64,000 nucleotides of DNA from Pseudomonas benzenivorans (GTDB lineage: Bacteria; Pseudomonadota; Gammaproteobacteria; Pseudomonadales; Pseudomonadaceae). The DNA is taken from positions 2,418,001 through 2,482,000 of the forward strand of contig NZ_CP137892.1 in the NCBI RefSeq assembly GCF_033547155.1, given 5' to 3'. Positions 1 to 64,000 of this stretch are shown here, piece after piece; the stretch's first letter is position 1; every line of letters begins with the position of its first letter. A model generated the notes under the pieces. It searched no databases. It had not been told where the DNA came from and saw only the letters and a list, made by a program, of their open reading frames with translations. A program made the translations under genes and the position numbers.

Positions 1-90
1 AGCTTCGTGCCTGTCTAGGTAGAGTAAAATGCTCCAGATTGCGAGCCAGAAAAGTGTCGCTATCCATGCAAATGCTACTCGAAGGCTCAT
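1..90 (-). CDS. Partial membrane protein gene, start only, low GC
   Basis: The reading frame is open from an ATG at 90 to the window edge (30 codons) and is preceded by a good ribosome binding site (AAGGA, 6 bases before the ATG). The visible N-terminus begins MSLRVAFAW and has one hydrophobic stretch at about residues 4-24, then charged residues (DRHE), so it looks like a membrane anchor or uncleaved signal. Codons are AT-rich (TTA, CTA, GTA, ATA), unlike the GC-ending codons of every neighbour, which suggests recent acquisition. The family cannot be recognised from 30 residues. Confidence 0.5.
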   Translation of the reverse strand, partial: MSLRVAFAWIATLFWLAIWSILLYLDRHEA

Positions 91-401
91 ATTATTCCTT
101 TTTGTATAACTACAAGTAGACGACACATATGGGGTAATTTTTTACGCCACTTGTGTCGGATAACGTTCCTTGTTCATCCGTAACGCCTTGTCTCGCCAGG
201 CCATCGCATCGGCAAACGCGACAGGCTGCGGGAAGGAACAACGACATGGACGACAAGCCCCGAAGCCGGGCAGTCGCCCGGCATGCGTCGCCGACGCTAC
301 TGTTTTGCCATGAGGCTGTCCAGCGCCGCGCCCCTGGCCTTGTGACCCGTACGGAGGCGGGCAGCGCCAGTCGCGCCGGGCGAGAGCGCCACCCTGCCCG
401 C
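91..401. other. Intergenic stretch without a recognisable gene
   Basis: No convincing gene is seen. The left part (91-150) is AT-rich and would hold the promoter of the leftward partial gene, including a short dyad CTAC-TT-GTAG near 108-117. A hairpin with arms GCCGGGC (265-271) and GCCCGGC (276-282) lies downstream of the DUF3422 gene and may weakly end its transcript, but no T run follows. Open frames here lack a ribosome binding site and a recognisable product. Confidence 0.5.
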
Positions 402-1634
402 CTAGTGCCGCGCCGCCTGCTTGAGCCTGCGCGCCATCAGCACCAGGGTCAGCAGGAACAGCGGCGCCAGCAGGGCGAACAGCACCTTGGCGGATAGCGG
501 CGAGCCCAGGGCGCCGAGGCCTTCGAGGGTCATCTTCAGCAGACCGATCAGGTAGTAGCTGATGGCGATCAGCGAGAAGCCTTCCACCGCCTTCTGGATC
601 TTCAGCTGGGTGTGGCTGCGGGCGTTGAGGCTTTCGAGGATCTTCGAGTTCTGCTCCTCCACCTCCACCTGGGCCTTGGCCTGCAGCAGCTCGCCGAGGT
701 TGGCGATGCCGGCGGCCAGGCGGTCCAGGCGCTGCTCGGTGGCGGCGATGTAGCGCACGCTGGGCTTGAAGCGCCGTTCGAGAAACACCCCCAGGCGCTG
801 GCTGCCGCCGACATGGCTTTCGCGCAACTCGGCGATGCGCTCGAAGACGATCTGCGCGTAGGCGGCGGTGGCGCCGAAGCGCGGCCGGCTGCCGGCGGAG
901 CTGCGCATCAGCCGCGCCGAGAGGGCGGTCAGGCCGTCGAGCAGGGCCTTGGCCTGGGCGTTGTCGGCGCAGGCATTGCGCTCGGCGAGCTCGATCAGCT
1001 CGCGGTCCAGCTCCTGCAGGCTGGCGCTCAGCTGCTGGGCGGCGGGCAGGCCGAGGGAGGCGAGCATGCGGTAGGTCTCGATCTCCACCAGGCGGCGGAT
1101 CATCCGCCCCAGGCGGTAGGCGTTGAGGCCGCGGTTGACCAGCAGCAGGCGGCTGAAGCCCTGGGCCGAGAGGCGGAAGTCGCTCCACACGGTGGCGTCG
1201 CCGCCGCCGATATGGGAGCCGGCCGGGTCCTTGAAGCCGTAACCGGCCGGGGCCTGCTCGGCGTCCTCCTGGTTCTCCACCAGGATCACCTGGGCGTTGA
1301 GGATCAGCTCGCGGTGGGCGTCGAGCAGGCCGCGCAGCGGCTGCGGCAGCTCGGCCCAGCGGCTGTCGCCGGCCTGCAGCGGCACCACCCAGGTCAGGGA
1401 GAGGAACTCGCTGTGGCTCTCCCACTTGAAGGGGTGGCCGGCGATGCGCAGCAGGCCGTGGCGCTGCACGCCGCGGCCGGGGTTGTCGGCCAGCTCGTCG
1501 AGGCGGCGGACGATGCCGTCCAGGGACTGGCCGTCGTCGAGCAGGGCGAAGTGGTAGACGTGGGCCGGGCCGTCGAAGTAGATCGACGGCCGCGCGTGCA
1601 GTTCATCGTGCAGGCTTTCTCTCAGCGGGTGCAT
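402..1634 (-). CDS. DUF3422 family membrane protein
   Basis: The 410-residue protein starts MHPLRESLHDELHARP, the characteristic opening of the DUF3422 family. The central part is largely helical with a likely coiled coil (about residues 280-340). Two hydrophobic segments close to the C-terminus (about 345-365 and 380-402) indicate a C-terminally anchored inner-membrane protein with a large soluble N-terminal part. No function is established for the family to my knowledge. It lies 92 bases downstream of the YdiJ-type dehydrogenase on the same strand and may be co-transcribed, but nothing in its sequence ties it to lysine breakdown. Confidence 0.85.
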   Translation of the reverse strand: MHPLRESLHDELHARPSIYFDGPAHVYHFALLDDGQSLDGIVRRLDELADNPGRGVQRHGLLRIAGHPFKWESHSEFLSLTWVVPLQAGDSRWAELPQPLRGLLDAHRELILNAQVILVENQEDAEQAPAGYGFKDPAGSHIGGGDATVWSDFRLSAQGFSRLLLVNRGLNAYRLGRMIRRLVEIETYRMLASLGLPAAQQLSASLQELDRELIELAERNACADNAQAKALLDGLTALSARLMRSSAGSRPRFGATAAYAQIVFERIAELRESHVGGSQRLGVFLERRFKPSVRYIAATEQRLDRLAAGIANLGELLQAKAQVEVEEQNSKILESLNARSHTQLKIQKAVEGFSLIAISYYLIGLLKMTLEGLGALGSPLSAKVLFALLAPLFLLTLVLMARRLKQAARH

Positions 1635-1726
1635 CGGGGGCTCCGGGACAGAGGGCGCCGCTCGGCCGGCGGCGCCTGTAGTGACTGGACTGCCGCCGGC
1701 GCGTCCGGGACACAGGCGCGCGCCGG

Positions 1727-4700
1727 CTAATTCGCCGCCTGGAAGCGGCGCAGCTGGGCCAGCAGCGCCTGCAGCGGGTGGGCCAGGGCCTGGCCGTCGA
1801 GGCGCTCGACCTGGCTGCGGCAGGAGTAGCCGCTGGCCAGCAGGCGCCCCGCCCCGCCCTGCTGCCGCACCCGGGCCGCCCAGGACAGCTGGTAGATGGC
1901 CCTGGAGGTCTCCAGGTTGCGGGACTCGTGGCCGTAGGTGCCGGCCATGCCGCAGCAGCCGCTGGCGGGCTGTTCCAGGCCCAGGCCGCAGCGCCTAAAC
2001 AGCTCGCCCCACAGGGCGCTGGCGGCCGGCGCGTTGGTCTTCTCGGTGCAGTGGCCGAGCAGCTGGTAGCGCTGGCTGCCGTCGCCGGCCCAGGCCGGCC
2101 GCTCGGGCAAGACCCGGGCCAGCCATTCCTGGGGCAGCGCCACCTCCGGGCAGGCCTCGGCGCCGAGGGCCTTGGGGTATTCCTGGCGGTAGACCAGGGT
2201 CATGGCCGGGTCCAGGCCCACCAGGGTCACGCCCTGCTCGGCCAGGGCGCGCAGGCGGGCGGCGTTGCGCCGCGCCACCCGGGCGAAGGCGCCGAGAAAG
2301 CCCTGCACCTGCAAAGGCTTGCCGTTGGCGCCGTAGGGCGCCAGGTAGATGGCGTAGCCGAGGCGGCCGATCAGCTCGATCCAGTCGGCCAGCAGCGGCG
2401 TCTCGAAGTAGCGGGTGAAGGCGTCCTGCACCAGCACCACGCTGCGCCCGCGCTGCGCCGGGCTGAGCGCCGCCAGCGCCGCCGGGGTGGCCCTGCGCAC
2501 CTGCCAGCGGGCGAGCACCGGGGCCAGGTCCAGGCGGCTGAACGGAGGGCTGTCGACCAGCCCGGCGTAGCGCCGCAGCAGCTGGCGCACCGGCCGCGCC
2601 GCCAGCAGCGCGTTGTACGGGCCGCGCACCTGGGCCAGATAGGGCAGGCTGAACTCCAGGGAGCCGATCAGGTAGTCCTTGAGCGGGCGCAGGTAGCGGC
2701 CGTGGTACAGCTCGAGGAAGCGCGCGCGGAACTCCGGCACGTCGACCTTGACCGGGCACTGACCGGCGCAGGACTTGCACGCCAGGCAGCCGGCCATGGC
2801 CTCGTACACCTCGTGAGAGAAGTCCGCCGCGCCGCGCCGCTGCGCCAAGCTGTTGCGCAGCCGGCGCCACAGGCCGGGGCCGCGCCCGGCGCGGATGGCC
2901 GCGGCGCTGGCGAGCACGTCGACGCCCTGCTCGCCCTGCAGGCGCAGCCATTCGCGGATCAGCGCCGCGCGGCCCTTGGGCGACTGCTCGCGGCGGCGGG
3001 TGGCCTTCCAGGACGGGCACATGGCGTCGTCCGGGTCCTGGTTGTAGCAGGCGCCGTTGCCGTTGCAGTGCAGGCCGCTCTGGTAGCTGCGCCAGACGCC
3101 GGGGTCGATGCGCCGGTCGAACTCGCCGCGCAGCGGCACCTCATCGACCGCCAGCAGCCGCGCGGCGCTGCCCAGGGGCGTGGCGATCTTGCCCGGGTTG
3201 AGCTGGTTGTGCGGGTCGAACGCCGCCTTCAGCGCCTGCAGCGCCGGGTATAGCTCGCCGAAGAACTGCGGCGCATAGGCCGAGCGCAGGCCCTTGCCGT
3301 GCTCGCCCCAGAGCAGCCCGCCGTACTTGCCGGCGAGCGCCGCCACGGCATCGCTGAGCGGGCGCAGCAGCGCGGCCTGGGCCGGGTCCTTGAGGTCCAG
3401 GGCCGGGCGCACGTGCAGCACCCCGGCGTCGACGTGGCCGAACATGCCGTACTCCAGGCCATGGCCGTCGAGCAGCGCGCGGAACTCGGCGATGAAGGCC
3501 GGCAGCCGCTCGGGGGGCACCGCGCAGTCCTCGACGAAGGGCTGCGGCCGCGCCTCCCCCGCCACGTTGCCGAGCAGGCCCACGGCGCGCTTGCGCATGG
3601 CGTAGACCCGCGCCACCGCCGCCGCGCCGCGAGCCAGGGTATGGCCGAGGCGCTCGACCGAGCGGTCGCGGCGCAGGTGCTCGATAAAGGCGGCGACCCG
3701 CCGCTCCAGTTCGTCCTCGTCGTCGCCGCAGAACTCGATCAGGTTGATGCCCAGGGTCGGGCGCTGCGGGTCGTCGGGAAAGTACTCGGCCACGCCGTGC
3801 CAGACGATGTCCTGCATGGCCAGCTGCAGCACCCGCGAGTCCACCGTCTCGATCGACAGCGGCGCCTGGGCCATCAGCGCCCGGGCATCGCCCAGGGCGT
3901 CCATGAAGCTGGCGTAGCGCAGGTTGAGCAGCAGGCTGTGGCGCGGAATCGGCAGCAGGTTGAGCTTGGCCTCCACCACCAGGCCGAGGGAGCCCTCCGC
4001 GCCACACAGCAGGCTGTTGAGGTTGAAGCGGCCGTCCGCCTCGCGCAGGTGCGCCAGGTCGTAGCCGGTCAGGCAGCGGTTCAGCGGCGGGAAGCGCGCG
4101 GCGATCAGTTCGCCCTGCTCCTCGGCGATGCGCCGGGCGCAGCGGTACGCCGCGCCGATGCGGTCGGCGCGGGCGCACTCGGCCTCCAGCTCGGCGGCGT
4201 CCAGCGCCCGGCTGTGCAGGGCCTCGCCGCCGAGCAGCAGGCTGTGCAGCTCCAGCACGTGATCGCGGGTCTTGCCGTAGGTGCAGCTGCCCTGGCCGCT
4301 GGCGTCGGTGTTGATCATGCCGCCGAGGGTGGCGCGGCTGGAGGTGGACAGCTCCGGGGCGAAGAACAGCCCGTGGGGCGCGAGCGCGGCGTTGAGCTGA
4401 TCCTTGACCACCCCGGCCTGCACCCGCGCCCAGCGCCCCTCGACATCGATCTCCAGGATGCGGTTGAGGTGGCGCGACAGGTCGACCACCAGGCCGTCGG
4501 TCAGCGACTGGCCGTTGGTGCCGGTGCCGCCGCCGCGGGGGGTCAGCACCACCCGCTGGAAACGCGCCTCGCCGGCCAGGCGCAGCAGGCGCTGCACGTC
4601 CGCCACGTCCCTGGGGAACACGGCGGCCTGGGGCTGGCGCTGGTAGATCGAGTTGTCGGTGGCCAGCACGGTGCGGGTGCCGTGGTCGCGGGCGATCTCG

Positions 4701-4786
4701 CCGGCGAAGCCGGCGGCGGCCAGGGCGTCGAGGAACGCGCGGTAGAGCGCGGCCGGCGGCTCCGGCGGGGTCAGGCGGGCGATCAT
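1727..4786 (-). CDS. ydiJ: D-2-hydroxyglutarate dehydrogenase, FAD and Fe-S (YdiJ family)
   Basis: This 1019-residue protein has an N-terminal FAD-binding PCMH domain (about residues 45-270, with the glycine-rich PRGGGTGTNG), a FAD-oxidase C-terminal domain (about 280-530), a four-cysteine Fe-S cluster motif (CLACKSCAGQCP, near residue 667) preceded by a cysteine-rich segment near 573, and a C-terminal cysteine-rich domain with GCCGMAGTYGHE near 942. This is the YdiJ architecture. The P. putida homologue oxidises D-2-hydroxyglutarate to 2-oxoglutarate, the last step of the 2-aminoadipate route of D-lysine catabolism, passing electrons to the respiratory chain. It starts 4 bases after the upstream aminotransferase, so the two are an operon. 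Substrate is inferred from family and context; another 2-hydroxyacid is possible. Confidence 0.85.
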   Translation of the reverse strand: MIARLTPPEPPAALYRAFLDALAAAGFAGEIARDHGTRTVLATDNSIYQRQPQAAVFPRDVADVQRLLRLAGEARFQRVVLTPRGGGTGTNGQSLTDGLVVDLSRHLNRILEIDVEGRWARVQAGVVKDQLNAALAPHGLFFAPELSTSSRATLGGMINTDASGQGSCTYGKTRDHVLELHSLLLGGEALHSRALDAAELEAECARADRIGAAYRCARRIAEEQGELIAARFPPLNRCLTGYDLAHLREADGRFNLNSLLCGAEGSLGLVVEAKLNLLPIPRHSLLLNLRYASFMDALGDARALMAQAPLSIETVDSRVLQLAMQDIVWHGVAEYFPDDPQRPTLGINLIEFCGDDEDELERRVAAFIEHLRRDRSVERLGHTLARGAAAVARVYAMRKRAVGLLGNVAGEARPQPFVEDCAVPPERLPAFIAEFRALLDGHGLEYGMFGHVDAGVLHVRPALDLKDPAQAALLRPLSDAVAALAGKYGGLLWGEHGKGLRSAYAPQFFGELYPALQALKAAFDPHNQLNPGKIATPLGSAARLLAVDEVPLRGEFDRRIDPGVWRSYQSGLHCNGNGACYNQDPDDAMCPSWKATRRREQSPKGRAALIREWLRLQGEQGVDVLASAAAIRAGRGPGLWRRLRNSLAQRRGAADFSHEVYEAMAGCLACKSCAGQCPVKVDVPEFRARFLELYHGRYLRPLKDYLIGSLEFSLPYLAQVRGPYNALLAARPVRQLLRRYAGLVDSPPFSRLDLAPVLARWQVRRATPAALAALSPAQRGRSVVLVQDAFTRYFETPLLADWIELIGRLGYAIYLAPYGANGKPLQVQGFLGAFARVARRNAARLRALAEQGVTLVGLDPAMTLVYRQEYPKALGAEACPEVALPQEWLARVLPERPAWAGDGSQRYQLLGHCTEKTNAPAASALWGELFRRCGLGLEQPASGCCGMAGTYGHESRNLETSRAIYQLSWAARVRQQGGAGRLLASGYSCRSQVERLDGQALAHPLQALLAQLRRFQAAN

Positions 4787-4790
4787 CGGC

Positions 4791-6041
4791 TCAGTCCAGC
4801 TGCGCCAGGCAGCGCTCGAAGATGTCGAAGCCCTCGTCGAGGATCGCCTGCTCGGCGGTCAGCGGCGCCAGCAGGCGGACGATGTGGCGCTGCTTGCCGC
4901 TGGGCATCAGCAGCAGGCCCTGCTCCCGGGCCAGGCCCAACAGGCCGGCCAGACGCTCGCTGCCGGGGCCGCCGGCGGCGCTGCGCAGCTCGATGCCGCG
5001 CATCGCGCCGACCCCGCTGAGGCGGCCGATGGCCCCGGCCCAGGGCGCCTGCTGCCAGCTCTGATAGCGGGCCAGGATGGTGCTTTCCTGGCGCTCGCCC
5101 CAGGTCGCCAGGTTGGCGTCGCTCATCTCCTCCAGGGTGGCCAGGGCCGCGGCGCAGGCGATGGGATTGCCCGAGTAGGTGCCGCCCAGGCCGCCCTTGG
5201 GCAGCGCGTCCATCAGCTCGCGGCGGCCGACCACCGCCGCCAGCGGCAGGCCGCCGGCCATGCTCTTGCCCAGCAGCAGCAGGTCCGGCTCGATGCCCAG
5301 GCGGCTGAAGGCGAAGCGCTGGCCGCTGCGGCCGAAGCCGGACTGGATCTCGTCGATGATCAGGAGGATGCCGTGGGCGTCGCAGAAGCGCCGCAGGTCC
5401 TGGGCGAAGGCCGCGTCCAGGGCCTGGAAACCGCCCTCGCCCTGCACCGGCTCGACGATGAAACAGGCCACCTCGGCGCGGTCGATCTCCACGCTGAACA
5501 AGCGCTCCATGGCCGCCAGTGCCTGCTCGCGGCTGACGCCGTTGTCGGCACTGGGGTACGGCAGGTGATAGACCGGCCCCGGCAGCACGCCGACCTTCTG
5601 CTTGTAGGGCGCCACCTTGCCGTTGAGGTTGAGGGTGGCCAGGGTGCGGCCATGAAAGCCGCCGTCGAAGGCGATCACCGCCGTGCGCCCGGTCGCCGCG
5701 CGCACCAGCTTCAAGGCGTTCTCCGCCGCCTCGGCGCCGCTGTTGGTGAGCATGCCCGACAGCGGGTAGCTGACCGGAACGAAGCGCGCCAGAGCCTCCA
5801 TCAGCCGGCCGTAGCCCTCGTGGGGCACGGCATTGAAGGCCGAATGGGTCAGCCGACCGGCCTGCTCGCGCACCGCCTCGACGATGCGCGGATGGCAGTG
5901 GCCGAGGTTGAGCACGCCGATGCCGCCGACGAAGTCGATATAGCGCTTGCCCGTCGTGTCCCAGACCTCGGCGTTGCGACCGTGGCTGAGGCTGATGGGG
6001 TGGACGATGCCCAGGGCATTGCTGATCGGTGCCTGGCTCAT
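4791..6041 (-). CDS. amaC: Class III aminotransferase, probable 2-aminoadipate aminotransferase
   Basis: The 416-residue protein is a class III (ornithine/GABA type) PLP enzyme. Visible motifs are the N-terminal FVGGIGVLNLGH, the PLP-ring aspartate in IIDEIQSGFGRSG, and the Schiff-base lysine in LLGKSMAGGLPL near residue 258. By general family it could be read as a GABA or 5-aminovalerate transaminase. The neighbours (YdiJ-type 2-hydroxyglutarate dehydrogenase 4 bases downstream, AmaB dehydrogenase across the regulator) favour 2-aminoadipate to 2-oxoadipate, the AmaC step known from P. putida. GGGAG upstream of the ATG supports the start. The specific substrate is an inference; class and fold are secure. 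Confidence 0.75.
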   Translation of the reverse strand: MSQAPISNALGIVHPISLSHGRNAEVWDTTGKRYIDFVGGIGVLNLGHCHPRIVEAVREQAGRLTHSAFNAVPHEGYGRLMEALARFVPVSYPLSGMLTNSGAEAAENALKLVRAATGRTAVIAFDGGFHGRTLATLNLNGKVAPYKQKVGVLPGPVYHLPYPSADNGVSREQALAAMERLFSVEIDRAEVACFIVEPVQGEGGFQALDAAFAQDLRRFCDAHGILLIIDEIQSGFGRSGQRFAFSRLGIEPDLLLLGKSMAGGLPLAAVVGRRELMDALPKGGLGGTYSGNPIACAAALATLEEMSDANLATWGERQESTILARYQSWQQAPWAGAIGRLSGVGAMRGIELRSAAGGPGSERLAGLLGLAREQGLLLMPSGKQRHIVRLLAPLTAEQAILDEGFDIFERCLAQLD

Positions 6042-6247
6042 GGGCGGGCTCCCGCTGCACGCTGGCGGCGACGGATCGATGGGCGTGGGCAGGCATTCTC
6101 GCGGGCGGGCATGGGGCGTCCTCGTGGCCGGTTTGACTGGGCCACTATGAAAGCGAGAGAGGAAGCCGCCCTACAAACGAAAAAAAACGCGCCAGTTATT
6201 CCTTTTTTTCCGAGTCGGGCCCCGTTCGAAGCTGCGCAGGGGCGTGA
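6042..6247. other. AT-rich gap between the lysR and aminotransferase genes
   Basis: This 206-base gap separates the end of the LysR gene from the start of the aminotransferase gene, both leftward. Around 6175-6215 it contains two A/T runs; read on the minus strand, one is a run of eight T after a short GC stretch, which could end the lysR transcript. A promoter for the aminotransferase operon would be expected here, but no clear -35/-10 pair was found. Confidence 0.35.
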
Positions 6248-7159
6248 TCAGCGAGCGGCCTCGCCCCGTTCGCGACGCACCTGCTCCTCGATCCAGCGGA
6301 CGAAGGCGCGAATCTTCGGCACCTCGGCGGCGTGCTCGGCGTAGGCGAGGAAGTGCCGGCCGCTGCTGGCCAGGGGGTGGTCCCAGGGAATCACCAGCTT
6401 GCCCTCGGCCAGCTCGTCCTCCACCAAAAAGCGCGGCACCAGGGCCACGCCGCAGCCGGACTGGGCGGCGCGGATGCACATGTAGAAGGTCTCGAAGCGC
6501 GGGCCGTGGTAGCTGTGCTCGGTCTGCAGGTCCTGGGCCTGGAACCACTCGTGCCAGGCCTCGGGCCGCGAGGCGCATTGCAGCAGCACCCGCTCGCTGA
6601 GCTGCAGGGCACTGACCAGCGGCTCGGCGGGAAGGATATCCGGGGCGCACACCGGCACCATCTGCTCGCCGAACAGCTCGATGCACTCGGCCCCCGGCCA
6701 GGTGCCCTGGCCGAAGAAGAACACCACGTCGGCCCGCGCCTGGACCAGGTCGAAGGGCTCCAGCTCGTTGCGGATGTCCAGGTGGATGTTCGGGTTCGCC
6801 GCGCCGAAGCCCTTGAGGTTCGGGATCAGCCAGCGCGCGCCGAAGGTCGGCTGGGTCGCCACCTTGAGCACCTCGGTCTCGCCGCCGTAGGACAGGATGT
6901 AGTGGGTGGACATCTCCACCTGCTTGAGGATCTTGTTCACCTCGGTGAGGTACAGCGAGCCGGCCGGGGTCAGCTGCAGACGCCGGCGGATGCGCCGGAA
7001 CAGCAGGTGCTGGAGCATCTCCTCGAGCTGGGCCACCTGCTTGCTCACCGCGCTCTGGGTGAGGAACAGCTCCTCGGCGGCGCGGGTGAAGCTCAGGTGG
7101 CGCGCCACCGCCTCGAAGCACTGCAGGGCGGCCATGGACGGCATCAGGCGTTTGGACAT
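6248..7159 (-). CDS. LysR family transcriptional regulator of the lysine catabolic cluster
   Basis: The 303-residue protein has a LysR-type winged helix at the N-terminus (FTRAAEELFLTQSAVSKQVAQLE, residues about 22-44, split by the usual turn) followed by a substrate-binding domain of the GcvA-like group. It is divergent from amaB (start to start about 157 bases) and upstream of the aminotransferase-ydiJ pair, a layout in which it could control both sides. In P. putida a LysR gene also sits beside amaB. The inducer is unknown; a lysine metabolite such as 2-aminoadipate is a guess. Confidence 0.88.
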   Translation of the reverse strand: MSKRLMPSMAALQCFEAVARHLSFTRAAEELFLTQSAVSKQVAQLEEMLQHLLFRRIRRRLQLTPAGSLYLTEVNKILKQVEMSTHYILSYGGETEVLKVATQPTFGARWLIPNLKGFGAANPNIHLDIRNELEPFDLVQARADVVFFFGQGTWPGAECIELFGEQMVPVCAPDILPAEPLVSALQLSERVLLQCASRPEAWHEWFQAQDLQTEHSYHGPRFETFYMCIRAAQSGCGVALVPRFLVEDELAEGKLVIPWDHPLASSGRHFLAYAEHAAEVPKIRAFVRWIEEQVRRERGEAAR

Positions 7160-7231
7160 GGGAAAATCTCGCGAAGGCGTGGGGCGGCGAACAGGGGCGA
7201 ACGATGAATCCTAGGAATGACATGGCGAATA

Positions 7232-7281
7232 ATGCTCGCTTGCTGCCCTCCAGGCGGAGGATTAATACTGACCCCGAGCAT
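7232..7281. promoter_or_regulatory. Separated dyad between lysR and amaB, candidate LysR operator
   Basis: ATGCTCG at 7232-7238 is matched by its reverse complement CGAGCAT at 7275-7281, with 43 bases from start to start (about four helical turns), within the divergent lysR/amaB promoter region. Such paired half-sites suit a LysR tetramer bridging two sites. Direct evidence is only the repeat. Confidence 0.3.
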
Positions 7282-7315
7282 AATTTTCAACCACGACCCA
7301 ATACAGGAGAGAGCC

Positions 7316-8806
7316 ATGGTTGACGGACTTCTGAGCCGCCTCGGGGTTAGCGCCCAGGCAGTAGCGAATGGCAACCACCCGGTATACACCCCGATCGACG
7401 GCAGCCAGATCGCTTCGGTCAGCCTCGAGGACCGCGCCGCGGTCACGGCCAAGATCGCCCGCGCCGAGCAGGCCTTCCAGGCCTGGCGCAGCGTGCCGGC
7501 GCCGCGTCGCGGCGAGCTGATCCGTCTGTTCGGCGAGGTGCTGCGCAAGCACAAGGCCGACCTCGGCGAGCTGGTGTCCTGGGAAGCCGGGAAGATCACC
7601 CAGGAAGGCCTGGGCGAGGTGCAGGAGATGATCGACATCTGCGACTTCGCCGTCGGCCTGTCGCGCCAGCTGTACGGCCTGACCATCGCCTCCGAGCGCC
7701 CGGGCCACCACATGCGCGAGACCTGGCAGCCGCTGGGCGTGGTCGGCGTGATCAGCGCCTTCAACTTCCCGGTGGCGGTCTGGGCCTGGAACACCACCCT
7801 GGCCCTGGTCTGTGGCGACGCCGTGCTGTGGAAGCCGTCGGAGAAGACCCCGCTGACCGCCCTGGCCTGCCAGGCGCTGTTCGAGCAGGCGCTGGCCGCC
7901 TTCGGCGATGCCCCCGAGGGCCTCAGCCAACTGATCATCGGCGACCGCGAAGCCGGCGACGCCCTGGTCGAGGACCCGCGCGTGGCCCTGATCAGCGCCA
8001 CCGGCAGCACCCGCATGGGCCGCGAAGTGGCGCCCAAGGTGGCCGCCCGCTTCGGTCGCAGCATCCTCGAACTGGGCGGCAACAACGCCATGATCCTGGC
8101 CCCCAGCGCCGACCTCGACATGGCCGTGCGCGCCATCCTGTTCGGCGCCGTGGGCACCGCCGGCCAGCGCTGCACCACCCTGCGCCGGCTGATCGCCCAC
8201 GAGTCGGTCAAGGACGAGATCGTCGCCCGCCTCAAGGTCGCCTACGCCAAGGTGCGCATCGGCAACCCGCTGCAGGGCAACCTGGTCGGCCCGCTGATCG
8301 ACAAGCACAGCTTCGAGGCCATGCAGGCGGCGCTGGACAAGGCCCGTGCCGAGGGCGGCAAGGTCTTCGGCGGCGAGCGCCAGCTGGCCGAGCAGTATCC
8401 GAACGCCTACTACGTCAGCCCGGCCATCGTCGAGATGCCGGCGCAGAGCGAGGTGGTGCGCCACGAGACCTTCGCGCCGATCCTCTACGTGCTGAGCTAC
8501 AGCGACTTCGATCAGGCCCTGCGCCTGAACAACGAAGTGCCGCAAGGCCTGTCGTCGTGCATCTTCACCACCGACATGCGCGAGGCCGAGCAGTTCCAGA
8601 GCGCCGCCGGCAGCGACTGCGGCATCGCCAACGTCAACATCGGCACCAGCGGTGCGGAGATCGGCGGCGCCTTCGGCGGCGAGAAGGAGACCGGCGGCGG
8701 CCGCGAGTCCGGCTCCGATGCCTGGAAGGCCTACATGCGCCGGCAGACCAACACGGTCAACTACTCCCGCGAGCTGCCGCTGGCCCAGGGCATCGTGTTC
8801 GACTGA
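7316..8806 (+). CDS. amaB: L-piperidine-6-carboxylate / aminoadipate semialdehyde dehydrogenase
   Basis: The 496-residue aldehyde dehydrogenase is of the ALDH7 (antiquitin) type. The catalytic glutamate is in LELGGNNAM and the nucleophilic cysteine in GTAGQRCTTLRR; the C-terminus keeps the family GGGRESGSDAWK. It oxidises the lysine-derived semialdehyde/piperidine-6-carboxylate to 2-aminoadipate, which the aminotransferase in the adjacent operon can use. I chose the ATG at 7316 because AGGAGAG lies 6 bases upstream and the family N-terminus begins there; the frame stays open further upstream to 7217 without family-like sequence. A terminator follows directly. Confidence 0.88.
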   Translation: MVDGLLSRLGVSAQAVANGNHPVYTPIDGSQIASVSLEDRAAVTAKIARAEQAFQAWRSVPAPRRGELIRLFGEVLRKHKADLGELVSWEAGKITQEGLGEVQEMIDICDFAVGLSRQLYGLTIASERPGHHMRETWQPLGVVGVISAFNFPVAVWAWNTTLALVCGDAVLWKPSEKTPLTALACQALFEQALAAFGDAPEGLSQLIIGDREAGDALVEDPRVALISATGSTRMGREVAPKVAARFGRSILELGGNNAMILAPSADLDMAVRAILFGAVGTAGQRCTTLRRLIAHESVKDEIVARLKVAYAKVRIGNPLQGNLVGPLIDKHSFEAMQAALDKARAEGGKVFGGERQLAEQYPNAYYVSPAIVEMPAQSEVVRHETFAPILYVLSYSDFDQALRLNNEVPQGLSSCIFTTDMREAEQFQSAAGSDCGIANVNIGTSGAEIGGAFGGEKETGGGRESGSDAWKAYMRRQTNTVNYSRELPLAQGIVFD

Positions 8807-8824
8807 TAGCACCGCGCGGGTACG

Positions 8825-8861
8825 AAAACGCCCCGGAGCCGCAAGGCCCCGGGGCGTTTTT
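8825..8861. terminator. Rho-independent terminator between amaB and dnaQ
   Basis: A 12-bp perfect stem (8825-8836 with 8849-8860) ends in a T run on the plus strand and, read the other way, also ends in T residues. It sits between the converging amaB and dnaQ genes and can serve both. Confidence 0.9.
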
Positions 8862-8917
8862 CGTTGGCGCCTGGGTTGGCGCGTCGCGGACCTGCCTCAG
8901 ACAGACCCGCGGCCGGC

Positions 8918-9667
8918 TCAGGCCTCGCTCGCGCCCTCGGCCTGCTCCAGCTGCAGCCACAGCGGCGGCGCGCCGGCGGACTTCTCGATCACCGCCAGGC
9001 GCGCGGCATGGGCGGCCAGCTCTGCTTCGCTGGCGCGAATCACCGGGGTGCGTGCGCGCTCGGCCGGCAGGCGACGGATCGGCGTCGGTTGCCGGCGACC
9101 GCTGCCGTCGCCCTCGCCGCCCTCGCCGGCCAGGGACAGGTGGGTCTGCCCGCCGGTCATCGCCAGATAGACGTCGGCGAGAATCTCGGCGTCGAGCAAG
9201 GCGCCGTGCAGGTCGCGGCCGGAGTTGTCGACGTCGTAGCGCTTGCACAGCGCATCGAGGTTGTTGCGCTGGCCCGGATGACGTTCGCGGGCCATCAACA
9301 GGGTGTCGAGGATCGCGCAGTGGTCGGCGATCTCCGCGCGATCCTGCTGCCCCAGCAGGGCGAACTCGTTGTTGATGAAGCCCACGTCGAACGCCGCGTT
9401 GTGGATGATCAGCTGGGCGCCCTTGATGAACTCGAAGAACTCCTCGGCCACGTCCTTGAAGCGCGGCTTGTCCTGCAGGAATTCGTTGGTGATGCCGTGC
9501 ACCGCGATGGCGCCTTCGTCGATCTCCCGGTCCGGCTGCAGGTAGACGTGGAAATGCCGGCCGGTCAGGCGCCGGCCTTCCAGTTCGACGCAACCGATCT
9601 CGATGATGCGATGACCATCGGTGACCGGCATGCCGGTGGTTTCGGTGTCCAGAACGATGCTACGCAC
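8918..9667 (-). CDS. dnaQ: DNA polymerase III epsilon subunit, 3'-5' proofreading exonuclease
   Basis: The 249-residue protein carries the DEDDh exonuclease motifs in order: ExoI DTETTG near residue 7, Exo[13 protein letters not shown] near 93, and Exo[17 protein letters not shown] near 150, including the catalytic histidine. The last 65 residues are a low-complexity linker and a C-terminal segment that in this family binds the alpha polymerase subunit. It acts in the replisome as proofreader. It overlaps the end of rnhA by 8 bases on the same strand, so the two are co-transcribed, as in other pseudomonads. Confidence 0.96.
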
Positions 9668-10112
9668 GCTTGCTTCCCCTCACTTCTTCGACGCCGCGGT
9701 TGGCCAGCTGGTCGGCTCGCTCGTTGCCCGGGTGGCCGGTGTGGCCGCGCACCCATTGCCAGGTCACGTTATGGCGGTTGACCTGCTCGTCCAGCTGCTG
9801 CCACAGGTCGGCATTCTTCACCGGCTGCTTGGCGGCGGTCTTCCAGCCGCGCTTCTTCCAGTTCGGCATCCAGTCCTGGATGCCCTGCATGACGTACTGG
9901 GAATCGGTGACCAGGCGCACCTCGCAGGCCCGCTTGAGCTCGGCCAGGCCACGGATGGCGGCGGTCAGTTCCATGCGGTTGTTGGTGGTCTCGGCCTCGC
10001 CACCCCAGAGCTCCTTCTCCACGCCCTTGAAAACCAGCAACGCCCCCCAGCCACCGATGCCCGGGTTGCCCTTGCAGGCGCCATCGGTGTAGATCTCGAC
10101 TTGTTCAGACAT
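9660..10112 (-). CDS. rnhA: Ribonuclease HI
   Basis: The 150-residue protein starts [18 protein letters not shown]. The catalytic acidic residues are visible as D in YTDGA, E in RMELTAA, D in TDSQYV and D in HPGNERADQ. It removes RNA from RNA-DNA hybrids, including primers and R-loops. The frame extends to 10358 but upstream codons have no family similarity, and the chosen ATG at 10112 gives the normal RNase HI length. Its end overlaps the dnaQ start. Confidence 0.96.
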
Positions 10113-10149
10113 GCACAGCCTTTCTCTCAGTAAATTTCGCCCGGCAGGC

Positions 10150-10908
10150 CTAGTGCTGTTCGGAGTCGCGGCGGCTGACCTTGGCCACCGGCATAGGCAC
10201 CAGCTGGCCCATGGGGGCGCGCTGGGACTTGCGCAGCGGCCGCAGGCCAACCACCAGTTTGCGCGCCACCAATAGGTAGAAGCCGCCGCCCGGCGATTGC
10301 CAGGCATCGCCCCAGGCTTCCAGAGGCGCGAGACGAGCCTGCCAGGCGCTCGAAGCAAGCGGCGGACGATAGCACCCGAAGCGGCGTTTCTCCAGCGCGA
10401 AGCCCAGCAGGCGCAGCCAGTCGCTGACCCGCCCCGGGGCGATGCAGCGGGCCTGACGCAGGGCGTCGCGACTGAACAGATGGCGCACGCCCCAGATGCT
10501 GATGGGGTTGATGCCGATCACCACCAGGTGGCCGCCGGGCCTGACGCTACGCGCCGCTTCGCGCAGCAGGCCGTGGGGCGACAGGCTGAAGTCCAGGCCA
10601 TGCTGCAGCAGCACCAGGTCCGCTGCGTGCTCGCCCAGCGGCCAGGCCTGCTCCTCGCAGACGATCTCCACCCCCGCGAATGGCGCGCCGAGGCGCACGC
10701 TGCGCTGGATCTGGGTCGCCCCCGGGGCCGCCGCCGAAGGCCCGTAATGCACCAGGTAGCCGCCGAAGAAGCGCGCCAGCTCGTCCTCCAGCAGCCGGTA
10801 TTCCTCGGCCAGCAACAGCTGGCCGTAGGGGCCCTTGAACCAGTTGCGTGCCATGCCGATCAGCGAGAGCCAGTCGGCATCGGCCTGAGCGAAAGGATGA
10901 TCGGACAT
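10150..10908 (-). CDS. SAM-dependent methyltransferase-like protein
   Basis: The 252-residue protein has a Methyltransf_11-like core: a strand and acidic residues around [20 protein letters not shown] (about residues 80-100), then the post-motif [13 protein letters not shown] near residue 128. The expected glycine-rich motif I (DxGxGxG) is not evident; the corresponding region reads LVHYGPSA, so SAM binding may be altered or lost. From memory, its place between gloB and rnhA is conserved (PA1814 in P. aeruginosa). The ATG at 10908 is preferred over one at 10938 because the upstream ten residues look non-conserved. Substrate unknown. Confidence 0.7.
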
Positions 10909-10983
10909 AAGCTTTGCCTGCGTAGCCGCCATTGCCATTGAGGCCTAAGATGCACCTTTGTGAACCGCTTAGCGACCCACACC

Positions 10984-11757
10984 ATGATCAAGATCGACGC
11001 CCTACCCGCCTTTACCGACAACTATATCTGGTTGCTGCAAGACGCCACGACGCGCCGCTGCGCGGTCGTCGACCCCGGCGACGCGGCCCCCGTACTGGCC
11101 TGGCTGGCCGAACATCCGGGGTGGGAACTGAGCGACATTCTGATCACTCACCATCACCATGACCATATCGGCGGGGTGGAGCGACTGAAAGCGACGAGCG
11201 GTGCCCGCGTGCTCGGCCCGGCCAAGGAGCAGATCCCCGCCCGCGACCTGGCCCTGGGCGAAGGGGACAGGGTCGAGGTGCTCGGCCACAGCTTCGCCAT
11301 CATCGAGGTACCGGGGCATACCCTGGGCCATATCGCCTATTACCAGGCCGAGCAGCACTGGCTGTTCTGCGGCGACACCCTGTTCGCCGCCGGCTGCGGC
11401 CGCCTGTTCGAAGGCACCCCGCAGCAGATGCATGACTCGCTCGACCGCCTGGCGGCGCTGCCCGGTCAAACCCTGGTGTACTGCACCCATGAATACACCC
11501 TGAGCAACCTGCGCTTCGCCCAGGCGGTCGAGCCGGACAACCCGCAGATCGCCCGACGCCTGCAGCAGGTCGCCGAGTGGCGCCAGGCCGGGCGTGTCAG
11601 CCTGCCCTCCACCCTGGCCCTGGAGCAGGCAACCAACCCCTTCCTGCGCAGCACCGAGGCCTCGGTGCAGGCGCGGATCGACGCGCACGACGGCCCTCGA
11701 GCAAGGTCCTCGAGCGAGGTGTTCGCCTGCCTGCGGGCCTGGAAGGATCGCTTCTAA
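10984..11757 (+). CDS. gloB: Hydroxyacylglutathione hydrolase (glyoxalase II)
   Basis: The 257-residue metallo-beta-lactamase fold enzyme shows the metal-binding THHHHDH motif near residue 54, further ligands in GHTLGH and [12 protein letters not shown], and the late [10 protein letters not shown] histidine. It hydrolyses S-lactoylglutathione to lactate and glutathione, the second step of cytosolic methylglyoxal detoxification. The ATG at 10984 ([14 protein letters not shown]) gives the usual length; a GTG eight codons upstream is less likely. It is divergent from the methyltransferase-like gene, about 75 bases apart. Confidence 0.95.
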
Positions 11758-11857
11758 AAGCTCGACGATTGCGCAAAAGGGTCGCCGCAAACTTGACCCT
11801 CCGGGTGACGATTCCTAGAATCGCCCGTTCTTTTGCCTGGGAAGTGCGCGCCGAACA

Positions 11858-13414
11858 ATGCCTTTATCACCACGCAAGACCTTGATTTCAAAGGCATTGG
11901 CACAAAGCGCCGGGGCGCTCGTGGTGGTGTTCTCGATGCTTCTGGGCGGCTGCCAGAGCATGGGCAATGGCAATGGCGACCTGGGCCGGGAGAGCGACCT
12001 GGCGGCCGATCTGAAACGGGAACCCGAGTGGTTGACGCCCGAGGTCGATGCCGAGGAACCGAACGATATCTGGGAGCGGGTCCGCGGCGGCTATCAGCTG
12101 CAGGACGAGATCGGCATCAACCCGCGCATCGAGCAGCAGCGTCTGTGGTTCGTCAGCAACCCCTCCTTCGTCGAGAAGGTCGGCGAGCGCAGCAGCCCCT
12201 ATATCTATTACATCGTCGAGCGCCTGGAAGAACGCGGCATGCCAATGGAGCTGGCACTGCTGCCGATGATCGAGAGCGCCTACAACCCCTTCGCCTATTC
12301 GCCCGCCGATGCCGTCGGCCTGTGGCAGTTCATCCCCTCCACCGGCCGCCACTTCAATCTGCGCCAGACCAGCTGGTACGACGGGCGCCGCGACGTGCTG
12401 GCCTCGACCAACGCGGCGATGAACTACCTGTCGCGCCTGCACGAGATGTTCAACGGCGACTGGCTGCTGGCCCTGGCCGCCTATAACGCCGGCGAAGGCC
12501 GGGTCAGCCGTGCCATCGAGCGCAACCAGCAGCTCGGCCTGCCCACCGACTACTGGAACCTGGCGCTGCCGAACGAGACGCGCAACTACGTGCCCAAGCT
12601 GCTCGCCCTGTCCCAGGTGATCATGAGCCCCCAGGCCTATGGCGTCAGCCTCGGCCCGATCGCCAACGAACCCTATTTCGAGAAGGTCGAGCTCAAACAG
12701 CGCATGGACCTGTCGCGCGTGGCGGCCATGGCCGATCTGGACGAGGACGAGCTGTATCAGCTCAACCCGGCCTTCAAACGGCGCATCACCCTCGATGGCC
12801 CCCAGCACCTGCTGGTGCCGACCGACAAGGCCGAGTTACTCACGGCCAACCTGGCCCAGGTCAAGCCCCAGGAGCTGGTCGACTGGCAGCAGTATCGGGT
12901 GCGCCGCGGCGACAGCCTGAGCGCCATCGCCAATCGCTACCAGCTCGAGGTGAGCACCCTCAAGGACCTCAACCGCCTCACCAGCAACCGCCTGCGCATC
13001 GGCCAGGTACTGAGCATTCCCGCCCAGCCGGGCACGCGGGTGCAGGAAGCGCCACGCGCGGCCCTGGCCAGCACTGCCGGCACGCCACGCAGCTATCGGG
13101 TCAAGAGCGGCGACAACCTCTGGCAGATCGCCAAGACCCACCAGGTTTCGGTGAAGGACGTACAACGCTGGAACCGGCTCCAGGGCAACAACCTGCGCGT
13201 CGGCCAGACCCTGATTCTGCAAGCGTCGGATGCCTCCGCAGGCACCAGCAAAGGCGGCACCAATGCGACCTATTACAGGGTCCGCAAAGGCGATTCGCTG
13301 TACCTGATCGCCAAACGCTTCAAGGTGCAGATGAAGCACCTGCAACGCTGGAACCCACGCACCGGCAGCGCACTCAAGCCCGGACAGACCCTGACGCTGC
13401 ACCTGCCACGCTGA
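11858..13414 (+). CDS. mltD: Membrane-bound lytic murein transglycosylase D
   Basis: The 518-residue protein begins with a lipoprotein signal ending in MLLGGC (cysteine near residue 31), so it should be anchored to the outer membrane. An SLT catalytic domain follows, with the catalytic glutamate in PMIESAYNPFAYS near residue 131 and the AAYNAGEGRV motif near 208. Three LysM repeats occupy roughly residues 340-390, 410-455 and 470-516, each with the RxGDxLxxIA pattern, and bind peptidoglycan. It cleaves glycan strands to form anhydro-muropeptides. Its stop codon abuts the stop of the opposing HDOD gene with no gap. Confidence 0.95.
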   Translation: MPLSPRKTLISKALAQSAGALVVVFSMLLGGCQSMGNGNGDLGRESDLAADLKREPEWLTPEVDAEEPNDIWERVRGGYQLQDEIGINPRIEQQRLWFVSNPSFVEKVGERSSPYIYYIVERLEERGMPMELALLPMIESAYNPFAYSPADAVGLWQFIPSTGRHFNLRQTSWYDGRRDVLASTNAAMNYLSRLHEMFNGDWLLALAAYNAGEGRVSRAIERNQQLGLPTDYWNLALPNETRNYVPKLLALSQVIMSPQAYGVSLGPIANEPYFEKVELKQRMDLSRVAAMADLDEDELYQLNPAFKRRITLDGPQHLLVPTDKAELLTANLAQVKPQELVDWQQYRVRRGDSLSAIANRYQLEVSTLKDLNRLTSNRLRIGQVLSIPAQPGTRVQEAPRAALASTAGTPRSYRVKSGDNLWQIAKTHQVSVKDVQRWNRLQGNNLRVGQTLILQASDASAGTSKGGTNATYYRVRKGDSLYLIAKRFKVQMKHLQRWNPRTGSALKPGQTLTLHLPR

Positions 13415-14860
13415 TCAGTCGCGCCGGGTCAACGCCTCCAGGCAACGACCAGCGAGCTGGGCGAAGCGCTGAAAGGCGACGAACTGCTCATGACTCAGCG
13501 CCCGCCCGGAGACCCGGCTGTCGGCATAGAGCACACCGATCTCACGCTTGCCCGCCAGTAGCGGCGCGATAAAGAACATGCCCTGGCCGAGCTTTTCGCG
13601 AATGGCCTGGGTCACCAGCTCGTTGAGGCCATAGCTGGCCGGCACGCCCATCCACACCGCCTCCTTGTCGCGCAGCACGTAGCCGAAGATATGGCTCTGG
13701 CTGGACGGCTCGAACGGCAGCTCGAAGTCGCTCAGCCAACCGGCCGTGCCCTCTCCCGCAACTCGCTTGGCGCGAAAGCAGCTCTGGCCGTCGGCCAATA
13801 CCGCGAGCATGACCCGCTCCAACCCCACGCCCCGGTGCAAGCCCTCGAGCAGGGTATCGAGAATCGCGCCGACCTCGCCGCGTCGCACCGCCATCTGCCC
13901 GAGCGCCTGCAGCGCCGACTGCAGGACCTGCAGATCGGGCTGCAGCAGACGCGCGCGGCGCTGCTCCTGCTGCAGGCGGATCTGCTCGGGGTCGGTATTG
14001 GGAATCAGGCTGCAGAGCTTGCCGGCACCGAAGGTGCTGGCCACCCTGACCGCCTCGTCGGCGCTGTCCAGCACCTGCTGCATGGCCTCCTCCGGGCTCA
14101 CTCCGACGAAGCCGGCCAACTCCCGGACCAGCTGCTCCATGGCCGGAGAATCCCAGCCCTCCAGCGCCGCCTCGCTGATCCGCGTGCCCAGGTTGACGGC
14201 ATACACCGCCGGATCGCTCCGGCTGGAGGCGCCATGGGCCAGGCTGGCGATCTCGCCGAGATTCCAGGCCTTGACCAACCCCAGGGTCAGCTGACGAAAA
14301 CTGGTGCCGAGTACGGCGCGCACCGCCGCCTCTTCATCGACGCCCGCCTGGTCCAGGGCACGGGCCAACTCGTCCGCCTGTTCGCCACCGCAGCCCCAGA
14401 AGGCGAGCTCGCCCAGATGGAACAGCAAGGCGGCGATAAAAACCTCTTCCTGATGCCTGGAAAGCACATAACCGGCGATATTGCGTGCCTGCACCGCGGC
14501 ATGGAAGGAGCGCGCCAGCAGTGCCTGCAGCTGTTCGCGCGGCGCCCGGGTCAGCAGGCCATCGATCAGGCTCACCGCCATGCCGATCAGACGCACGTTG
14601 TCGAAGCCGATCAGCACGATGGCGCGAGAGATAGTCCGGATGCTCTCCTGCGAAGGGTTGTAATATGCGCTGTTACCGACGCGCAGAACCTTGGAGGTCA
14701 AGGAGGCGTCGCGCAACAGGACGTCGGCCAGCTGCTTGACCGAAGAGGTTTCCTCCTGGGCCAAGCGATGCAGGTCCTGCACCACCGCCGCCAACGCGGG
14801 CAACTCGGCTTCGTTCAAGCGCTCTATCCATGACTGCAAACCATGGCAACGTGTATCCAA
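13415..14860 (-). CDS. HDOD domain protein with C-terminal GAF-like domain
   Basis: The protein has an N-terminal HDOD domain (about residues 10-210; LPALAAVVQDL and LLRDASLTSKVLRVGNSAYYN are typical) and a C-terminal GAF-like sensory region (about 335-470). HDOD proteins lack phosphodiesterase activity and act in signalling, for example in motility or DNA-damage responses, but no specific role can be read here. The frame is open to an ATG at 14977, but that extension looks unlike protein. I prefer a TTG at 14860, which has GAGG about 9 bases upstream and begins LDTRCHGLQSW; the start is uncertain. Confidence 0.75.
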   Translation of the reverse strand: MDTRCHGLQSWIERLNEAELPALAAVVQDLHRLAQEETSSVKQLADVLLRDASLTSKVLRVGNSAYYNPSQESIRTISRAIVLIGFDNVRLIGMAVSLIDGLLTRAPREQLQALLARSFHAAVQARNIAGYVLSRHQEEVFIAALLFHLGELAFWGCGGEQADELARALDQAGVDEEAAVRAVLGTSFRQLTLGLVKAWNLGEIASLAHGASSRSDPAVYAVNLGTRISEAALEGWDSPAMEQLVRELAGFVGVSPEEAMQQVLDSADEAVRVASTFGAGKLCSLIPNTDPEQIRLQQEQRRARLLQPDLQVLQSALQALGQMAVRRGEVGAILDTLLEGLHRGVGLERVMLAVLADGQSCFRAKRVAGEGTAGWLSDFELPFEPSSQSHIFGYVLRDKEAVWMGVPASYGLNELVTQAIREKLGQGMFFIAPLLAGKREIGVLYADSRVSGRALSHEQFVAFQRFAQLAGRCLEALTRRD

Positions 14861-15006
14861 GTTCGAGGCCTCGCAATGAGTTGTCCAAGTGTAGTCAGAA
14901 GGCGTCCGCAGCCTGCCCCCGGGCCCGCTCTTTTTCCAGCTGATACAAGCTGTTACTGTACCGGACAAGAAGCCCAAAAGCCGCCACGGATCGGATATTT
15001 CACCTG

Positions 15007-16836
15007 ATGCGTCCCCTCCTCCCGCTACTCCTCGGTCTGGTCCTCAGCCTGCCGACCTGGGCCGCTATCCGCGAAAGCCACGGCTATGCGCAATTCGGCG
15101 TACTCAAGTACCCCGCCAGCTTCAGCCACTTCGACTGGGTCAACCCCGATGCCCCCAAGGGCGGCACCGTACGCATGATGGCCCTGGGGTCATTCGATAC
15201 GCTCAACGCTTACGCCCTCAAGGGCACCAGCCCGATCTCCACGGCCAACTTCCTGCAATACGGCATCACCGGCCTGAACGAACCGCTGATGGTCGGCACC
15301 GATTCCTACGATCCCTCCGGCGATGAACCGGCCTCGAGCTACGGCCTGATCGCCAAGTCGGTCGAGTACAGCGAGGATCGCAGCTGGGCGGTGTTCAACC
15401 TGCGGCCGCAGGCGCGCTTCCACGACGGCAAGCCGATCACGGCTTACGACGTGGCATTTTCCTACCGCCTGCTCCTCAAGGACGGCCATCCGCAATACCG
15501 TACCCACCTGCAGGAGGTGAAGCGGGTCGACATTCTCAACCGTCATCGCATCCGCTTCGTCTTCAAACGCTCGGGCAACCCGCTGCTGATCCTGCGCCTG
15601 GGCGAACTGCCGGTGCTGCCCCAGCACTACTGGAAGGACCGCGACTTCAAGGCCACCACCTTCGAGCCGCCATTGGGCAGCGGTCCCTATCGCATCACCG
15701 AGGTGAAGCCGGGGCGCAGCCTGGTCTTCGAGCGGGTCAAGAACTGGTGGGGCGAGCAGCTGCCGGTCAACCGCGGCAAGTACAACTTCGACCGGGTCAA
15801 CGTGGAGTTCTATCGCGACAGTCACGTCGCCTTCGAAGCCTTCAAAGCCGGGGAGTTCGACTTCTATATCGAGCAGCAGGCGAAGAACTGGGCCAGCGGC
15901 TACCGTTTTCCGGCCGTGGAGCGTGGCGAGGTGATCCGTGCGGAAATCCCCCACCAGATCCCCACCCAGACCCAGGCGCTGTTCATGAACACCCGGCGCG
16001 CGACCTTCGCCGAACGCAAGGTGCGCGAGGCCATCGGCCTGATGTTCGACTTCGAGTGGACCAACCGCGCGCTGTTCAACAGCGCCTATACCCGGGCCCA
16101 GAGTTACTACCCGAACAGCGAGTTCTCCGCCACCGGCAAGCCCAAGGGCGCCGAGTGGCTGCTGTTGTCCCCGTACCGCAAACAGTTGCCGGCGCGCCTG
16201 TTCACCGAGCCCTTCAAGATGCCGCAAACCAACGGTCGCGGCATTCCGCGTGACACCCTGCGCCGCGCCTTGAAGCTGCTGGCCGAGGCGGGCTGGAAAC
16301 CACGCGGCCAGCGCCTGCTCAACGAGGATGGCCAGCCGCTGCAGTTCGAGATTCTACTGGTCAACCCCAGGCTGGAGCGGATCCTCCAGCCCTATGCCGA
16401 GAACCTGGCGCGCATCGGCATCGAGGCCAACCTGCGCACCGTCGACCGGGCCCAGTACAAGCAGCGCCTGGACCAGTTCGACTTCGACATGATCCTGCTG
16501 ACCCTGCCGCAGACCCTCAGCCCCGGCCTGGAACAGTGGCTGTACTTCCACTCCAGCCAGGCCAAGGTCAAGGGGGGCAAGAACTATGCAGGCATCGACA
16601 ACCCGGTGGTCGATGCCCTGCTCGACAAGCTGCTGGCGGCCAAGACCCGTCACCAGCAGGTAGCCGCGACCCGCGCCCTGGACAGGGTGCTGCTATGGCA
16701 GCACTACACCATCCCCAACTGGTACATCAGCCACCACCGCCTGGCGTACTGGAACCGCTTCGCCTTCGTCACCACCCCGCCCTACACCCTGGGGCTGCGC
16801 ACCTGGTGGCTGAAATCCTCGGAGACCACTCGATGA
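15007..16836 (+). CDS. nppA1: Periplasmic peptide-binding protein, ABC importer (first copy)
   Basis: The 609-residue family 5 solute-binding protein has a Sec signal ending near TWA (residue 19) and the YejA-type opening [18 protein letters not shown]. It delivers peptides or peptide-like compounds to the membrane permeases encoded downstream. In P. aeruginosa the same five-gene order is nppA1A2BCD, which imports peptidyl nucleoside antibiotics; assignment here rests on gene order and sequence type. It overlaps the second binding protein gene by 4 bases (ATGA), indicating translational coupling. The two copies are clearly paralogous along their whole length but considerably diverged. Confidence 0.87.
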   Translation: MRPLLPLLLGLVLSLPTWAAIRESHGYAQFGVLKYPASFSHFDWVNPDAPKGGTVRMMALGSFDTLNAYALKGTSPISTANFLQYGITGLNEPLMVGTDSYDPSGDEPASSYGLIAKSVEYSEDRSWAVFNLRPQARFHDGKPITAYDVAFSYRLLLKDGHPQYRTHLQEVKRVDILNRHRIRFVFKRSGNPLLILRLGELPVLPQHYWKDRDFKATTFEPPLGSGPYRITEVKPGRSLVFERVKNWWGEQLPVNRGKYNFDRVNVEFYRDSHVAFEAFKAGEFDFYIEQQAKNWASGYRFPAVERGEVIRAEIPHQIPTQTQALFMNTRRATFAERKVREAIGLMFDFEWTNRALFNSAYTRAQSYYPNSEFSATGKPKGAEWLLLSPYRKQLPARLFTEPFKMPQTNGRGIPRDTLRRALKLLAEAGWKPRGQRLLNEDGQPLQFEILLVNPRLERILQPYAENLARIGIEANLRTVDRAQYKQRLDQFDFDMILLTLPQTLSPGLEQWLYFHSSQAKVKGGKNYAGIDNPVVDALLDKLLAAKTRHQQVAATRALDRVLLWQHYTIPNWYISHHRLAYWNRFAFVTTPPYTLGLRTWWLKSSETTR

Positions 16837-18680
16837 CGCACTCCCTGCGCGCCCTCCTTGCACACGGCAGCGGCCTGCTGCTGTTGGCCCTGGCCGGCCT
16901 GAGCCAGGCGGCGCCGCAACACGCGCTGACCCTGTACGACGAGGCCCCCAAGTACCCGGCCGACTACCAGCACTTCGACTACGTGAACCCGGATGCGCCC
17001 AAGGGCGGCACCCTGCGTCAGTCCGGCTTCGGCAGTTTCGACAGCCTCAACCCCTTCATCAACAAAGGGGTGGCGGCCGACGACATCGGCCTGATCTATG
17101 ACACCCTGACCCGCCACAGCCTGGACGAGCCCTTCACCGAGTACGGCCTGTTGGCCGAGAAAATGGAGAAGGCCCCGGACAACGCCTGGGTGCGCTTCTA
17201 CCTGCGCCCCGAGGCGCGCTTCCACGACGGCCAGCCGGTCACGGCCGAGGACGTCAAGTTCACCTTCGAGACCCTGATCGAGCATGGCGCGCCGCTGTAC
17301 CGGGCCTATTACGCCGACGTCGAGCGAGTCGAGGTCGAAAGCCCGAATACGGTGCGCTTCGTCTTCAAGCACGCCGGTAACCGCGAGCTGCCGCTGATCC
17401 TCGGCCAGTTGCCGGTGCTGCCCAAACACTGGTGGGCCGAGCGCGACTTCGCCAAGGGCAACCTGGACATCCCCCTGGGCAGCGGCCCCTATCGGGTCGT
17501 CGAGGTCAAGGCTGGCCGCTCCATCGTCTATGAGCGGGTCGAGGACTGGTGGGGCAAGGACCTGCCGGTGAACCGCGGCTTCTACAACTTCGAACGCATG
17601 CGCATCGACTACTACCGCGACAACACCGTGGCCCTGGAGGCGCTCAAGGCCGGGCAGTTCGACTACTGGCTGGAAACCAGCGCGAAGAACTGGGCCAGCG
17701 CCTACGACACCACGGCCGTGGCCAACGGCCAGCTGATCAAGGAAGAAATCGACAACCACAACCCCACCGGCATGCAGGGTTTCGTCTTCAATATCCGTCG
17801 GCCGCTGTTCCAGGACCGCCGGGTACGCGAGGCCCTCGGCCTGCTGTTCGATTTCGAGTGGGCCAACAAGCAGCTGTTCAACGGTGCCTACAGCCGTACC
17901 CGCAGCTATTTCGACAATTCCGAACTGGCCTCCCGCGGCCTGCCCAGCGAGGCCGAACTGCAGATACTCGAGCCGCTGCGCGAGCAGATTCCGCCCGAAG
18001 TGTTCACCGACGAGTTCCGCCCACCGACCACCGATGCCAGCGGCATCATCCGCGAGCAGCAGCGCCGCGCCTACCAGCTGCTGCAGGAAGCCGGCTGGCG
18101 GGTCGAGGGCGACCATATGCTCGATGCCACGGGCACGCCGGTGCGTTTCGAGTTTCTCCTGGCGCAGACGGAGTTCGAACGGGTGCTGCTGCCCTTCAAG
18201 CGCAACCTGGCCGATCTCGGCATGGAGCTGGTGATTCGCCGGGTGGATGTCTCCCAATACATCACCCGCCTGCGCTCGCGGGATTTCGACCTGATCGTCA
18301 GCGGCTTCGGCCAGTCCAACTCACCGGGCAACGAGCAGCGCGAGTACTGGCACTCCAGCAGCGCCGACAACCCCGGCAGCCGCAACCTCATCGGCCTCAA
18401 GGACCCGGCCATCGACCAGCTGGTCGACGGCCTGATCAACGCCGACTCGCGCCAGAGCCTGATCGACCACACCCGCGCCCTGGACCGGGTACTGCTGTGG
18501 GGCCACTACGTCATTCCCAACTGGCACATCAAGACCTGGCGCGTGGCCTACTGGAACCACCTGGCCCACCCCAGGGTCACCCCGCTGTACGACATCGGCC
18601 TGAACACCTGGTGGTTCCGCAAACTGCCGCAGACCTCGGCGACGCCAACCGAGGCCGATCTGGCGAGCACGGAGCACTAG
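16833..18680 (+). CDS. nppA2: Periplasmic peptide-binding protein, ABC importer (second copy)
   Basis: The 615-residue protein has a signal peptide (cleavage near SQAAP, residue about 28) and a family 5 binding-protein body with the same [18 protein letters not shown] opening as the preceding gene. The chosen ATG at 16833 overlaps the previous stop codon; a longer open frame upstream runs through the preceding gene in another phase and is not coding. Two binding proteins feeding one permease probably widen the substrate range. The permease gene begins 2 bases downstream. Confidence 0.88.
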
Positions 18681-18681
18681 C

Positions 18682-19755
18682 ATGCTGGCGTATATCTTGC
18701 GTCGCCTGTTGCTGATCATTCCCACCCTGTTCGGCATCCTGCTGCTCAACTTCATCATCATCCAGGCCGCCCCCGGCGGCCCGGTGGAGCAGATGATCGC
18801 CCAGCTGGAAGGCTTCGAGGGCGCCACCAGCCGCATTGCCGGCGGCGGCGCCGAGGTGGCGGTGGCCGGCTCCAACTATCGCGGCGCCCAGGGCCTGGAC
18901 CCCGAGCTGATCGCCGAGATCGAACGCCTGTACGGCTTCGACAAACCGGCCCCGGAACGCTTCTGGATCATGCTGAAGAACTACGCCCAGCTGGATTTCG
19001 GCGAGAGTTTCTTCCGTGACGCCAAGGTGATCGACCTGATCGTCGAGAAGATGCCGGTATCGGCATCTCTCGGGCTGTGGAGCACCCTGATCATGTACCT
19101 GGTGTCCATCCCCCTGGGCATCGCCAAGGCCGTGCGCCACGGCAGCGCCTTCGACGTCTGGACCAGCTCGGCGATCATCGTCGGCTATGCCATACCGGCG
19201 TTCCTCTTCGCCATCCTGCTGATCGTGCTGTTCGCCGGTGGCAGCTACTTCGACTGGTTCCCCCTGCGTGGCCTGACCTCGAACAACTTCGATCAGCTCA
19301 GCCTCGGCGGCAAGATCCTCGACTACTTCTGGCATCTGGCCCTGCCGGTCACCGCACTGGTCATCGGCAACTTCGCTACCCTGACCCTGCTGACCAAGAA
19401 CAGCTTCCTCGACGAGATCAACAAACAGTACGTGACCACCGCCCGGGCCAAGGGGCTGTCGAAGAACGGCGTGCTCTACGGCCATGTGTTCCGCAATGCC
19501 ATGCTGATCATCATCGCCGGCTTCCCCTCGGCGCTGATCGGCATCTTCTTCACCGGTTCCCTGCTGATAGAGGTGATCTTCTCCCTCGACGGCCTGGGCC
19601 TGATGAGCTTCGAGGCCGCCATCAACCGCGACTATCCGGTGGTCTTCGGCACCCTGTTCATCTTCACCCTGCTGGGGCTGATCCTGAAGCTGATCGGCGA
19701 TCTCACCTACACCCTGGTCGATCCGCGCATCGACTTCGAAAGCCGGGAGAACTGA
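18682..19755 (+). CDS. nppB: Peptide ABC importer permease (YejB type)
   Basis: The 357-residue integral membrane protein has a DppB/OppB-like organisation: an N-terminal transmembrane helix ([18 protein letters not shown] region), a periplasmic loop that includes an extended segment near residues 35-75 typical of YejB, then five further helices. The cytoplasmic EAA coupling motif is visible as [22 protein letters not shown] near residue 252. It pairs with the following permease to form the channel. Start codon ATG at 18682 directly follows the previous stop. Confidence 0.93.
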
Positions 19756-19756
19756 G

Positions 19757-20776
19757 ATGGCCCTGTCTCCTATCAATCAACGGCGCTTCCAGCGCTTCAA
19801 GGCCCACAAGCGCGGCTGGTGGTCGCTGTGGATCTTCCTGGTGCTGTTCGTCCTGACCCTGGGCGCCGAGCTGATCGCCAACGACAAGCCCCTGGTCGTG
19901 CAGTACGACGGTCAGTGGTACTTCCCGGTGCTCAAGCGTTACCCGGAAACCACCTTCGGCGGCGAATTCCCGCTGCAGGCCAACTACAAGAGCCCCTACA
20001 TCCAGGGGCTGATAGCCGAGAAAGACGGCTGGATGCTGTGGCCGCCGATCCCCTTCAGCTATTCGAGCATCAACTACGATCTGGAGGTGCCGGCCCCGGC
20101 GCCGCCCTCGGCGGCCAACTGGCTGGGCACCGACGACCAGGGTCGCGACGTACTGGCCCGGGTCATCTACGGCTTCCGCATCTCGGTGCTGTTCGCCCTG
20201 ACCCTGACCGTGCTCAGCTCCATCATCGGCGTGTTCGCCGGCGCCCTGCAGGGCTTCTACGGCGGCTGGGTCGACCTGCTGGGGCAGCGTTTCCTCGAGG
20301 TCTGGTCCGGCCTGCCGGTGCTCTACCTGCTGATCATCCTGGCCAGTTTCGTGCAGCCGAATTTCTGGTGGTTGCTGGGCATCATGCTGCTGTTCTCCTG
20401 GATGAGCCTGGTGGATGTGGTGCGCGCCGAGTTCCTCCGTGGCCGCAACCTGGAGTACGTGCGCGCCGCCCGCGCCCTGGGCATGGAGAACGGCGCCATC
20501 ATGTTCCACCACATCCTGCCCAACGCCATGGTCTCGACCATGACCTTCATGCCCTTCATCCTCACCGGCGCCATCGGCACCCTCACCGCCCTGGACTTCC
20601 TCGGCTTCGGCCTGCCGCCGGGAGCACCGTCGCTCGGCGAGCTGGTCGCCCAGGGCAAGGCCAACCTGCAGGCCCCCTGGTTGGGGATGACCGCCTTCGC
20701 CGTACTCGCCCTGATGCTCAGCCTGCTGGTGTTTATCGGCGAAGCGGCACGCGATGCCTTCGACCCGAGGAAATGA
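19757..20776 (+). CDS. nppC: Peptide ABC importer permease (YejE type)
   Basis: The 339-residue DppC/OppC-type permease starts with an N-terminal cytoplasmic segment (NQRRFQRFKAHKRGWWSLW), a transmembrane helix and a large periplasmic loop (about residues 45-130) as in YejE, then the permease core after LGTDDQGRDVLARVIYGFR. The EAA-type coupling sequence is YVRAARALGMENGAIMFHHILPNA near residue 234, split by the usual glycine. It forms the membrane channel with the preceding permease; the next gene starts 1 base after its stop. Confidence 0.93.
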   Translation: MALSPINQRRFQRFKAHKRGWWSLWIFLVLFVLTLGAELIANDKPLVVQYDGQWYFPVLKRYPETTFGGEFPLQANYKSPYIQGLIAEKDGWMLWPPIPFSYSSINYDLEVPAPAPPSAANWLGTDDQGRDVLARVIYGFRISVLFALTLTVLSSIIGVFAGALQGFYGGWVDLLGQRFLEVWSGLPVLYLLIILASFVQPNFWWLLGIMLLFSWMSLVDVVRAEFLRGRNLEYVRAARALGMENGAIMFHHILPNAMVSTMTFMPFILTGAIGTLTALDFLGFGLPPGAPSLGELVAQGKANLQAPWLGMTAFAVLALMLSLLVFIGEAARDAFDPRK

Positions 20777-20777
20777 G

Positions 20778-22391
<1,614 letters not shown>

Positions 22392-22421
22392 TCCTTGAAA
22401 GCAGGAAGAGGAAGCGTACAC

Positions 22422-23216
22422 ATGGGTTTTCTAAGCGGTAAGCGCGTACTGATCGTTGGCGTTGCCAGCAAACTGTCCATCGCCTCGGGCATCGCCGCGG
22501 CCATGCACCGCGAGGGCGCCGAACTGGCTTTCACCTATCAGAACGAGAAGCTCAAGGGCCGGGTCGAAGAGTTCGCCGCCAGCTGGGGTTCGGGCCCCGA
22601 GCTGTGCTTCCCCTGCGACGTGGCCAACGATGACGAGATCGTCAGCGTGTTCGAGGCCCTGAGCAAGAAGTGGGACGGCCTGGACTGCATCGTTCACTCG
22701 GTCGGTTTCGCCCCGGGTGATCAGCTCAACGGCGACTTCACCGAAGTCACCACCCGCGAAGGCTTCAAGATCGCCCACGACATCAGTGCCTACAGCTTCG
22801 TCGCCCTGGCCAAGGCCGGTCGCGAAATGATGAAGGGGCGCAACGGCAGCCTGCTGACCCTCTCCTACCTGGGCGCCGAGCGCACCATGCCGAACTACAA
22901 CGTGATGGGCATGGCCAAGGCCAGCCTGGAAGCCGGCGTGCGCTACCTGGCCGCCAGCCTCGGTCCGGAAGGCACCCGCGTCAACGCCATCTCCGCAGGC
23001 CCGATCCGCACCCTCGCCGCCAGCGGCATTGCCAGCTTCCGCAAGATGCTGGCCGCCAACGAGAAGCAGACCCCGCTGCGCCGCAACGTGACCATCGAGG
23101 AAGTCGGCAATGCCGGCGCCTTCCTCTGCTCCGACCTGGCCTCAGGCGTCAGCGGTGAGATCATGTACGTCGACGGCGGCTTCAACACCACCGCCATGGG
23201 CGCGATGGAAGACTGA
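22422..23216 (+). CDS. fabI: Enoyl-[acyl-carrier-protein] reductase (NADH)
   Basis: The 264-residue short-chain dehydrogenase-like enzyme has the FabI signature: catalytic tyrosine and lysine in a Y-x6-K arrangement (YNVMGMAK, near residues 156-163), a second tyrosine ten residues earlier ([12 protein letters not shown]), and the N-terminal nucleotide-binding sequence [14 protein letters not shown]. It reduces trans-2-enoyl-ACP in the last step of fatty-acid elongation and is the triclosan target. The ATG at 22422 follows a purine-rich ribosome binding site; upstream codons are not family-like. A bidirectional terminator separates it from the converging ppiD. Confidence 0.96.
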
Positions 23217-23235
23217 TCGACCCAACGGCGACAAT

Positions 23236-23263
23236 AAAAAAGCCCGCGAAAGCGGGCTTTTTT
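23236..23263. terminator. Bidirectional terminator between fabI and ppiD
   Basis: Perfect 12-bp stem (23236-23247 with 23252-23263) around a GAAA tetraloop, with A and T runs on both sides. It ends fabI on the plus strand and ppiD on the minus strand. Confidence 0.95.
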
Positions 23264-23278
23264 ACGACTCGACGGTTA

Positions 23279-25144
23279 TCAGAACCGCTCGATATCCGCT
23301 TGCGCCTCCAGCTGCTTGCGGAAGGCGGCGAAGTCCTGCTGACCACTGCGCGAGGCCAGGAAGCGGCGGTACATGGCCTTCTCCTCCTCGGCCAACGCTT
23401 CCTGCGGCTCGCTCACGCCGTTCAGGCGGATCACCACGAAGTCGCCGCTGTCCAGGCCCACGCCGGCGAAGCTCGGCTGGCCGGAATCGCTCGGCTTGGG
23501 CATACGGAACAGCGCCTGCAGCACCACCGGCTCGACACCCTCATGGCTGCGCGTGGCCGCCTCGACCGGCTGCCATTCTTGCGTCTGCTCGGCCGGCGTC
23601 TTGCCATCGCGCAATGCCGTCAACAGCTCCTCGCCCTTGGCTTTCGCCGCCTCGCTGGCCCGCACCCTGGTCAGGTGCCCACGGATGCTGTCGGCCACCT
23701 GCTCCAGCGCCAACTGCTCGGGCTTCCGGTGCTCCTTGACGCGCACCACCACGACCGTGTTCGGATCCAGCTCGATGGTCGCGCTGTTGTTGCCGTCCTC
23801 CAGCACCTCTGCACTGAAGGCCGCCTGGATAACCTGGCGGTTAGCGGCCAGCCCTTCGCCACCTTCACGGCCGAAGGCGTCGGTGGTTTTCACCTCCAAA
23901 CCGAGCTCCTGCGCAGGCTGGGCCAGATCGGAGGACTCGAACGCCAGGTCTTCCAGCTGCTTGGCAACTTCGACGAAACGCTGCTCGACCCGCTGTGCCT
24001 TCAGATCGCGTACCAGCTTGTCCTTCAGGCTGTCGAAGCTCGGCACCTCGGGCGCCTGCACACCCAGCAGCTTGATCAGGTGCCAGCCGAACTCGCTACG
24101 GACCGGCGCGGAAACCTCGCCCTCGCCCAGGGCATACAGGGCCTCTTCGAAGGCCGGGTCGTACACACCCTGCCCGGCATAGCCCAGATCGCCGCCCTCG
24201 GTGGCCGAACCCGGGTCCTCGGAGAGCTCCTTGGCCAGCGCCGCGAACTCCTCGCCCTGCTGCAGGCGCTTCTGGACCTCATCGATCTTGGCCTTGGCCT
24301 GCCCCTCATCAACCGCGTCGCTGACCTCGATCAGGATATGCGCAGCTCGGCGTTGCTCGGCCAGATTGGCGATCTCGCTCTGGTAGGCACTCTGCAGGTC
24401 TTCGTCGGCCACTTCCACCTGATCGAAGAAGGCATCCTTCTTCAGCTCGAGGTACTCCAGGACCACCTGCTCAGGGCTCATGAACTGGCTGGCCTGGGCC
24501 TCGTAGTAAGCCTTGACGTCGTCATCGCTCAACTGCACGGCCGCGGTATCAGCCGGCACCCGCAGCGTGGCGAAGTCACGGGTCTGCTGCTCCAGGCGGG
24601 CGAAGGCTTCGACTTGGGCATCGGTGACGAAGCCGCTGCCGGCCAGACCCGCCCGCAGCTGGCCGATGAGCATTTCCTGGGCCAGCATCTGACGGAACTG
24701 CAGGCGGCTATAGCCCAGCTGGCGAATGACCTGATCGAAGCGATCGGCATTGAACTTGCCGTCCACCTGAAACTCCGGGGTCTGCAGGATCAGCTGATCG
24801 AGCGCCTGCTCGGAGAACGCGAAGTCTGCATCCGCCGCGGCCTGCAACAGCAGAGTCCGCTCGATCAAGCCATTGAGCGCCGACTCGCGCAGCAGCTTCT
24901 CATCCAGCAGGGATGCGTCGAAGTCCTTGCCGAGCTGCTGCAACAGCTGACGCCGCTGCATCTCGACCGCCTGCCCCAGCTGACTCAAGCTGACCTTTTC
25001 GCCATTCACCTCGGCGGCGTTCTGGCTGTTGCTGGTACTGGTGAATACGGCCTCGACACCGGTCAGCGCCAGTAGCACGACGATAAGGCCGATAATGGTT
25101 TTGGCAATCCACCCCTGTGAATTGTCCCTGATGTTCTGCAGCAT
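23279..25144 (-). CDS. ppiD: Periplasmic folding chaperone, parvulin-like, membrane anchored
   Basis: The 621-residue protein has one transmembrane anchor (about residues 12-34, KTIIGLIVVLLALTGVEAVF), a SurA-like N-terminal chaperone region (about 40-200), a parvulin domain (about 265-360, containing AAHILIEVS, GGDLGYAG and EFGWHLIKL), and a C-terminal domain. PpiD sits at the Sec translocon exit and helps fold emerging periplasmic and outer-membrane proteins. It follows hupB on the minus strand, but a terminator and a structured element lie between them, so it may have its own promoter. Confidence 0.95.
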   Translation of the reverse strand: MLQNIRDNSQGWIAKTIIGLIVVLLALTGVEAVFTSTSNSQNAAEVNGEKVSLSQLGQAVEMQRRQLLQQLGKDFDASLLDEKLLRESALNGLIERTLLLQAAADADFAFSEQALDQLILQTPEFQVDGKFNADRFDQVIRQLGYSRLQFRQMLAQEMLIGQLRAGLAGSGFVTDAQVEAFARLEQQTRDFATLRVPADTAAVQLSDDDVKAYYEAQASQFMSPEQVVLEYLELKKDAFFDQVEVADEDLQSAYQSEIANLAEQRRAAHILIEVSDAVDEGQAKAKIDEVQKRLQQGEEFAALAKELSEDPGSATEGGDLGYAGQGVYDPAFEEALYALGEGEVSAPVRSEFGWHLIKLLGVQAPEVPSFDSLKDKLVRDLKAQRVEQRFVEVAKQLEDLAFESSDLAQPAQELGLEVKTTDAFGREGGEGLAANRQVIQAAFSAEVLEDGNNSATIELDPNTVVVVRVKEHRKPEQLALEQVADSIRGHLTRVRASEAAKAKGEELLTALRDGKTPAEQTQEWQPVEAATRSHEGVEPVVLQALFRMPKPSDSGQPSFAGVGLDSGDFVVIRLNGVSEPQEALAEEEKAMYRRFLASRSGQQDFAAFRKQLEAQADIERF

Positions 25145-25211
25145 GCGTCCCCCAGAACGACTGTACGAATAATAAACAGCCGCGCAGCGTGGGTAATATC
25201 CAGATAGAAGA

Positions 25212-25235
25212 AAGGCGCATCCGGGGATGCGCCTT
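25212..25235 (-). terminator. Terminator downstream of hupB and the tRNA-like element
   Basis: A perfect 10-bp stem (25212-25221 with 25226-25235) with a CGGG/CCCG tetraloop. On the minus strand it is followed by TCTTCT. It lies after the tRNA-sized structure and before ppiD, so it would end the hupB transcript with the structure as its 3' end. Confidence 0.75.
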
Positions 25236-25245
25236 CGCGTGACTT

Positions 25246-25320
25246 GCGGAGCGGACGAGACTCGAGCCCGTGACTTCCGGCGTTACGGCCGGTGTCTGAC
25301 CGGCTGAATCACCGCTCCGC
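25246..25320 (-). ncRNA. tRNA-sized structured element in the hupB 3' region, probable pseudo-tRNA
   Basis: These 75 bases are closed by a perfect 9-bp stem (GCGGAGCGG with CCGCTCCGC). On the minus strand they contain a D-arm-like TGATTCAGCCGG and a T-arm-like GGCTCGAGTCT. The anticodon arm is not canonical (the loop CGTAAC has six bases), the acceptor region is too long, and no CCA follows. An alternative fold with an inner GCCGGT-CAGAC-ACCGGC hairpin is also stable. A functional tRNA is therefore unlikely; a decayed tRNA or a structured 3' untranslated element fits better. A terminator follows 10 bases later on the same strand. Confidence 0.45.
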
Positions 25321-25370
25321 TACCAGCCCGACCTCGCAGCCGAACTGGAAGGGCAAGGCCCGAAAGACGC

Positions 25371-25643
25371 TTAGTTGACTGCGTCCTTCAGAGCTTTGCC
25401 AGCCTTGAAACCTGGGATCTTAGCGGCGGCGATGCTGATCGGCTTACCGGTCTGCGGGTTACGGCCAGTGCGAGCGGCGCGCTCCTTGACAGCGAAGGTA
25501 CCGAAACCAACCAGTACGACGGAGTCACCAGCCTTGAGAGCGCCAGTGACGGATTCAATCACTGCGTCCAGCGCGCGGCCAGCAACAGCTTTCGGGATAT
25601 CAGCAGATGCAGCGATAGCATCAATCAGTTCCGACTTGTTCAC
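25371..25643 (-). CDS. hupB: DNA-binding protein HU-beta
   Basis: The 90-residue histone-like protein begins [27 protein letters not shown] after the initiator and has the DNA-arm signature [24 protein letters not shown], read across the usual turn. It bends and compacts DNA in the nucleoid as a homo- or heterodimer. The start is a GTG at 25643 with AAGGGGA 7 bases upstream; the frame stays open further but the added residues are not HU-like. It has its own near-consensus promoter just after lon and is followed by the tRNA-like element and a terminator. Confidence 0.96.
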
Positions 25644-25730
25644 TCTAAGTCCCCTTAATTTCTGTTGAGTTTGTTTCTTGATTTTTAGTGTAAGCAAAGC
25701 GGGTGCTGGGCGGCCTGCAGACACAATAAG

Positions 25731-25766
25731 AGCCGCTTTATATCAAGGGCTCTAAAATTGTGTCAA
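25731..25766 (-). promoter_or_regulatory. Sigma-70 promoter of hupB
   Basis: On the minus strand a -35 TTGACA (25761-25766) and a -10 TATAAA (25737-25742) are 18 bases apart, a near-consensus sigma-70 promoter directly after the lon stop. The -10 is enclosed by a 6-bp dyad (AGAGCC ... GGCTCT), which may be an operator or a weak lon terminator. Confidence 0.8.
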
Positions 25767-25779
25767 GAAAGCCCCCCGG

Positions 25780-28176
25780 CTAATGCGTGCTAATTCGCTC
25801 CTTGGAATCAGACTCGCGCTTCTCATCCTTTGCAACCAGCTCGGGAGCCGCATCGGGCAAGGGCTCCGGGGCGTATTGCAGCGCAATTTGCAGGACCTCG
25901 TCAATCCATTTAACGGGTTTAATCTGCAGGTCTTGCTTTATATTTTCAGGAATTTCTTTCAAGTCGCGGACATTTTCTTCAGGAATGATCACGGTTTTGA
26001 TTCCGCCCCGATGAGCCGCCAGCAATTTTTCTTTTAGTCCACCGATCGCCAGCACCTGACCGCGCAGGGTGATCTCACCGGTCATGGCCACATCGGCCCG
26101 CACCGGGATCTGGGTCAGGGCCGAGACCAGAGCCGTGCACATGCCCACACCGGCACTGGGGCCGTCCTTGGGCGTCGCACCCTCGGGCATGTGGATATGG
26201 ATATCGCGCTTCTCATAGAAATCCAGGGCCACGCCCAGGCTCTTGGCGCGGCTGCGCACCACGGTTTGCGCGGCGGTGATCGACTCCACCATCACGTCCC
26301 CCAGCGAACCGGTCTTGATCAACTGGCCCTTGCCGGGCACGACCGCGGCCTCGATGGTCAGCAGTTCGCCGCCCACCTGGGTCCAGGCCAGCCCGGTCAC
26401 CTGACCGATCTGGTCTTCCTGCTCGGCCAGGCCATAGCGGTGCTTGCGCACACCGAGGAAATGCTCGAGCGATTCGGCAGTGACCAGCACCTCGAAACGC
26501 TTCTGCCGGGCATGCTCCTTCACCGCCCGACGACAGACCTTGGCGATCTGCCGCTCCAGGCTGCGCACCCCCGCCTCGCGGGTGTAGTAGCGGATGATGT
26601 CGCGAATCGCCGCCTCCTCGAACGCCAACTCGCCTTTCTTCAGGCCGTTGACCTGGATCTGCTTCGGCGCCAGGTACTTGATGGCGATGTTGACCTTCTC
26701 ATCCTCGGTGTAACCGGGCAGGCGAATCACCTCCATGCGATCGAGCAAGGGGGCCGGAATGTTCATGGAGTTGGCGGTACAGAGGAACATCACGTCGGAG
26801 AGGTCGTAATCGACTTCCAGATAGTGATCGTTGAAGTTGTGGTTCTGCTCGGGATCGAGCACCTCGAGCAGGGCCGAGGCCGGATCGCCGCGCATGTCCT
26901 GCCCCATCTTGTCGATCTCGTCGAGCAGGAACAGCGGGTTGCGCACGCCCACCTTGGTCATCTTCTGGATCAGCCGGCCCGGCATCGAACCGATATAGGT
27001 CCGCCGATGACCGCGGATCTCCGCCTCATCGCGCACGCCGCCCAGGGCCATGCGCACGAACTTGCGATTGGTCGAGTGGGCGATCGACTCGGCCAGGGAG
27101 GTCTTGCCCACCCCCGGCGGCCCGACCAGACAGAGCACCGGTCCCTTGATCTTCTTCACCCGCTTCTGCACCGCGAGGTACTCGAGGATGCGCTCCTTGA
27201 CCTCTTCCAGGCCATAGTGATCGGCATTGAGGATGGCCTCGGCCCGCGCCAGATCCAGGCGCACCTTGCTGTGCGCCTTCCACGGCACGTTCACCAGCCA
27301 GTCGATATAGGAGCGCACCACGGTGGCCTCGGCCGACATCGGCGACATCTGCTTGAGCTTGTTCAGCTCGGTCTGCGCCTTGTCGTAGGCTTCCTTGGTC
27401 AGGCCGGCATTCTCGATGCGCCTCTTCAGCTCATCCAGCTCGCTGTGGCCTTCGTCGATATCGCCGAGCTCCTTCTGGATGGCCTTCATCTGCTCATTCA
27501 GGTAGTACTCGCGCTGACTGCGCTCCATCTGCTTCTTCACCCGACCACGGATGCGCTTCTCGACCTGCAGCAGGTCGATCTCGGCGTCCAGCAGCGCCAG
27601 TACGTGCTCGACCCGCGCCGACAAGTCGGTGATCTCGAGGATTTCCTGCTTCTGCTCGATCTTCAGTGCCATGTGCGCGGCCATGGTGTCGACCAGACGA
27701 CTCGGCTCGTCGATGCTGTTGAGCGACGACAGCACCTCGGCCGGCACTTTCTTGCCAAGCTGCACGTACTGCTCGAACTGGCTGAGCAGGCTGCGCACGA
27801 AGACCTCGGACTCGCGCTCGGCGGCCTCGACCTCGTCGAGCAGCTGCACCTCGGCGCGGCAGTGGTCCTCGGCCTCGATGAACCGCTCGATCTCGCCCCG
27901 CTGCTCGCCCTCGACCAGCACCTTGACCGTGCCGTCCGGCAGCTTCAGCAGTTGCAGGACCGTCGCCACGGTTCCGACCCGGTAGAGTTCCGCCTCGCCC
28001 GGATCATCGTCCGCGGGGTTCTTCTGGGCGAGCAGCAGGATCTGCTTCTCCCCTGTCATCGCCGCCTCCAGGGCTTCGATGGATTTCTCGCGCCCGACGA
28101 ACAGCGGGATCACCATGTGCGGATAGACCACGACATCGCGCAGCGGCAAGAGAGGCAATTCGATGGTTGTCTTCAT
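25780..28176 (-). CDS. lon: ATP-dependent protease Lon
   Basis: The 798-residue protein has the Lon N-terminal substrate-recognition domain ([15 protein letters not shown] at the start), a central coiled region, an AAA+ module with Walker [13 protein letters not shown] near residue 355, and a C-terminal protease domain with the catalytic serine in DGPSAG near 678 and lysine in GLKEKLLAA near 721. It degrades misfolded and regulatory proteins as a hexamer in the cytoplasm. The ATG at 28176 gives the family length; the frame is open to 28365 only by chance. A sigma-32-like promoter precedes it. Confidence 0.97.
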
Positions 28177-28234
28177 GATTTCGGCTCTACGGCGGCCATA
28201 CGGCCGTAAACAGATGGGAATACCCTTGGCCCTA

Positions 28235-28263
28235 AGATGGGGGTAGCCCCCGCAAAAAACAAG
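28235..28263 (-). promoter_or_regulatory. Sigma-32 (heat shock) promoter of lon
   Basis: On the minus strand CTTGTT (28258-28263) and CCCCATCT (28235-28242) are separated by 15 bases, matching the heat-shock pattern CTTGAA-N-CCCCATNT. It lies about 60-85 bases before the lon start and after the clpX terminator. Heat induction of lon is well established in other bacteria. Confidence 0.75.
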
Positions 28264-28277
28264 CGCTAGCACTGGAA

Positions 28278-28307
28278 ATGCAAAGGGGCCCGCAGGCCCC
28301 TTCGCAT
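28278..28307 (-). terminator. Terminator of clpX
   Basis: A stem of 13 pairs with one G-T wobble, core AAGGGGCC (28283-28290) and GGCCCCTT (28295-28302), with a 4-base loop. On the minus strand it runs into TTTGCATTT. It lies just after clpX and before the lon promoter. Confidence 0.85.
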
Positions 28308-28321
28308 TCAGGATGTAACGG

Positions 28322-29602
28322 TCACGCGTCCGGCGCTGCCTTGGCAGGCGCCTCGCTGTTCTCATAGATCAACAGCGGCTTGGACGAACCGTCGATCACG
28401 CTTTCGTCGATGACCACCTTGCTGACTTCCGACTGCGAAGGGATCTCGTACATGGTGTCGAGCAGGATGCCTTCGAGAATCGAGCGCAGGCCACGGGCCC
28501 CGGTCTTGCGCTCCAAGGCCTTGTTCGAGACCGCTTTCAGCGCATCCGGGCGGAACTCCAGTTCCACCCCTTCCATCTCGAACAGCTTGGCATACTGCTT
28601 GGTCAGGGCGTTCTTCGGCTCGGTGAGGATCTGCATCAAGGCAGCCTCGTCCAGCTCCTCGAGGGTCGCGATGACCGGCAGGCGGCCGACGAACTCGGGA
28701 ATCAGGCCGAACTTCACCAGGTCATCCGGCTCGACCTCGCGCAGCGATTCGCCGACCTTCTTGCCCAGATCCTTGCTGCGCACCTCGGCATTGAAGCCGA
28801 TCCCGCCCTTGGTCGAGCGCCCTTGGATGACCTTCTCCAGGCCGGAGAAGGCACCGCCACAGATGAACAGGATGTTGCGCGTATCGACCTGCAGGAACTC
28901 CTGCTGCGGGTGCTTGCGGCCGCCCTGCGGCGGGACCGAGGCGACGGTACCTTCGATCAGCTTGAGCAAGGCCTGCTGCACACCTTCGCCCGACACGTCG
29001 CGAGTGATCGAGGGGTTGTCGGACTTGCGCGAAATCTTATCGATCTCGTCGATGTAGACGATGCCCATCTGGGCCTTCTCGACATCGTAGTCGCACTTCT
29101 GCAACAGCTTCTGGATGATGTTCTCGACATCCTCCCCGACGTAACCCGCCTCTGTCAGGGTGGTGGCATCGGCGATGGTGAACGGTACATTGAGCAGGCG
29201 CGCCAGGGTCTCGGCCAGCAGGGTCTTGCCCGAACCGGTCGGACCGATCAGCAGGATATTGCTCTTGCCCAGTTCGACGTCGTCCTTCTTGTCGCGCTGG
29301 TTTAGGCGCTTGTAGTGGTTGTACACCGCTACCGAGAGGACCTTCTTCGCACGCTCCTGACCGATCACATACTGATCCAGGATGGTGCTGATCTCCTTGG
29401 GCGCAGGCAACTTGTGCGCACTGCTCTCGGCCTGAGCTTCCTGCACCTCCTCGCGGATGATGTCGTTGCACAGGTCGACGCACTCGTCGCAGATAAAGAC
29501 AGAGGGCCCGGCAATCAATTTGCGTACTTCGTGCTGGCTTTTGCCGCAGAAGGAGCAATAAAGCAGCTTGCCGTTGTCCTCGCCGTTGCGGGTATCAGTC
29601 AT
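28322..29602 (-). CDS. clpX: ATP-dependent Clp protease ATP-binding subunit ClpX
   Basis: The 426-residue unfoldase has an N-terminal zinc-binding domain (CSFCGKS ... CDEC, about residues 16-40), an AAA+ module with Walker [13 protein letters not shown] near 119, Walker [11 protein letters not shown], and the IGF loop (KGGIGF) that docks onto ClpP. It unfolds tagged or damaged proteins and feeds them to ClpP. The ATG at 29602 (MTDTRNG) is preferred over an upstream start 15 codons earlier that has no family similarity. It follows clpP on the same strand by about 100 bases. Confidence 0.97.
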
Positions 29603-29710
29603 TCGATCAATCCAATACGGTAGGCTTGAAACACAAGATGAAGGCAAATGCGGGCGTTTTCAAGCCCGCGCAGCGACCGGGATACTCCGGCCGCTCCATA
29701 CGCAAGCCGC

Positions 29711-30352
29711 TTAGCCCGCCAGTTGACGCTTGCTCAGCACCTGATCGATCAGGCGGTACTTGACCGCATCCTCGCCGCTCATGAAATTGTCGCGATCGGT
29801 GTCGCGAGCGATCACTTCGATCGGCTGGCCGGTGTGGTCGGCGAGGATCTTGTTCAGGCGCTCGCGAATGGTCAGGATCTCGCGGGCATGAATCTCGATG
29901 TCCGAGGCCTGGCCCTGGAAGCCGCCCAGAGGCTGGTGGATCATCATCCGCGAGTGCGGCAGGCAGTAACGCTTGCCCGCGGCGCCGCCGGCCAGCAGCA
30001 AGGCGCCCATGCTGCAGGCCTGACCGATGCAGATGGTCGATACATCGGGCTTGATGAACTGCATGGTGTCGTAGATCGACATGCCCGCAGTCACCGACCC
30101 ACCCGGCGAGTTGATGTACAGATGAATGTCCTTGTCCGGGTTCTCGGCCTCGAGGAACAGCAACTGGGCCGCGACCAGGTTGGCCATGTAGTCCTCGACC
30201 GGGCCGATCAGGAAGATCACCCGCTCCTTGAGCAGACGCGAGTAGATGTCGTAGGCGCGCTCGCCGCGAGCCGACTGCTCGATCACCATCGGCACCAGGC
30301 CGCCGGCAGCTTGGATGTCAGGCATGTGTTGCATAAAAGGATTGCGGGACAT
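29711..30352 (-). CDS. clpP: ATP-dependent Clp protease proteolytic subunit
   Basis: The 213-residue serine peptidase has the catalytic triad serine in [12 protein letters not shown] near residue 113, histidine in [10 protein letters not shown] near 138 and aspartate in DTDRDNFMS near 187. It forms the tetradecameric chamber that works with ClpX or ClpA. The ATG at 30352 (MSRNPF) matches the family N-terminus; a GTG three codons upstream is possible, but the ribosome binding site GGGAG is only 3-4 bases from it and about 12 from the ATG. It lies between tig and clpX, the usual order. Confidence 0.96.
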
Positions 30353-30392
30353 GTCTTGCACTCGCTCCCTAAATAGTCATGTCACAAATACG

Positions 30393-30420
30393 CATAAGCC
30401 AGCGCGGAGGCTGGCTTATG
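30393..30420. other. Perfect 11-bp hairpin between tig and clpP
   Basis: CATAAGCCAGC (30393-30403) pairs fully with GCTGGCTTATG (30410-30420) around a 6-base loop. No T run follows on either strand, so it is not a typical terminator. It may be a partial attenuator or mRNA-stabilising element that sets the tig to clpP ratio. Confidence 0.55.
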
Positions 30421-30443
30421 GCGTGTTCGAACGAGGTAAAGAA

Positions 30444-31754
30444 TCAGTCGGCTTTGGGCGCTTCCGCCGGCTTGACAGCTTCTTCGTAAGAGACCGCTTT
30501 GTCGGTCACGTTGGCCTTCTGCAAAACAGTATCTACAACTTGCTCTTCCAGCACAACCGAACGCACTTCGTTCATTTGCTGGTCGTTTTTGTAGTACCAG
30601 GCCACGACCTGCTCGGGCTCCTGATAGGCCGAAGCCATTTCCTGAATCAGTTCGCGCACGCGCTCTTCGTCCGGCTTCAGCTCGAACTGCTTGACCACCT
30701 CGGCGACGATCAGACCGAGCACCACACGACGCTTGGCCTGCTCTTCGAACAACTCGGCCGGCAGCTGCTCAGGCTTGATGTTGCCACCGAACTGCTGGAC
30801 CGCCTGCACACGCAGACGATTGACTTCGTTGCTCAGCAGTGCCTTCGGCACCTCGATCGGGTTGGCTGCCAGCAGGCCGTCCATCACCTGATTCTTGACC
30901 TTGGACTTGATGGCCTGACGCAGCTCGCGCTCCATGTTCTTGCGCACTTCGGCGCGGAAACCTTCCAGGCCACCGTCCTTGACGCCGAACTGGGCGAAGA
31001 ACTCTTCGTTCAGCTCAGGCAGCTGCGGCGCGGAAACGCTGTTTACCGTGACGGTGAACTCGGCGACCTTGCCGGCCAGGTCCAGGTTCTGGTAATCCTC
31101 GGGGAAGGTCGGGTTGATGACGCGCTCTTCGCCCGCCTTGGCACCCACCAGGGCGTCTTCGAAGCCCGGAATCATACGACCGGAGCCCAGCACCAACTGG
31201 GTACCCTTGGCCGAACCGCCGGCGAAGGCTTCGCCTTCGATCTTGCCGACGAAGTCGATGTTCAGTTGGTCACCATTCTCGGCGGCGCGCTCGGCGACCT
31301 CGAAACGGGTGTTCTGCTTGCGCAGAATGTCCAGCATGTTGTCCACGTCGGCATCGCCGACCTCGGCCTGCAGGCGCTCGATCGCGATGGACTCGAAACC
31401 CTGCACCTGGAACTCCGGGAACACCTCGAAGGTGGCCACATATTCCAGATCCTTGCCCTTCTCGAACGGCTTCGGCTCGACAGCCGGAGCACCGGCCGGG
31501 TTCAGCTTCTGCTCGACAACGGCCTCATAGAAGGTCTCTTGGATCAGGTCACCCAGGGCTTCCTGGCGCGCGGACGCTTCATAGCGCTGGCGAATCACGC
31601 TCATCGGCACTTTGCCAGGACGGAAGCCAGGAACCTTGGCACGACGGGCAGTCTGCTGCAGACGCTTGTTGACTTCAGTCTCGATGCGCTCGACGGGAAC
31701 GCCGACGGTCATGCGGCGCTCAAGAGCAGAAGTGCTTTCAACAGAAACTTGCAT
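30444..31754 (-). CDS. tig: Trigger factor, ribosome-associated chaperone
   Basis: The 436-residue protein has the ribosome-binding signature GFRPGKVP near residue 44, a FKBP-like prolyl isomerase domain (about 150-245, [17 protein letters not shown] and [15 protein letters not shown]), and a long helical C-terminal chaperone domain. It binds nascent chains at the ribosome exit. The ATG at 31754 (MQVSVES) gives the normal N-terminus, preceded by GAGGA. The gene heads the minus-strand proteostasis series tig-clpP-clpX-lon-hupB-ppiD. Confidence 0.97.
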
Positions 31755-31814
31755 GGATATTCCTCGTTGCACAGACATAAGCCGGCCGTTTCCGGCCCCA
31801 GATCAAGGGCATGC

Positions 31815-31843
31815 ATTCTAGAGGGTCAATTTACAGAAGTCAC
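31815..31843 (-). promoter_or_regulatory. Probable sigma-70 promoter of tig
   Basis: On the minus strand GTGACT (31838-31843) and TAGAAT (31815-31820) are 17 bases apart, 4/6 and 5/6 matches to consensus, between tRNA-Leu and tig. A small hairpin (GGCCG-GAAA-CGGCC, 31784-31797) follows in the leader. Confidence 0.5.
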
Positions 31844-31878
31844 CCTAGATGCAGGCGGCAATCAGGAGGGAAAGAAGA

Positions 31879-31963
31879 TGGTGCGGACGGAGAGACTCGA
31901 ACTCTCACACCTTGCGGCGCCAGAACCTAAATCTGGTGTGTCTACCAATTTCACCACGTCCGC
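31879..31963 (-). tRNA. tRNA-Leu (anticodon TAG)
   Basis: The 85-base cloverleaf on the minus strand starts GCGGACGTGG, has the anticodon arm CCAGA-TTTAGGT-TCTGG giving TAG, a long variable arm as expected for leucine, the T-arm GAGTTCGAGTCTC and an encoded CCA. It is the last of three tRNA genes in this cluster and lies only 13 bases after a terminator-like hairpin. Confidence 0.96.
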
Positions 31964-31976
31964 GTGGTCAGACTAT

Positions 31977-32011
31977 AAAACAAAAACGCCAGGCTTTCGG
32001 CCTGGCGTTTT
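31977..32011 (-). terminator. Terminator-like hairpin between tRNA-His and tRNA-Leu
   Basis: A perfect 12-bp stem (31983-31994 with 32000-32011) with a 5-base loop. On the minus strand it is followed by TGTTTT. It follows tRNA-His but precedes tRNA-Leu by 13 bases, too little for a separate tRNA-Leu promoter. Confidence 0.8.
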
Positions 32012-32017
32012 GGAATA

Positions 32018-32093
32018 TGGGGTGGACGATGGGGATCGAACCCACGACACCAGGAGCCACAATCCTGTGCTCTACCAACTGAGCTACGCCCAC
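32018..32093 (-). tRNA. tRNA-His (anticodon GTG)
   Basis: The 76-base cloverleaf starts GTGGGCGTAGCTCAG, has the anticodon arm CAGGA-TTGTGGC-TCCTG giving GTG, the T-arm GGGTTCGATCCC, a C at position 73 as normal for histidine, and an encoded CCA. The extra 5' G(-1) can be supplied by the preceding base. Confidence 0.97.
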
Positions 32094-32127
32094 CATATTA
32101 CGTTTTGCTTGTGCCAAAGCTGCCAAA

Positions 32128-32204
32128 TGGCACGCCCGGCAGGACTCGAACCTGCGACCATCCGCTTAGAAGGCGGATGCTCTATCCAGCTGAGCTACGG
32201 GCGC
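32128..32204 (-). tRNA. tRNA-Arg (anticodon TCT)
   Basis: The 77-base cloverleaf starts GCGCCCGTAGCTCAG, has the anticodon arm TCCGC-CTTCTAA-GCGGA giving TCT, the T-arm AGGTTCGAGTCCT and an encoded CCA. It is the first gene of the tRNA cluster in the direction of transcription and reads AGA codons, which are rare in this GC-rich genome. Confidence 0.97.
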
Positions 32205-32315
32205 CTATCCATCTGCAAGCGCAGACTTAAAGCTTTCGGCTCCGGCTGAGGCTTTGCAACCCCTGCCTTTGCCGTCTTACCCAGCGACTGGCTGTGCTCG
32301 ACAAGCGGGGCGCAT

Positions 32316-32342
32316 GTTATAGAGGCACCCATGGGTCGTCAA
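32316..32342 (-). promoter_or_regulatory. Promoter of the tRNA cluster
   Basis: On the minus strand TTGACG (32337-32342) and TATAAC (32316-32321) are each 5/6 matches to consensus but only 15 bases apart. A GC-rich stretch (GCGCCCCGC) follows the -10, as in stringently controlled stable-RNA promoters. It lies about 110 bases upstream of tRNA-Arg. Confidence 0.6.
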
Positions 32343-32475
32343 CACTAATTTTAAAAAAAGTTCAGCGAGATAAAGGGGTTACGCGAAAATCCTGGGGTGG
32401 CGCCTTTGCCGCACCGCCTCGCCATGCGAGAATGCGCGTCCTTTTTCAATCCTTTCCAATGGTTTATCTAGCGCA

Positions 32476-33330
32476 ATGACCGCACAATTGATCGACGGCA
32501 AAGCGATCGCCGCCAGCCTCCGCCAGCAGATCGCCCAACGGGTCGCCGAGCGACGCGAGCAGGGGCTGCGGGCACCCGGCCTGGCGGTGATCCTGGTCGG
32601 CAGCGACCCAGCCTCTCAGGTCTATGTCGCGCACAAGCGCAAAGACTGTGAAGAAGTGGGCTTCCTCTCCCAAGCCTACGACCTACCGGCCAGCACCAGC
32701 CAAGAGGAACTCCTAGCGCTGATCGACCGCCTCAATGGGGATCCGAGCGTCGATGGCATTCTGGTGCAACTGCCACTGCCCGCTCACATGGACGCCTCCT
32801 TGCTGTTGGAGCGCATTCGTCCGGACAAGGACGTGGATGGTTTCCACCCCTACAACATCGGCCGCCTGGCCCAACGCATGCCATTGCTGCGCCCCTGCAC
32901 GCCGAAGGGCATCATGACCCTGCTGCAGAGCACCGGCGTGAACCTCTACGGCCTGCATGCCGTGGTCGTGGGCGCCTCGAACATCGTCGGCCGGCCGATG
33001 GCCATGGAACTGCTGCTCGGCGGCTGCACCGTCACCATCACCCACCGCTTCACCAAGGACCTGCCACAGCATGTCGGCCAGGCCGACATCGTGGTGGTCG
33101 CAACCGGCAAGCCGGGCCTGGTCAAGGGCGAGTGGATCAAGGAGGGGGCGATCGTCATCGATGTGGGGATCAACCGCCAGGCCGATGGCAAGCTGATCGG
33201 CGACGTGGTGTACGAAACCGCCCTGCCCCGCGCCGGGTGGATCACGCCGGTGCCCGGCGGTGTCGGCCCCATGACCCGTGCCGGCCTGCTGGAGAACACC
33301 CTGCACGCGGCTGAACACCTGCACGACTGA
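32476..33330 (+). CDS. folD: Methylene-tetrahydrofolate dehydrogenase / cyclohydrolase
   Basis: The 284-residue bifunctional enzyme has the catalytic lysine region [14 protein letters not shown] near residue 54, the QLPLP motif near 98 and the C-terminal PGGVGPMT loop near 262. It interconverts 5,10-methylene- and 10-formyl-tetrahydrofolate with NADP, supplying one-carbon units. It is divergent from the tRNA cluster and ends at a bidirectional terminator shared with the opposing glpV gene. Confidence 0.96.
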
Positions 33331-33350
33331 AGCCAGGGTTCAGAGACGAG

Positions 33351-33379
33351 AAACGGCACCCGAGGGTGCCGTTTTCTTT
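33351..33379. terminator. Terminator between folD and glpV
   Basis: A 10-bp stem (33351-33360 with 33365-33374), CGAG loop, and TTTTCTTTT after it on the plus strand. It lies between two converging genes; read leftward it runs into TTTCTCG and may also end the glp operon. Confidence 0.9.
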
Positions 33380-33403
33380 TGCGCGGAGCAGCCGCTCGTG
33401 CGG

Positions 33404-35146
33404 CTACTTCTGCGCCTGCTGCCAGGACTTCAGCAACTGGTCATAGCCGATGGTTTCCCCTTTGGGCTTTTCGTTGGCCAGCTTGGCCTTCGGCGCCCCC
33501 GGCTGATCAAGCCAGTACTGCGGGTCACGCGGCTCGTTCAGCTTGGGGCCACACTCACCCAGCACACCGGAGCGCTCGAGACGGCCGAGCATGGTGTCCT
33601 GCGCCGCCGCCAGGCCATCGAGCGCCTCCTGCGGCGACTTGTCGCCGCTGGCCGCTTCGGCGATGAACTGCCACCATAGCTGCGCCAGGCGCGGGTAGTC
33701 CGGCACGTTGGTGCCGGTCGGCGTCCACTGCACCCGGGCCGGGCTACGGTAGAACTCCACCAGCCCCCCCAGTTTGGGCGCCGCATCGGTCATCGCCTGG
33801 GAGTTGATGTCCGACTCGCGGATCGGCGTCAGGCCGACCAGAGTCTTCTTCAGCGACACGGTCTTGGAGGTGACGAACTGGGCGTACAGCCAGGCTGCCA
33901 GGCGCTGCTTCTCCGGGGTCGACTTGAGGAAGGTCCAGGAGCCGGCGTCCTGATAGCCGAGCTTCATCCCCTCCTCCCAGTACGGGCCCTTGGGCGAGGG
34001 CGCCATGCGCCACTTCGGCGTGCCGTCGCCGTTGACCACTGCCAGCCCCGGCTTGGTCATGTCCGCGGTGAAGGCGGTGTACCAGAAGATCTGCTGGGCG
34101 ATGTTGCCCTGGGCCGGCACCGGACCGGCCTCGGAGAAGGTCATGCCCTGGGCTTCCGGCGGCGCATACTGACGCATCCAGTCGACATACTTGGTGGTGG
34201 CGTAGACGGCCGCCGGGCCGTTGGTGTCGCCGCCTCGAGCGACGCTGGAGCCGACCGGCCGGCAACCCTCGACACGGATACCCCACTCGTCCACCGGCAA
34301 GCCGTTGGGCAGCCCCTTGTCGCCGCCACCGGCCATGGAGAACCAGGCATCGGTGAAACGCCAGCCCAGGGACGGGTCCTTCTTGCCGTAATCCATATGG
34401 CCGTAGACGCGCTGGCCGTCGATCTCCTTGACCTTCTCGGAGAAGAACTCGGCGATGTCCTCGTAGGCCGACCAGTTGACCGGCACCCCCAGCTCATAGC
34501 CGTAGATTTCCTTGAACTTGGCCTTCAGCTCCGGCCGCTCGAACCAGTCGGCGCGGAACCAGTAGAGGTTGGCGAACTGCTGGTCGGGCAGCTGATACAG
34601 CTTGCCGTCCGGGCCGCTGGTGAAGGACAGGCCGATGAAGTCCTGCAGGTCCAGGGTCGGCGAGGTCACCGCCTTGCCCTCGCCGGCCATCATGTCGCTG
34701 ATCGCCACCGCCTTGCCGTAGCGGAAGTGGGTGCCGATCAGGTCCGAATCGTTGATGTAGCCGTCGTAGATGTTCTTGTCCGACTGCATCTGGGTCTGCA
34801 GCTTCTCCACCACGTCGCCTTCCTGCATCAGGTCGTGCTTGAGCTGGATGCCGGTGATCTCGCTGAACGCCTTGGCCAGCACCTTGGACTCGTATTCATG
34901 GGTGGCGATGGTTTCCGAGGCGACGCTGATGCTCATGCCGCGGAACGGCTCGGCCGCCTTGATGAACCACTGCAGCTCGGCCAGCTGCTGTTCCGGCGTC
35001 AGGGTCGAGGGATTGAATTCCTCGGCGATCCATTTCTTCGCCGCCTCCTCGTAGGCATCGGCCCAGGCCGCGCCGCTCAGGCCGGACAGCGCCAGCAAGG
35101 CGGCCAGGGCCATGCTATGTCGGGTGTTGTTGTTATTGTCGAACAT
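33404..35146 (-). CDS. glpV: Glycerol-type ABC importer, periplasmic binding protein
   Basis: The 580-residue family 1 binding protein has a Sec signal (cleavage after AWA, about residue 26) and a body typical of GlpV, with motifs such as ETIATHEYESK, LPDQQFANLYWFR and SPTGTNVPDYP. GlpV binds glycerol for the GlpSTPQ importer described in Rhizobium; substrate here is inferred. The ATG at 35146 has GGAGG about 7 bases upstream; an ATG four codons earlier overlaps that site. It is the last gene of the operon and, at 93 bases, has the largest gap from its upstream neighbour. Confidence 0.88.
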   Translation of the reverse strand: MFDNNNNTRHSMALAALLALSGLSGAAWADAYEEAAKKWIAEEFNPSTLTPEQQLAELQWFIKAAEPFRGMSISVASETIATHEYESKVLAKAFSEITGIQLKHDLMQEGDVVEKLQTQMQSDKNIYDGYINDSDLIGTHFRYGKAVAISDMMAGEGKAVTSPTLDLQDFIGLSFTSGPDGKLYQLPDQQFANLYWFRADWFERPELKAKFKEIYGYELGVPVNWSAYEDIAEFFSEKVKEIDGQRVYGHMDYGKKDPSLGWRFTDAWFSMAGGGDKGLPNGLPVDEWGIRVEGCRPVGSSVARGGDTNGPAAVYATTKYVDWMRQYAPPEAQGMTFSEAGPVPAQGNIAQQIFWYTAFTADMTKPGLAVVNGDGTPKWRMAPSPKGPYWEEGMKLGYQDAGSWTFLKSTPEKQRLAAWLYAQFVTSKTVSLKKTLVGLTPIRESDINSQAMTDAAPKLGGLVEFYRSPARVQWTPTGTNVPDYPRLAQLWWQFIAEAASGDKSPQEALDGLAAAQDTMLGRLERSGVLGECGPKLNEPRDPQYWLDQPGAPKAKLANEKPKGETIGYDQLLKSWQQAQK

Positions 35147-35238
35147 GGAGACCTCCATCTCAGGTTTTATAAGAGGCCGCGCATCGCCCGCTCCTCGCCA
35201 CCGCAACCTTGCCGGCGGCGCAGCACGGGCGCCGCGGA

Positions 35239-35511
35239 TCAGCCCCAGCGCATCACTGCAAACAGCCACAACAGGGACAGCAACGAGGCTATCCAGACGC
35301 TCCAGTCGGTCGCGCCGACCACCAGCAAGTGCAGGTAGGCGCTGCCGAGCAGACCGATAAACAGGCGATCGCCCCGAGTGGTGGCAATCGGCAGAAAGCC
35401 CTTGCGCTCCATGCAGGGCGAACGAATTTCCCAGGCCGTCATGCCCACCAGGGTCAGGGCGATGACCCCGAAGAACAGGCCCGTAGGCAGGGTCCACGCC
35501 ATCCATTCCAT
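35239..35511 (-). CDS. glpU: DUF2160 small membrane protein of the glycerol importer
   Basis: The 90-residue protein is mostly hydrophobic with three probable transmembrane segments (about residues 8-26, 45-65 and 70-88) and the conserved EIRSP ... RGFLPI-like middle (here EIRSPCMERKGFLPI). DUF2160 proteins are encoded in glp ABC operons between the permeases and binding protein, where the name GlpU is used; the exact role is not established. It starts 11 bases after glpQ ends and precedes glpV. Confidence 0.8.
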   Translation of the reverse strand: MEWMAWTLPTGLFFGVIALTLVGMTAWEIRSPCMERKGFLPIATTRGDRLFIGLLGSAYLHLLVVGATDWSVWIASLLSLLWLFAVMRWG

Positions 35512-35521
35512 CGTCTTCTCC

Positions 35522-36322
<801 letters not shown>

Positions 36323-36330
36323 GGTCGGCC

Positions 36331-37193
<863 letters not shown>

Positions 37194-37197
<4 letters not shown>

Positions 37198-38306
37198 GCC
37201 TGCTCCTCCGCCTGTGCGCTTTCGACCAGCACGTCGTCGGCATAGAGCATCAGCCACTGCGCCGGAAAGCTGATGTAGGCCTGCTTGTGCGGCACCTGCT
37301 GGTCCTCCTGCAGGCGTGCCTTGAGCAGCTGCTCGCCCAGGCGCAGGGTGACAATCTTGTAGGTGCCCAGGTCCTCGACATGCACCACCTCGCTACGCAA
37401 GGCGCCCTCGTAGGGACCCTCCCAGACGTGCACGAACTCGGGGCGAATGCCGGCCTGCAGGCGCTGGCCGCCGCACTCGGCCAGGCGCCGGTTGAGGGCA
37501 TCGGCCAGCGGCAGCTCGATGGCGCCGAAGCGCACCCCGCCCGGGCAGCGCTCCACCTCGATCAGGTTCATCCCCGGGCTGCCGATGAAATAGCCGACGA
37601 AGGTGTGGCTGGGGCGCTCGAACAGCTCCCGCGGCGTGCCGAACTGGACGATCTGGCCGCCGTACATCACCGCGATCTTGTCGGCGAAGGTCGAGGCCTC
37701 CAGCTGATCGTGGGTGACGTAGACCATGGTGATGTTGAACTGCTCGTGGATCTGCTTGAGCTTGCGCCGCAGTTTCCATTTCAGGTGCGGGTCGATGACG
37801 GTCAGCGGCTCGTCGAAGAGGATCGCCGACACGTCGTCGCGCACCAGGCCGCGGCCCATGGAGACCTTCTGCTTCTCGTCGGCGGTCAGGTTGCGCGCCT
37901 TCCTGTGCAGCAGCGGATGCAGGTCGAGCACCTCGGCGATCTCGTGCACCTTGCTCAGAACCTTGGCCTCGGCCAGACCCTGGTTACGCAGGGGAAAGGC
38001 CAGGTTGTCGAACACCGTCATGGTGTCGTAGACCACCGGAAACTGGAAAACCTGGGCGATGTTGCGCTGCTCCGGGGGCAACGCGTTGACCGCCTTGGCG
38101 TCGAACTGCACCTCGCCGTGGGACGGCTTGAGCAACCCGGAGATGATGTTGAGCAGGGTCGACTTACCGCAGCCGGAGGGGCCGAGCAAGGCATAGGCCC
38201 CGCCCTGCTCCCAGACGTGGTTCATCTCGCGAATGGCGTAGTCCTGGGGCCCGGTCGGCGTGCGGCTGTAGCTGTGGGCCAGGTTGTGCAAGCGTATCTC
38301 GGCCAT
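37194..38306 (-). CDS. glpT: Glycerol-type ABC importer ATPase with atypical signature
   Basis: The 370-residue MalK-like ATPase has Walker A GPSGCGKST near residue 42, Walker B AILFDEPLTVID near 160 and a normal switch histidine (YVTHDQLEA), followed by a regulatory domain (about 240-360). The ABC signature LSGGQ is replaced by LTADEKQ near residue 138. It should form a heterodimer with GlpS, and as its signature faces the GlpS Walker A, that site may be catalytically weak. Its start overlaps the glpS stop by 1 base. Confidence 0.88.
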
Positions 38307-39400
38307 CAGGCACTCCTCCCCATGCGGCGGCTGGGCGCCTGGGCGAGGCGCCCGTTGGCATCGAAGACGAACAGCTTGTGGGTCGGGATGTAGATGAGAA
38401 TCGGCGTGTCGACGTCGTACTCGTGCACGCCCGGTAGATGCAGGACCAGGGAGAAGTGTTCGTTGCCCACATGCAGGAAGGTCTCCGAGCCGCTGATCTC
38501 CGCCAGTTCGACGGTCACCGCCAGCTCCAGGTCATCGTCGTTGGACGGCACCAGGCCGATGTGACTGGGGCGCACGCCGAAACGGTAGGTGCCCTCACCC
38601 AACTCGCCCAGATCGGGGTTGCGCGGGAAATGCACGGCGTTCTCGAAACTCACCTCGGCGGCACTGACCTGCCCGTCCAGCAGGTTGATCGGCGGCTCGG
38701 AGAACAGTTCGGCCGCCAATACCCGCTGCGGCCGGTGATAAACCTCGGCGGTCTTGCCGCTTTGCACCACCCGGCCCTCGTGCAGGACGGTGGTGGTGCC
38801 GCCCAGGGCCAGCGCCTCGTTCGGCTCGGTGGTGGCGTAGATGGCGATGGTGTGGCGCGCCCGGAACAGCTCGCGCATCTCCTGGCGCAACTCTTCGCGC
38901 AGCTTGTAATCCAGATTGACCAGGGGCTCGTCGAACAGCACCAGGTCGGCCTCCTTGACCAGCGCCCGGGCCATGGCCGTGCGCTGCTGCTGACCGCCGG
39001 ACAGCTCCAACGGGTGGCGCTGCAGCAGCTTCTCGATATGCAGCATGCGCGCCGTTTCCTCGACTTTCTGCACGATCTCGGCCTGGCCGACCCCGGCCTG
39101 GCGCAACGGCGAGGCGATGTTCTCGAACACCGTCAGGGTCGGGTAGTTGATGAACTGCTGGTAGACCATCGACACATTGCGCTTGCGCACCGGCACACCG
39201 GTCACGTCCGCGCCGTTCATCAGGATGCGGCCGCTGGTCGGCCTGTCCAGCCCCGCCATCAGACGCATCAGGCTGGTCTTGCCCGCCAGGGTGCGACCGA
39301 GCAAGACATTGAAGGAACCGGGTTCGAAGGTCAGGCAGGCGTCGTCGATATGGACCTGGTTGTCGACGATGCGACTGACATGTTCGAGGGTAAGCGACAT
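38306..39400 (-). CDS. glpS: Glycerol-type ABC importer ATPase lacking the switch histidine
   Basis: The 364-residue MalK-like ATPase is the first gene of the operon. It has Walker A GRTLAGKTS near residue 35, a canonical signature LSGGQQQR near 133 and Walker B LVLFDEPLVNLD near 154. The H-loop, normally VTHDQ, reads ATTEPNEA, so the switch histidine is missing. A regulatory domain follows (about 235-355). It is predicted to pair with GlpT. AAGGG lies before the ATG, and a sigma-54 promoter lies about 56 bases upstream. Confidence 0.88.
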   Translation of the reverse strand: MSLTLEHVSRIVDNQVHIDDACLTFEPGSFNVLLGRTLAGKTSLMRLMAGLDRPTSGRILMNGADVTGVPVRKRNVSMVYQQFINYPTLTVFENIASPLRQAGVGQAEIVQKVEETARMLHIEKLLQRHPLELSGGQQQRTAMARALVKEADLVLFDEPLVNLDYKLREELRQEMRELFRARHTIAIYATTEPNEALALGGTTTVLHEGRVVQSGKTAEVYHRPQRVLAAELFSEPPINLLDGQVSAAEVSFENAVHFPRNPDLGELGEGTYRFGVRPSHIGLVPSNDDDLELAVTVELAEISGSETFLHVGNEHFSLVLHLPGVHEYDVDTPILIYIPTHKLFVFDANGRLAQAPSRRMGRSA

Positions 39401-39455
39401 GGCGTGCCCTTAATTGTTGTTATGCCCTGCGGTATGAACCGCCTTGCCAGGACAT

Positions 39456-39471
39456 AGCGACAACCATGCCA
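39456..39471 (-). promoter_or_regulatory. Sigma-54 (-24/-12) promoter of the glp operon
   Basis: On the minus strand the sequence TGGCATGGTTGTCGCT has GG and GC exactly 10 bases apart and matches the consensus TGGCACG-N4-TTGC at all but two positions. It lies 56-71 bases before the glpS start. The divergent gene encodes a sigma-54 activator, which supports the call. Confidence 0.8.
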
Positions 39472-39556
39472 GCTCATCCACGCCCACCTTAATAATCCGT
39501 AATCCATTGAAAAACTTACGGATTAATCAGACTCCCGTGACCACCGAAACATCCTC

Positions 39557-39596
39557 CTGAACAGCTGAACACTGTTCAGCCTGAACAACTGAACAG
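39557..39596. repeat. Five octamers on an 8-bp phase, probable activator binding array
   Basis: CTGAACA starts at 39557, 39565, 39581 and 39589, and the unit at 39573-39579 is the same heptamer inverted (TGTTCAG), so all five units sit exactly 8 bases apart. Two overlapping perfect dyads result (39565-39579 and 39573-39587). The array lies 86-140 bases upstream of the sigma-54 promoter, the normal distance for an enhancer. Confidence 0.75.
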
Positions 39597-39710
39597 CGCA
39601 GGCGTTGACAATGAACAGGGGCGAACAACATCCTGCGCGCTGGAAAACGACGGCGAACATCGATTTGCCGCCCGATAAAAACAAGAACATGCAGGTGATC
39701 GGACCACCTT

Positions 39711-41582
39711 ATGAAGGACGCCAGCCAAGCGCTTCCCCACGCGACCATCATCCAGGACTCCTGGGCCCGCTGCCGTGAATACGGCCTGCTCCACCACAGC
39801 CCCCCGAGTTTCAGCCCCCCGGCCGATGGCGAGGTATCGGCCCTGCTGGAGCGGCAGCAGTTTCTGGTGCAGACCACCCAGCGGGAGGTGCTGCCCTACT
39901 ACGAGAACATCCTCGCCAACTCCAATTGCCTGATCATGCTGGCCGACAGCCAGGGCCAGCTGCTGCAGTCCTGGGGCGACCGACGCTTTATCGAACCGGC
40001 CCTGGCGCCCGGTTTCGTCGCCGGCGCCAGCTGGCTGGAGCGCCATGCCGGGACCAATGCCATAGGCACCGCCCTGAGCAGCACCCAGGCCGTGCATATC
40101 CAGCACGACGAGCATTTCCTCAAGGCCAACCGCTTCATGACCGGCTCGGCCTCGCCGATCTTCGACGCCCAGCGGCAGATGATCGGCGTGCTGGACGTCT
40201 CCAGCGACAGCTACCTGCCGCCCTCCCACACCCTGGGCATGGTCAAGATGATGAGCCAGTCGGTGGAGAACCGCCTGATCCTCAACCTGTTCCAGGGCCG
40301 CTACTTCCAGCTGATCTTCAACACCGGACTGAACAACCTCGACAGCCAGTGGGCCGGCCTGCTGATCTTCGACGAGACCGGCCTGGTGGTGTCCGCCAAC
40401 CGCCGCGCCGACAGCCTGCTGGGCATCAGCCTGTCACGGGTGACGGTGGAGAGCCTGTTCGACCTGCCCTTACGGCAACTGCTCAATCAGCCCGAAGGCC
40501 TGCCGTTCGCCTTGCGCGGCGCCGGCCGCTACCGCTTTCACGGCCTGCTCAAGCGTCCGCAGCAGGCCGCGGCGATCCAGGCCCGGGACTTTCGCCCCGC
40601 GCCGCCGCCCGGCACGGCGAATAGCGCCCAGGCCCTCACCCTGGACGCGATCGACCTCGGCGACCCGCGGGTGGCCAAGGCCGTGCGCCAGGCCGAACGC
40701 CTGCTGGAGAAGGACATCCCGATCCTCGTCCACGGCGAGACGGGGGTCGGCAAGGAAGTCTTCGTCAAGGCCCTGCACCAGGCCAGCTCCCGCGCCAGCC
40801 AGGCGCTGATTGCGGTCAACTGTGCGGCCATCCCCGCCGAACTGGTGGAGTCCGAACTGTTCGGCTACGAGAAGGGGGCATTCACCGGCGCCAATCAGAA
40901 AGGCAGCATCGGCCTGATCCGCAAGGCCCACAAAGGCACGCTGTTCCTCGACGAGGTCGGCGACATGCCGCTACGGGTACAGGCCCGCCTGCTGCGGGTG
41001 CTGCAGGAGCGCTGCGTGCAACCCCTGGGCAGCAGCGAGCTGTATCCGGTGGATATCCGCCTGATCTCAGCCACCAACCGCCCGCTGCGCCAGGACGTCG
41101 ACGGCGGCCTGTTCCGCCAGGACCTCTACTACCGCATCAGCGGCCTCAACCTGGAACTGCCGCCGCTGCGCGAGCGCAGCGACAAGCAGGCCCTGTTCCA
41201 GCGCCTGTGGAACCACCATCGCGAGCCCCAGCAAGGGGCGGGGCTGAGCCGCGAGGTGCTGGAACTGTTCGAGCGACACCCCTGGCCGGGTAACCTGCGC
41301 CAGCTCGGCAGCGTGCTGCAGATTGCCCTGGTCATGGCCGAGGAGCAACCGATCCGGGCCGAGCACCTGCCCGACGACTTCTTTGCCGACCTGGCCGAAC
41401 GCAGCGGCCCAGACAACCCCCTCGAACACCACAAGCCCCGGCCTCATGTCGAGACCGGCGGCCCTGACCTGGCCAGCCAGTACCAGGCCTGCGGCGGCAA
41501 TATCTCGCACCTGGCCCGGCACCTCGGGGTCAGCCGCAATACCCTGTACAAGCGCCTGCGCGAACAGGGCCTGAAGCCTTAG
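39711..41582 (+). CDS. Sigma-54-dependent activator (AcoR-like), probable glp regulator
   Basis: The 623-residue protein has a GAF-containing N-terminal sensor (about residues 60-190), a second PAS-like segment (about 205-260), a sigma-54 AAA+ domain (about 315-540) with Walker A GETGVGKE, the sigma-54 contact loop GAFTGA and Walker B GTLFLDEVGDMP, and a Fis-type helix-turn-helix at the C-terminus (NISHLARHLGVSRNTLYKRL). This is the AcoR arrangement. It is divergent from the glp operon, which has a -24/-12 promoter and an enhancer-like repeat array, so it most likely activates that operon. The ligand is unknown. Confidence 0.9.
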   Translation: MKDASQALPHATIIQDSWARCREYGLLHHSPPSFSPPADGEVSALLERQQFLVQTTQREVLPYYENILANSNCLIMLADSQGQLLQSWGDRRFIEPALAPGFVAGASWLERHAGTNAIGTALSSTQAVHIQHDEHFLKANRFMTGSASPIFDAQRQMIGVLDVSSDSYLPPSHTLGMVKMMSQSVENRLILNLFQGRYFQLIFNTGLNNLDSQWAGLLIFDETGLVVSANRRADSLLGISLSRVTVESLFDLPLRQLLNQPEGLPFALRGAGRYRFHGLLKRPQQAAAIQARDFRPAPPPGTANSAQALTLDAIDLGDPRVAKAVRQAERLLEKDIPILVHGETGVGKEVFVKALHQASSRASQALIAVNCAAIPAELVESELFGYEKGAFTGANQKGSIGLIRKAHKGTLFLDEVGDMPLRVQARLLRVLQERCVQPLGSSELYPVDIRLISATNRPLRQDVDGGLFRQDLYYRISGLNLELPPLRERSDKQALFQRLWNHHREPQQGAGLSREVLELFERHPWPGNLRQLGSVLQIALVMAEEQPIRAEHLPDDFFADLAERSGPDNPLEHHKPRPHVETGGPDLASQYQACGGNISHLARHLGVSRNTLYKRLREQGLKP

Positions 41583-41598
41583 TCGGCCAGGCGCGGCC

Positions 41599-43578
41599 TC
41601 AGGAGGCCAAGGCGGCGTACCGGCCGACCCTGGCCGCCAACAGCTGCGTCGCCCCCTCGGGCCGGCGCGTGAACCAGATGACCCGGCTCACCCCGCGGGT
41701 GATGGCCACATAGGCCAGGCGCAGGCTCTCGTCCCGCATGGCCTGGTCGTAGCTGTTGCGGAACAGCCCCGAGTAGGCATAGAGCGCATTGCGCAGAGGG
41801 TGCGGCTGCGGCGCCACGCAGTCGTCGACTATGATCGCCACCTCGGCCTGCAGGCCCTTGGCCCGGTGGATGCTGTAGGCCTTGACCGGCAAGCGGCTGT
41901 CCAACCCGGCCTGGATGTCGCGCAGCGGCTCGTTGCGCCGACTCAAGACCAGCACCGCCGTACGCTCGGTGGTGCCGCGGCTGGCCACCCGGGCGCACTG
42001 CTGCTCGATCTCCTCGAGCAGCTTGGGCAGGTGCTGCTTGATCTCGAAGCCCGTGCTCAATCTGACGCCGTGATCGCCGGGGCGCACCGCCCGGAAGGCC
42101 TGGCTGGACTTGGCCTGCTTGACCTCGACGGCGTCGAGCACCGCCTCCGCATCGCGGATCACCGGCTCGACCGACCTGTAGTTGGTGGTCAACAACAGCA
42201 CCTGGCTACGCTGCACGCGCCCCCGGCTCGGGAAGTGACGGTCGAAGTCCATGAACAGCTCGGGGGAGCTGCCCCGCCAGCCGTAGATAGACTGCCAGTC
42301 GTCGCCGATCGCCATCAGGCTGACCGCCTCGCCCTGACGCGCCAGAGTGCCATGTACGGCGCGCAACCACTGGACGATCTGCGGCGAGATATCCTGGAAC
42401 TCGTCGATCAGCAGGTGGCTGAGGGGGGTCAGCGGCGTGGTCGAGGCAGCGCCCTCGCCGGGCCCGAACAGCCGGGTGAGGCGCAGGAAGGCGCCGTTGA
42501 AGGTCATCAGGCCCCGCTCGTCCAGGCAGGCCTCGAAGGCGTGCCAGAACAGCAGCAGGGCCTCGACGAACAGGCGCTCGCCAGCCGCGCAGGCCAGCGT
42601 CTCGGGGCGCATCCGGTCCAGTTCGATGCCGATGCTCTGCATGAACCCGGCCTGCCCATAGAAGGCTTCGAACAGCGGCACGGGCGTGAATTCGCCGTCC
42701 AGCCTGTAGCCGTCCAGCGGCGCCTTCGCCCCCCGGACCGCAGGGACCGGCTCCGGCTGGCCGAGCAAGGCGTGCACCCGCCATCTGAACTCCGCCTCCT
42801 CGTCATAGCAACGCTGATAGGCCTGCTGCAGCAGGCGGCGCTGGGCGGGGCGCAGGCGCGAAGCCGCCAGCGGGTTGTCCGGCTCCTCGGCCGCCGCCCG
42901 CTTGTCGTCCAGCTGCTCGAACCACACCGGCGTGCCCAGCACCTCCCGGGCCAGCGTGGCCATGGCCGAATGGAAGGTGCGCACGCAGCGCCGCGCCGCC
43001 TCGGCATCGAAGGGGTAGTGCCAGAACCGCAGCAGCCGAAGCAATTGCTCGCGCAGCTGGGCACAGGACGCGTTGGTGAAGGAGATCACCGTCAGGCGCG
43101 CGGGGTCGATCCCCAGGTGCGCCAGCATGAACACCACCCGCAGCACCAGGGTCGTGGATTTGCCCGAACCCGCCCCGGCGAAGATCCGGATCAGGGGCCG
43201 ATCGCCGAGGATCATCGCCCATTGCTCATCCGACGGCGGGCCGATCAACCCCGCAGCCACCGCCTGGGCCACCTTCTCGCGCATGGCCTGGACCTGTCGC
43301 TCATCGACCCTCACCCGGCCGGGGCCATAGATACCGGCGGCGGGCGCCTTCTTCGACCTGGGCTTGCCGCGGGGCTTGGCGGCCTTGCGCGCCCCCGTGG
43401 CTTTCGCCTTGCCGGCGCCGCCCTGCTTCGCCTTGGCCCGTGTCTTTACCGGCGTCTTGGCCGAGGGGCCGCCCAGGGCACCGGCCCTCTCCGCCCGCAG
43501 ATAGGCCGTGGTACGCGGGAAGCAACGCACCAGAACGTCGGAGACCAGCGCCTTGTAGCGCCTGACAGCTGACAACAT
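41599..43578 (-). CDS. UvrD/Rep-like DNA helicase with basic N-terminal linker
   Basis: The 659-residue superfamily 1A helicase shows the motifs in order: Walker A AGAGSGKSTT near residue 133, motif Ia ISFTNASCAQL, Walker B LIDEFQDIS near 390, motif III GDDWQSIYGWRGS, motif IV LTTNYRS, motif V SIHRAKGLQ and motif VI AYVAITRG. A lysine/alanine/arginine-rich, probably disordered linker at about residues 40-80 precedes the helicase core and could bind DNA or RNA. It resembles helicase IV more than UvrD, but no assignment to a known repair pathway is possible. It converges on the sigma-54 activator gene with 16 bases between stops. Confidence 0.85.
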   Translation of the reverse strand: MLSAVRRYKALVSDVLVRCFPRTTAYLRAERAGALGGPSAKTPVKTRAKAKQGGAGKAKATGARKAAKPRGKPRSKKAPAAGIYGPGRVRVDERQVQAMREKVAQAVAAGLIGPPSDEQWAMILGDRPLIRIFAGAGSGKSTTLVLRVVFMLAHLGIDPARLTVISFTNASCAQLREQLLRLLRFWHYPFDAEAARRCVRTFHSAMATLAREVLGTPVWFEQLDDKRAAAEEPDNPLAASRLRPAQRRLLQQAYQRCYDEEAEFRWRVHALLGQPEPVPAVRGAKAPLDGYRLDGEFTPVPLFEAFYGQAGFMQSIGIELDRMRPETLACAAGERLFVEALLLFWHAFEACLDERGLMTFNGAFLRLTRLFGPGEGAASTTPLTPLSHLLIDEFQDISPQIVQWLRAVHGTLARQGEAVSLMAIGDDWQSIYGWRGSSPELFMDFDRHFPSRGRVQRSQVLLLTTNYRSVEPVIRDAEAVLDAVEVKQAKSSQAFRAVRPGDHGVRLSTGFEIKQHLPKLLEEIEQQCARVASRGTTERTAVLVLSRRNEPLRDIQAGLDSRLPVKAYSIHRAKGLQAEVAIIVDDCVAPQPHPLRNALYAYSGLFRNSYDQAMRDESLRLAYVAITRGVSRVIWFTRRPEGATQLLAARVGRYAALAS

Positions 43579-43684
43579 TCGCCGCTTCCCATTAGATGGC
43601 CTGTATATACCATTGAATAATAAGGGATTTTATAGAGACCTGAGTCACACGCCCCCTATCGGCTTCGAACAAAGCCCGGCCAAC

Positions 43685-43710
43685 AAAAAGGCCGCATTCA
43701 AGCGGCCTTC
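43685..43710 (-). terminator. Terminator of cysS
   Basis: An 8-bp stem AAGGCCGC/GCGGCCTT around a 6-base loop (about 43688-43709), followed on the minus strand by TTT and GTTGG. It lies 20 bases after the cysS stop. Confidence 0.85.
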
Positions 43711-43729
43711 TCGTGGCTCGGACTCGGAC

Positions 43730-45115
43730 TTACTCGGCCAGGCGCCAGGTGGTGCCGCCCTTGCCGTCCTCCAGCACCACGCCCATGGCGGTGAGCTGAT
43801 CGCGGATGCGGTCCGACTCGCCCCAGTTCTTCTCGGCGCGGGCCTGCAGGCGCGCGGCAATCAGCGCCTCGACCTCGGCGGCGTCGACCTTGCCGGCGGC
43901 GCCGGCCTGGAGGAAGGCGTCCGGCTCCAGCTGCAGCACGCCGAGCAGCCCGGCCAGCTCCTTGAGCCGCGCCGCCAGGCCGGCCGCGGCCAGCGGGTCG
44001 GCCTCGCGCAGACGGTTGACCTCGCGCACCATCTCGAACAGCACGGCGCAGGCTTCCGGGGAGTTGAAGTCGTCGTCCATCGCCGCGGCGAAGCGCGCGG
44101 CGAAGGCCTCGCCGCCGGCCGGCGCCGCCTCGGGCAGGCCGCGCAGCGCATGGTAGAAACGCTCCAGGGCGCCCTTGGCTTCCTTGAGGCTGTCCTCGGA
44201 GTAGTTGATCGGGCTGCGGTAGTGGCTGGACACCAACAGGTAGCGCACCACCTCGGGATGGTACTTGTCCAGCACCTCGCGGATGGTGAAGAAGTTACCC
44301 AGGCTCTTGGACATCTTCTCGCCGTCCACCCGCACCGCGCCGGCATGCATCCAGGCCTTGGCGTAGAGCTTGCCGGTGGCCGCCTCGCTCTGGGCGATTT
44401 CGTTCTCGTGGTGGGGGAACACCAGGTCCGGGCCGCCGCCGTGGATGTCGAACGTCTCGCCCAGGCAGCAGGTGGACATCACCGAGCACTCGATGTGCCA
44501 GCCCGGCCGCCCCTTGCCCCAGGGCGAATCCCAGCTCGGCTCGCCCGGCTTGGCGCCCTTCCACAAGACGAAGTCCAGAGGGTCTTCCTTGACCTCGTCG
44601 ACCTCGATGCGCGCGCCGACCTTCAGCTCGTCGATCTTGCGCCGCGACAACTTGCCGTAGGCCTCGAACTTGCCGACCCGGTAGTAGACGTCGCCGTTGC
44701 CCGGGGCATAGGCGAAGCCCTTGTCGATCAGGGTCTGGATCATCCCGTGCATGCCGGCGATGTGGCCGGTGGCGCGGGGCTCCTGATCCGGGCGCAGCAC
44801 CGACAGGCGCGCCTCGTCCTCGTGCATGGCGGCGATCATGCGCTCGACCAGGGCCTCGAACGGCTCGCCGTTCTCATTGGCGCGCTTGATGATCTTGTCG
44901 TCGATGTCGGTGATATTGCGCACATAGGTCACCTCATAGCCGCGCTGACGCAGCCAGCGGGTGACTACGTCGAAGGCCACCATCACCCGGGCGTGGCCGA
45001 TGTGGCAGAAGTCGTAGACCGTCATGCCACAGACGTACAGGCGCACCTGGTTGTCCACCAGCGGCGTGAAGGCTTCCTTGGTCTTGCTCAGGGTGTTGTA
45101 GATCGACAGCGCCAT
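43730..45115 (-). CDS. cysS: Cysteinyl-tRNA synthetase
   Basis: The 461-residue class I synthetase has a zinc-binding cysteine in YVCGMTVYD near residue 28, the HIGH motif HIGH in FCHIGHARV near 38, the [10 protein letters not shown] zinc region near 212 and the KMSKS motif [11 protein letters not shown] near 269. It charges tRNA-Cys. The first base of its ATG abuts the last base of glnS, so the two are an operon, glnS first. A terminator follows. Confidence 0.97.
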
Positions 45116-46786
45116 TTACTGGCCTCCCCAGGAGTCGCGCAGGGTTACGGTGCGGTTGAACACCGGCGCACCCGGCTTGCTGTCCTTGATGTCGGCGCAG
45201 AAGTAGCCCTCGCGCTCGAACTGGAAGCGTTCCTCCGGCTGGGCCTGGGCCAGCGACGGCTCGGCGCGGCAACCGGTGAGCACCACCAGCGACTCGGGAT
45301 TGATGTTGTCGAGGAAGCTGCGACCCTCCTCGGCCTTCTCCGGATTGGCCGAGCGGAACAGGCGATCGTACAGGCGCACTTCGCACTCGACGCTCTCGGC
45401 CGCCGGCACCCAGTGGATCACGCCCTTGACCTTGCGCCCTTCCGGGTTCTTGCCCAGGGTGTTCTCGTCGTAGCTGCAGCGCAGCTCGACGATGTTGCCC
45501 TCGGCATCCTTGATGGCCTCGTCGGCGCGGATCACGTAGCTGCCGCGCAGGCGCGCCTCGCCCCCCGGCACCAGGCGCTTGAAACCGGCCGGCGGGACTT
45601 CCTCGAAGTCGCCGGCATCGATATAGATCTCGCGGCTGAACGGCAGCACGCGAACGCCCATGTCCTGCTTGGGGTGGCGCGGCAGCTCGAGGTTTTCCAC
45701 CTGGCCCTCGGGGTAGTTGGTGATCACCACCTTGAGCGGCTTGAGCACGCACATGGCGCGCGCGGCATTGGCGTCGAGGTCCTCGCGGATGGCGAACTCG
45801 AGCATGCCGATGTCCACCACGCCGCCGGCGCGGTTGACTCCGATCATGTCGCAGAAGGTGCGGATCGACGCAGGCGTATAGCCGCGGCGGCGATAGCCAC
45901 TCAGGGTCGACATGCGTGGGTCGTCCCAACCGCTTACGTGCTTCTCATCGACCAGCTGCTTGAGCTTGCGCTTGCTGGTGATGGTGTAGTTCAGGTTGAG
46001 CCGGGCGAATTCGTACTGGCGCGGCTGCGCCGGCACCGGCAGGTTGGCCAGGAACCACTCGTACAGCGGACGATGGTCCTCGAATTCCAGGGTGCAGATC
46101 GAATGGGTGATGCCCTCGATGGCGTCCGACTGGCCATGGGTGAAGTCGTAGCTGGGGTAGATGCACCACTTGTCGCCGGTCTGGTGATGATGGGCGTGGC
46201 GGATGCGGTAGAGGATCGGGTCGCGCAGGTTCATGTTCGGCGAGGCCATGTCGATCTTCGCGCGCAGGGCGCGCGCACCGTCGGGGAACTCGCCGGCCTT
46301 CATGCGGGCGAACAGGTCGAGGTTCTCCGCCACCGAGCGCTCGCGAAACGGGCTGTTCTTACCCGGCTCGGTGAGGTTGCCGCGGTACTCGCGGGCCTGG
46401 TCCGGCGACAGGTCGCAGACATAGGCCTTGCCCGCCTCGATCAACGCCACGGCCCAGTCGTGCAGCTGGTCGAAGTAGTCGGAGGCGTAGTGCTCCTCGC
46501 CGGCCCACTGGAAGCCCAGCCACTGCACGTCGCTCTTGATCGCGTCGATGTACTCCTGGTCTTCCTTGGCCGGGTTGGTGTCGTCGAAGCGCAGGTTGCA
46601 CTCGCCACCGAACTCCTTGGCCAGGCCGAAGTTTAGGCAGATCGACTTGGCATGGCCGATGTGCAGGTAACCATTGGGCTCCGGCGGGAAACGGGTGATG
46701 ATCTTCGTGTGCTTGCCCGAGTCCAGGTCGGCCTGGACGATGGGGCGCAGAAAGTTCGTGGCGGCGGGAGTCTCTGGCTTGCTCAT
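45116..46786 (-). CDS. glnS: Glutaminyl-tRNA synthetase
   Basis: The 556-residue class I synthetase has the HIGH motif in [14 protein letters not shown] near residue 37, the FDDTNPAKE motif, the KMSKS-like ITSKRKL near 270, and two C-terminal anticodon-binding beta-barrels. It charges tRNA-Gln directly. The ATG at 46786 (MSKPETP) has AAGGA 5 bases upstream; a start five codons earlier is weaker. It is divergent from ppiB and directly followed by cysS. Confidence 0.97.
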
Positions 46787-46905
46787 GGGGTCCTTGATCA
46801 TGCAGGTGCGGCGCAGGGTAGGCCGGCTAAAACAAAGCGCTTATCATAGCCGAAGCTGTCAACCCCCTGACAGGCCTTCGAATTTCTCGACAGAGCGAAT
46901 CCCCC

Positions 46906-47400
46906 ATGATCAAGCTGCACACCAACCACGGCGTCATCACCCTCAAGCTGTTCGAAGACAAGGCCCCGGAAACCGTGGCCAACTTCAAGGAATACGTGAA
47001 GGCCGGCCATTACGACAACACCGTGTTCCACCGCGTGATCAGCAACTTCATGATCCAGGGCGGCGGTTTCGAGCCGGGCATGAAGCAGAAGCCGACCCGC
47101 GCACCGATCAAGAACGAAGCCAACAACGGCGTCTCCAACAAGGTCGGCACCGTCGCCATGGCCCGCACCATGGAGCCGCACTCGGCCTCCGCGCAGTTCT
47201 TCATCAACGTCGCCGACAACACCTTCCTCGACCACAGCGCGCCGACCGTGCAGGGCTGGGGCTATGCGGTGTTCGGCGAAGTGAGCGAAGGCATGGACGT
47301 GGTCGAGAAGATCAAGGGCGTGGCCACCACCATGAAGTCCGGCCACCAGGACGTACCGGTCGACGACGTGATCATCGAGCGTGCCGAGATCGTTGAGTGA
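46906..47400 (+). CDS. ppiB: Cytoplasmic cyclophilin-type peptidyl-prolyl isomerase
   Basis: The 164-residue cyclophilin has the catalytic arginine in [13 protein letters not shown] near residue 43 and the substrate-binding SASAQFFIN near 99. There is no signal peptide, so it acts in the cytoplasm (PpiB rather than PpiA). Its stop codon overlaps the GTG start of lpxH (GTGA), so the two are translationally coupled. Confidence 0.95.
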
Positions 47401-48119
47401 TCCTACTGATCTCCGACCTGCATCTTGAAGAGGAGCGCCCGGACATCAGCCGGGCGTTTCTGCATTTCCTGCAGGCCCGCGCCAGCCAGGCCGAGGCGCT
47501 GTACATCCTCGGCGACTTCTTCGAGGTGTGGATCGGCGACGACGCCATCAGCCCCTTTCAACGCTCCATCGCCCAGGCCTTGCGCCAACTGAGCGACGGC
47601 GGCACGCGCATCTACCTGATGCACGGCAACCGCGATTTCCTGCTGGGCCAGGCGTTCTGCCGCGAGGCCGGCTGCACCCTGCTGACGGACCCGAGCCGGG
47701 TCGAACTGGGTGGGGAGAAGGTCCTGCTGATGCACGGCGACAGCCTGTGCACCCGGGACGAGGCCTACATGCGCCTGCGCCGCTGGCTGCGCAACCCGCT
47801 GAGCCTGTTCATCCTGCGCCACCTGCCTCTGGCCACCCGCCACAAGCTGGCGCGCAAGCTGCGCAAGGAAAGCCGCAGCCAGACCGCGATGAAGGCCAAC
47901 GACATCGTCGACGTCACCCCCGCCGAGGTGCCGCGGGTCATGGCGGCCCAGGGCGTGCGCACGCTGATCCACGGCCATACCCACCGCCCGGCCGAACATC
48001 AGCTGCAGGTCTCAGGTCAGCCGGCGCGACGTATCGTGCTGGGCGACTGGGACAAGCAGGGCTGGGCCCTACAGATCGACGGAGAAAACTGGCAACTGGC
48101 GCCCTTCCCCCTCGGCTGA
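47397..48119 (+). CDS. lpxH: UDP-2,3-diacylglucosamine diphosphatase
   Basis: The 240-residue calcineurin-like phosphoesterase has the metal-binding series LISDLHL near residue 5, [11 protein letters not shown] near 40, MHGNRDF near 78, MHGDSLCT near 113 and HGHTHRP near 194. It makes lipid X from UDP-diacylglucosamine at the inner membrane, the fourth step of lipid A synthesis. The GTG start at 47397 overlaps the ppiB stop by 4 bases; this is the only start that keeps the N-terminal metal-binding aspartate. Confidence 0.96.
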
Positions 48120-48139
48120 CCCGGGCTGCGACACCTCGC

Positions 48140-49018
48140 CTAGCGCTGCAGCGCGGCCTGGCGCTCGTAGCGCCGGTACTGCGGGCTGGCCTCTATGGTC
48201 TGCGCCAGGCGCTGGGTCGCTTCGTTGACCTGCTCGGCGACGAACAGGGTGATGTCCGTGCTCGGCAGCGGCGGCAGCCCGTCCTCTATGACCCGCAGCC
48301 CCGGTTCCAGGGTCGAAAGCGGAATGATCCCCACACCTATCCCCGCGCGCACCGCCGCCAGCACCCCGGCCCTGCTCTGGCTGGTGAAGGCGATGCGATA
48401 GGCTAGCTGCGCCCCGGCCAGCACCTTGCCGGCCGAATCGCGGTGATAGCAACCCTCGACGAACACCGCCAGCGGCAGCGGTTGGCGGGTATGGGTCGAG
48501 TGCGCCTCGGCGCCCACCCAGACCAGCTGGTCGCGAAACAGGCGGCGACCGCCCGTGGACGAAGCCGGCATCTCCACCAGGGCCAGGTCCAGCTTGCCCT
48601 CGGCCACCAGCGCCGCCAGATGCTCGGGGCGATGGTCGCAGACCACCTCCAGGCAGGCTTCCGGATAGCTCAACACGAAGGCCTCCAGCAGCGGCGTGAG
48701 GCTGCGGGTGGCGTATTGATCATGGGTGCCGAAGCGCACCTGCCCCCCCACCTCGGCATGCTGGAAGCTGCCGAGGATGCGGTCATGCAGGTTCAACAGT
48801 TGCGGGGCGCAGGATTTCAGCTGTTCGCCGGCCTGGGTCAACCTGACGCCGTACTGGCCGCGCTGTAGCAATTCGGCCGAGACCAGCTCTTCCAGGCGGC
48901 TGAGCTGCATGCTGATGGTCGAGGGCGCGCGGTGCAGGCGCGCGGCAGCGGTGGTCAGGTTGAGCGTCTCGGCGACCACCACGAAGGTACGCAGCAAGGC
49001 TATGGGCAAGTCGCGCAT
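48140..49018 (-). CDS. LysR family regulator, divergent from an MFS transporter
   Basis: The 292-residue LysR protein has an N-terminal helix-turn-helix (LNLTTAAARLHRAPSTISMQL, interrupted at the turn) and a C-terminal co-inducer domain. It faces a major facilitator transporter gene and probably controls it. The start is uncertain: ATG at 49018, GTG at 49021 and TTG at 49030 are all possible, and AAGG lies 13, 10 and 1 bases upstream of them respectively. The ligand is unknown. Confidence 0.85.
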   Translation of the reverse strand: MRDLPIALLRTFVVVAETLNLTTAAARLHRAPSTISMQLSRLEELVSAELLQRGQYGVRLTQAGEQLKSCAPQLLNLHDRILGSFQHAEVGGQVRFGTHDQYATRSLTPLLEAFVLSYPEACLEVVCDHRPEHLAALVAEGKLDLALVEMPASSTGGRRLFRDQLVWVGAEAHSTHTRQPLPLAVFVEGCYHRDSAGKVLAGAQLAYRIAFTSQSRAGVLAAVRAGIGVGIIPLSTLEPGLRVIEDGLPPLPSTDITLFVAEQVNEATQRLAQTIEASPQYRRYERQAALQR

Positions 49019-49034
49019 CACAGAATTCAACCTT

Positions 49035-49075
49035 ATTGAAAGCAGTGCTCAATATTTATCGTTTTCCTGAACGAT
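49035..49075. promoter_or_regulatory. Two adjacent dyads in the lysR/MFS divergent region
   Basis: ATTGA-N9-TCAAT (49035-49053) and ATCGTT-N6-AACGAT (49058-49075) lie next to each other immediately upstream of the LysR gene, as expected for recognition and activation sites of a LysR protein that also represses itself. Confidence 0.45.
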
Positions 49076-49138
49076 GACAAGCCTCTATGTTATCCGGCAT
49101 CCAGCTCACCCCTGCGAGCTGCCACGGAGCCTGAATCA

Positions 49139-50353
49139 ATGCGGATGCCCACCACCTTCGGCATGAACCAGATCGTCAGCCACGGCTTTGGCATGTTCCT
49201 GTTCGCCGCCCTGATGCCCTTCATGCGCGAAGCCATCGAGATCAGCGCCTGGCAGCTGGCGACCATCGGCGCTCTGACCCAGGTGGCCTATCTCGCCGGG
49301 GCCATGCTCCTCGGCACGCTCGGCCACCGCCTGGGCACCGGGCGCCTGGTCCTGCTGACCGGCATCTTCAGCAGCACCCTGCTGCTGTGCATGGCGCAAT
49401 TGCGCGATCCGCTGCTGATCACCCTGACCCTGACCTGCCTGGCGGCCAGCGCGGCGATCAGCTGGGGCTGCATCGTCGAGATCGTCAGCCGCTGCGCCCG
49501 CGCCGAGCTGCGCTCGACCTACCTGTCCTGCGCCTCCAGCGGCACCGCCTGGGGCTATGCCCTCAACGGCCTGCTGATCCTCGTGGTGGTGCCGCTGCTC
49601 GGCTGGCAGGCCAGCTGGCAGGTCGCCGGGCTGTTCGGCCTGTTGGTGGTGGCCCTGACCTGGCACATGCTGCGCGACCTCAAGACGGCATCCGCCGAAG
49701 CGGTCGAGGGCCTGGCCCCGGTCGACGCGGCGATCCCGACTTCGCAGCTGTTCGCCACCATCATCGGCGAGCGCACCGCGCTGTTCGCCTGCCTGATCTG
49801 CCTGCTAGTCGGCTTCACCACCATGCCGTTCTCCTACTGGCTCAACAGCTACCTGGATGAACTCAGCCTGCCGGCGGCGCTGGGCGGCTACACCTGGGCG
49901 ACGGTGGGGGGCACGGGCATGGTGGCCGGCTTCATTACCGGCAAGCTGGCCGACCGCCGGGGTCATGGCACCGCACTGATGGTGATCTTCAGCGGCTTCG
50001 CCCTGGGGCTGCTGGCGTTTGTCGCCGACCCGGGCAAGTTCGCCCTGGTCGCCGGCTTCGGCTACGGCCTGATGTACTTCCCGATGTGGGGCATAGTCGC
50101 CGGCTGGGTCAACCAGCACCACTCCTCGACCGCGACCATGCAGATCAGCGGCATCTGCATGGTGACCTTCGGCCTGGGCGGGACTCTGGGCAACCTGCTG
50201 GCCGGCTATATCCGCGAAAGCACCGGCTCGCTGCACGACGTGTTCCTGGTGCTGAGCGCCGCGTCCCTGCTGCTGGTGGCCCTGGCCGTGATCATCCTGC
50301 GCGGCAATCGCAAGGTGCTGCCGATCGTCCCGCCGGCGACTGGCGCCTGTTGA
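49139..50353 (+). CDS. Major facilitator superfamily transporter
   Basis: The 404-residue protein has about twelve hydrophobic segments arranged as two sets of six, with an MFS loop motif (GTLGHRLGTGR near residue 60) and its counterpart (GKLADRRGHGT near 268). GGAG lies 9 bases before the ATG. The substrate cannot be inferred; the divergent LysR gene suggests that the substrate or a related compound is the inducer. Confidence 0.85.
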   Translation: MRMPTTFGMNQIVSHGFGMFLFAALMPFMREAIEISAWQLATIGALTQVAYLAGAMLLGTLGHRLGTGRLVLLTGIFSSTLLLCMAQLRDPLLITLTLTCLAASAAISWGCIVEIVSRCARAELRSTYLSCASSGTAWGYALNGLLILVVVPLLGWQASWQVAGLFGLLVVALTWHMLRDLKTASAEAVEGLAPVDAAIPTSQLFATIIGERTALFACLICLLVGFTTMPFSYWLNSYLDELSLPAALGGYTWATVGGTGMVAGFITGKLADRRGHGTALMVIFSGFALGLLAFVADPGKFALVAGFGYGLMYFPMWGIVAGWVNQHHSSTATMQISGICMVTFGLGGTLGNLLAGYIRESTGSLHDVFLVLSAASLLLVALAVIILRGNRKVLPIVPPATGAC

Positions 50354-50365
50354 GAGAGCCGCAGC

Positions 50366-50393
50366 GGCTGTCACCACGCGCCTGATGACAGCC
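50366..50393. other. Inverted repeat between converging MFS and miaE genes
   Basis: GGCTGTCA (50366-50373) and TGACAGCC (50386-50393) form an 8-bp stem with a 12-base loop in the gap between two converging genes. No T run follows, so it may be only a weak bidirectional terminator. Confidence 0.4.
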
Positions 50394-50407
50394 CGCCTCG
50401 CTACGAC

Positions 50408-51010
50408 TTAGGCGGCCGCGCCACTGTGGAAGCGGAACTCCTTGTCCGGCGTGAGGATCGCCTCGCGCTCCACCTCGGCGAAGTAGGCCACCCGCTCGTC
50501 GATCGATTCGCCGGCATAGTCCCGGGCCATCTTCAGATAGCCCTGGTAGTGGCGCGCCTCGGACTTGAGCAGCGAGCGGTAGAACTGCCCCAGTTCCTCG
50601 TCCAGGTGCGGCGCCAGGCGGAAGAAGCGCTCGCAGGAGCGCGCCTCGATGAAGGCGCCGACGATCAGGGTGTCCACCAGCTTGTGCGGCTCCGAGCTGC
50701 GGATGTGCTTGTGCAGGCGCTGGGCGTACAGGGCCGCACTGACCGGCCGGTAGGCGATGCCGCGCTTGGCCATCAGCGCCGCGACCTGTTCGAAATGCCG
50801 CAGCTCCTCACGGGCCAGACGCGACAAGTTGTACTGCAGATCGGCCTTCTCGATATAGCGGAACAGCAGGGTCATGGCCGTCGAGGCGGCCTTCTTCTCG
50901 CAGTTGGCGTGGTCGATCAGCAGGATGTCCTGGTGCTCCAGGGCCTGGGCAATCCAGGCGTCAGGCGTGGGACAGCGGAGAAAGGCTTCGATCTCGGGTA
51001 GCAGTTGCAT
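50408..51010 (-). CDS. miaE: tRNA-(ms2io6A37) hydroxylase
   Basis: The 200-residue ferritin-like diiron protein has the metal-binding EELRHFEQ near residue 76 and SEARHYQGY near 155, plus the acidic residues in IEARSCERF near 128. It hydroxylates the isopentenyl group of 2-methylthio-N6-isopentenyladenosine at position 37 of tRNAs that read U-starting codons, using oxygen. The ATG at 51010 (MQLLPEI) matches the family start; an in-frame ATG 13 codons upstream does not. Confidence 0.93.
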   Translation of the reverse strand: MQLLPEIEAFLRCPTPDAWIAQALEHQDILLIDHANCEKKAASTAMTLLFRYIEKADLQYNLSRLAREELRHFEQVAALMAKRGIAYRPVSAALYAQRLHKHIRSSEPHKLVDTLIVGAFIEARSCERFFRLAPHLDEELGQFYRSLLKSEARHYQGYLKMARDYAGESIDERVAYFAEVEREAILTPDKEFRFHSGAAA

Positions 51011-51173
51011 AGGCTCACGAATGGGGTGGCAGCGCCGGCTGGCGGACAAGGCCGGCCATTATACGAATGACGAGGGGAACAGCCAGCCGCGGCGTTGACT
51101 GCGGTCAAGACAAGGGGCTGCGGCGCCATCTATAGTGGTCTCACCGCACCATCCATTTCGCAGGGAGACGATC

Positions 51174-52037
51174 ATGCAAGCGATACGCAGCATTCTGGTG
51201 GTCATGACGCCGGAACAACCGGAAGGTCTGGCCTTGAAAAGGGCCAAACTGATCGCCGGGGTGACCCAATCACAGCTGCACCTGCTGGTCTGCGACAAGA
51301 AACACGACCATTCGGCCTACCTCCACGACCTGAGCAGCAGCCTGCAGCAGGAAGGCTTCAGCGTCTCCAGCCAGCAGGCCTGGCACGAGAACCTGCACCA
51401 GACCGTGATCGCCGTGCAGCAGGCCGAAGGCTGTGGCCTGGTGATCAAGCAGCATTTTCCCGACAACCCGCTGAAGAAGGCCCTGCTCACTCCCGACGAC
51501 TGGAAGCTGCTGCGTTACTGCCCCAGCCCGGTGCTGATGGTCAAGACTGACAGGTCCTGGATCGGCAGCAGCATACTGGCGGCCGTGGATGTGGGTAATT
51601 CCGACGCCGAGCACCGCACCCTGCATGCCAGCATCATCAGCCACGGCTACGACATCGCCGCGCTGGCCAAGGCCGAGCTGCACGTGATCAGCGCCCACCC
51701 GGCGCCGATGCTGTCCGCCGCCGACCCCACCTTCCAGCTCAAGGAAACCATAGAGGCGCGCTACCGCGAGGAGTGCAAGGCTTTCCAGGCCGAATACGAG
51801 ATCGCCGGCGAGCGCCTGCATATCGCCGAAGGTCCGGCCGACGCCCTGATTCCGCAGGTTGCGCGGCAACTGAATGCCGCTGTCACGGTGATCGGCACCG
51901 TCGCCCGCACAGGCCTATCCGGCGCGCTGATCGGCAATACCGCCGAGGTGATTCTCGATTCGCTGGAGAGCGACATCCTGGTGCTCAAGCCGGCGGACAT
52001 CATCGCCCACCTCGAAGAGCTGGTCGCCCAGCGCTGA
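51174..52037 (+). CDS. Universal stress protein with two UspA-type domains
   Basis: The 287-residue protein has two UspA-like halves. The first (about residues 3-140) starts IRSILVVMTP; the second (about 147-280) ends with VTVIGTVARTGLSGALIGNTAEVILD, which contains the ATP-binding GxxG-type pattern. This tandem form resembles UspE. Such proteins are induced by stress and anaerobiosis in P. aeruginosa, but the activity is not defined. The ATG at 51174 has AGGGAG about 7 bases upstream. Confidence 0.88.
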   Translation: MQAIRSILVVMTPEQPEGLALKRAKLIAGVTQSQLHLLVCDKKHDHSAYLHDLSSSLQQEGFSVSSQQAWHENLHQTVIAVQQAEGCGLVIKQHFPDNPLKKALLTPDDWKLLRYCPSPVLMVKTDRSWIGSSILAAVDVGNSDAEHRTLHASIISHGYDIAALAKAELHVISAHPAPMLSAADPTFQLKETIEARYREECKAFQAEYEIAGERLHIAEGPADALIPQVARQLNAAVTVIGTVARTGLSGALIGNTAEVILDSLESDILVLKPADIIAHLEELVAQR

Positions 52038-52088
52038 GGCAGAGCCCGCCGCGGAGGCCTGGGGCAAGCCCGCACGGCATGAGGCGGC

Positions 52089-52562
52089 CTACAGCCGCGT
52101 CATGCCGTCTCGGAGAAAACGCGGGGCGATATACCGCTCATAATGCGCCTCGGACAACAGGAAGAACTCGCGATCGATGGCATCGCGCAGCTCCGGCAAG
52201 GCCCAGTCGCGGAACTCCGGCAGCAGCGCCAGGCCGTAGGCCTCGAGCTGACTGATCACCCGCGCCCCGCGGGCGATCAGCTGGTAAGCCCAGCAATAGG
52301 GCGACTGCTGCGGCACGAAACGGATCTGGCGCTGCTCCAGCTGGCTGCGCAGACGCACCGCGTCGAAGACTTCCAGCTTGGCCGCCATCACCTGCACCAG
52401 CAGCTGTTCCAGGCGCAGCCAGACGGCGCGCTTCTCCTCTTCGCTGTAACCATTCCAATGGATCACCTCATGGTGGAAGCGCTTGCAACCGCGGCATACC
52501 AGGTCGCCGTATACGGTTGAGCACAGGCCTACGCAAGGCGTCTTGATGCGTTGATTGGACAT
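52089..52562 (-). CDS. DUF1289 domain protein with N-terminal cysteine cluster
   Basis: The 157-residue protein has the DUF1289 motif near the N-terminus, with cysteines in TPCVGLCST and CRGCKRF, probably a metal or Fe-S site, followed by a helical region with no recognised domain. The function is unknown. The ATG at 52562 (MSNQRIKTP) places the cysteine motif at its usual position; upstream codons are not conserved. It is divergent from acnB and, from memory, conserved beside it in pseudomonads. Confidence 0.8.
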   Translation of the reverse strand: MSNQRIKTPCVGLCSTVYGDLVCRGCKRFHHEVIHWNGYSEEEKRAVWLRLEQLLVQVMAAKLEVFDAVRLRSQLEQRQIRFVPQQSPYCWAYQLIARGARVISQLEAYGLALLPEFRDWALPELRDAIDREFFLLSEAHYERYIAPRFLRDGMTRL

Positions 52563-52967
52563 GGTGAAGAAAACGTCGAGGGCGAAACGGCCTGGCATCT
52601 TAGCCCTTTGTCTAGGTCAGTTCATCCCCAAACCGGCCAGGCGGCGGCTTAACTTCGCCCGCGCTTTCCGGTACTATCGCCCCGCCTTTTATAGGCGCCA
52701 ATGTCCGTTGGAAGCTGTTTTCAAAGCGTCACGAGCACAGTCGATCCTGCAGGTACGATGTTGGCGCCGGCTCTTGAATGTTCCTTCAAGGGCCAGCGTC
52801 AGCCCTCATCTCGCCCGTCCTGCCGGCGTAAAACTTTGAAAGCAGCTTCTGGAAGAAATCCCTGAAACCTCGGCTGAGTAGCCCATAAAGCCACGAAGCG
52901 CCTGGTTCAGTGTTTTCTGGATCGCGTCCCGGACAACCCTTTGGGACCACTGATGAGGGTAATAACT
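52563..52967. other. Long intergenic region upstream of acnB
   Basis: This 405-base region separates the DUF1289 gene from acnB. It includes a possible promoter toward acnB, TTAACT (52649-52654) and TACTAT (52672-52677), 17 bases apart, 4/6 matches each. A dyad CTTGAA-N6-TTCAAG (52773-52790) could be an operator or leader hairpin. No gene is apparent. Confidence 0.4.
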
Positions 52968-55568
52968 GTGCTTGAAGCCTATCGCAAACACGTAGCAGAG
53001 CGTGCCGCTCAGGGTATCGTGCCCCAGCCGCTGAACGCCGAACAAACCGCAGGCCTGGTCGAGCTGCTGAAGAACCCGCCGGCTGGCGAAGAAGAATTCC
53101 TCGTAGACCTGATCACCAACCGCGTGCCGCCAGGCGTGGACGAAGCCGCCTACGTCAAGGCCGGGTTCCTCTCTGCCGTGGCCAAGGGCGAAGCCGCTTC
53201 CCCGCTGCTCAACAAGCAGCGCGCCGTCGAACTGCTCGGCACCATGCAGGGCGGCTACAACATCGCCACCCTGGTCGAGCTGCTGGATGACGCCGAGCTG
53301 GCCAGCGTGGCCGCCGAGCAGCTCAAGCACACCCTGCTGATGTTCGACGCCTTCCACGACGTCGCCGAGAAAGCCAAGGCCGGCAATGCCCACGCCAAGG
53401 CCGTGCTGCAGTCCTGGGCCGACGGCGAGTGGTTCACCAAGCGCCCGGCGATCGCCGAGAAGTACAGCCTGACCGTGTTCAAGGTCCCCGGCGAAACCAA
53501 CACCGACGACCTGTCCCCGGCGCCCGACGCCTGGTCGCGTCCGGACATCCCGCTGCACGCCCTGGCCATGCTGAAGATGGCCCGCGACGGCATCGTGCCC
53601 GAGCAGCAAGGCGCCATCGGTCCGCTCAAGCAGATCGAAGAAGTCAAGGCCAAGGGCTTCCCGGTCGCCTACGTCGGCGACGTGGTCGGCACCGGTTCCT
53701 CGCGCAAGTCCGCCACCAACTCGGTGCTGTGGTTCTTCGGCGACGACATCCCCTTTGTTCCGAACAAGCGCGCCGGCGGCTTCTGCTTCGGCTCCAAGAT
53801 CGCCCCGATCTTCTACAACACCATGGAAGACGCCGGCGCCCTGCCGATCGAGTTCGACGTGTCGAACCTCAACATGGGCGACGTGATCGACGTCTACCCC
53901 TACGCCGGCAAGGTGTGCAAGCACGGCACTGAAGAAGTCATCACCAACTTCGAACTCAAGACCCCGGTGCTGCTCGACGAAGTCCGCGCCGGCGGCCGTA
54001 TCCCGCTGATCGTCGGCCGCGGCCTGACCGACAAGGCCCGTGCCGAGCTGGGCCTGGGCGCCTCCGACCTGTTCAAGAAGCCGGAGCAGCCGGCCGACAG
54101 CGGCAAGGGCTTCACCCTGGCGCAGAAGATGGTCGGCAAGGCCTGCGGCGTGACCGGCGTGCGTCCGGGCACCTACTGCGAACCGAAGATGACCACCGTC
54201 GGCTCTCAGGACACCACGGGCCCGATGACCCGCGACGAGCTGAAGGACCTGGCCTGCCTGGGCTTCTCCGCCGACCTGGTGATGCAGTCCTTCTGCCACA
54301 CCGCGGCCTACCCGAAGCCGATCGACGTCACCACCCACCACACCCTGCCGGACTTCATCCGCACCCGTGGCGGCGTGTCCCTGCGCCCGGGCGACGGCAT
54401 CATCCACAGCTGGCTGAACCGCATGCTGCTGCCGGACACCGTCGGCACCGGCGGCGACTCGCACACCCGCTTCCCGATGGGCATCAGCTTCCCGGCCGGT
54501 TCCGGCCTGGTGGCCTTCGCCGCCGCCACCGGCGTCATGCCGCTGGACATGCCGGAATCCATCCTGGTGCGTTTCAAGGGCAAGATGCAGCCCGGGATCA
54601 CCCTGCGTGACCTGGTCCATGCGATCCCCTACTACGCCATCCAGAAGGGCCTGCTGACCGTCGAGAAGAAGGGCAAGAAGAACGCCTTCTCCGGCCGCAT
54701 CCTGGAGATCGAAGGCCTCGACGAGCTGACCGTCGAGCAGGCGTTCGAGCTGTCCGACGCCTCCGCCGAGCGTTCGGCCGCCGGTTGCACCATCAAGTTG
54801 CCGGAAAAGGCCATCGCCGAGTACCTGAAGTCGAACATCACCCTGCTGCGCTGGATGATCGGCGAAGGCTACGGCGACGCCCGCACCCTGGAGCGCCGCG
54901 CCCAGGCGATGGAAGCCTGGCTGGCCAACCCGCAGCTGATGAGCGCCGATGCCGACGCCGAATACGCCGAAGTCATCGAGATCGACCTCAACGAACTGAA
55001 GGAGCCGGTGCTCTGCGCACCGAACGACCCGGACGACGCCCGTCTGCTGTCCACCGTGGCCGGCGACAAGATCGACGAGGTGTTCATCGGTTCGTGCATG
55101 ACCAACATCGGTCACTTCCGCGCCGCCGGCAAGCTGCTGGACAAGGTCAAGGGCGGCATTCCGACCCGTCTGTGGCTGTCGCCGCCGACCAAGATGGATG
55201 CCCACCAGCTGACCGAGGAAGGCTACTACGGCATCTACGGCAAGGCCGGTGCGCGCATGGAAATGCCGGGCTGCTCGCTGTGCATGGGTAACCAGGCCCG
55301 TGTCGCCGCCAACTCCACCGTGGTCTCGACCTCGACCCGTAACTTCCCCAACCGTCTGGGCGATGGCGCCAACGTGTACCTGGCCTCTGCCGAACTGGCA
55401 GCGGTCGCCGCGATCATCGGCAAGCTGCCGACGGTCGAGGAGTACATGCAGTACGCCAAGGACATCGACAGCATGGCGGCCGACGTCTACCGCTACCTGT
55501 CCTTCGACCAGATCGCCGAGTTCCGCGAAGCCGCTGCCAACGCCCAGATTCCGGTCGTTCAAGCCTAA
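52968..55568 (+). CDS. acnB: Aconitate hydratase B
   Basis: The 866-residue enzyme has the AcnB order: HEAT-like N-terminal domain (about 1-160), swivel domain (about 165-380) with [11 protein letters not shown], and catalytic domain with the three Fe-S ligand cysteines in GSCMTN near residue 709 and PGCSLCMG near 769. It isomerises citrate and isocitrate in the TCA cycle and also acts as an iron- and oxidant-sensitive RNA-binding protein in some bacteria. I chose the GTG at 52968 (reading [11 protein letters not shown]) because it matches the family start and has GAGGG upstream; an in-frame ATG lies five codons earlier. Confidence 0.96.
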
Positions 55569-55587
55569 GCGTTACCCGCGTCGAAAG

Positions 55588-55614
55588 AGCCCCGCCCCGT
55601 GCGGGGCTTTTTTA
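55588..55614 (+). terminator. Terminator of acnB
   Basis: A perfect 8-bp stem AGCCCCGC/GCGGGGCT (55588-55595 with 55601-55608) around a 5-base loop, followed by TTTTT. Confidence 0.95.
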
Positions 55615-55664
55615 TGTCTGGCGTTCGCAGCCGTGGCATATCGCTTGCTTGAACAAACTCAACA

Positions 55665-55725
55665 GGGCCGCTGCAACGCCGAGCGGCCCGACGACGAGGG
55701 CGTCGCTTCGCACGATATGCGAAGC
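55665..55725 (+). other. Tandem hairpins in the nasS leader
   Basis: Hairpin 1 pairs GGGCCGCT (55665-55672) with AGCGGCCC (55682-55689); allowing one bulged G it closes on a hexaloop AACGCC with A at position 1 and G at position 4, as in ANTAR targets. Hairpin 2 pairs GCTTCGCA (55705-55712) with TGCGAAGC (55718-55725) around a 5-base loop. No T run follows. They may be involved in autoregulation of nasST, or bind protein as DNA. Confidence 0.4.
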
Positions 55726-55765
55726 ACAGGTCACGCCCCTGGATGCTGAGAAAGGAAGGTATGCG

Positions 55766-56989
55766 ATGAGCGAGCACCAGCTTCCCCGTGGCGATGCCCT
55801 GGCCTGGGTCAACGGCAGCGATGCACCGGAGAAGAGCGCACTGAACCTGGGCTTCATGGCCCTGACCGACTCGGCCTCGCTGATCGTCGCCGCGACCCAG
55901 GGCTTCGCCCAGCCCTACGGCCTGACCCTGAACCTCAAGCGCCAGGCGTCCTGGGCCGGTCTTCGCGACAAGCTGCTCAGCGGCGAGCTGGACGCCGCCC
56001 AGGGCCTCTACGGCCTGCTCTATGCCGTGCACCTGGGCATCGGCGGCACCCCGCCGGTGGACATGGCGGTGCTCATGGGCCTGTCGCAGAACGGCCAGAG
56101 CATCAACCTCTCCCAGGCACTGCAACAAGCCGGCGTGAGCAATGTCGAGGCGCTGCGCGCACACGTGCGCCAAAAGGGTGCAAAGCTCACCCTGGCGCAG
56201 ACCTTCCCCACCGGCACTCACGTCCTGTGGCTCTACTACTGGCTGGCCAGCCATGGCATCCATCCGCTGGAGGATGTGCAGACGCTGGTCGTGCCGCCCG
56301 CGCAGATGGTCGCCCACCTGAAGGCCGGGCGCATCGACGGTTTCTGTGCCGGCGAACCCTGGGGCGCCCAGGCGATCGCAGAGTCCATGGGCTTCACCCT
56401 GACCACCAGCCAGTTGATCTGGCCCGGACACCCGGAGAAAGTCCTGGGCTGCACCCAGGCCTTCGTCAGCGCCTACCCCAACACGGCCCGCGCCCTGGTG
56501 ATGGCCGTGCTGGAGGCCAGCCGCTTCATCGACCAGAGCGAGGAGAACAAGCGTGGCACCGCGCAACTGCTCAGCGCCAGCGAGTACGTCGACGCACCAC
56601 TGAACGCCATCCAACCGCGTTTTCTCGGCCAGTACGAGGACGGCAACGGTCACGCCTGGCTGGATCCCCAGCCACTGCGCTTCTTCGACGAGGGCAAGGT
56701 GAACATGCCCTATCTGTCCGACGGCCTCTGGTTCATGACCCAGTTCCGCCGCTGGGGCCTGCTGCGCGACGACCCGGACTACCTGACCGTGGCTGCCCAG
56801 GTTCAGCAGCTCGGGCTCTATCATGAGGCGGCTGCGGCGCTGAGTATCGCCGTGCCGGCGACGCCCATGCGCAGCTCCGTGCTGCTCGATGGCAAGGTCT
56901 GGGACGGCAGCGACCCGGCCGCCTACGCCCGGAGCTTCGCCCTGCACGCCCTGGCCGGCGACGCCCTGGCCTCGACCGCGGCTCTCTAA
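55766..56989 (+). CDS. nasS: Nitrate/nitrite sensor protein NasS
   Basis: The 407-residue protein is related along its length to the nitrate-binding NrtA encoded at 61845 (for example LNLGFMALTDSA and GEPWGAQA against [12 protein letters not shown] and GEPWNQQA) but has no signal peptide, as expected for cytoplasmic NasS. NasS binds NasT when nitrate is absent and releases it when nitrate or nitrite binds. The ATG at 55766 has AAAGGAAGG 6 bases upstream. nasT follows 20 bases later. The context supports a regulatory rather than transport role. Confidence 0.9.
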   Translation: MSEHQLPRGDALAWVNGSDAPEKSALNLGFMALTDSASLIVAATQGFAQPYGLTLNLKRQASWAGLRDKLLSGELDAAQGLYGLLYAVHLGIGGTPPVDMAVLMGLSQNGQSINLSQALQQAGVSNVEALRAHVRQKGAKLTLAQTFPTGTHVLWLYYWLASHGIHPLEDVQTLVVPPAQMVAHLKAGRIDGFCAGEPWGAQAIAESMGFTLTTSQLIWPGHPEKVLGCTQAFVSAYPNTARALVMAVLEASRFIDQSEENKRGTAQLLSASEYVDAPLNAIQPRFLGQYEDGNGHAWLDPQPLRFFDEGKVNMPYLSDGLWFMTQFRRWGLLRDDPDYLTVAAQVQQLGLYHEAAAALSIAVPATPMRSSVLLDGKVWDGSDPAAYARSFALHALAGDALASTAAL

Positions 56990-57009
56990 ATTACGGAACC
57001 CCTGCCATC

Positions 57010-57588
57010 ATGTTGCGCATTCTCCTGATCAACGATACCCCGAAGAAGGTGGGCCGTCTCAAGACCGCCCTGATCGAGGCCGGCTTCGAGGTGATCGATG
57101 AGTCCGGGCTGACCATCGACCTGCCCGAGCGGGTCGAGGCGGTTCGTCCCGACGTCATCCTGATCGACAGCGAATCCCCCGGCCGTGACGTCATGGAGCA
57201 GGTGGTGCTGGTCAGCCGCGACCAGCCGCGGCCCATCGTCATGTTCACCGACGAGCACGACCCCAAGGTCATGCGCCAGGCCATCCAGTCCGGGGTCAGC
57301 GCCTACATAGTCGAAGGCATCCAGGCCGAGCGCCTGCAGCCGATCCTCGACGTGGCCATGGCCCGCTTCGAGAGCGACCAGGCCCTGCGCGCCCAGCTGC
57401 AGGCCCGCGACGCGCAGCTGGCCGAGCGCAAGCGCATCGAACTGGCCAAGGGCCTGCTGATGAAGATGAAGAGCTGCAACGAGGAAGAGGCCTACACCCT
57501 GATGCGCCGCCAGGCCATGAGCCGCCAGCAGAAGCTGATCCAGGTGGCCGAGCAGATCATCGCCATGCACGACATGCTCGGCGGCTGA
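57010..57588 (+). CDS. nasT: ANTAR-domain antiterminator NasT
   Basis: The 192-residue protein has an N-terminal receiver-like domain (about residues 1-120), with aspartate in PDVILIDSE at the usual phosphoacceptor region, and a C-terminal ANTAR RNA-binding domain (about 125-190, including ELAKGLLMKMKSCNEEEAYTLMR in its three-helix layout). NasT binds leader-RNA hairpins and prevents termination before nitrate assimilation genes when released by NasS. The nrtA leader at 61670-61820 carries a terminator and suitable hairpins. It is co-transcribed with nasS. Confidence 0.93.
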   Translation: MLRILLINDTPKKVGRLKTALIEAGFEVIDESGLTIDLPERVEAVRPDVILIDSESPGRDVMEQVVLVSRDQPRPIVMFTDEHDPKVMRQAIQSGVSAYIVEGIQAERLQPILDVAMARFESDQALRAQLQARDAQLAERKRIELAKGLLMKMKSCNEEEAYTLMRRQAMSRQQKLIQVAEQIIAMHDMLGG

Positions 57589-57758
57589 TCCACCTCGGGC
57601 AGTCGCCAGCTGTACCGCTAGACAGCCCACTGTGCTCCCCGGCGCAGGCTCCCGACGGCCCACTGTACCGACTTCTCCACAAACGGGTGTCACTGCTGTC
57701 GCGACAGCGGCCTGGCTAAGCTGGAAACACCTTCCAGCCCAGCGACAGCGAGCCTCCT

Positions 57759-59123
57759 ATGAACCACGACAATCACGAACGCCAACTCCTGGCCGAGGCC
57801 GACCGCCGCGCCCTCGCCTATTTCGACGACATAGCCGGCCGCCCGGTATTTCCGACGCCGACCGCCATCGCCGGGCTGCAGGCCTTCGATCAGGCCATCC
57901 CCGAGCAAGGCATGGCTGGCGCAGAGGTGCTGCGGCGCCTGGACGAGATCGGCTCGCCGGCCACCGTCGCGTCCAACGGTCCGCGCTATTTCGGCTTCGT
58001 CATCGGCGCCACCCTGCCCGCCGCCGCAGCCGCCGAGCGCCTGGTGCTGGCCTGGGATCAGTGCGCCTCGTCGTTCGACAACTCGCCGGCGGCCGATACC
58101 CTGGAGCGCATCGCCGGACGCTGGGTCTGCGAGGCCCTGGGCCTGCCCGCTGAGAGCGCCGTGGGCTTCGGCACCAGCGCCACCGCCTGCACTCTGGCCT
58201 GCCTGTCCGCCGCCCGGCGCACCCTGCTGGCCCGCCGCGGCTGGGACTTCGACGGCGACGGCCTGGTCGGCGCCCCGGAAGTCCGGGTGGTGGTCTCCGC
58301 CAGCTGCCACATCACCGTGAAGAAGGCGCTGCGCATCCTCGGTTTCGGCATGAACCGGCTGATCGTCGCGCCGACCGACGCCCATGGGCGCATCGACCCC
58401 GAACAATTGCCGCCTCTGGATGACCTGACCATCCTCTGCCTGCAGGCCGGCGAGGTGAACACCGGCGAGTTCGACCCCTTCGCCGAGCTGACCCCGTCGG
58501 CCAAGGCGGCCGGCGCCTGGGTGCACGTCGACGGCGCCTTCGGCCTGTGGGCCCGTGCCTCGTCCTCGGCCCATCTGGCTGCCGGGGTCGAGCAGGCCGA
58601 CAGCTGGACCAGCGACGGCCACAAATGGTTGAACACGCCCTACGACGGCGCCATGGCCATCTGCCGCGACGCCGACGCCCTGGCCACCGCGATGAACAGC
58701 GACGCGGCCTATGCCACGGCGTCCAAGGATGCGCAGAAAAACCTCACCCTGGAGTTCTCCCGCCGCGCCCGCGGGGTGGCGATCTGGGCCGCCCTCGCCA
58801 GCCTCGGCCGCGACGGCCTGCGCGAGATGATCGACCGGCATATCCGCCAGGCCGGCCACCTGGCCGCGAGCCTGCGCGCCCAGGGCTATCAGGTGCTCAA
58901 CCGGGCGGTGCTGAACCAGGTGCTGGTGCGCGCCGACAGCGATGAGCAGACCGTGGCCATTCGCCAGGCGGCCCAGGCCTCGGGCCGGGTCTGGTTCGGC
59001 CCCACCCTCTGGCAGGGGCGCCCGGCCTTTCGCCTGAGCGTGTCCTCCTGGCGCACCGAGGACGCCGACATCGAGGCGCTGATCGAACTGCTGAGCGAGC
59101 TCAAGCGCAGCACACCGGCCTGA
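57759..59123 (+). CDS. Pyridoxal phosphate-dependent group II decarboxylase-like protein
   Basis: The 454-residue protein has the group II decarboxylase fold: the PLP lysine is in TSDGHKWLN near residue 289 and the preceding aspartate in VHVDGAFG near 253. It opens with a helical region and GPRYFGFVIGAT as in aspartate/aromatic amino acid decarboxylase relatives. A segment near residue 165 reads DFDGDGLVG, which resembles a calcium-binding loop but is in a region where such enzymes have a similar sequence without calcium. Whether the protein decarboxylates or acts as a lyase/aminotransferase cannot be decided. The ATG at 57759 has only a weak ribosome binding site. Confidence 0.75.
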   Translation: MNHDNHERQLLAEADRRALAYFDDIAGRPVFPTPTAIAGLQAFDQAIPEQGMAGAEVLRRLDEIGSPATVASNGPRYFGFVIGATLPAAAAAERLVLAWDQCASSFDNSPAADTLERIAGRWVCEALGLPAESAVGFGTSATACTLACLSAARRTLLARRGWDFDGDGLVGAPEVRVVVSASCHITVKKALRILGFGMNRLIVAPTDAHGRIDPEQLPPLDDLTILCLQAGEVNTGEFDPFAELTPSAKAAGAWVHVDGAFGLWARASSSAHLAAGVEQADSWTSDGHKWLNTPYDGAMAICRDADALATAMNSDAAYATASKDAQKNLTLEFSRRARGVAIWAALASLGRDGLREMIDRHIRQAGHLAASLRAQGYQVLNRAVLNQVLVRADSDEQTVAIRQAAQASGRVWFGPTLWQGRPAFRLSVSSWRTEDADIEALIELLSELKRSTPA

Positions 59124-59228
59124 CAGCACTCGACAAAGGCCAGGCGCTGGGCTTATCTTCGCCGCCTGGCCAGCGCACTGGCCAACGTCGCTCGGACGGT
59201 TCCGGGCGCTTACGTTTTCGAGGACAGC

Positions 59229-60467
59229 ATGGCTGATCAAGCTTCGCGCCGCTTTGCGCGCATCGATCGACTCCCCCCCTACGTATTCAACATCACCGCC
59301 GAGCTGAAGATGGCCGCCCGCCGCCGTGGCGAGGACATCATCGACTTCAGCATGGGCAACCCCGACGGCGCCACCCCGCCGCACATAGTCGAGAAGCTCT
59401 GCACCGTCGCCCAGCGCGAAGACACCCACGGCTACTCCACCTCCCGCGGCATCCCGCGCCTGCGCCGGGCCATCTCGCGCTGGTATCAGGAGCGCTACCA
59501 GGTGGACATCGACCCGGAAAACGAGGCCATCGTCACCATCGGCTCCAAGGAAGGCCTGGCCCACCTGATGCTCGCCACGCTGGACCACGGCGACACCGTG
59601 CTGGTGCCCAACCCCAGCTACCCCATCCACATCTACGGCGCGGTGATCGCCGGCGCCCAGGTGCGCTCGGTGCCGCTGGTGCCGGGCGTGGACTTCTTCG
59701 CCGAACTGGAACGGGCCATCCGCGAGTCGATCCCCAAGCCGAAGATGATGATCCTCGGCTTCCCCTCCAACCCCACCGCCCAGTGCGTGGAGCTGGACTT
59801 CTTCGAGCGCGTGGTGGCCCTGGCCAAGCAGTACGACGTGCTGGTGGTCCACGACCTGGCCTACGCCGACATCGTCTACGACGGCTGGCAGGCGCCCTCG
59901 ATCATGCAGGTGCCCGGCGCCAAGGACATCGCCGTGGAGTTCTTCACCCTGTCCAAGAGCTACAACATGGCCGGCTGGCGCATCGGTTTCATGGTCGGCA
60001 ACAAGGAGCTGGTGAATGCCCTGGCGCGGATCAAGAGCTACCACGACTACGGCACCTTCACCCCGCTGCAGGTCGCGGCCATCGCCGCCCTGGAAGGCGA
60101 CCAGCAGTGCGTGCGCGACATCGCCGAGCAGTACCGCCAGCGCCGCAACCTGCTGGTCAAGGGCCTGCATGAGCTCGGCTGGATGGTGCAGAACCCCAAG
60201 GCCTCGATGTATGTCTGGGCGAAAATCCCCGAGCAGTATGCCGCGCTCGGCTCCCTGGAGTTCGCCAAGAAGCTGCTGCTCGAGGCCAAGGTCTGCGTGT
60301 CGCCGGGCCTGGGCTTCGGCGACTACGGCGACGACCATGTGCGTTTCGCCCTGATCGAGAACCAGGACCGCATCCGCCAGGCCCTGCGCGGCATCAAGGC
60401 CATGTTCCGCTCAGACGGTCTGTTGCCGACCACAGCAGGCAAGCCGCGCAAGGCCCCCGAGGCCTGA
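59229..60467 (+). CDS. alaC: Glutamate-pyruvate (alanine) aminotransferase
   Basis: The 412-residue class I aminotransferase has the PLP lysine in TLSKSYNMAGWRIGF near residue 243, the aspartate-tyrosine pair in VVHDLAYAD and the FPSNPTAQ motif. Its overall sequence matches AlaC/YfdZ, which makes alanine from pyruvate and glutamate. The ATG at 59229 is preceded by GAGGA. It converges on the small lipoprotein gene; an 8-bp inverted repeat with a long loop lies between them (60473-60505). Confidence 0.88.
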   Translation: MADQASRRFARIDRLPPYVFNITAELKMAARRRGEDIIDFSMGNPDGATPPHIVEKLCTVAQREDTHGYSTSRGIPRLRRAISRWYQERYQVDIDPENEAIVTIGSKEGLAHLMLATLDHGDTVLVPNPSYPIHIYGAVIAGAQVRSVPLVPGVDFFAELERAIRESIPKPKMMILGFPSNPTAQCVELDFFERVVALAKQYDVLVVHDLAYADIVYDGWQAPSIMQVPGAKDIAVEFFTLSKSYNMAGWRIGFMVGNKELVNALARIKSYHDYGTFTPLQVAAIAALEGDQQCVRDIAEQYRQRRNLLVKGLHELGWMVQNPKASMYVWAKIPEQYAALGSLEFAKKLLLEAKVCVSPGLGFGDYGDDHVRFALIENQDRIRQALRGIKAMFRSDGLLPTTAGKPRKAPEA

Positions 60468-60472
60468 ACCAG

Positions 60473-60505
60473 GCACGCCCTGCGGCCCTACGCTGCCGGG
60501 CGTGC
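60473..60505. other. Inverted repeat between alaC and the lipoprotein gene
   Basis: GCACGCCC (60473-60480) pairs with GGGCGTGC (60498-60505) across a 17-base loop between converging genes. No T run follows, so termination would be weak. Confidence 0.35.
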
Positions 60506-60507
60506 AC

Positions 60508-60900
60508 TCATCCCGAGTAATCCAGCACCGTCCATACCCGGCTCAGCCCGGCCCCTATCACGCAGCCGGACTCGTCCAGGCGCCGGTTGTAGTGCAACGA
60601 CATCAGGCTGGTCACCCCCTCCGCGGCATCCCGCCGCTCGGTCAACCATTGCACCCGTCCGCAGTTGGGCGTCTCGATCACATAGCTGGCAGCCACCGCC
60701 GCATGCTCGCTGGGTAACCTGATCGCATCGACCACCGTCCCCCGTTCCTCTATCCGCTTGCCATCGGCCACCAACACCGCCCAGGCCTGGCCGTTCTCTA
60801 TCACCAGATAGCTGCCATTGGCCTTGGGTTGCTCGACCTGGGGCTGGGCACAGCCGCTCAACAGGACCAACAGCACAATCGTCATCAAGCTCTGTTGCAT
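60508..60900 (-). CDS. Small predicted lipoprotein
   Basis: The 130-residue protein has an N-terminal lipoprotein signal ending in VLLSGC (cysteine near residue 17), followed by a mature part of about 113 residues with two further cysteines (TPNCGRV and ESGCVIG) that could form a disulfide in the periplasm. No domain is recognised. The LexA-type box at 60995-61014 lies about 95 bases upstream of its start, so it could share SOS control with the divergent gene. Confidence 0.75.
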   Translation of the reverse strand: MQQSLMTIVLLVLLSGCAQPQVEQPKANGSYLVIENGQAWAVLVADGKRIEERGTVVDAIRLPSEHAAVAASYVIETPNCGRVQWLTERRDAAEGVTSLMSLHYNRRLDESGCVIGAGLSRVWTVLDYSG

Positions 60901-60994
60901 TGTTCATTGCTCCTCTGCTGTGCGCCAGGGTCTCAGTGTCTGGGAACCGGGCGAACGAGTGAGTTCGAAAGGCGACGGTCTTACTATTGTCGAA

Positions 60995-61014
60995 TACTGT
61001 TTATTTGTACAGTA
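60995..61014. promoter_or_regulatory. LexA (SOS) box
   Basis: TACTG (60995-60999) and CAGTA (61010-61014) flank exactly ten bases, giving a full TACTG-N10-CAGTA palindrome (CTGT-N8-ACAG core) with an AT-rich centre, the gammaproteobacterial LexA consensus. It overlaps a possible promoter (TTGTCG 60987-60992, CAGTAT 61010-61015, 17 bases apart). It lies 88 bases upstream of the 105-residue gene and 95 upstream of the lipoprotein gene. Confidence 0.8.
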
Positions 61015-61101
61015 TTTTTCCACTAGACTGTCCCTCGCCACCGGTCGCCCTTCGCCTAGACCCGGGCCGGCCATTTCGGAGCATCAATCGGGAGCAAAAC
61101 G

Positions 61102-61419
61102 ATGCTGGACGTACTGCAACTGAAACACCGGGTAAACCGGATGCCGCTGGACAGGGTTCGCGCGACGGTCGAGGAGCTGCAGCTCGAAGGCATAGTCACC
61201 GAGGGCAAGACCCCCTTCAACCGCGTGCACTTCAACACCTGCTTCGCCGAGATCGAAGCCCTGCTGCAGCGCGCCGGCTACCACAGGCAGCTGGATGTGG
61301 TGGGGTATCAGGGCCTGGCCTATGCCCTGTTCGATCCGGCACGCTGGGATGCCGTGCAGGTGCTGAGATGGCTCAGGGAGTTCGTCGAGGAAGCTCACGC
61401 CCAGCCAGTATCGCGCTGA
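61102..61419 (+). CDS. Uncharacterised 105-residue protein behind a LexA box
   Basis: The protein begins MLDVLQLKHRVNRMPLDRV and is soluble, rich in arginine, aspartate and glutamate, with no signal or membrane segment. No domain is recognised. The central part (FNTCFAEIEALLQRAGYH) is probably helical. GGGAG lies 8 bases before the ATG, and codon use is native GC-rich, so it is a real gene. A perfect LexA-type box 88 bases upstream predicts DNA-damage induction. Function unknown. Confidence 0.75.
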   Translation: MLDVLQLKHRVNRMPLDRVRATVEELQLEGIVTEGKTPFNRVHFNTCFAEIEALLQRAGYHRQLDVVGYQGLAYALFDPARWDAVQVLRWLREFVEEAHAQPVSR

Positions 61420-61676
61420 GCTGCGCCGTGGAGTGGTCGCTGGCGCACCAAGCCGAAGCAGAAGCGCCCAGCCCCTGTCCATTTCGCCCGCCGATGGCTC
61501 AACGAGCGGCCTTGGCGCGGCGCGGCCGAGCGCCGTGCGCCTGCCGGCAGTGCGTCTGAGCGACCTCATGAAGCACCTGAATATTTTTCATAACCTACTG
61601 ATTTAAAAGCCTATAGACCGCAGAGTCGCGAGTGCTCGGCGGCCGCCGGCCCGCTTTTGCGCAGCCGGAATCGGCC

Positions 61677-61751
61677 GCTGGCAAGGAAGCTGGCAAGTCC
61701 CTTGCAATTACCTCCTCGGCAAACGTCATCGGATCGCCAACGGCGGTGATC
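61677..61751 (+). promoter_or_regulatory. Candidate NasT (ANTAR) target hairpins in the nrtA leader
   Basis: Hairpin P2 pairs GATCGCC (61732-61738) with GGTGATC (61745-61751) around the hexaloop AACGGC; hairpin P1 pairs GCTGGC (61677-61682) with GCTGGC (61689-61694) through two G-T pairs around AAGGAA. Both loops have A at position 1 and G at position 4, the ANTAR-binding rule. P1 is weaker and overlaps other possible pairings; the linker is 37 bases. Confidence 0.6.
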
Positions 61752-61764
61752 GGGACGAATAGAC

Positions 61765-61819
61765 AAAGACGTCGAAGGCAGCCTGCCCCCAGGGGCGGTT
61801 TGTCCGCGACGTCTTTTTT
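61765..61819 (+). terminator. Regulated terminator in the nrtA leader
   Basis: A 10-bp stem AAAGACGTCG (61765-61774) with CGACGTCTTT (61807-61816) closes a long loop containing a second hairpin, followed by a T run to 61819. It lies 25 bases before the nrtA start and 13 bases after P2, as required for antitermination. Confidence 0.85.
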
Positions 61820-61844
61820 CGTTTTCGAGACCTGAGGAATCACC

Positions 61845-63233
61845 ATGCGTACATTCACCGTTCGCCGTTCCCTGCTGAAGAAGACCCTGGCCGGCCTCGG
61901 CTGCGCCGCCGCCCTGCTGTTCTCGCCGCTGAGCCTGCAAGTCGCCCAGGCCGCCGAGCCCGAGAAGGACGAACTCAAGCTCGGCTTCATCAAGCTGACC
62001 GACATGGCGCCGCTGGCCATCGCCTACGAGAAGGGCTACTTCGAGGACGAGGGCCTGTACGTCACCCTCGAGGCCCAGGCCAACTGGAAGGTGCTGCTGG
62101 ACCGGGTGATCACCGGCGAGCTGGACGGCGCACACATGCTGGCCGGCCAGCCGCTGGGCGCCACCATCGGCTTCGGCACCCAGGCCGAGGTGGTCACCGC
62201 CTTCTCCATGGACCTCAACGGCAACGGCATCACCCTGTCCAACGCCGTCTGGGAGGAAATGAAGAAGCACGTGCCGATGGAGAACGGCAAGCCGCTGCAC
62301 CCGATCAAGGCCGATGCCCTGAAGCCGGTGATCGAGCAGTACAAGGCCCAGGGCAAGCCCTTCAACCTGGGCATGGTGTTCCCGGTCTCCACCCACAACT
62401 ACGAGCTGCGCTACTGGCTGGCCGCCGGCGGCATCAACCCCGGCTACTACGCGCCGGCCAAGGGCGACATCGCCGGCACCATCAACGCCGACGCACTGCT
62501 CTCGGTCACCCCGCCGCCGCAGATGCCGGCGACCATGGAGGCCGGCACCATCAACGGCTACAGCGTGGGCGAGCCGTGGAACCAGCAAGCCGTGTTCAAG
62601 GGCATCGGCGTGCCGGTGATCACCGACTACGAGATCTGGAAGAACAACCCGGAGAAGGTCTTCGGCGTATCCAAGGCCTGGGCCGAGGCCAACCCGGAGA
62701 CCCACAAGCGCCTGGTCAAGGCGTTGATCCGCGCCGCCATGTGGCTGGACGCGGACGGCAACGCCAACCGCGCCGAGGCGGTGAAGATCCTCTCGCGTCC
62801 CGAGTACGTCGGCGCCGACGCCAAGGTGATCGCCAACTCCATGACCGGAACCTTCGAGTACGAGAAGGGTGACACCCGGGAAGTGCCGGATTTCAACGTG
62901 TTCTTCCGCTACCACGCCACCTACCCCTACTACTCCGACGCCATCTGGTACCTGACCCAGATGCGTCGCTGGGGCCAGATCGGCGAGGCCAAGCCCGACA
63001 GCTGGTACCTGGACGTGGCCAAGCAGGTCTACCTGCCGGAGATCTACCGCAGCGCCGCGGCCGAACTGGTGGAAGAAGGCCTGGCCAAGTCCGAGGACTT
63101 CCCGGACGCCGGCGAGGAGGGTTTCCGCGCGCCGACCAACGAGTTCATCGATGGCCTGACCTACGACGGGCGCAAGCCGAACGAGTACATCAACCAATTC
63201 AAGATTGGCCTGAAAGCCGACTCCGTTCTGTAA
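61845..63233 (+). CDS. nrtA: Nitrate ABC importer, periplasmic binding protein
   Basis: The 462-residue protein has a twin-arginine-like signal (VRRSLLKKT near residue 6, cleavage near VAQAAE at about 37) and an NrtA/CmpA-type body ([21 protein letters not shown], with [10 protein letters not shown] near residue 243). NrtA captures nitrate or nitrite for an ABC importer; bicarbonate is bound by close relatives, so nitrate is inferred from the nasST genes nearby. GAGGAA precedes the ATG. The permease gene follows 58 bases later. Confidence 0.9.
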
Positions 63234-63291
63234 CCCGCCACTGCCCAGGGAGCCGGACCCGCCGGCTCCCCTCTGCTTCGAGGACAAGACG

Positions 63292-64000
63292 ATGAGCAAC
63301 CCCGCCGTCGCCCAACCCATACGGGAAACCCTGAAGTCGGCACGCAGCCTGGCCTTCAAGCGCTGGCTGCCAAATCTGCTGATGCCGGCCATCGGCGTGC
63401 TGGCCTTCCTGCTGTTCTGGCAGATAGTCGCCGGCAGCATCGACACCAGCCTGGGCAAGTTCCCCGGCCCGACCCAGGCCGCCAGCCAGTTCGGCGCCCT
63501 GGTGGGCGAACACCTGCGCGAGCAGAAGAAGGCCGAGGCCTTCTACCTGCGCCAGAAGGCGCGCAACGCCGCCACCCTGGCGAAGAACCCGGACGCCGAG
63601 GTGAAGATCCGTCCCTATACCGGCAAGCCGACCTTCTTCAAGCAGATCTTCACCAGCCTCTACACGGTGCTGACCGGCTTCGTCCTCGCCTCCCTGCTGG
63701 CCATCCCGCTGGGGATCGTCTGCGGCCTGAGCAAGCCGATCTACAACGCGGTCAACCCGCTGATCCAGGTGTTCAAGCCGGTCTCGCCGCTGGCCTGGCT
63801 GCCGCTGGTGACCATGGTGGTCAGCGCCCTGTACACCAGCAGCGATCCGCTGATGGCCAAGTCCTTCGTCACCTCGGCGATCACCGTGGCGCTGTGCTGC
63901 CTGTGGCCGACGGTGATCAACACCACGGTGGGCGTGGCCAACCTCGACCAGGACCTGCGCAACGTCAGTCGGGTGCTCAGCCTGTCGCCGCTGTCCCATG
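63292..64000 (+). CDS. nrtB: Nitrate ABC importer permease, partial (right edge)
   Basis: The frame starts at an ATG at 63292 (MSNPAVAQPIRETLK, with GAGGACA upstream) and is still open at the window end after 236 codons. It has an N-terminal transmembrane helix (about residues 30-50), a hydrophilic segment of about 65 residues (RLRQKARNAATLAKN-like, here YLRQKARNAATLAK), then permease helices starting near 120, and the text SVTSAITVAL-type core (FVTSAITVALCCLWP). This is the NrtB arrangement. The rest of the gene and the ATPase genes are expected beyond the window. Confidence 0.87.
   Translation, partial: MSNPAVAQPIRETLKSARSLAFKRWLPNLLMPAIGVLAFLLFWQIVAGSIDTSLGKFPGPTQAASQFGALVGEHLREQKKAEAFYLRQKARNAATLAKNPDAEVKIRPYTGKPTFFKQIFTSLYTVLTGFVLASLLAIPLGIVCGLSKPIYNAVNPLIQVFKPVSPLAWLPLVTMVVSALYTSSDPLMAKSFVTSAITVALCCLWPTVINTTVGVANLDQDLRNVSRVLSLSPLSH

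Follow-up and report, generated by a model that had tools for sequence, protein, structure and literature searches.

By all the computed evidence, the palindrome TACTGTTTATTTGTACAGTA in front of a gene for a 105-residue protein of Pseudomonas benzenivorans appears to be a genuine LexA operator, standing before the orthologue of a LexA-regulon gene whose function is blank. It lies in the 64,000-nucleotide stretch of DNA that we analysed as a whole (the window), and what is new here is that the box is probably common to the 105-residue gene and to a divergently oriented gene for a putative lipoprotein. Nearly every locus examined has a LexA box before the 105-residue gene, which still has no assigned role. 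Our comparison finds this gene in the majority of the genomes sampled from the genus and identifies those that also carry the lipoprotein partner. The prediction that follows is of one site serving two damage-induced promoters. The features are collected in Table 1.

Table 1. Features at the LexA box and the two genes flanking it (window coordinates).
Feature	Position	Strand	Basis or remark
130-aa putative lipoprotein, MQQSLMTIVLLVLLSGC	60508..60900	-	divergent partner, 94 bases from box
-10-like AATAGT, lipoprotein gene	60983..60988	-	conserved nAnnnT
LexA (SOS) box TACTGTTTATTTGTACAGTA	60995..61014	.	12/12 match and kept before homologues
-35-like TTATTT, in box, 105-residue gene	61001..61006	+	weak consensus match; inferred from 17-base spacing to -10-like element
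-35-like TGTACA, in box, lipoprotein gene	61006..61011	-	putative, placed by spacing
-10-like TAGACT, 105-residue gene	61024..61029	+	conserved TAnnnT
Ribosome-binding site GGGAG	61090-61094	+	read from sequence
105-aa protein, ATG start	61102..61419	+	homology to P. aeruginosa gene divergent from dinB (place of PA0922)

The site has the form TACTGT-N8-ACAGTA, and all 12 of its fixed bases match. A first-pass annotation of this DNA had described the shorter pattern TACTG-N10-CAGTA at 60995-61014 and this was borne out, as it is the sole match in the window at 0 or 1 mismatch. The distance of 88 bases given there from box to gene also holds, the open reading frame starting 88 positions after the box (87 bases between). 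To follow the box among relatives, the upstream DNA of 173 homologue loci (some genomes being represented twice, and 32 of the 142 further same-genus genomes in this sample being hand-picked) was scored for the 12 fixed bases over at most 600 bases. The best box per locus had 12 of these bases in 86 loci, 11 in 58, 10 in 26, 9 in 2 and 8 in 1. At least 10 were thus found in 170 of the 173 loci, compared with 4 of 173 when the upstream DNA was shuffled and 6 of 173 with a reversed pattern. Absence of the box upstream of homologues, which the first-pass annotation had proposed as a check on its reading, is therefore not what was observed. Counting only the 145 loci with distinct 300-base upstream stretches, the corresponding numbers were 71, 49, 22, 2 and 1. 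The only locus without a recognisable box was L128 (genome G126), where the best site within 1.8 kb matched 8 of 12. In P. flavescens (L076) a perfect box lies 392 bases upstream of the gene with the lipoprotein at about its usual distance, as though DNA had been inserted between the box and the gene, and in L147 the box is about 500 bases from the gene.

A relative of the gene in P. aeruginosa connects it with published work. Record NZ_CP131792.1, from the plasmid collection, encodes a homologue with 70% identity over 97% of the query by tblastn (70 of 104 residues), in the order gacS ... dinB / homologue / hypothetical / mprF ... rimO, where the homologue is divergent from dinB and a tRNA-Met gene lies between the two. 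The box there, CTGTATATTCGTACAG / AACTGTATATTCGTACAGCC, ends about 50 bases before the start of the homologue and keeps 9 of the 12 fixed bases. PA numbers being missing from the record, the homologue was equated with PA0922 by position. Passages of PMC8944484 report PA0922 as divergent from dinB and as belonging to the LexA regulon, and a passage of PMC1250226 reports its 3.7-fold induction by hydrogen peroxide. Since the homologue occupies the place of this LexA-regulon gene, as far as those passages of PMC8944484 describe it, the regulatory claim is known in kind, and we hold it highly likely that the 105-residue gene is orthologous to PA0922 and under LexA control. With the box kept in nearly all of the Pseudomonas relatives that were examined, a place for the gene in the DNA-damage response is very probable, in line with what is reported for its P. 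aeruginosa relative. The first-pass annotation had suggested this for the product, and both the box before homologues and the reported regulation of PA0922 support that suggestion. The two systems have in common a homologous protein, a LexA box upstream of it and a neighbour divergent across the box, but the neighbour is dinB in P. aeruginosa and the lipoprotein gene in the window. Passages of PMC8944484 also caution against attributing to dinB itself the LexA binding near it in P. aeruginosa, and the present comparison bears on that caution. PA2288, an initial candidate for the P. aeruginosa orthologue, was dropped once the dinB-linked record had been found.

In P. benzenivorans the gene does not stand divergent from dinB, which lies elsewhere in the genome, and of the loci compared only L176 and L189 have dinB adjoining the homologue within the flanks examined. 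The latter is an 847-kb P. aeruginosa plasmid record with a chromosome-like gacS-dinB-mprF-rimO segment; in the 16.3-kb stretch taken from the P. aeruginosa record the lipoprotein had no match. Upstream of P. benzenivorans's own dinB (L159) there are two tRNA-Met genes followed by a rimO-like reading frame, which recalls the P. aeruginosa layout with the homologue absent, and the 3.4-kb stretch examined for this dinB contained no LexA box of 9/12 or better.

The 105-residue protein represents a Pseudomonas family. Among the 199 same-genus genomes sampled, 172 carry a homologue, with one match per carrier genome, as do 24 of the 25 genomes from a second genus, g3. In a sample of 194 genomes from the order, the 7 with a match all belong to the family, and no homologue appeared outside Pseudomonadaceae. 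When a broad profile was run against 20 of the 27 same-genus non-carriers, together with one g2 genome, only partial matches appeared (4 of 21, best E 0.036). A second match in one genome (G113, L158) was set aside as apparently a chance reading frame on the strand opposite another gene. Phage and plasmid origins were likewise rejected: phage records gave no match and one scan of viral contigs confirmed none, and the one plasmid record is the large P. aeruginosa replicon carrying the chromosome-like segment.

The first-pass annotation recognised no domain in the protein, and this holds, as the family libraries gave nothing convincing. Searches of Pfam and NCBIfam with 45 family members had as their best match an unrelated domain, Csm6_6H of Pfam (best E 0.0058, in 5 of 45 members), which was set aside, one member scoring 13.5 bits against a cut-off of 27.6. 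Many homologues are named 'transcriptional regulator' by NCBI. A winged-helix fold would show the succession helix-strand-helix-helix-hairpin-helix; the predicted structure (one model of five, pLDDT 88.8) has the order H16-29 E31-33 H41-46 H48-57 E65-69 E73-77 H84-100. Foldseek returned weak rows to MarR and ArsR regulators, at E 0.08 or worse, and families that the structural aligner did not list are not ruled out by that. The sole match of 496 with E up to 0.001 was the phage protein A0A8S5U7R0 of Siphoviridae sp. ctLKT1 (E 5.6e-4, probability 1.00, TM 0.60/0.65 over 94 columns), but its identity to the 105-residue protein is 20% and it is itself uncharacterised. With these reservations a winged-helix-like fold is predicted, and we suggest, quite tentatively, a DNA- or protein-binding accessory role in the damage response. 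Among the closest known systems we also count PA2723 of P. aeruginosa (PDB 6tcb), and YebG, likened by size and box as a small SOS-induced protein with a LexA box upstream.

The lipoprotein reading frame scored 17.1 bits against LPAM_1, just below the cut-off of 20, and an LLSGC motif was read by eye. It is found in 32 of the 199 same-genus genomes, and all 32 also carry the 105-residue gene, no more than about 1 kb away on the same contig; the pairing was compared by eye, and in one genome (G075) the lipoprotein is split into two pieces that lie on separate contigs. Among the g3 carriers, 22 of 24 have the lipoprotein adjoining the gene. Among 80 named loci, 17 had none of three other neighbours from the window (flanks up to 4 kb), and the lipoprotein was kept in 13 of these 17, one of which (L085) has little flank on one side. 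These 13 loci indicate that the pair persists in other surroundings, although shared descent has a part in this.

It could be that LexA controls the 105-residue gene only and that the adjoining lipoprotein is expressed independently of damage. Grouping of 136 distinct upstream sequences gave three classes that bear on this. Class A holds 79 sequences, all with the lipoprotein, and has the spacer TTAT[T/C]TGT; a second lipoprotein-bearing class holds 23, of which 22 have TCATGCAT-like spacers and the other, L102, has its box but was scored out of register and belongs to class A. The 34 sequences of class C are without the lipoprotein and have spacers that begin with A, for example ATGTTTGT or ATATAAAT. 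The box is still there in these 34, making the 105-residue gene the constant target, and 22 of them have a TTGRC motif 14-30 bases before the box, compared with 5 of the 79 in class A. Sequences without the lipoprotein would then have a different promoter layout, with TTGRC as a -35-like element. Three observations argue against control of the 105-residue gene only. The lipoprotein occurs only beside the gene, and was absent from all 26 tested genomes whose 105-residue gene stands without it. On the minus strand, 74 of 78 class A sequences have an nAnnnT motif of the AATAGT type beginning 6 bases from the box (a second register, at 3 bases, is present in 43). Loci with the lipoprotein have another type of box spacer than loci without it. 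Taken with these, control of the single gene is somewhat unlikely, and we lean moderately towards one LexA operator controlling both genes. The first-pass annotation had offered that the lipoprotein may perhaps take part in the response; the pairing and the conserved -10-like motif on the lipoprotein's own side of the box lend this possibility some support. We found no paper on an operator shared with the lipoprotein in the literature on PA0922, PA2288, PA2723 and LexA in Pseudomonas.

Control of both genes from one operator would fit the putative promoter elements. On the plus strand, of 78 distinct class A sequences, 69 have a TAnnnT motif beginning 9 bases past the box and another 8 have it one base closer. 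Spacers of 17 bases place both -35 regions inside the box. The -35 matches are weak and a standard promoter scan found no promoter, so we infer the layout from spacing and conservation. In undamaged cells, a LexA dimer bound to the box would cover the -35 regions of the two back-to-back promoters and thereby silence the 105-residue gene and the divergent lipoprotein gene alike. Transcripts from such promoters would start near 61036 (+) and 60976 (-). DNA damage would lead to RecA-stimulated cleavage of LexA and free both promoters, and the 105-residue protein, with its predicted small winged-helix-like domain, may then serve as an accessory DNA- or protein-binding factor during the damage response. 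The fullest version of this proposal, a Pseudomonas-specific SOS module whose operator, with the built-in -35 regions of two opposed promoters, induces a lipoprotein jointly with a winged-helix-like protein, is speculative and on balance unlikely; if true, it would link DNA damage to a cell-envelope response.

Perhaps the spacer of the box has a further meaning. Across the 79 distinct class A sequences, mean column identity was 0.96 for the fixed bases and 0.99 for the spacer, with 0.50 and 0.43 in the flanks. The box of yebG has by contrast a spacer that varies, at 0.59-0.93; it was recovered with at least 9 of 12 fixed bases in all 29 loci, drawn from nearly the same set of genomes, although the hits in L211 and L212 are probably due to chance. 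An invariant spacer might point to a second regulator acting on top of LexA, possibly the 105-residue protein on its own promoter, for which the predicted winged-helix-like fold would be suitable. However, the presence of both -35 regions inside the box would explain the eight near-invariant bases, and two overlapping promoters do so without another protein. The spacer also differs in the g3 genus and in lipoprotein-less loci, and the 105-residue protein has an acidic pI. A second regulator is thus improbable.

That the palindrome is a chance match or the site of an unrelated regulator is very improbable, and chance was rejected on the conservation before homologues, in varied surroundings, described above, even though the ten-base pattern is not decisive by itself, shuffled windows giving a mean of 0.24 matches with at most one mismatch and at least one match in 22 of 100 shuffles, and the genome shows no enrichment at up to two mismatches (17 sites versus 39 for a reversed control pattern). 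Because of this last result, weight was placed on the best sites and on conservation. From base composition, TACTGT-N8-ACAGTA is expected 0.0005 times per 64 kb and 0.04 times per 4.5 Mb, and the 4.5-Mb genome contains 2 perfect sites. The second of these precedes a umuD-like gene followed by umuC (umuDC). Sites with one or two mismatches precede recA, yebG, a radical-SAM gene, which we take to be of the PA0069 type, and an integrase, gene names beside such sites having been assigned by eye; the remaining two-mismatch sites look like chance. LexA_DNA_bind has a single match in the genome (E 5.2e-31), so that a LexA of the matching type is encoded, and lexA itself has its own weaker box, CACTGTATAAAAAAACAGAG, immediately upstream.

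Several minor observations were made alongside these. The looser pattern CTGT-N8-ACAG has 3 matches in the window against 0.64 expected, and given that expectation the two others, at 57610-57625 and at 60420-60435 (the latter within an aminotransferase reading frame), are probably due to chance. No Rfam family matched between 56000 and 64000. A terminator-like site was noted at 60973-60992, against 0.6 such sites expected. The two-mismatch LexA-like site of the integrase, AACTGTATATTTACACAGTC (L135, G000 3981268-3981287), lies just upstream of the integrase-like reading frame.
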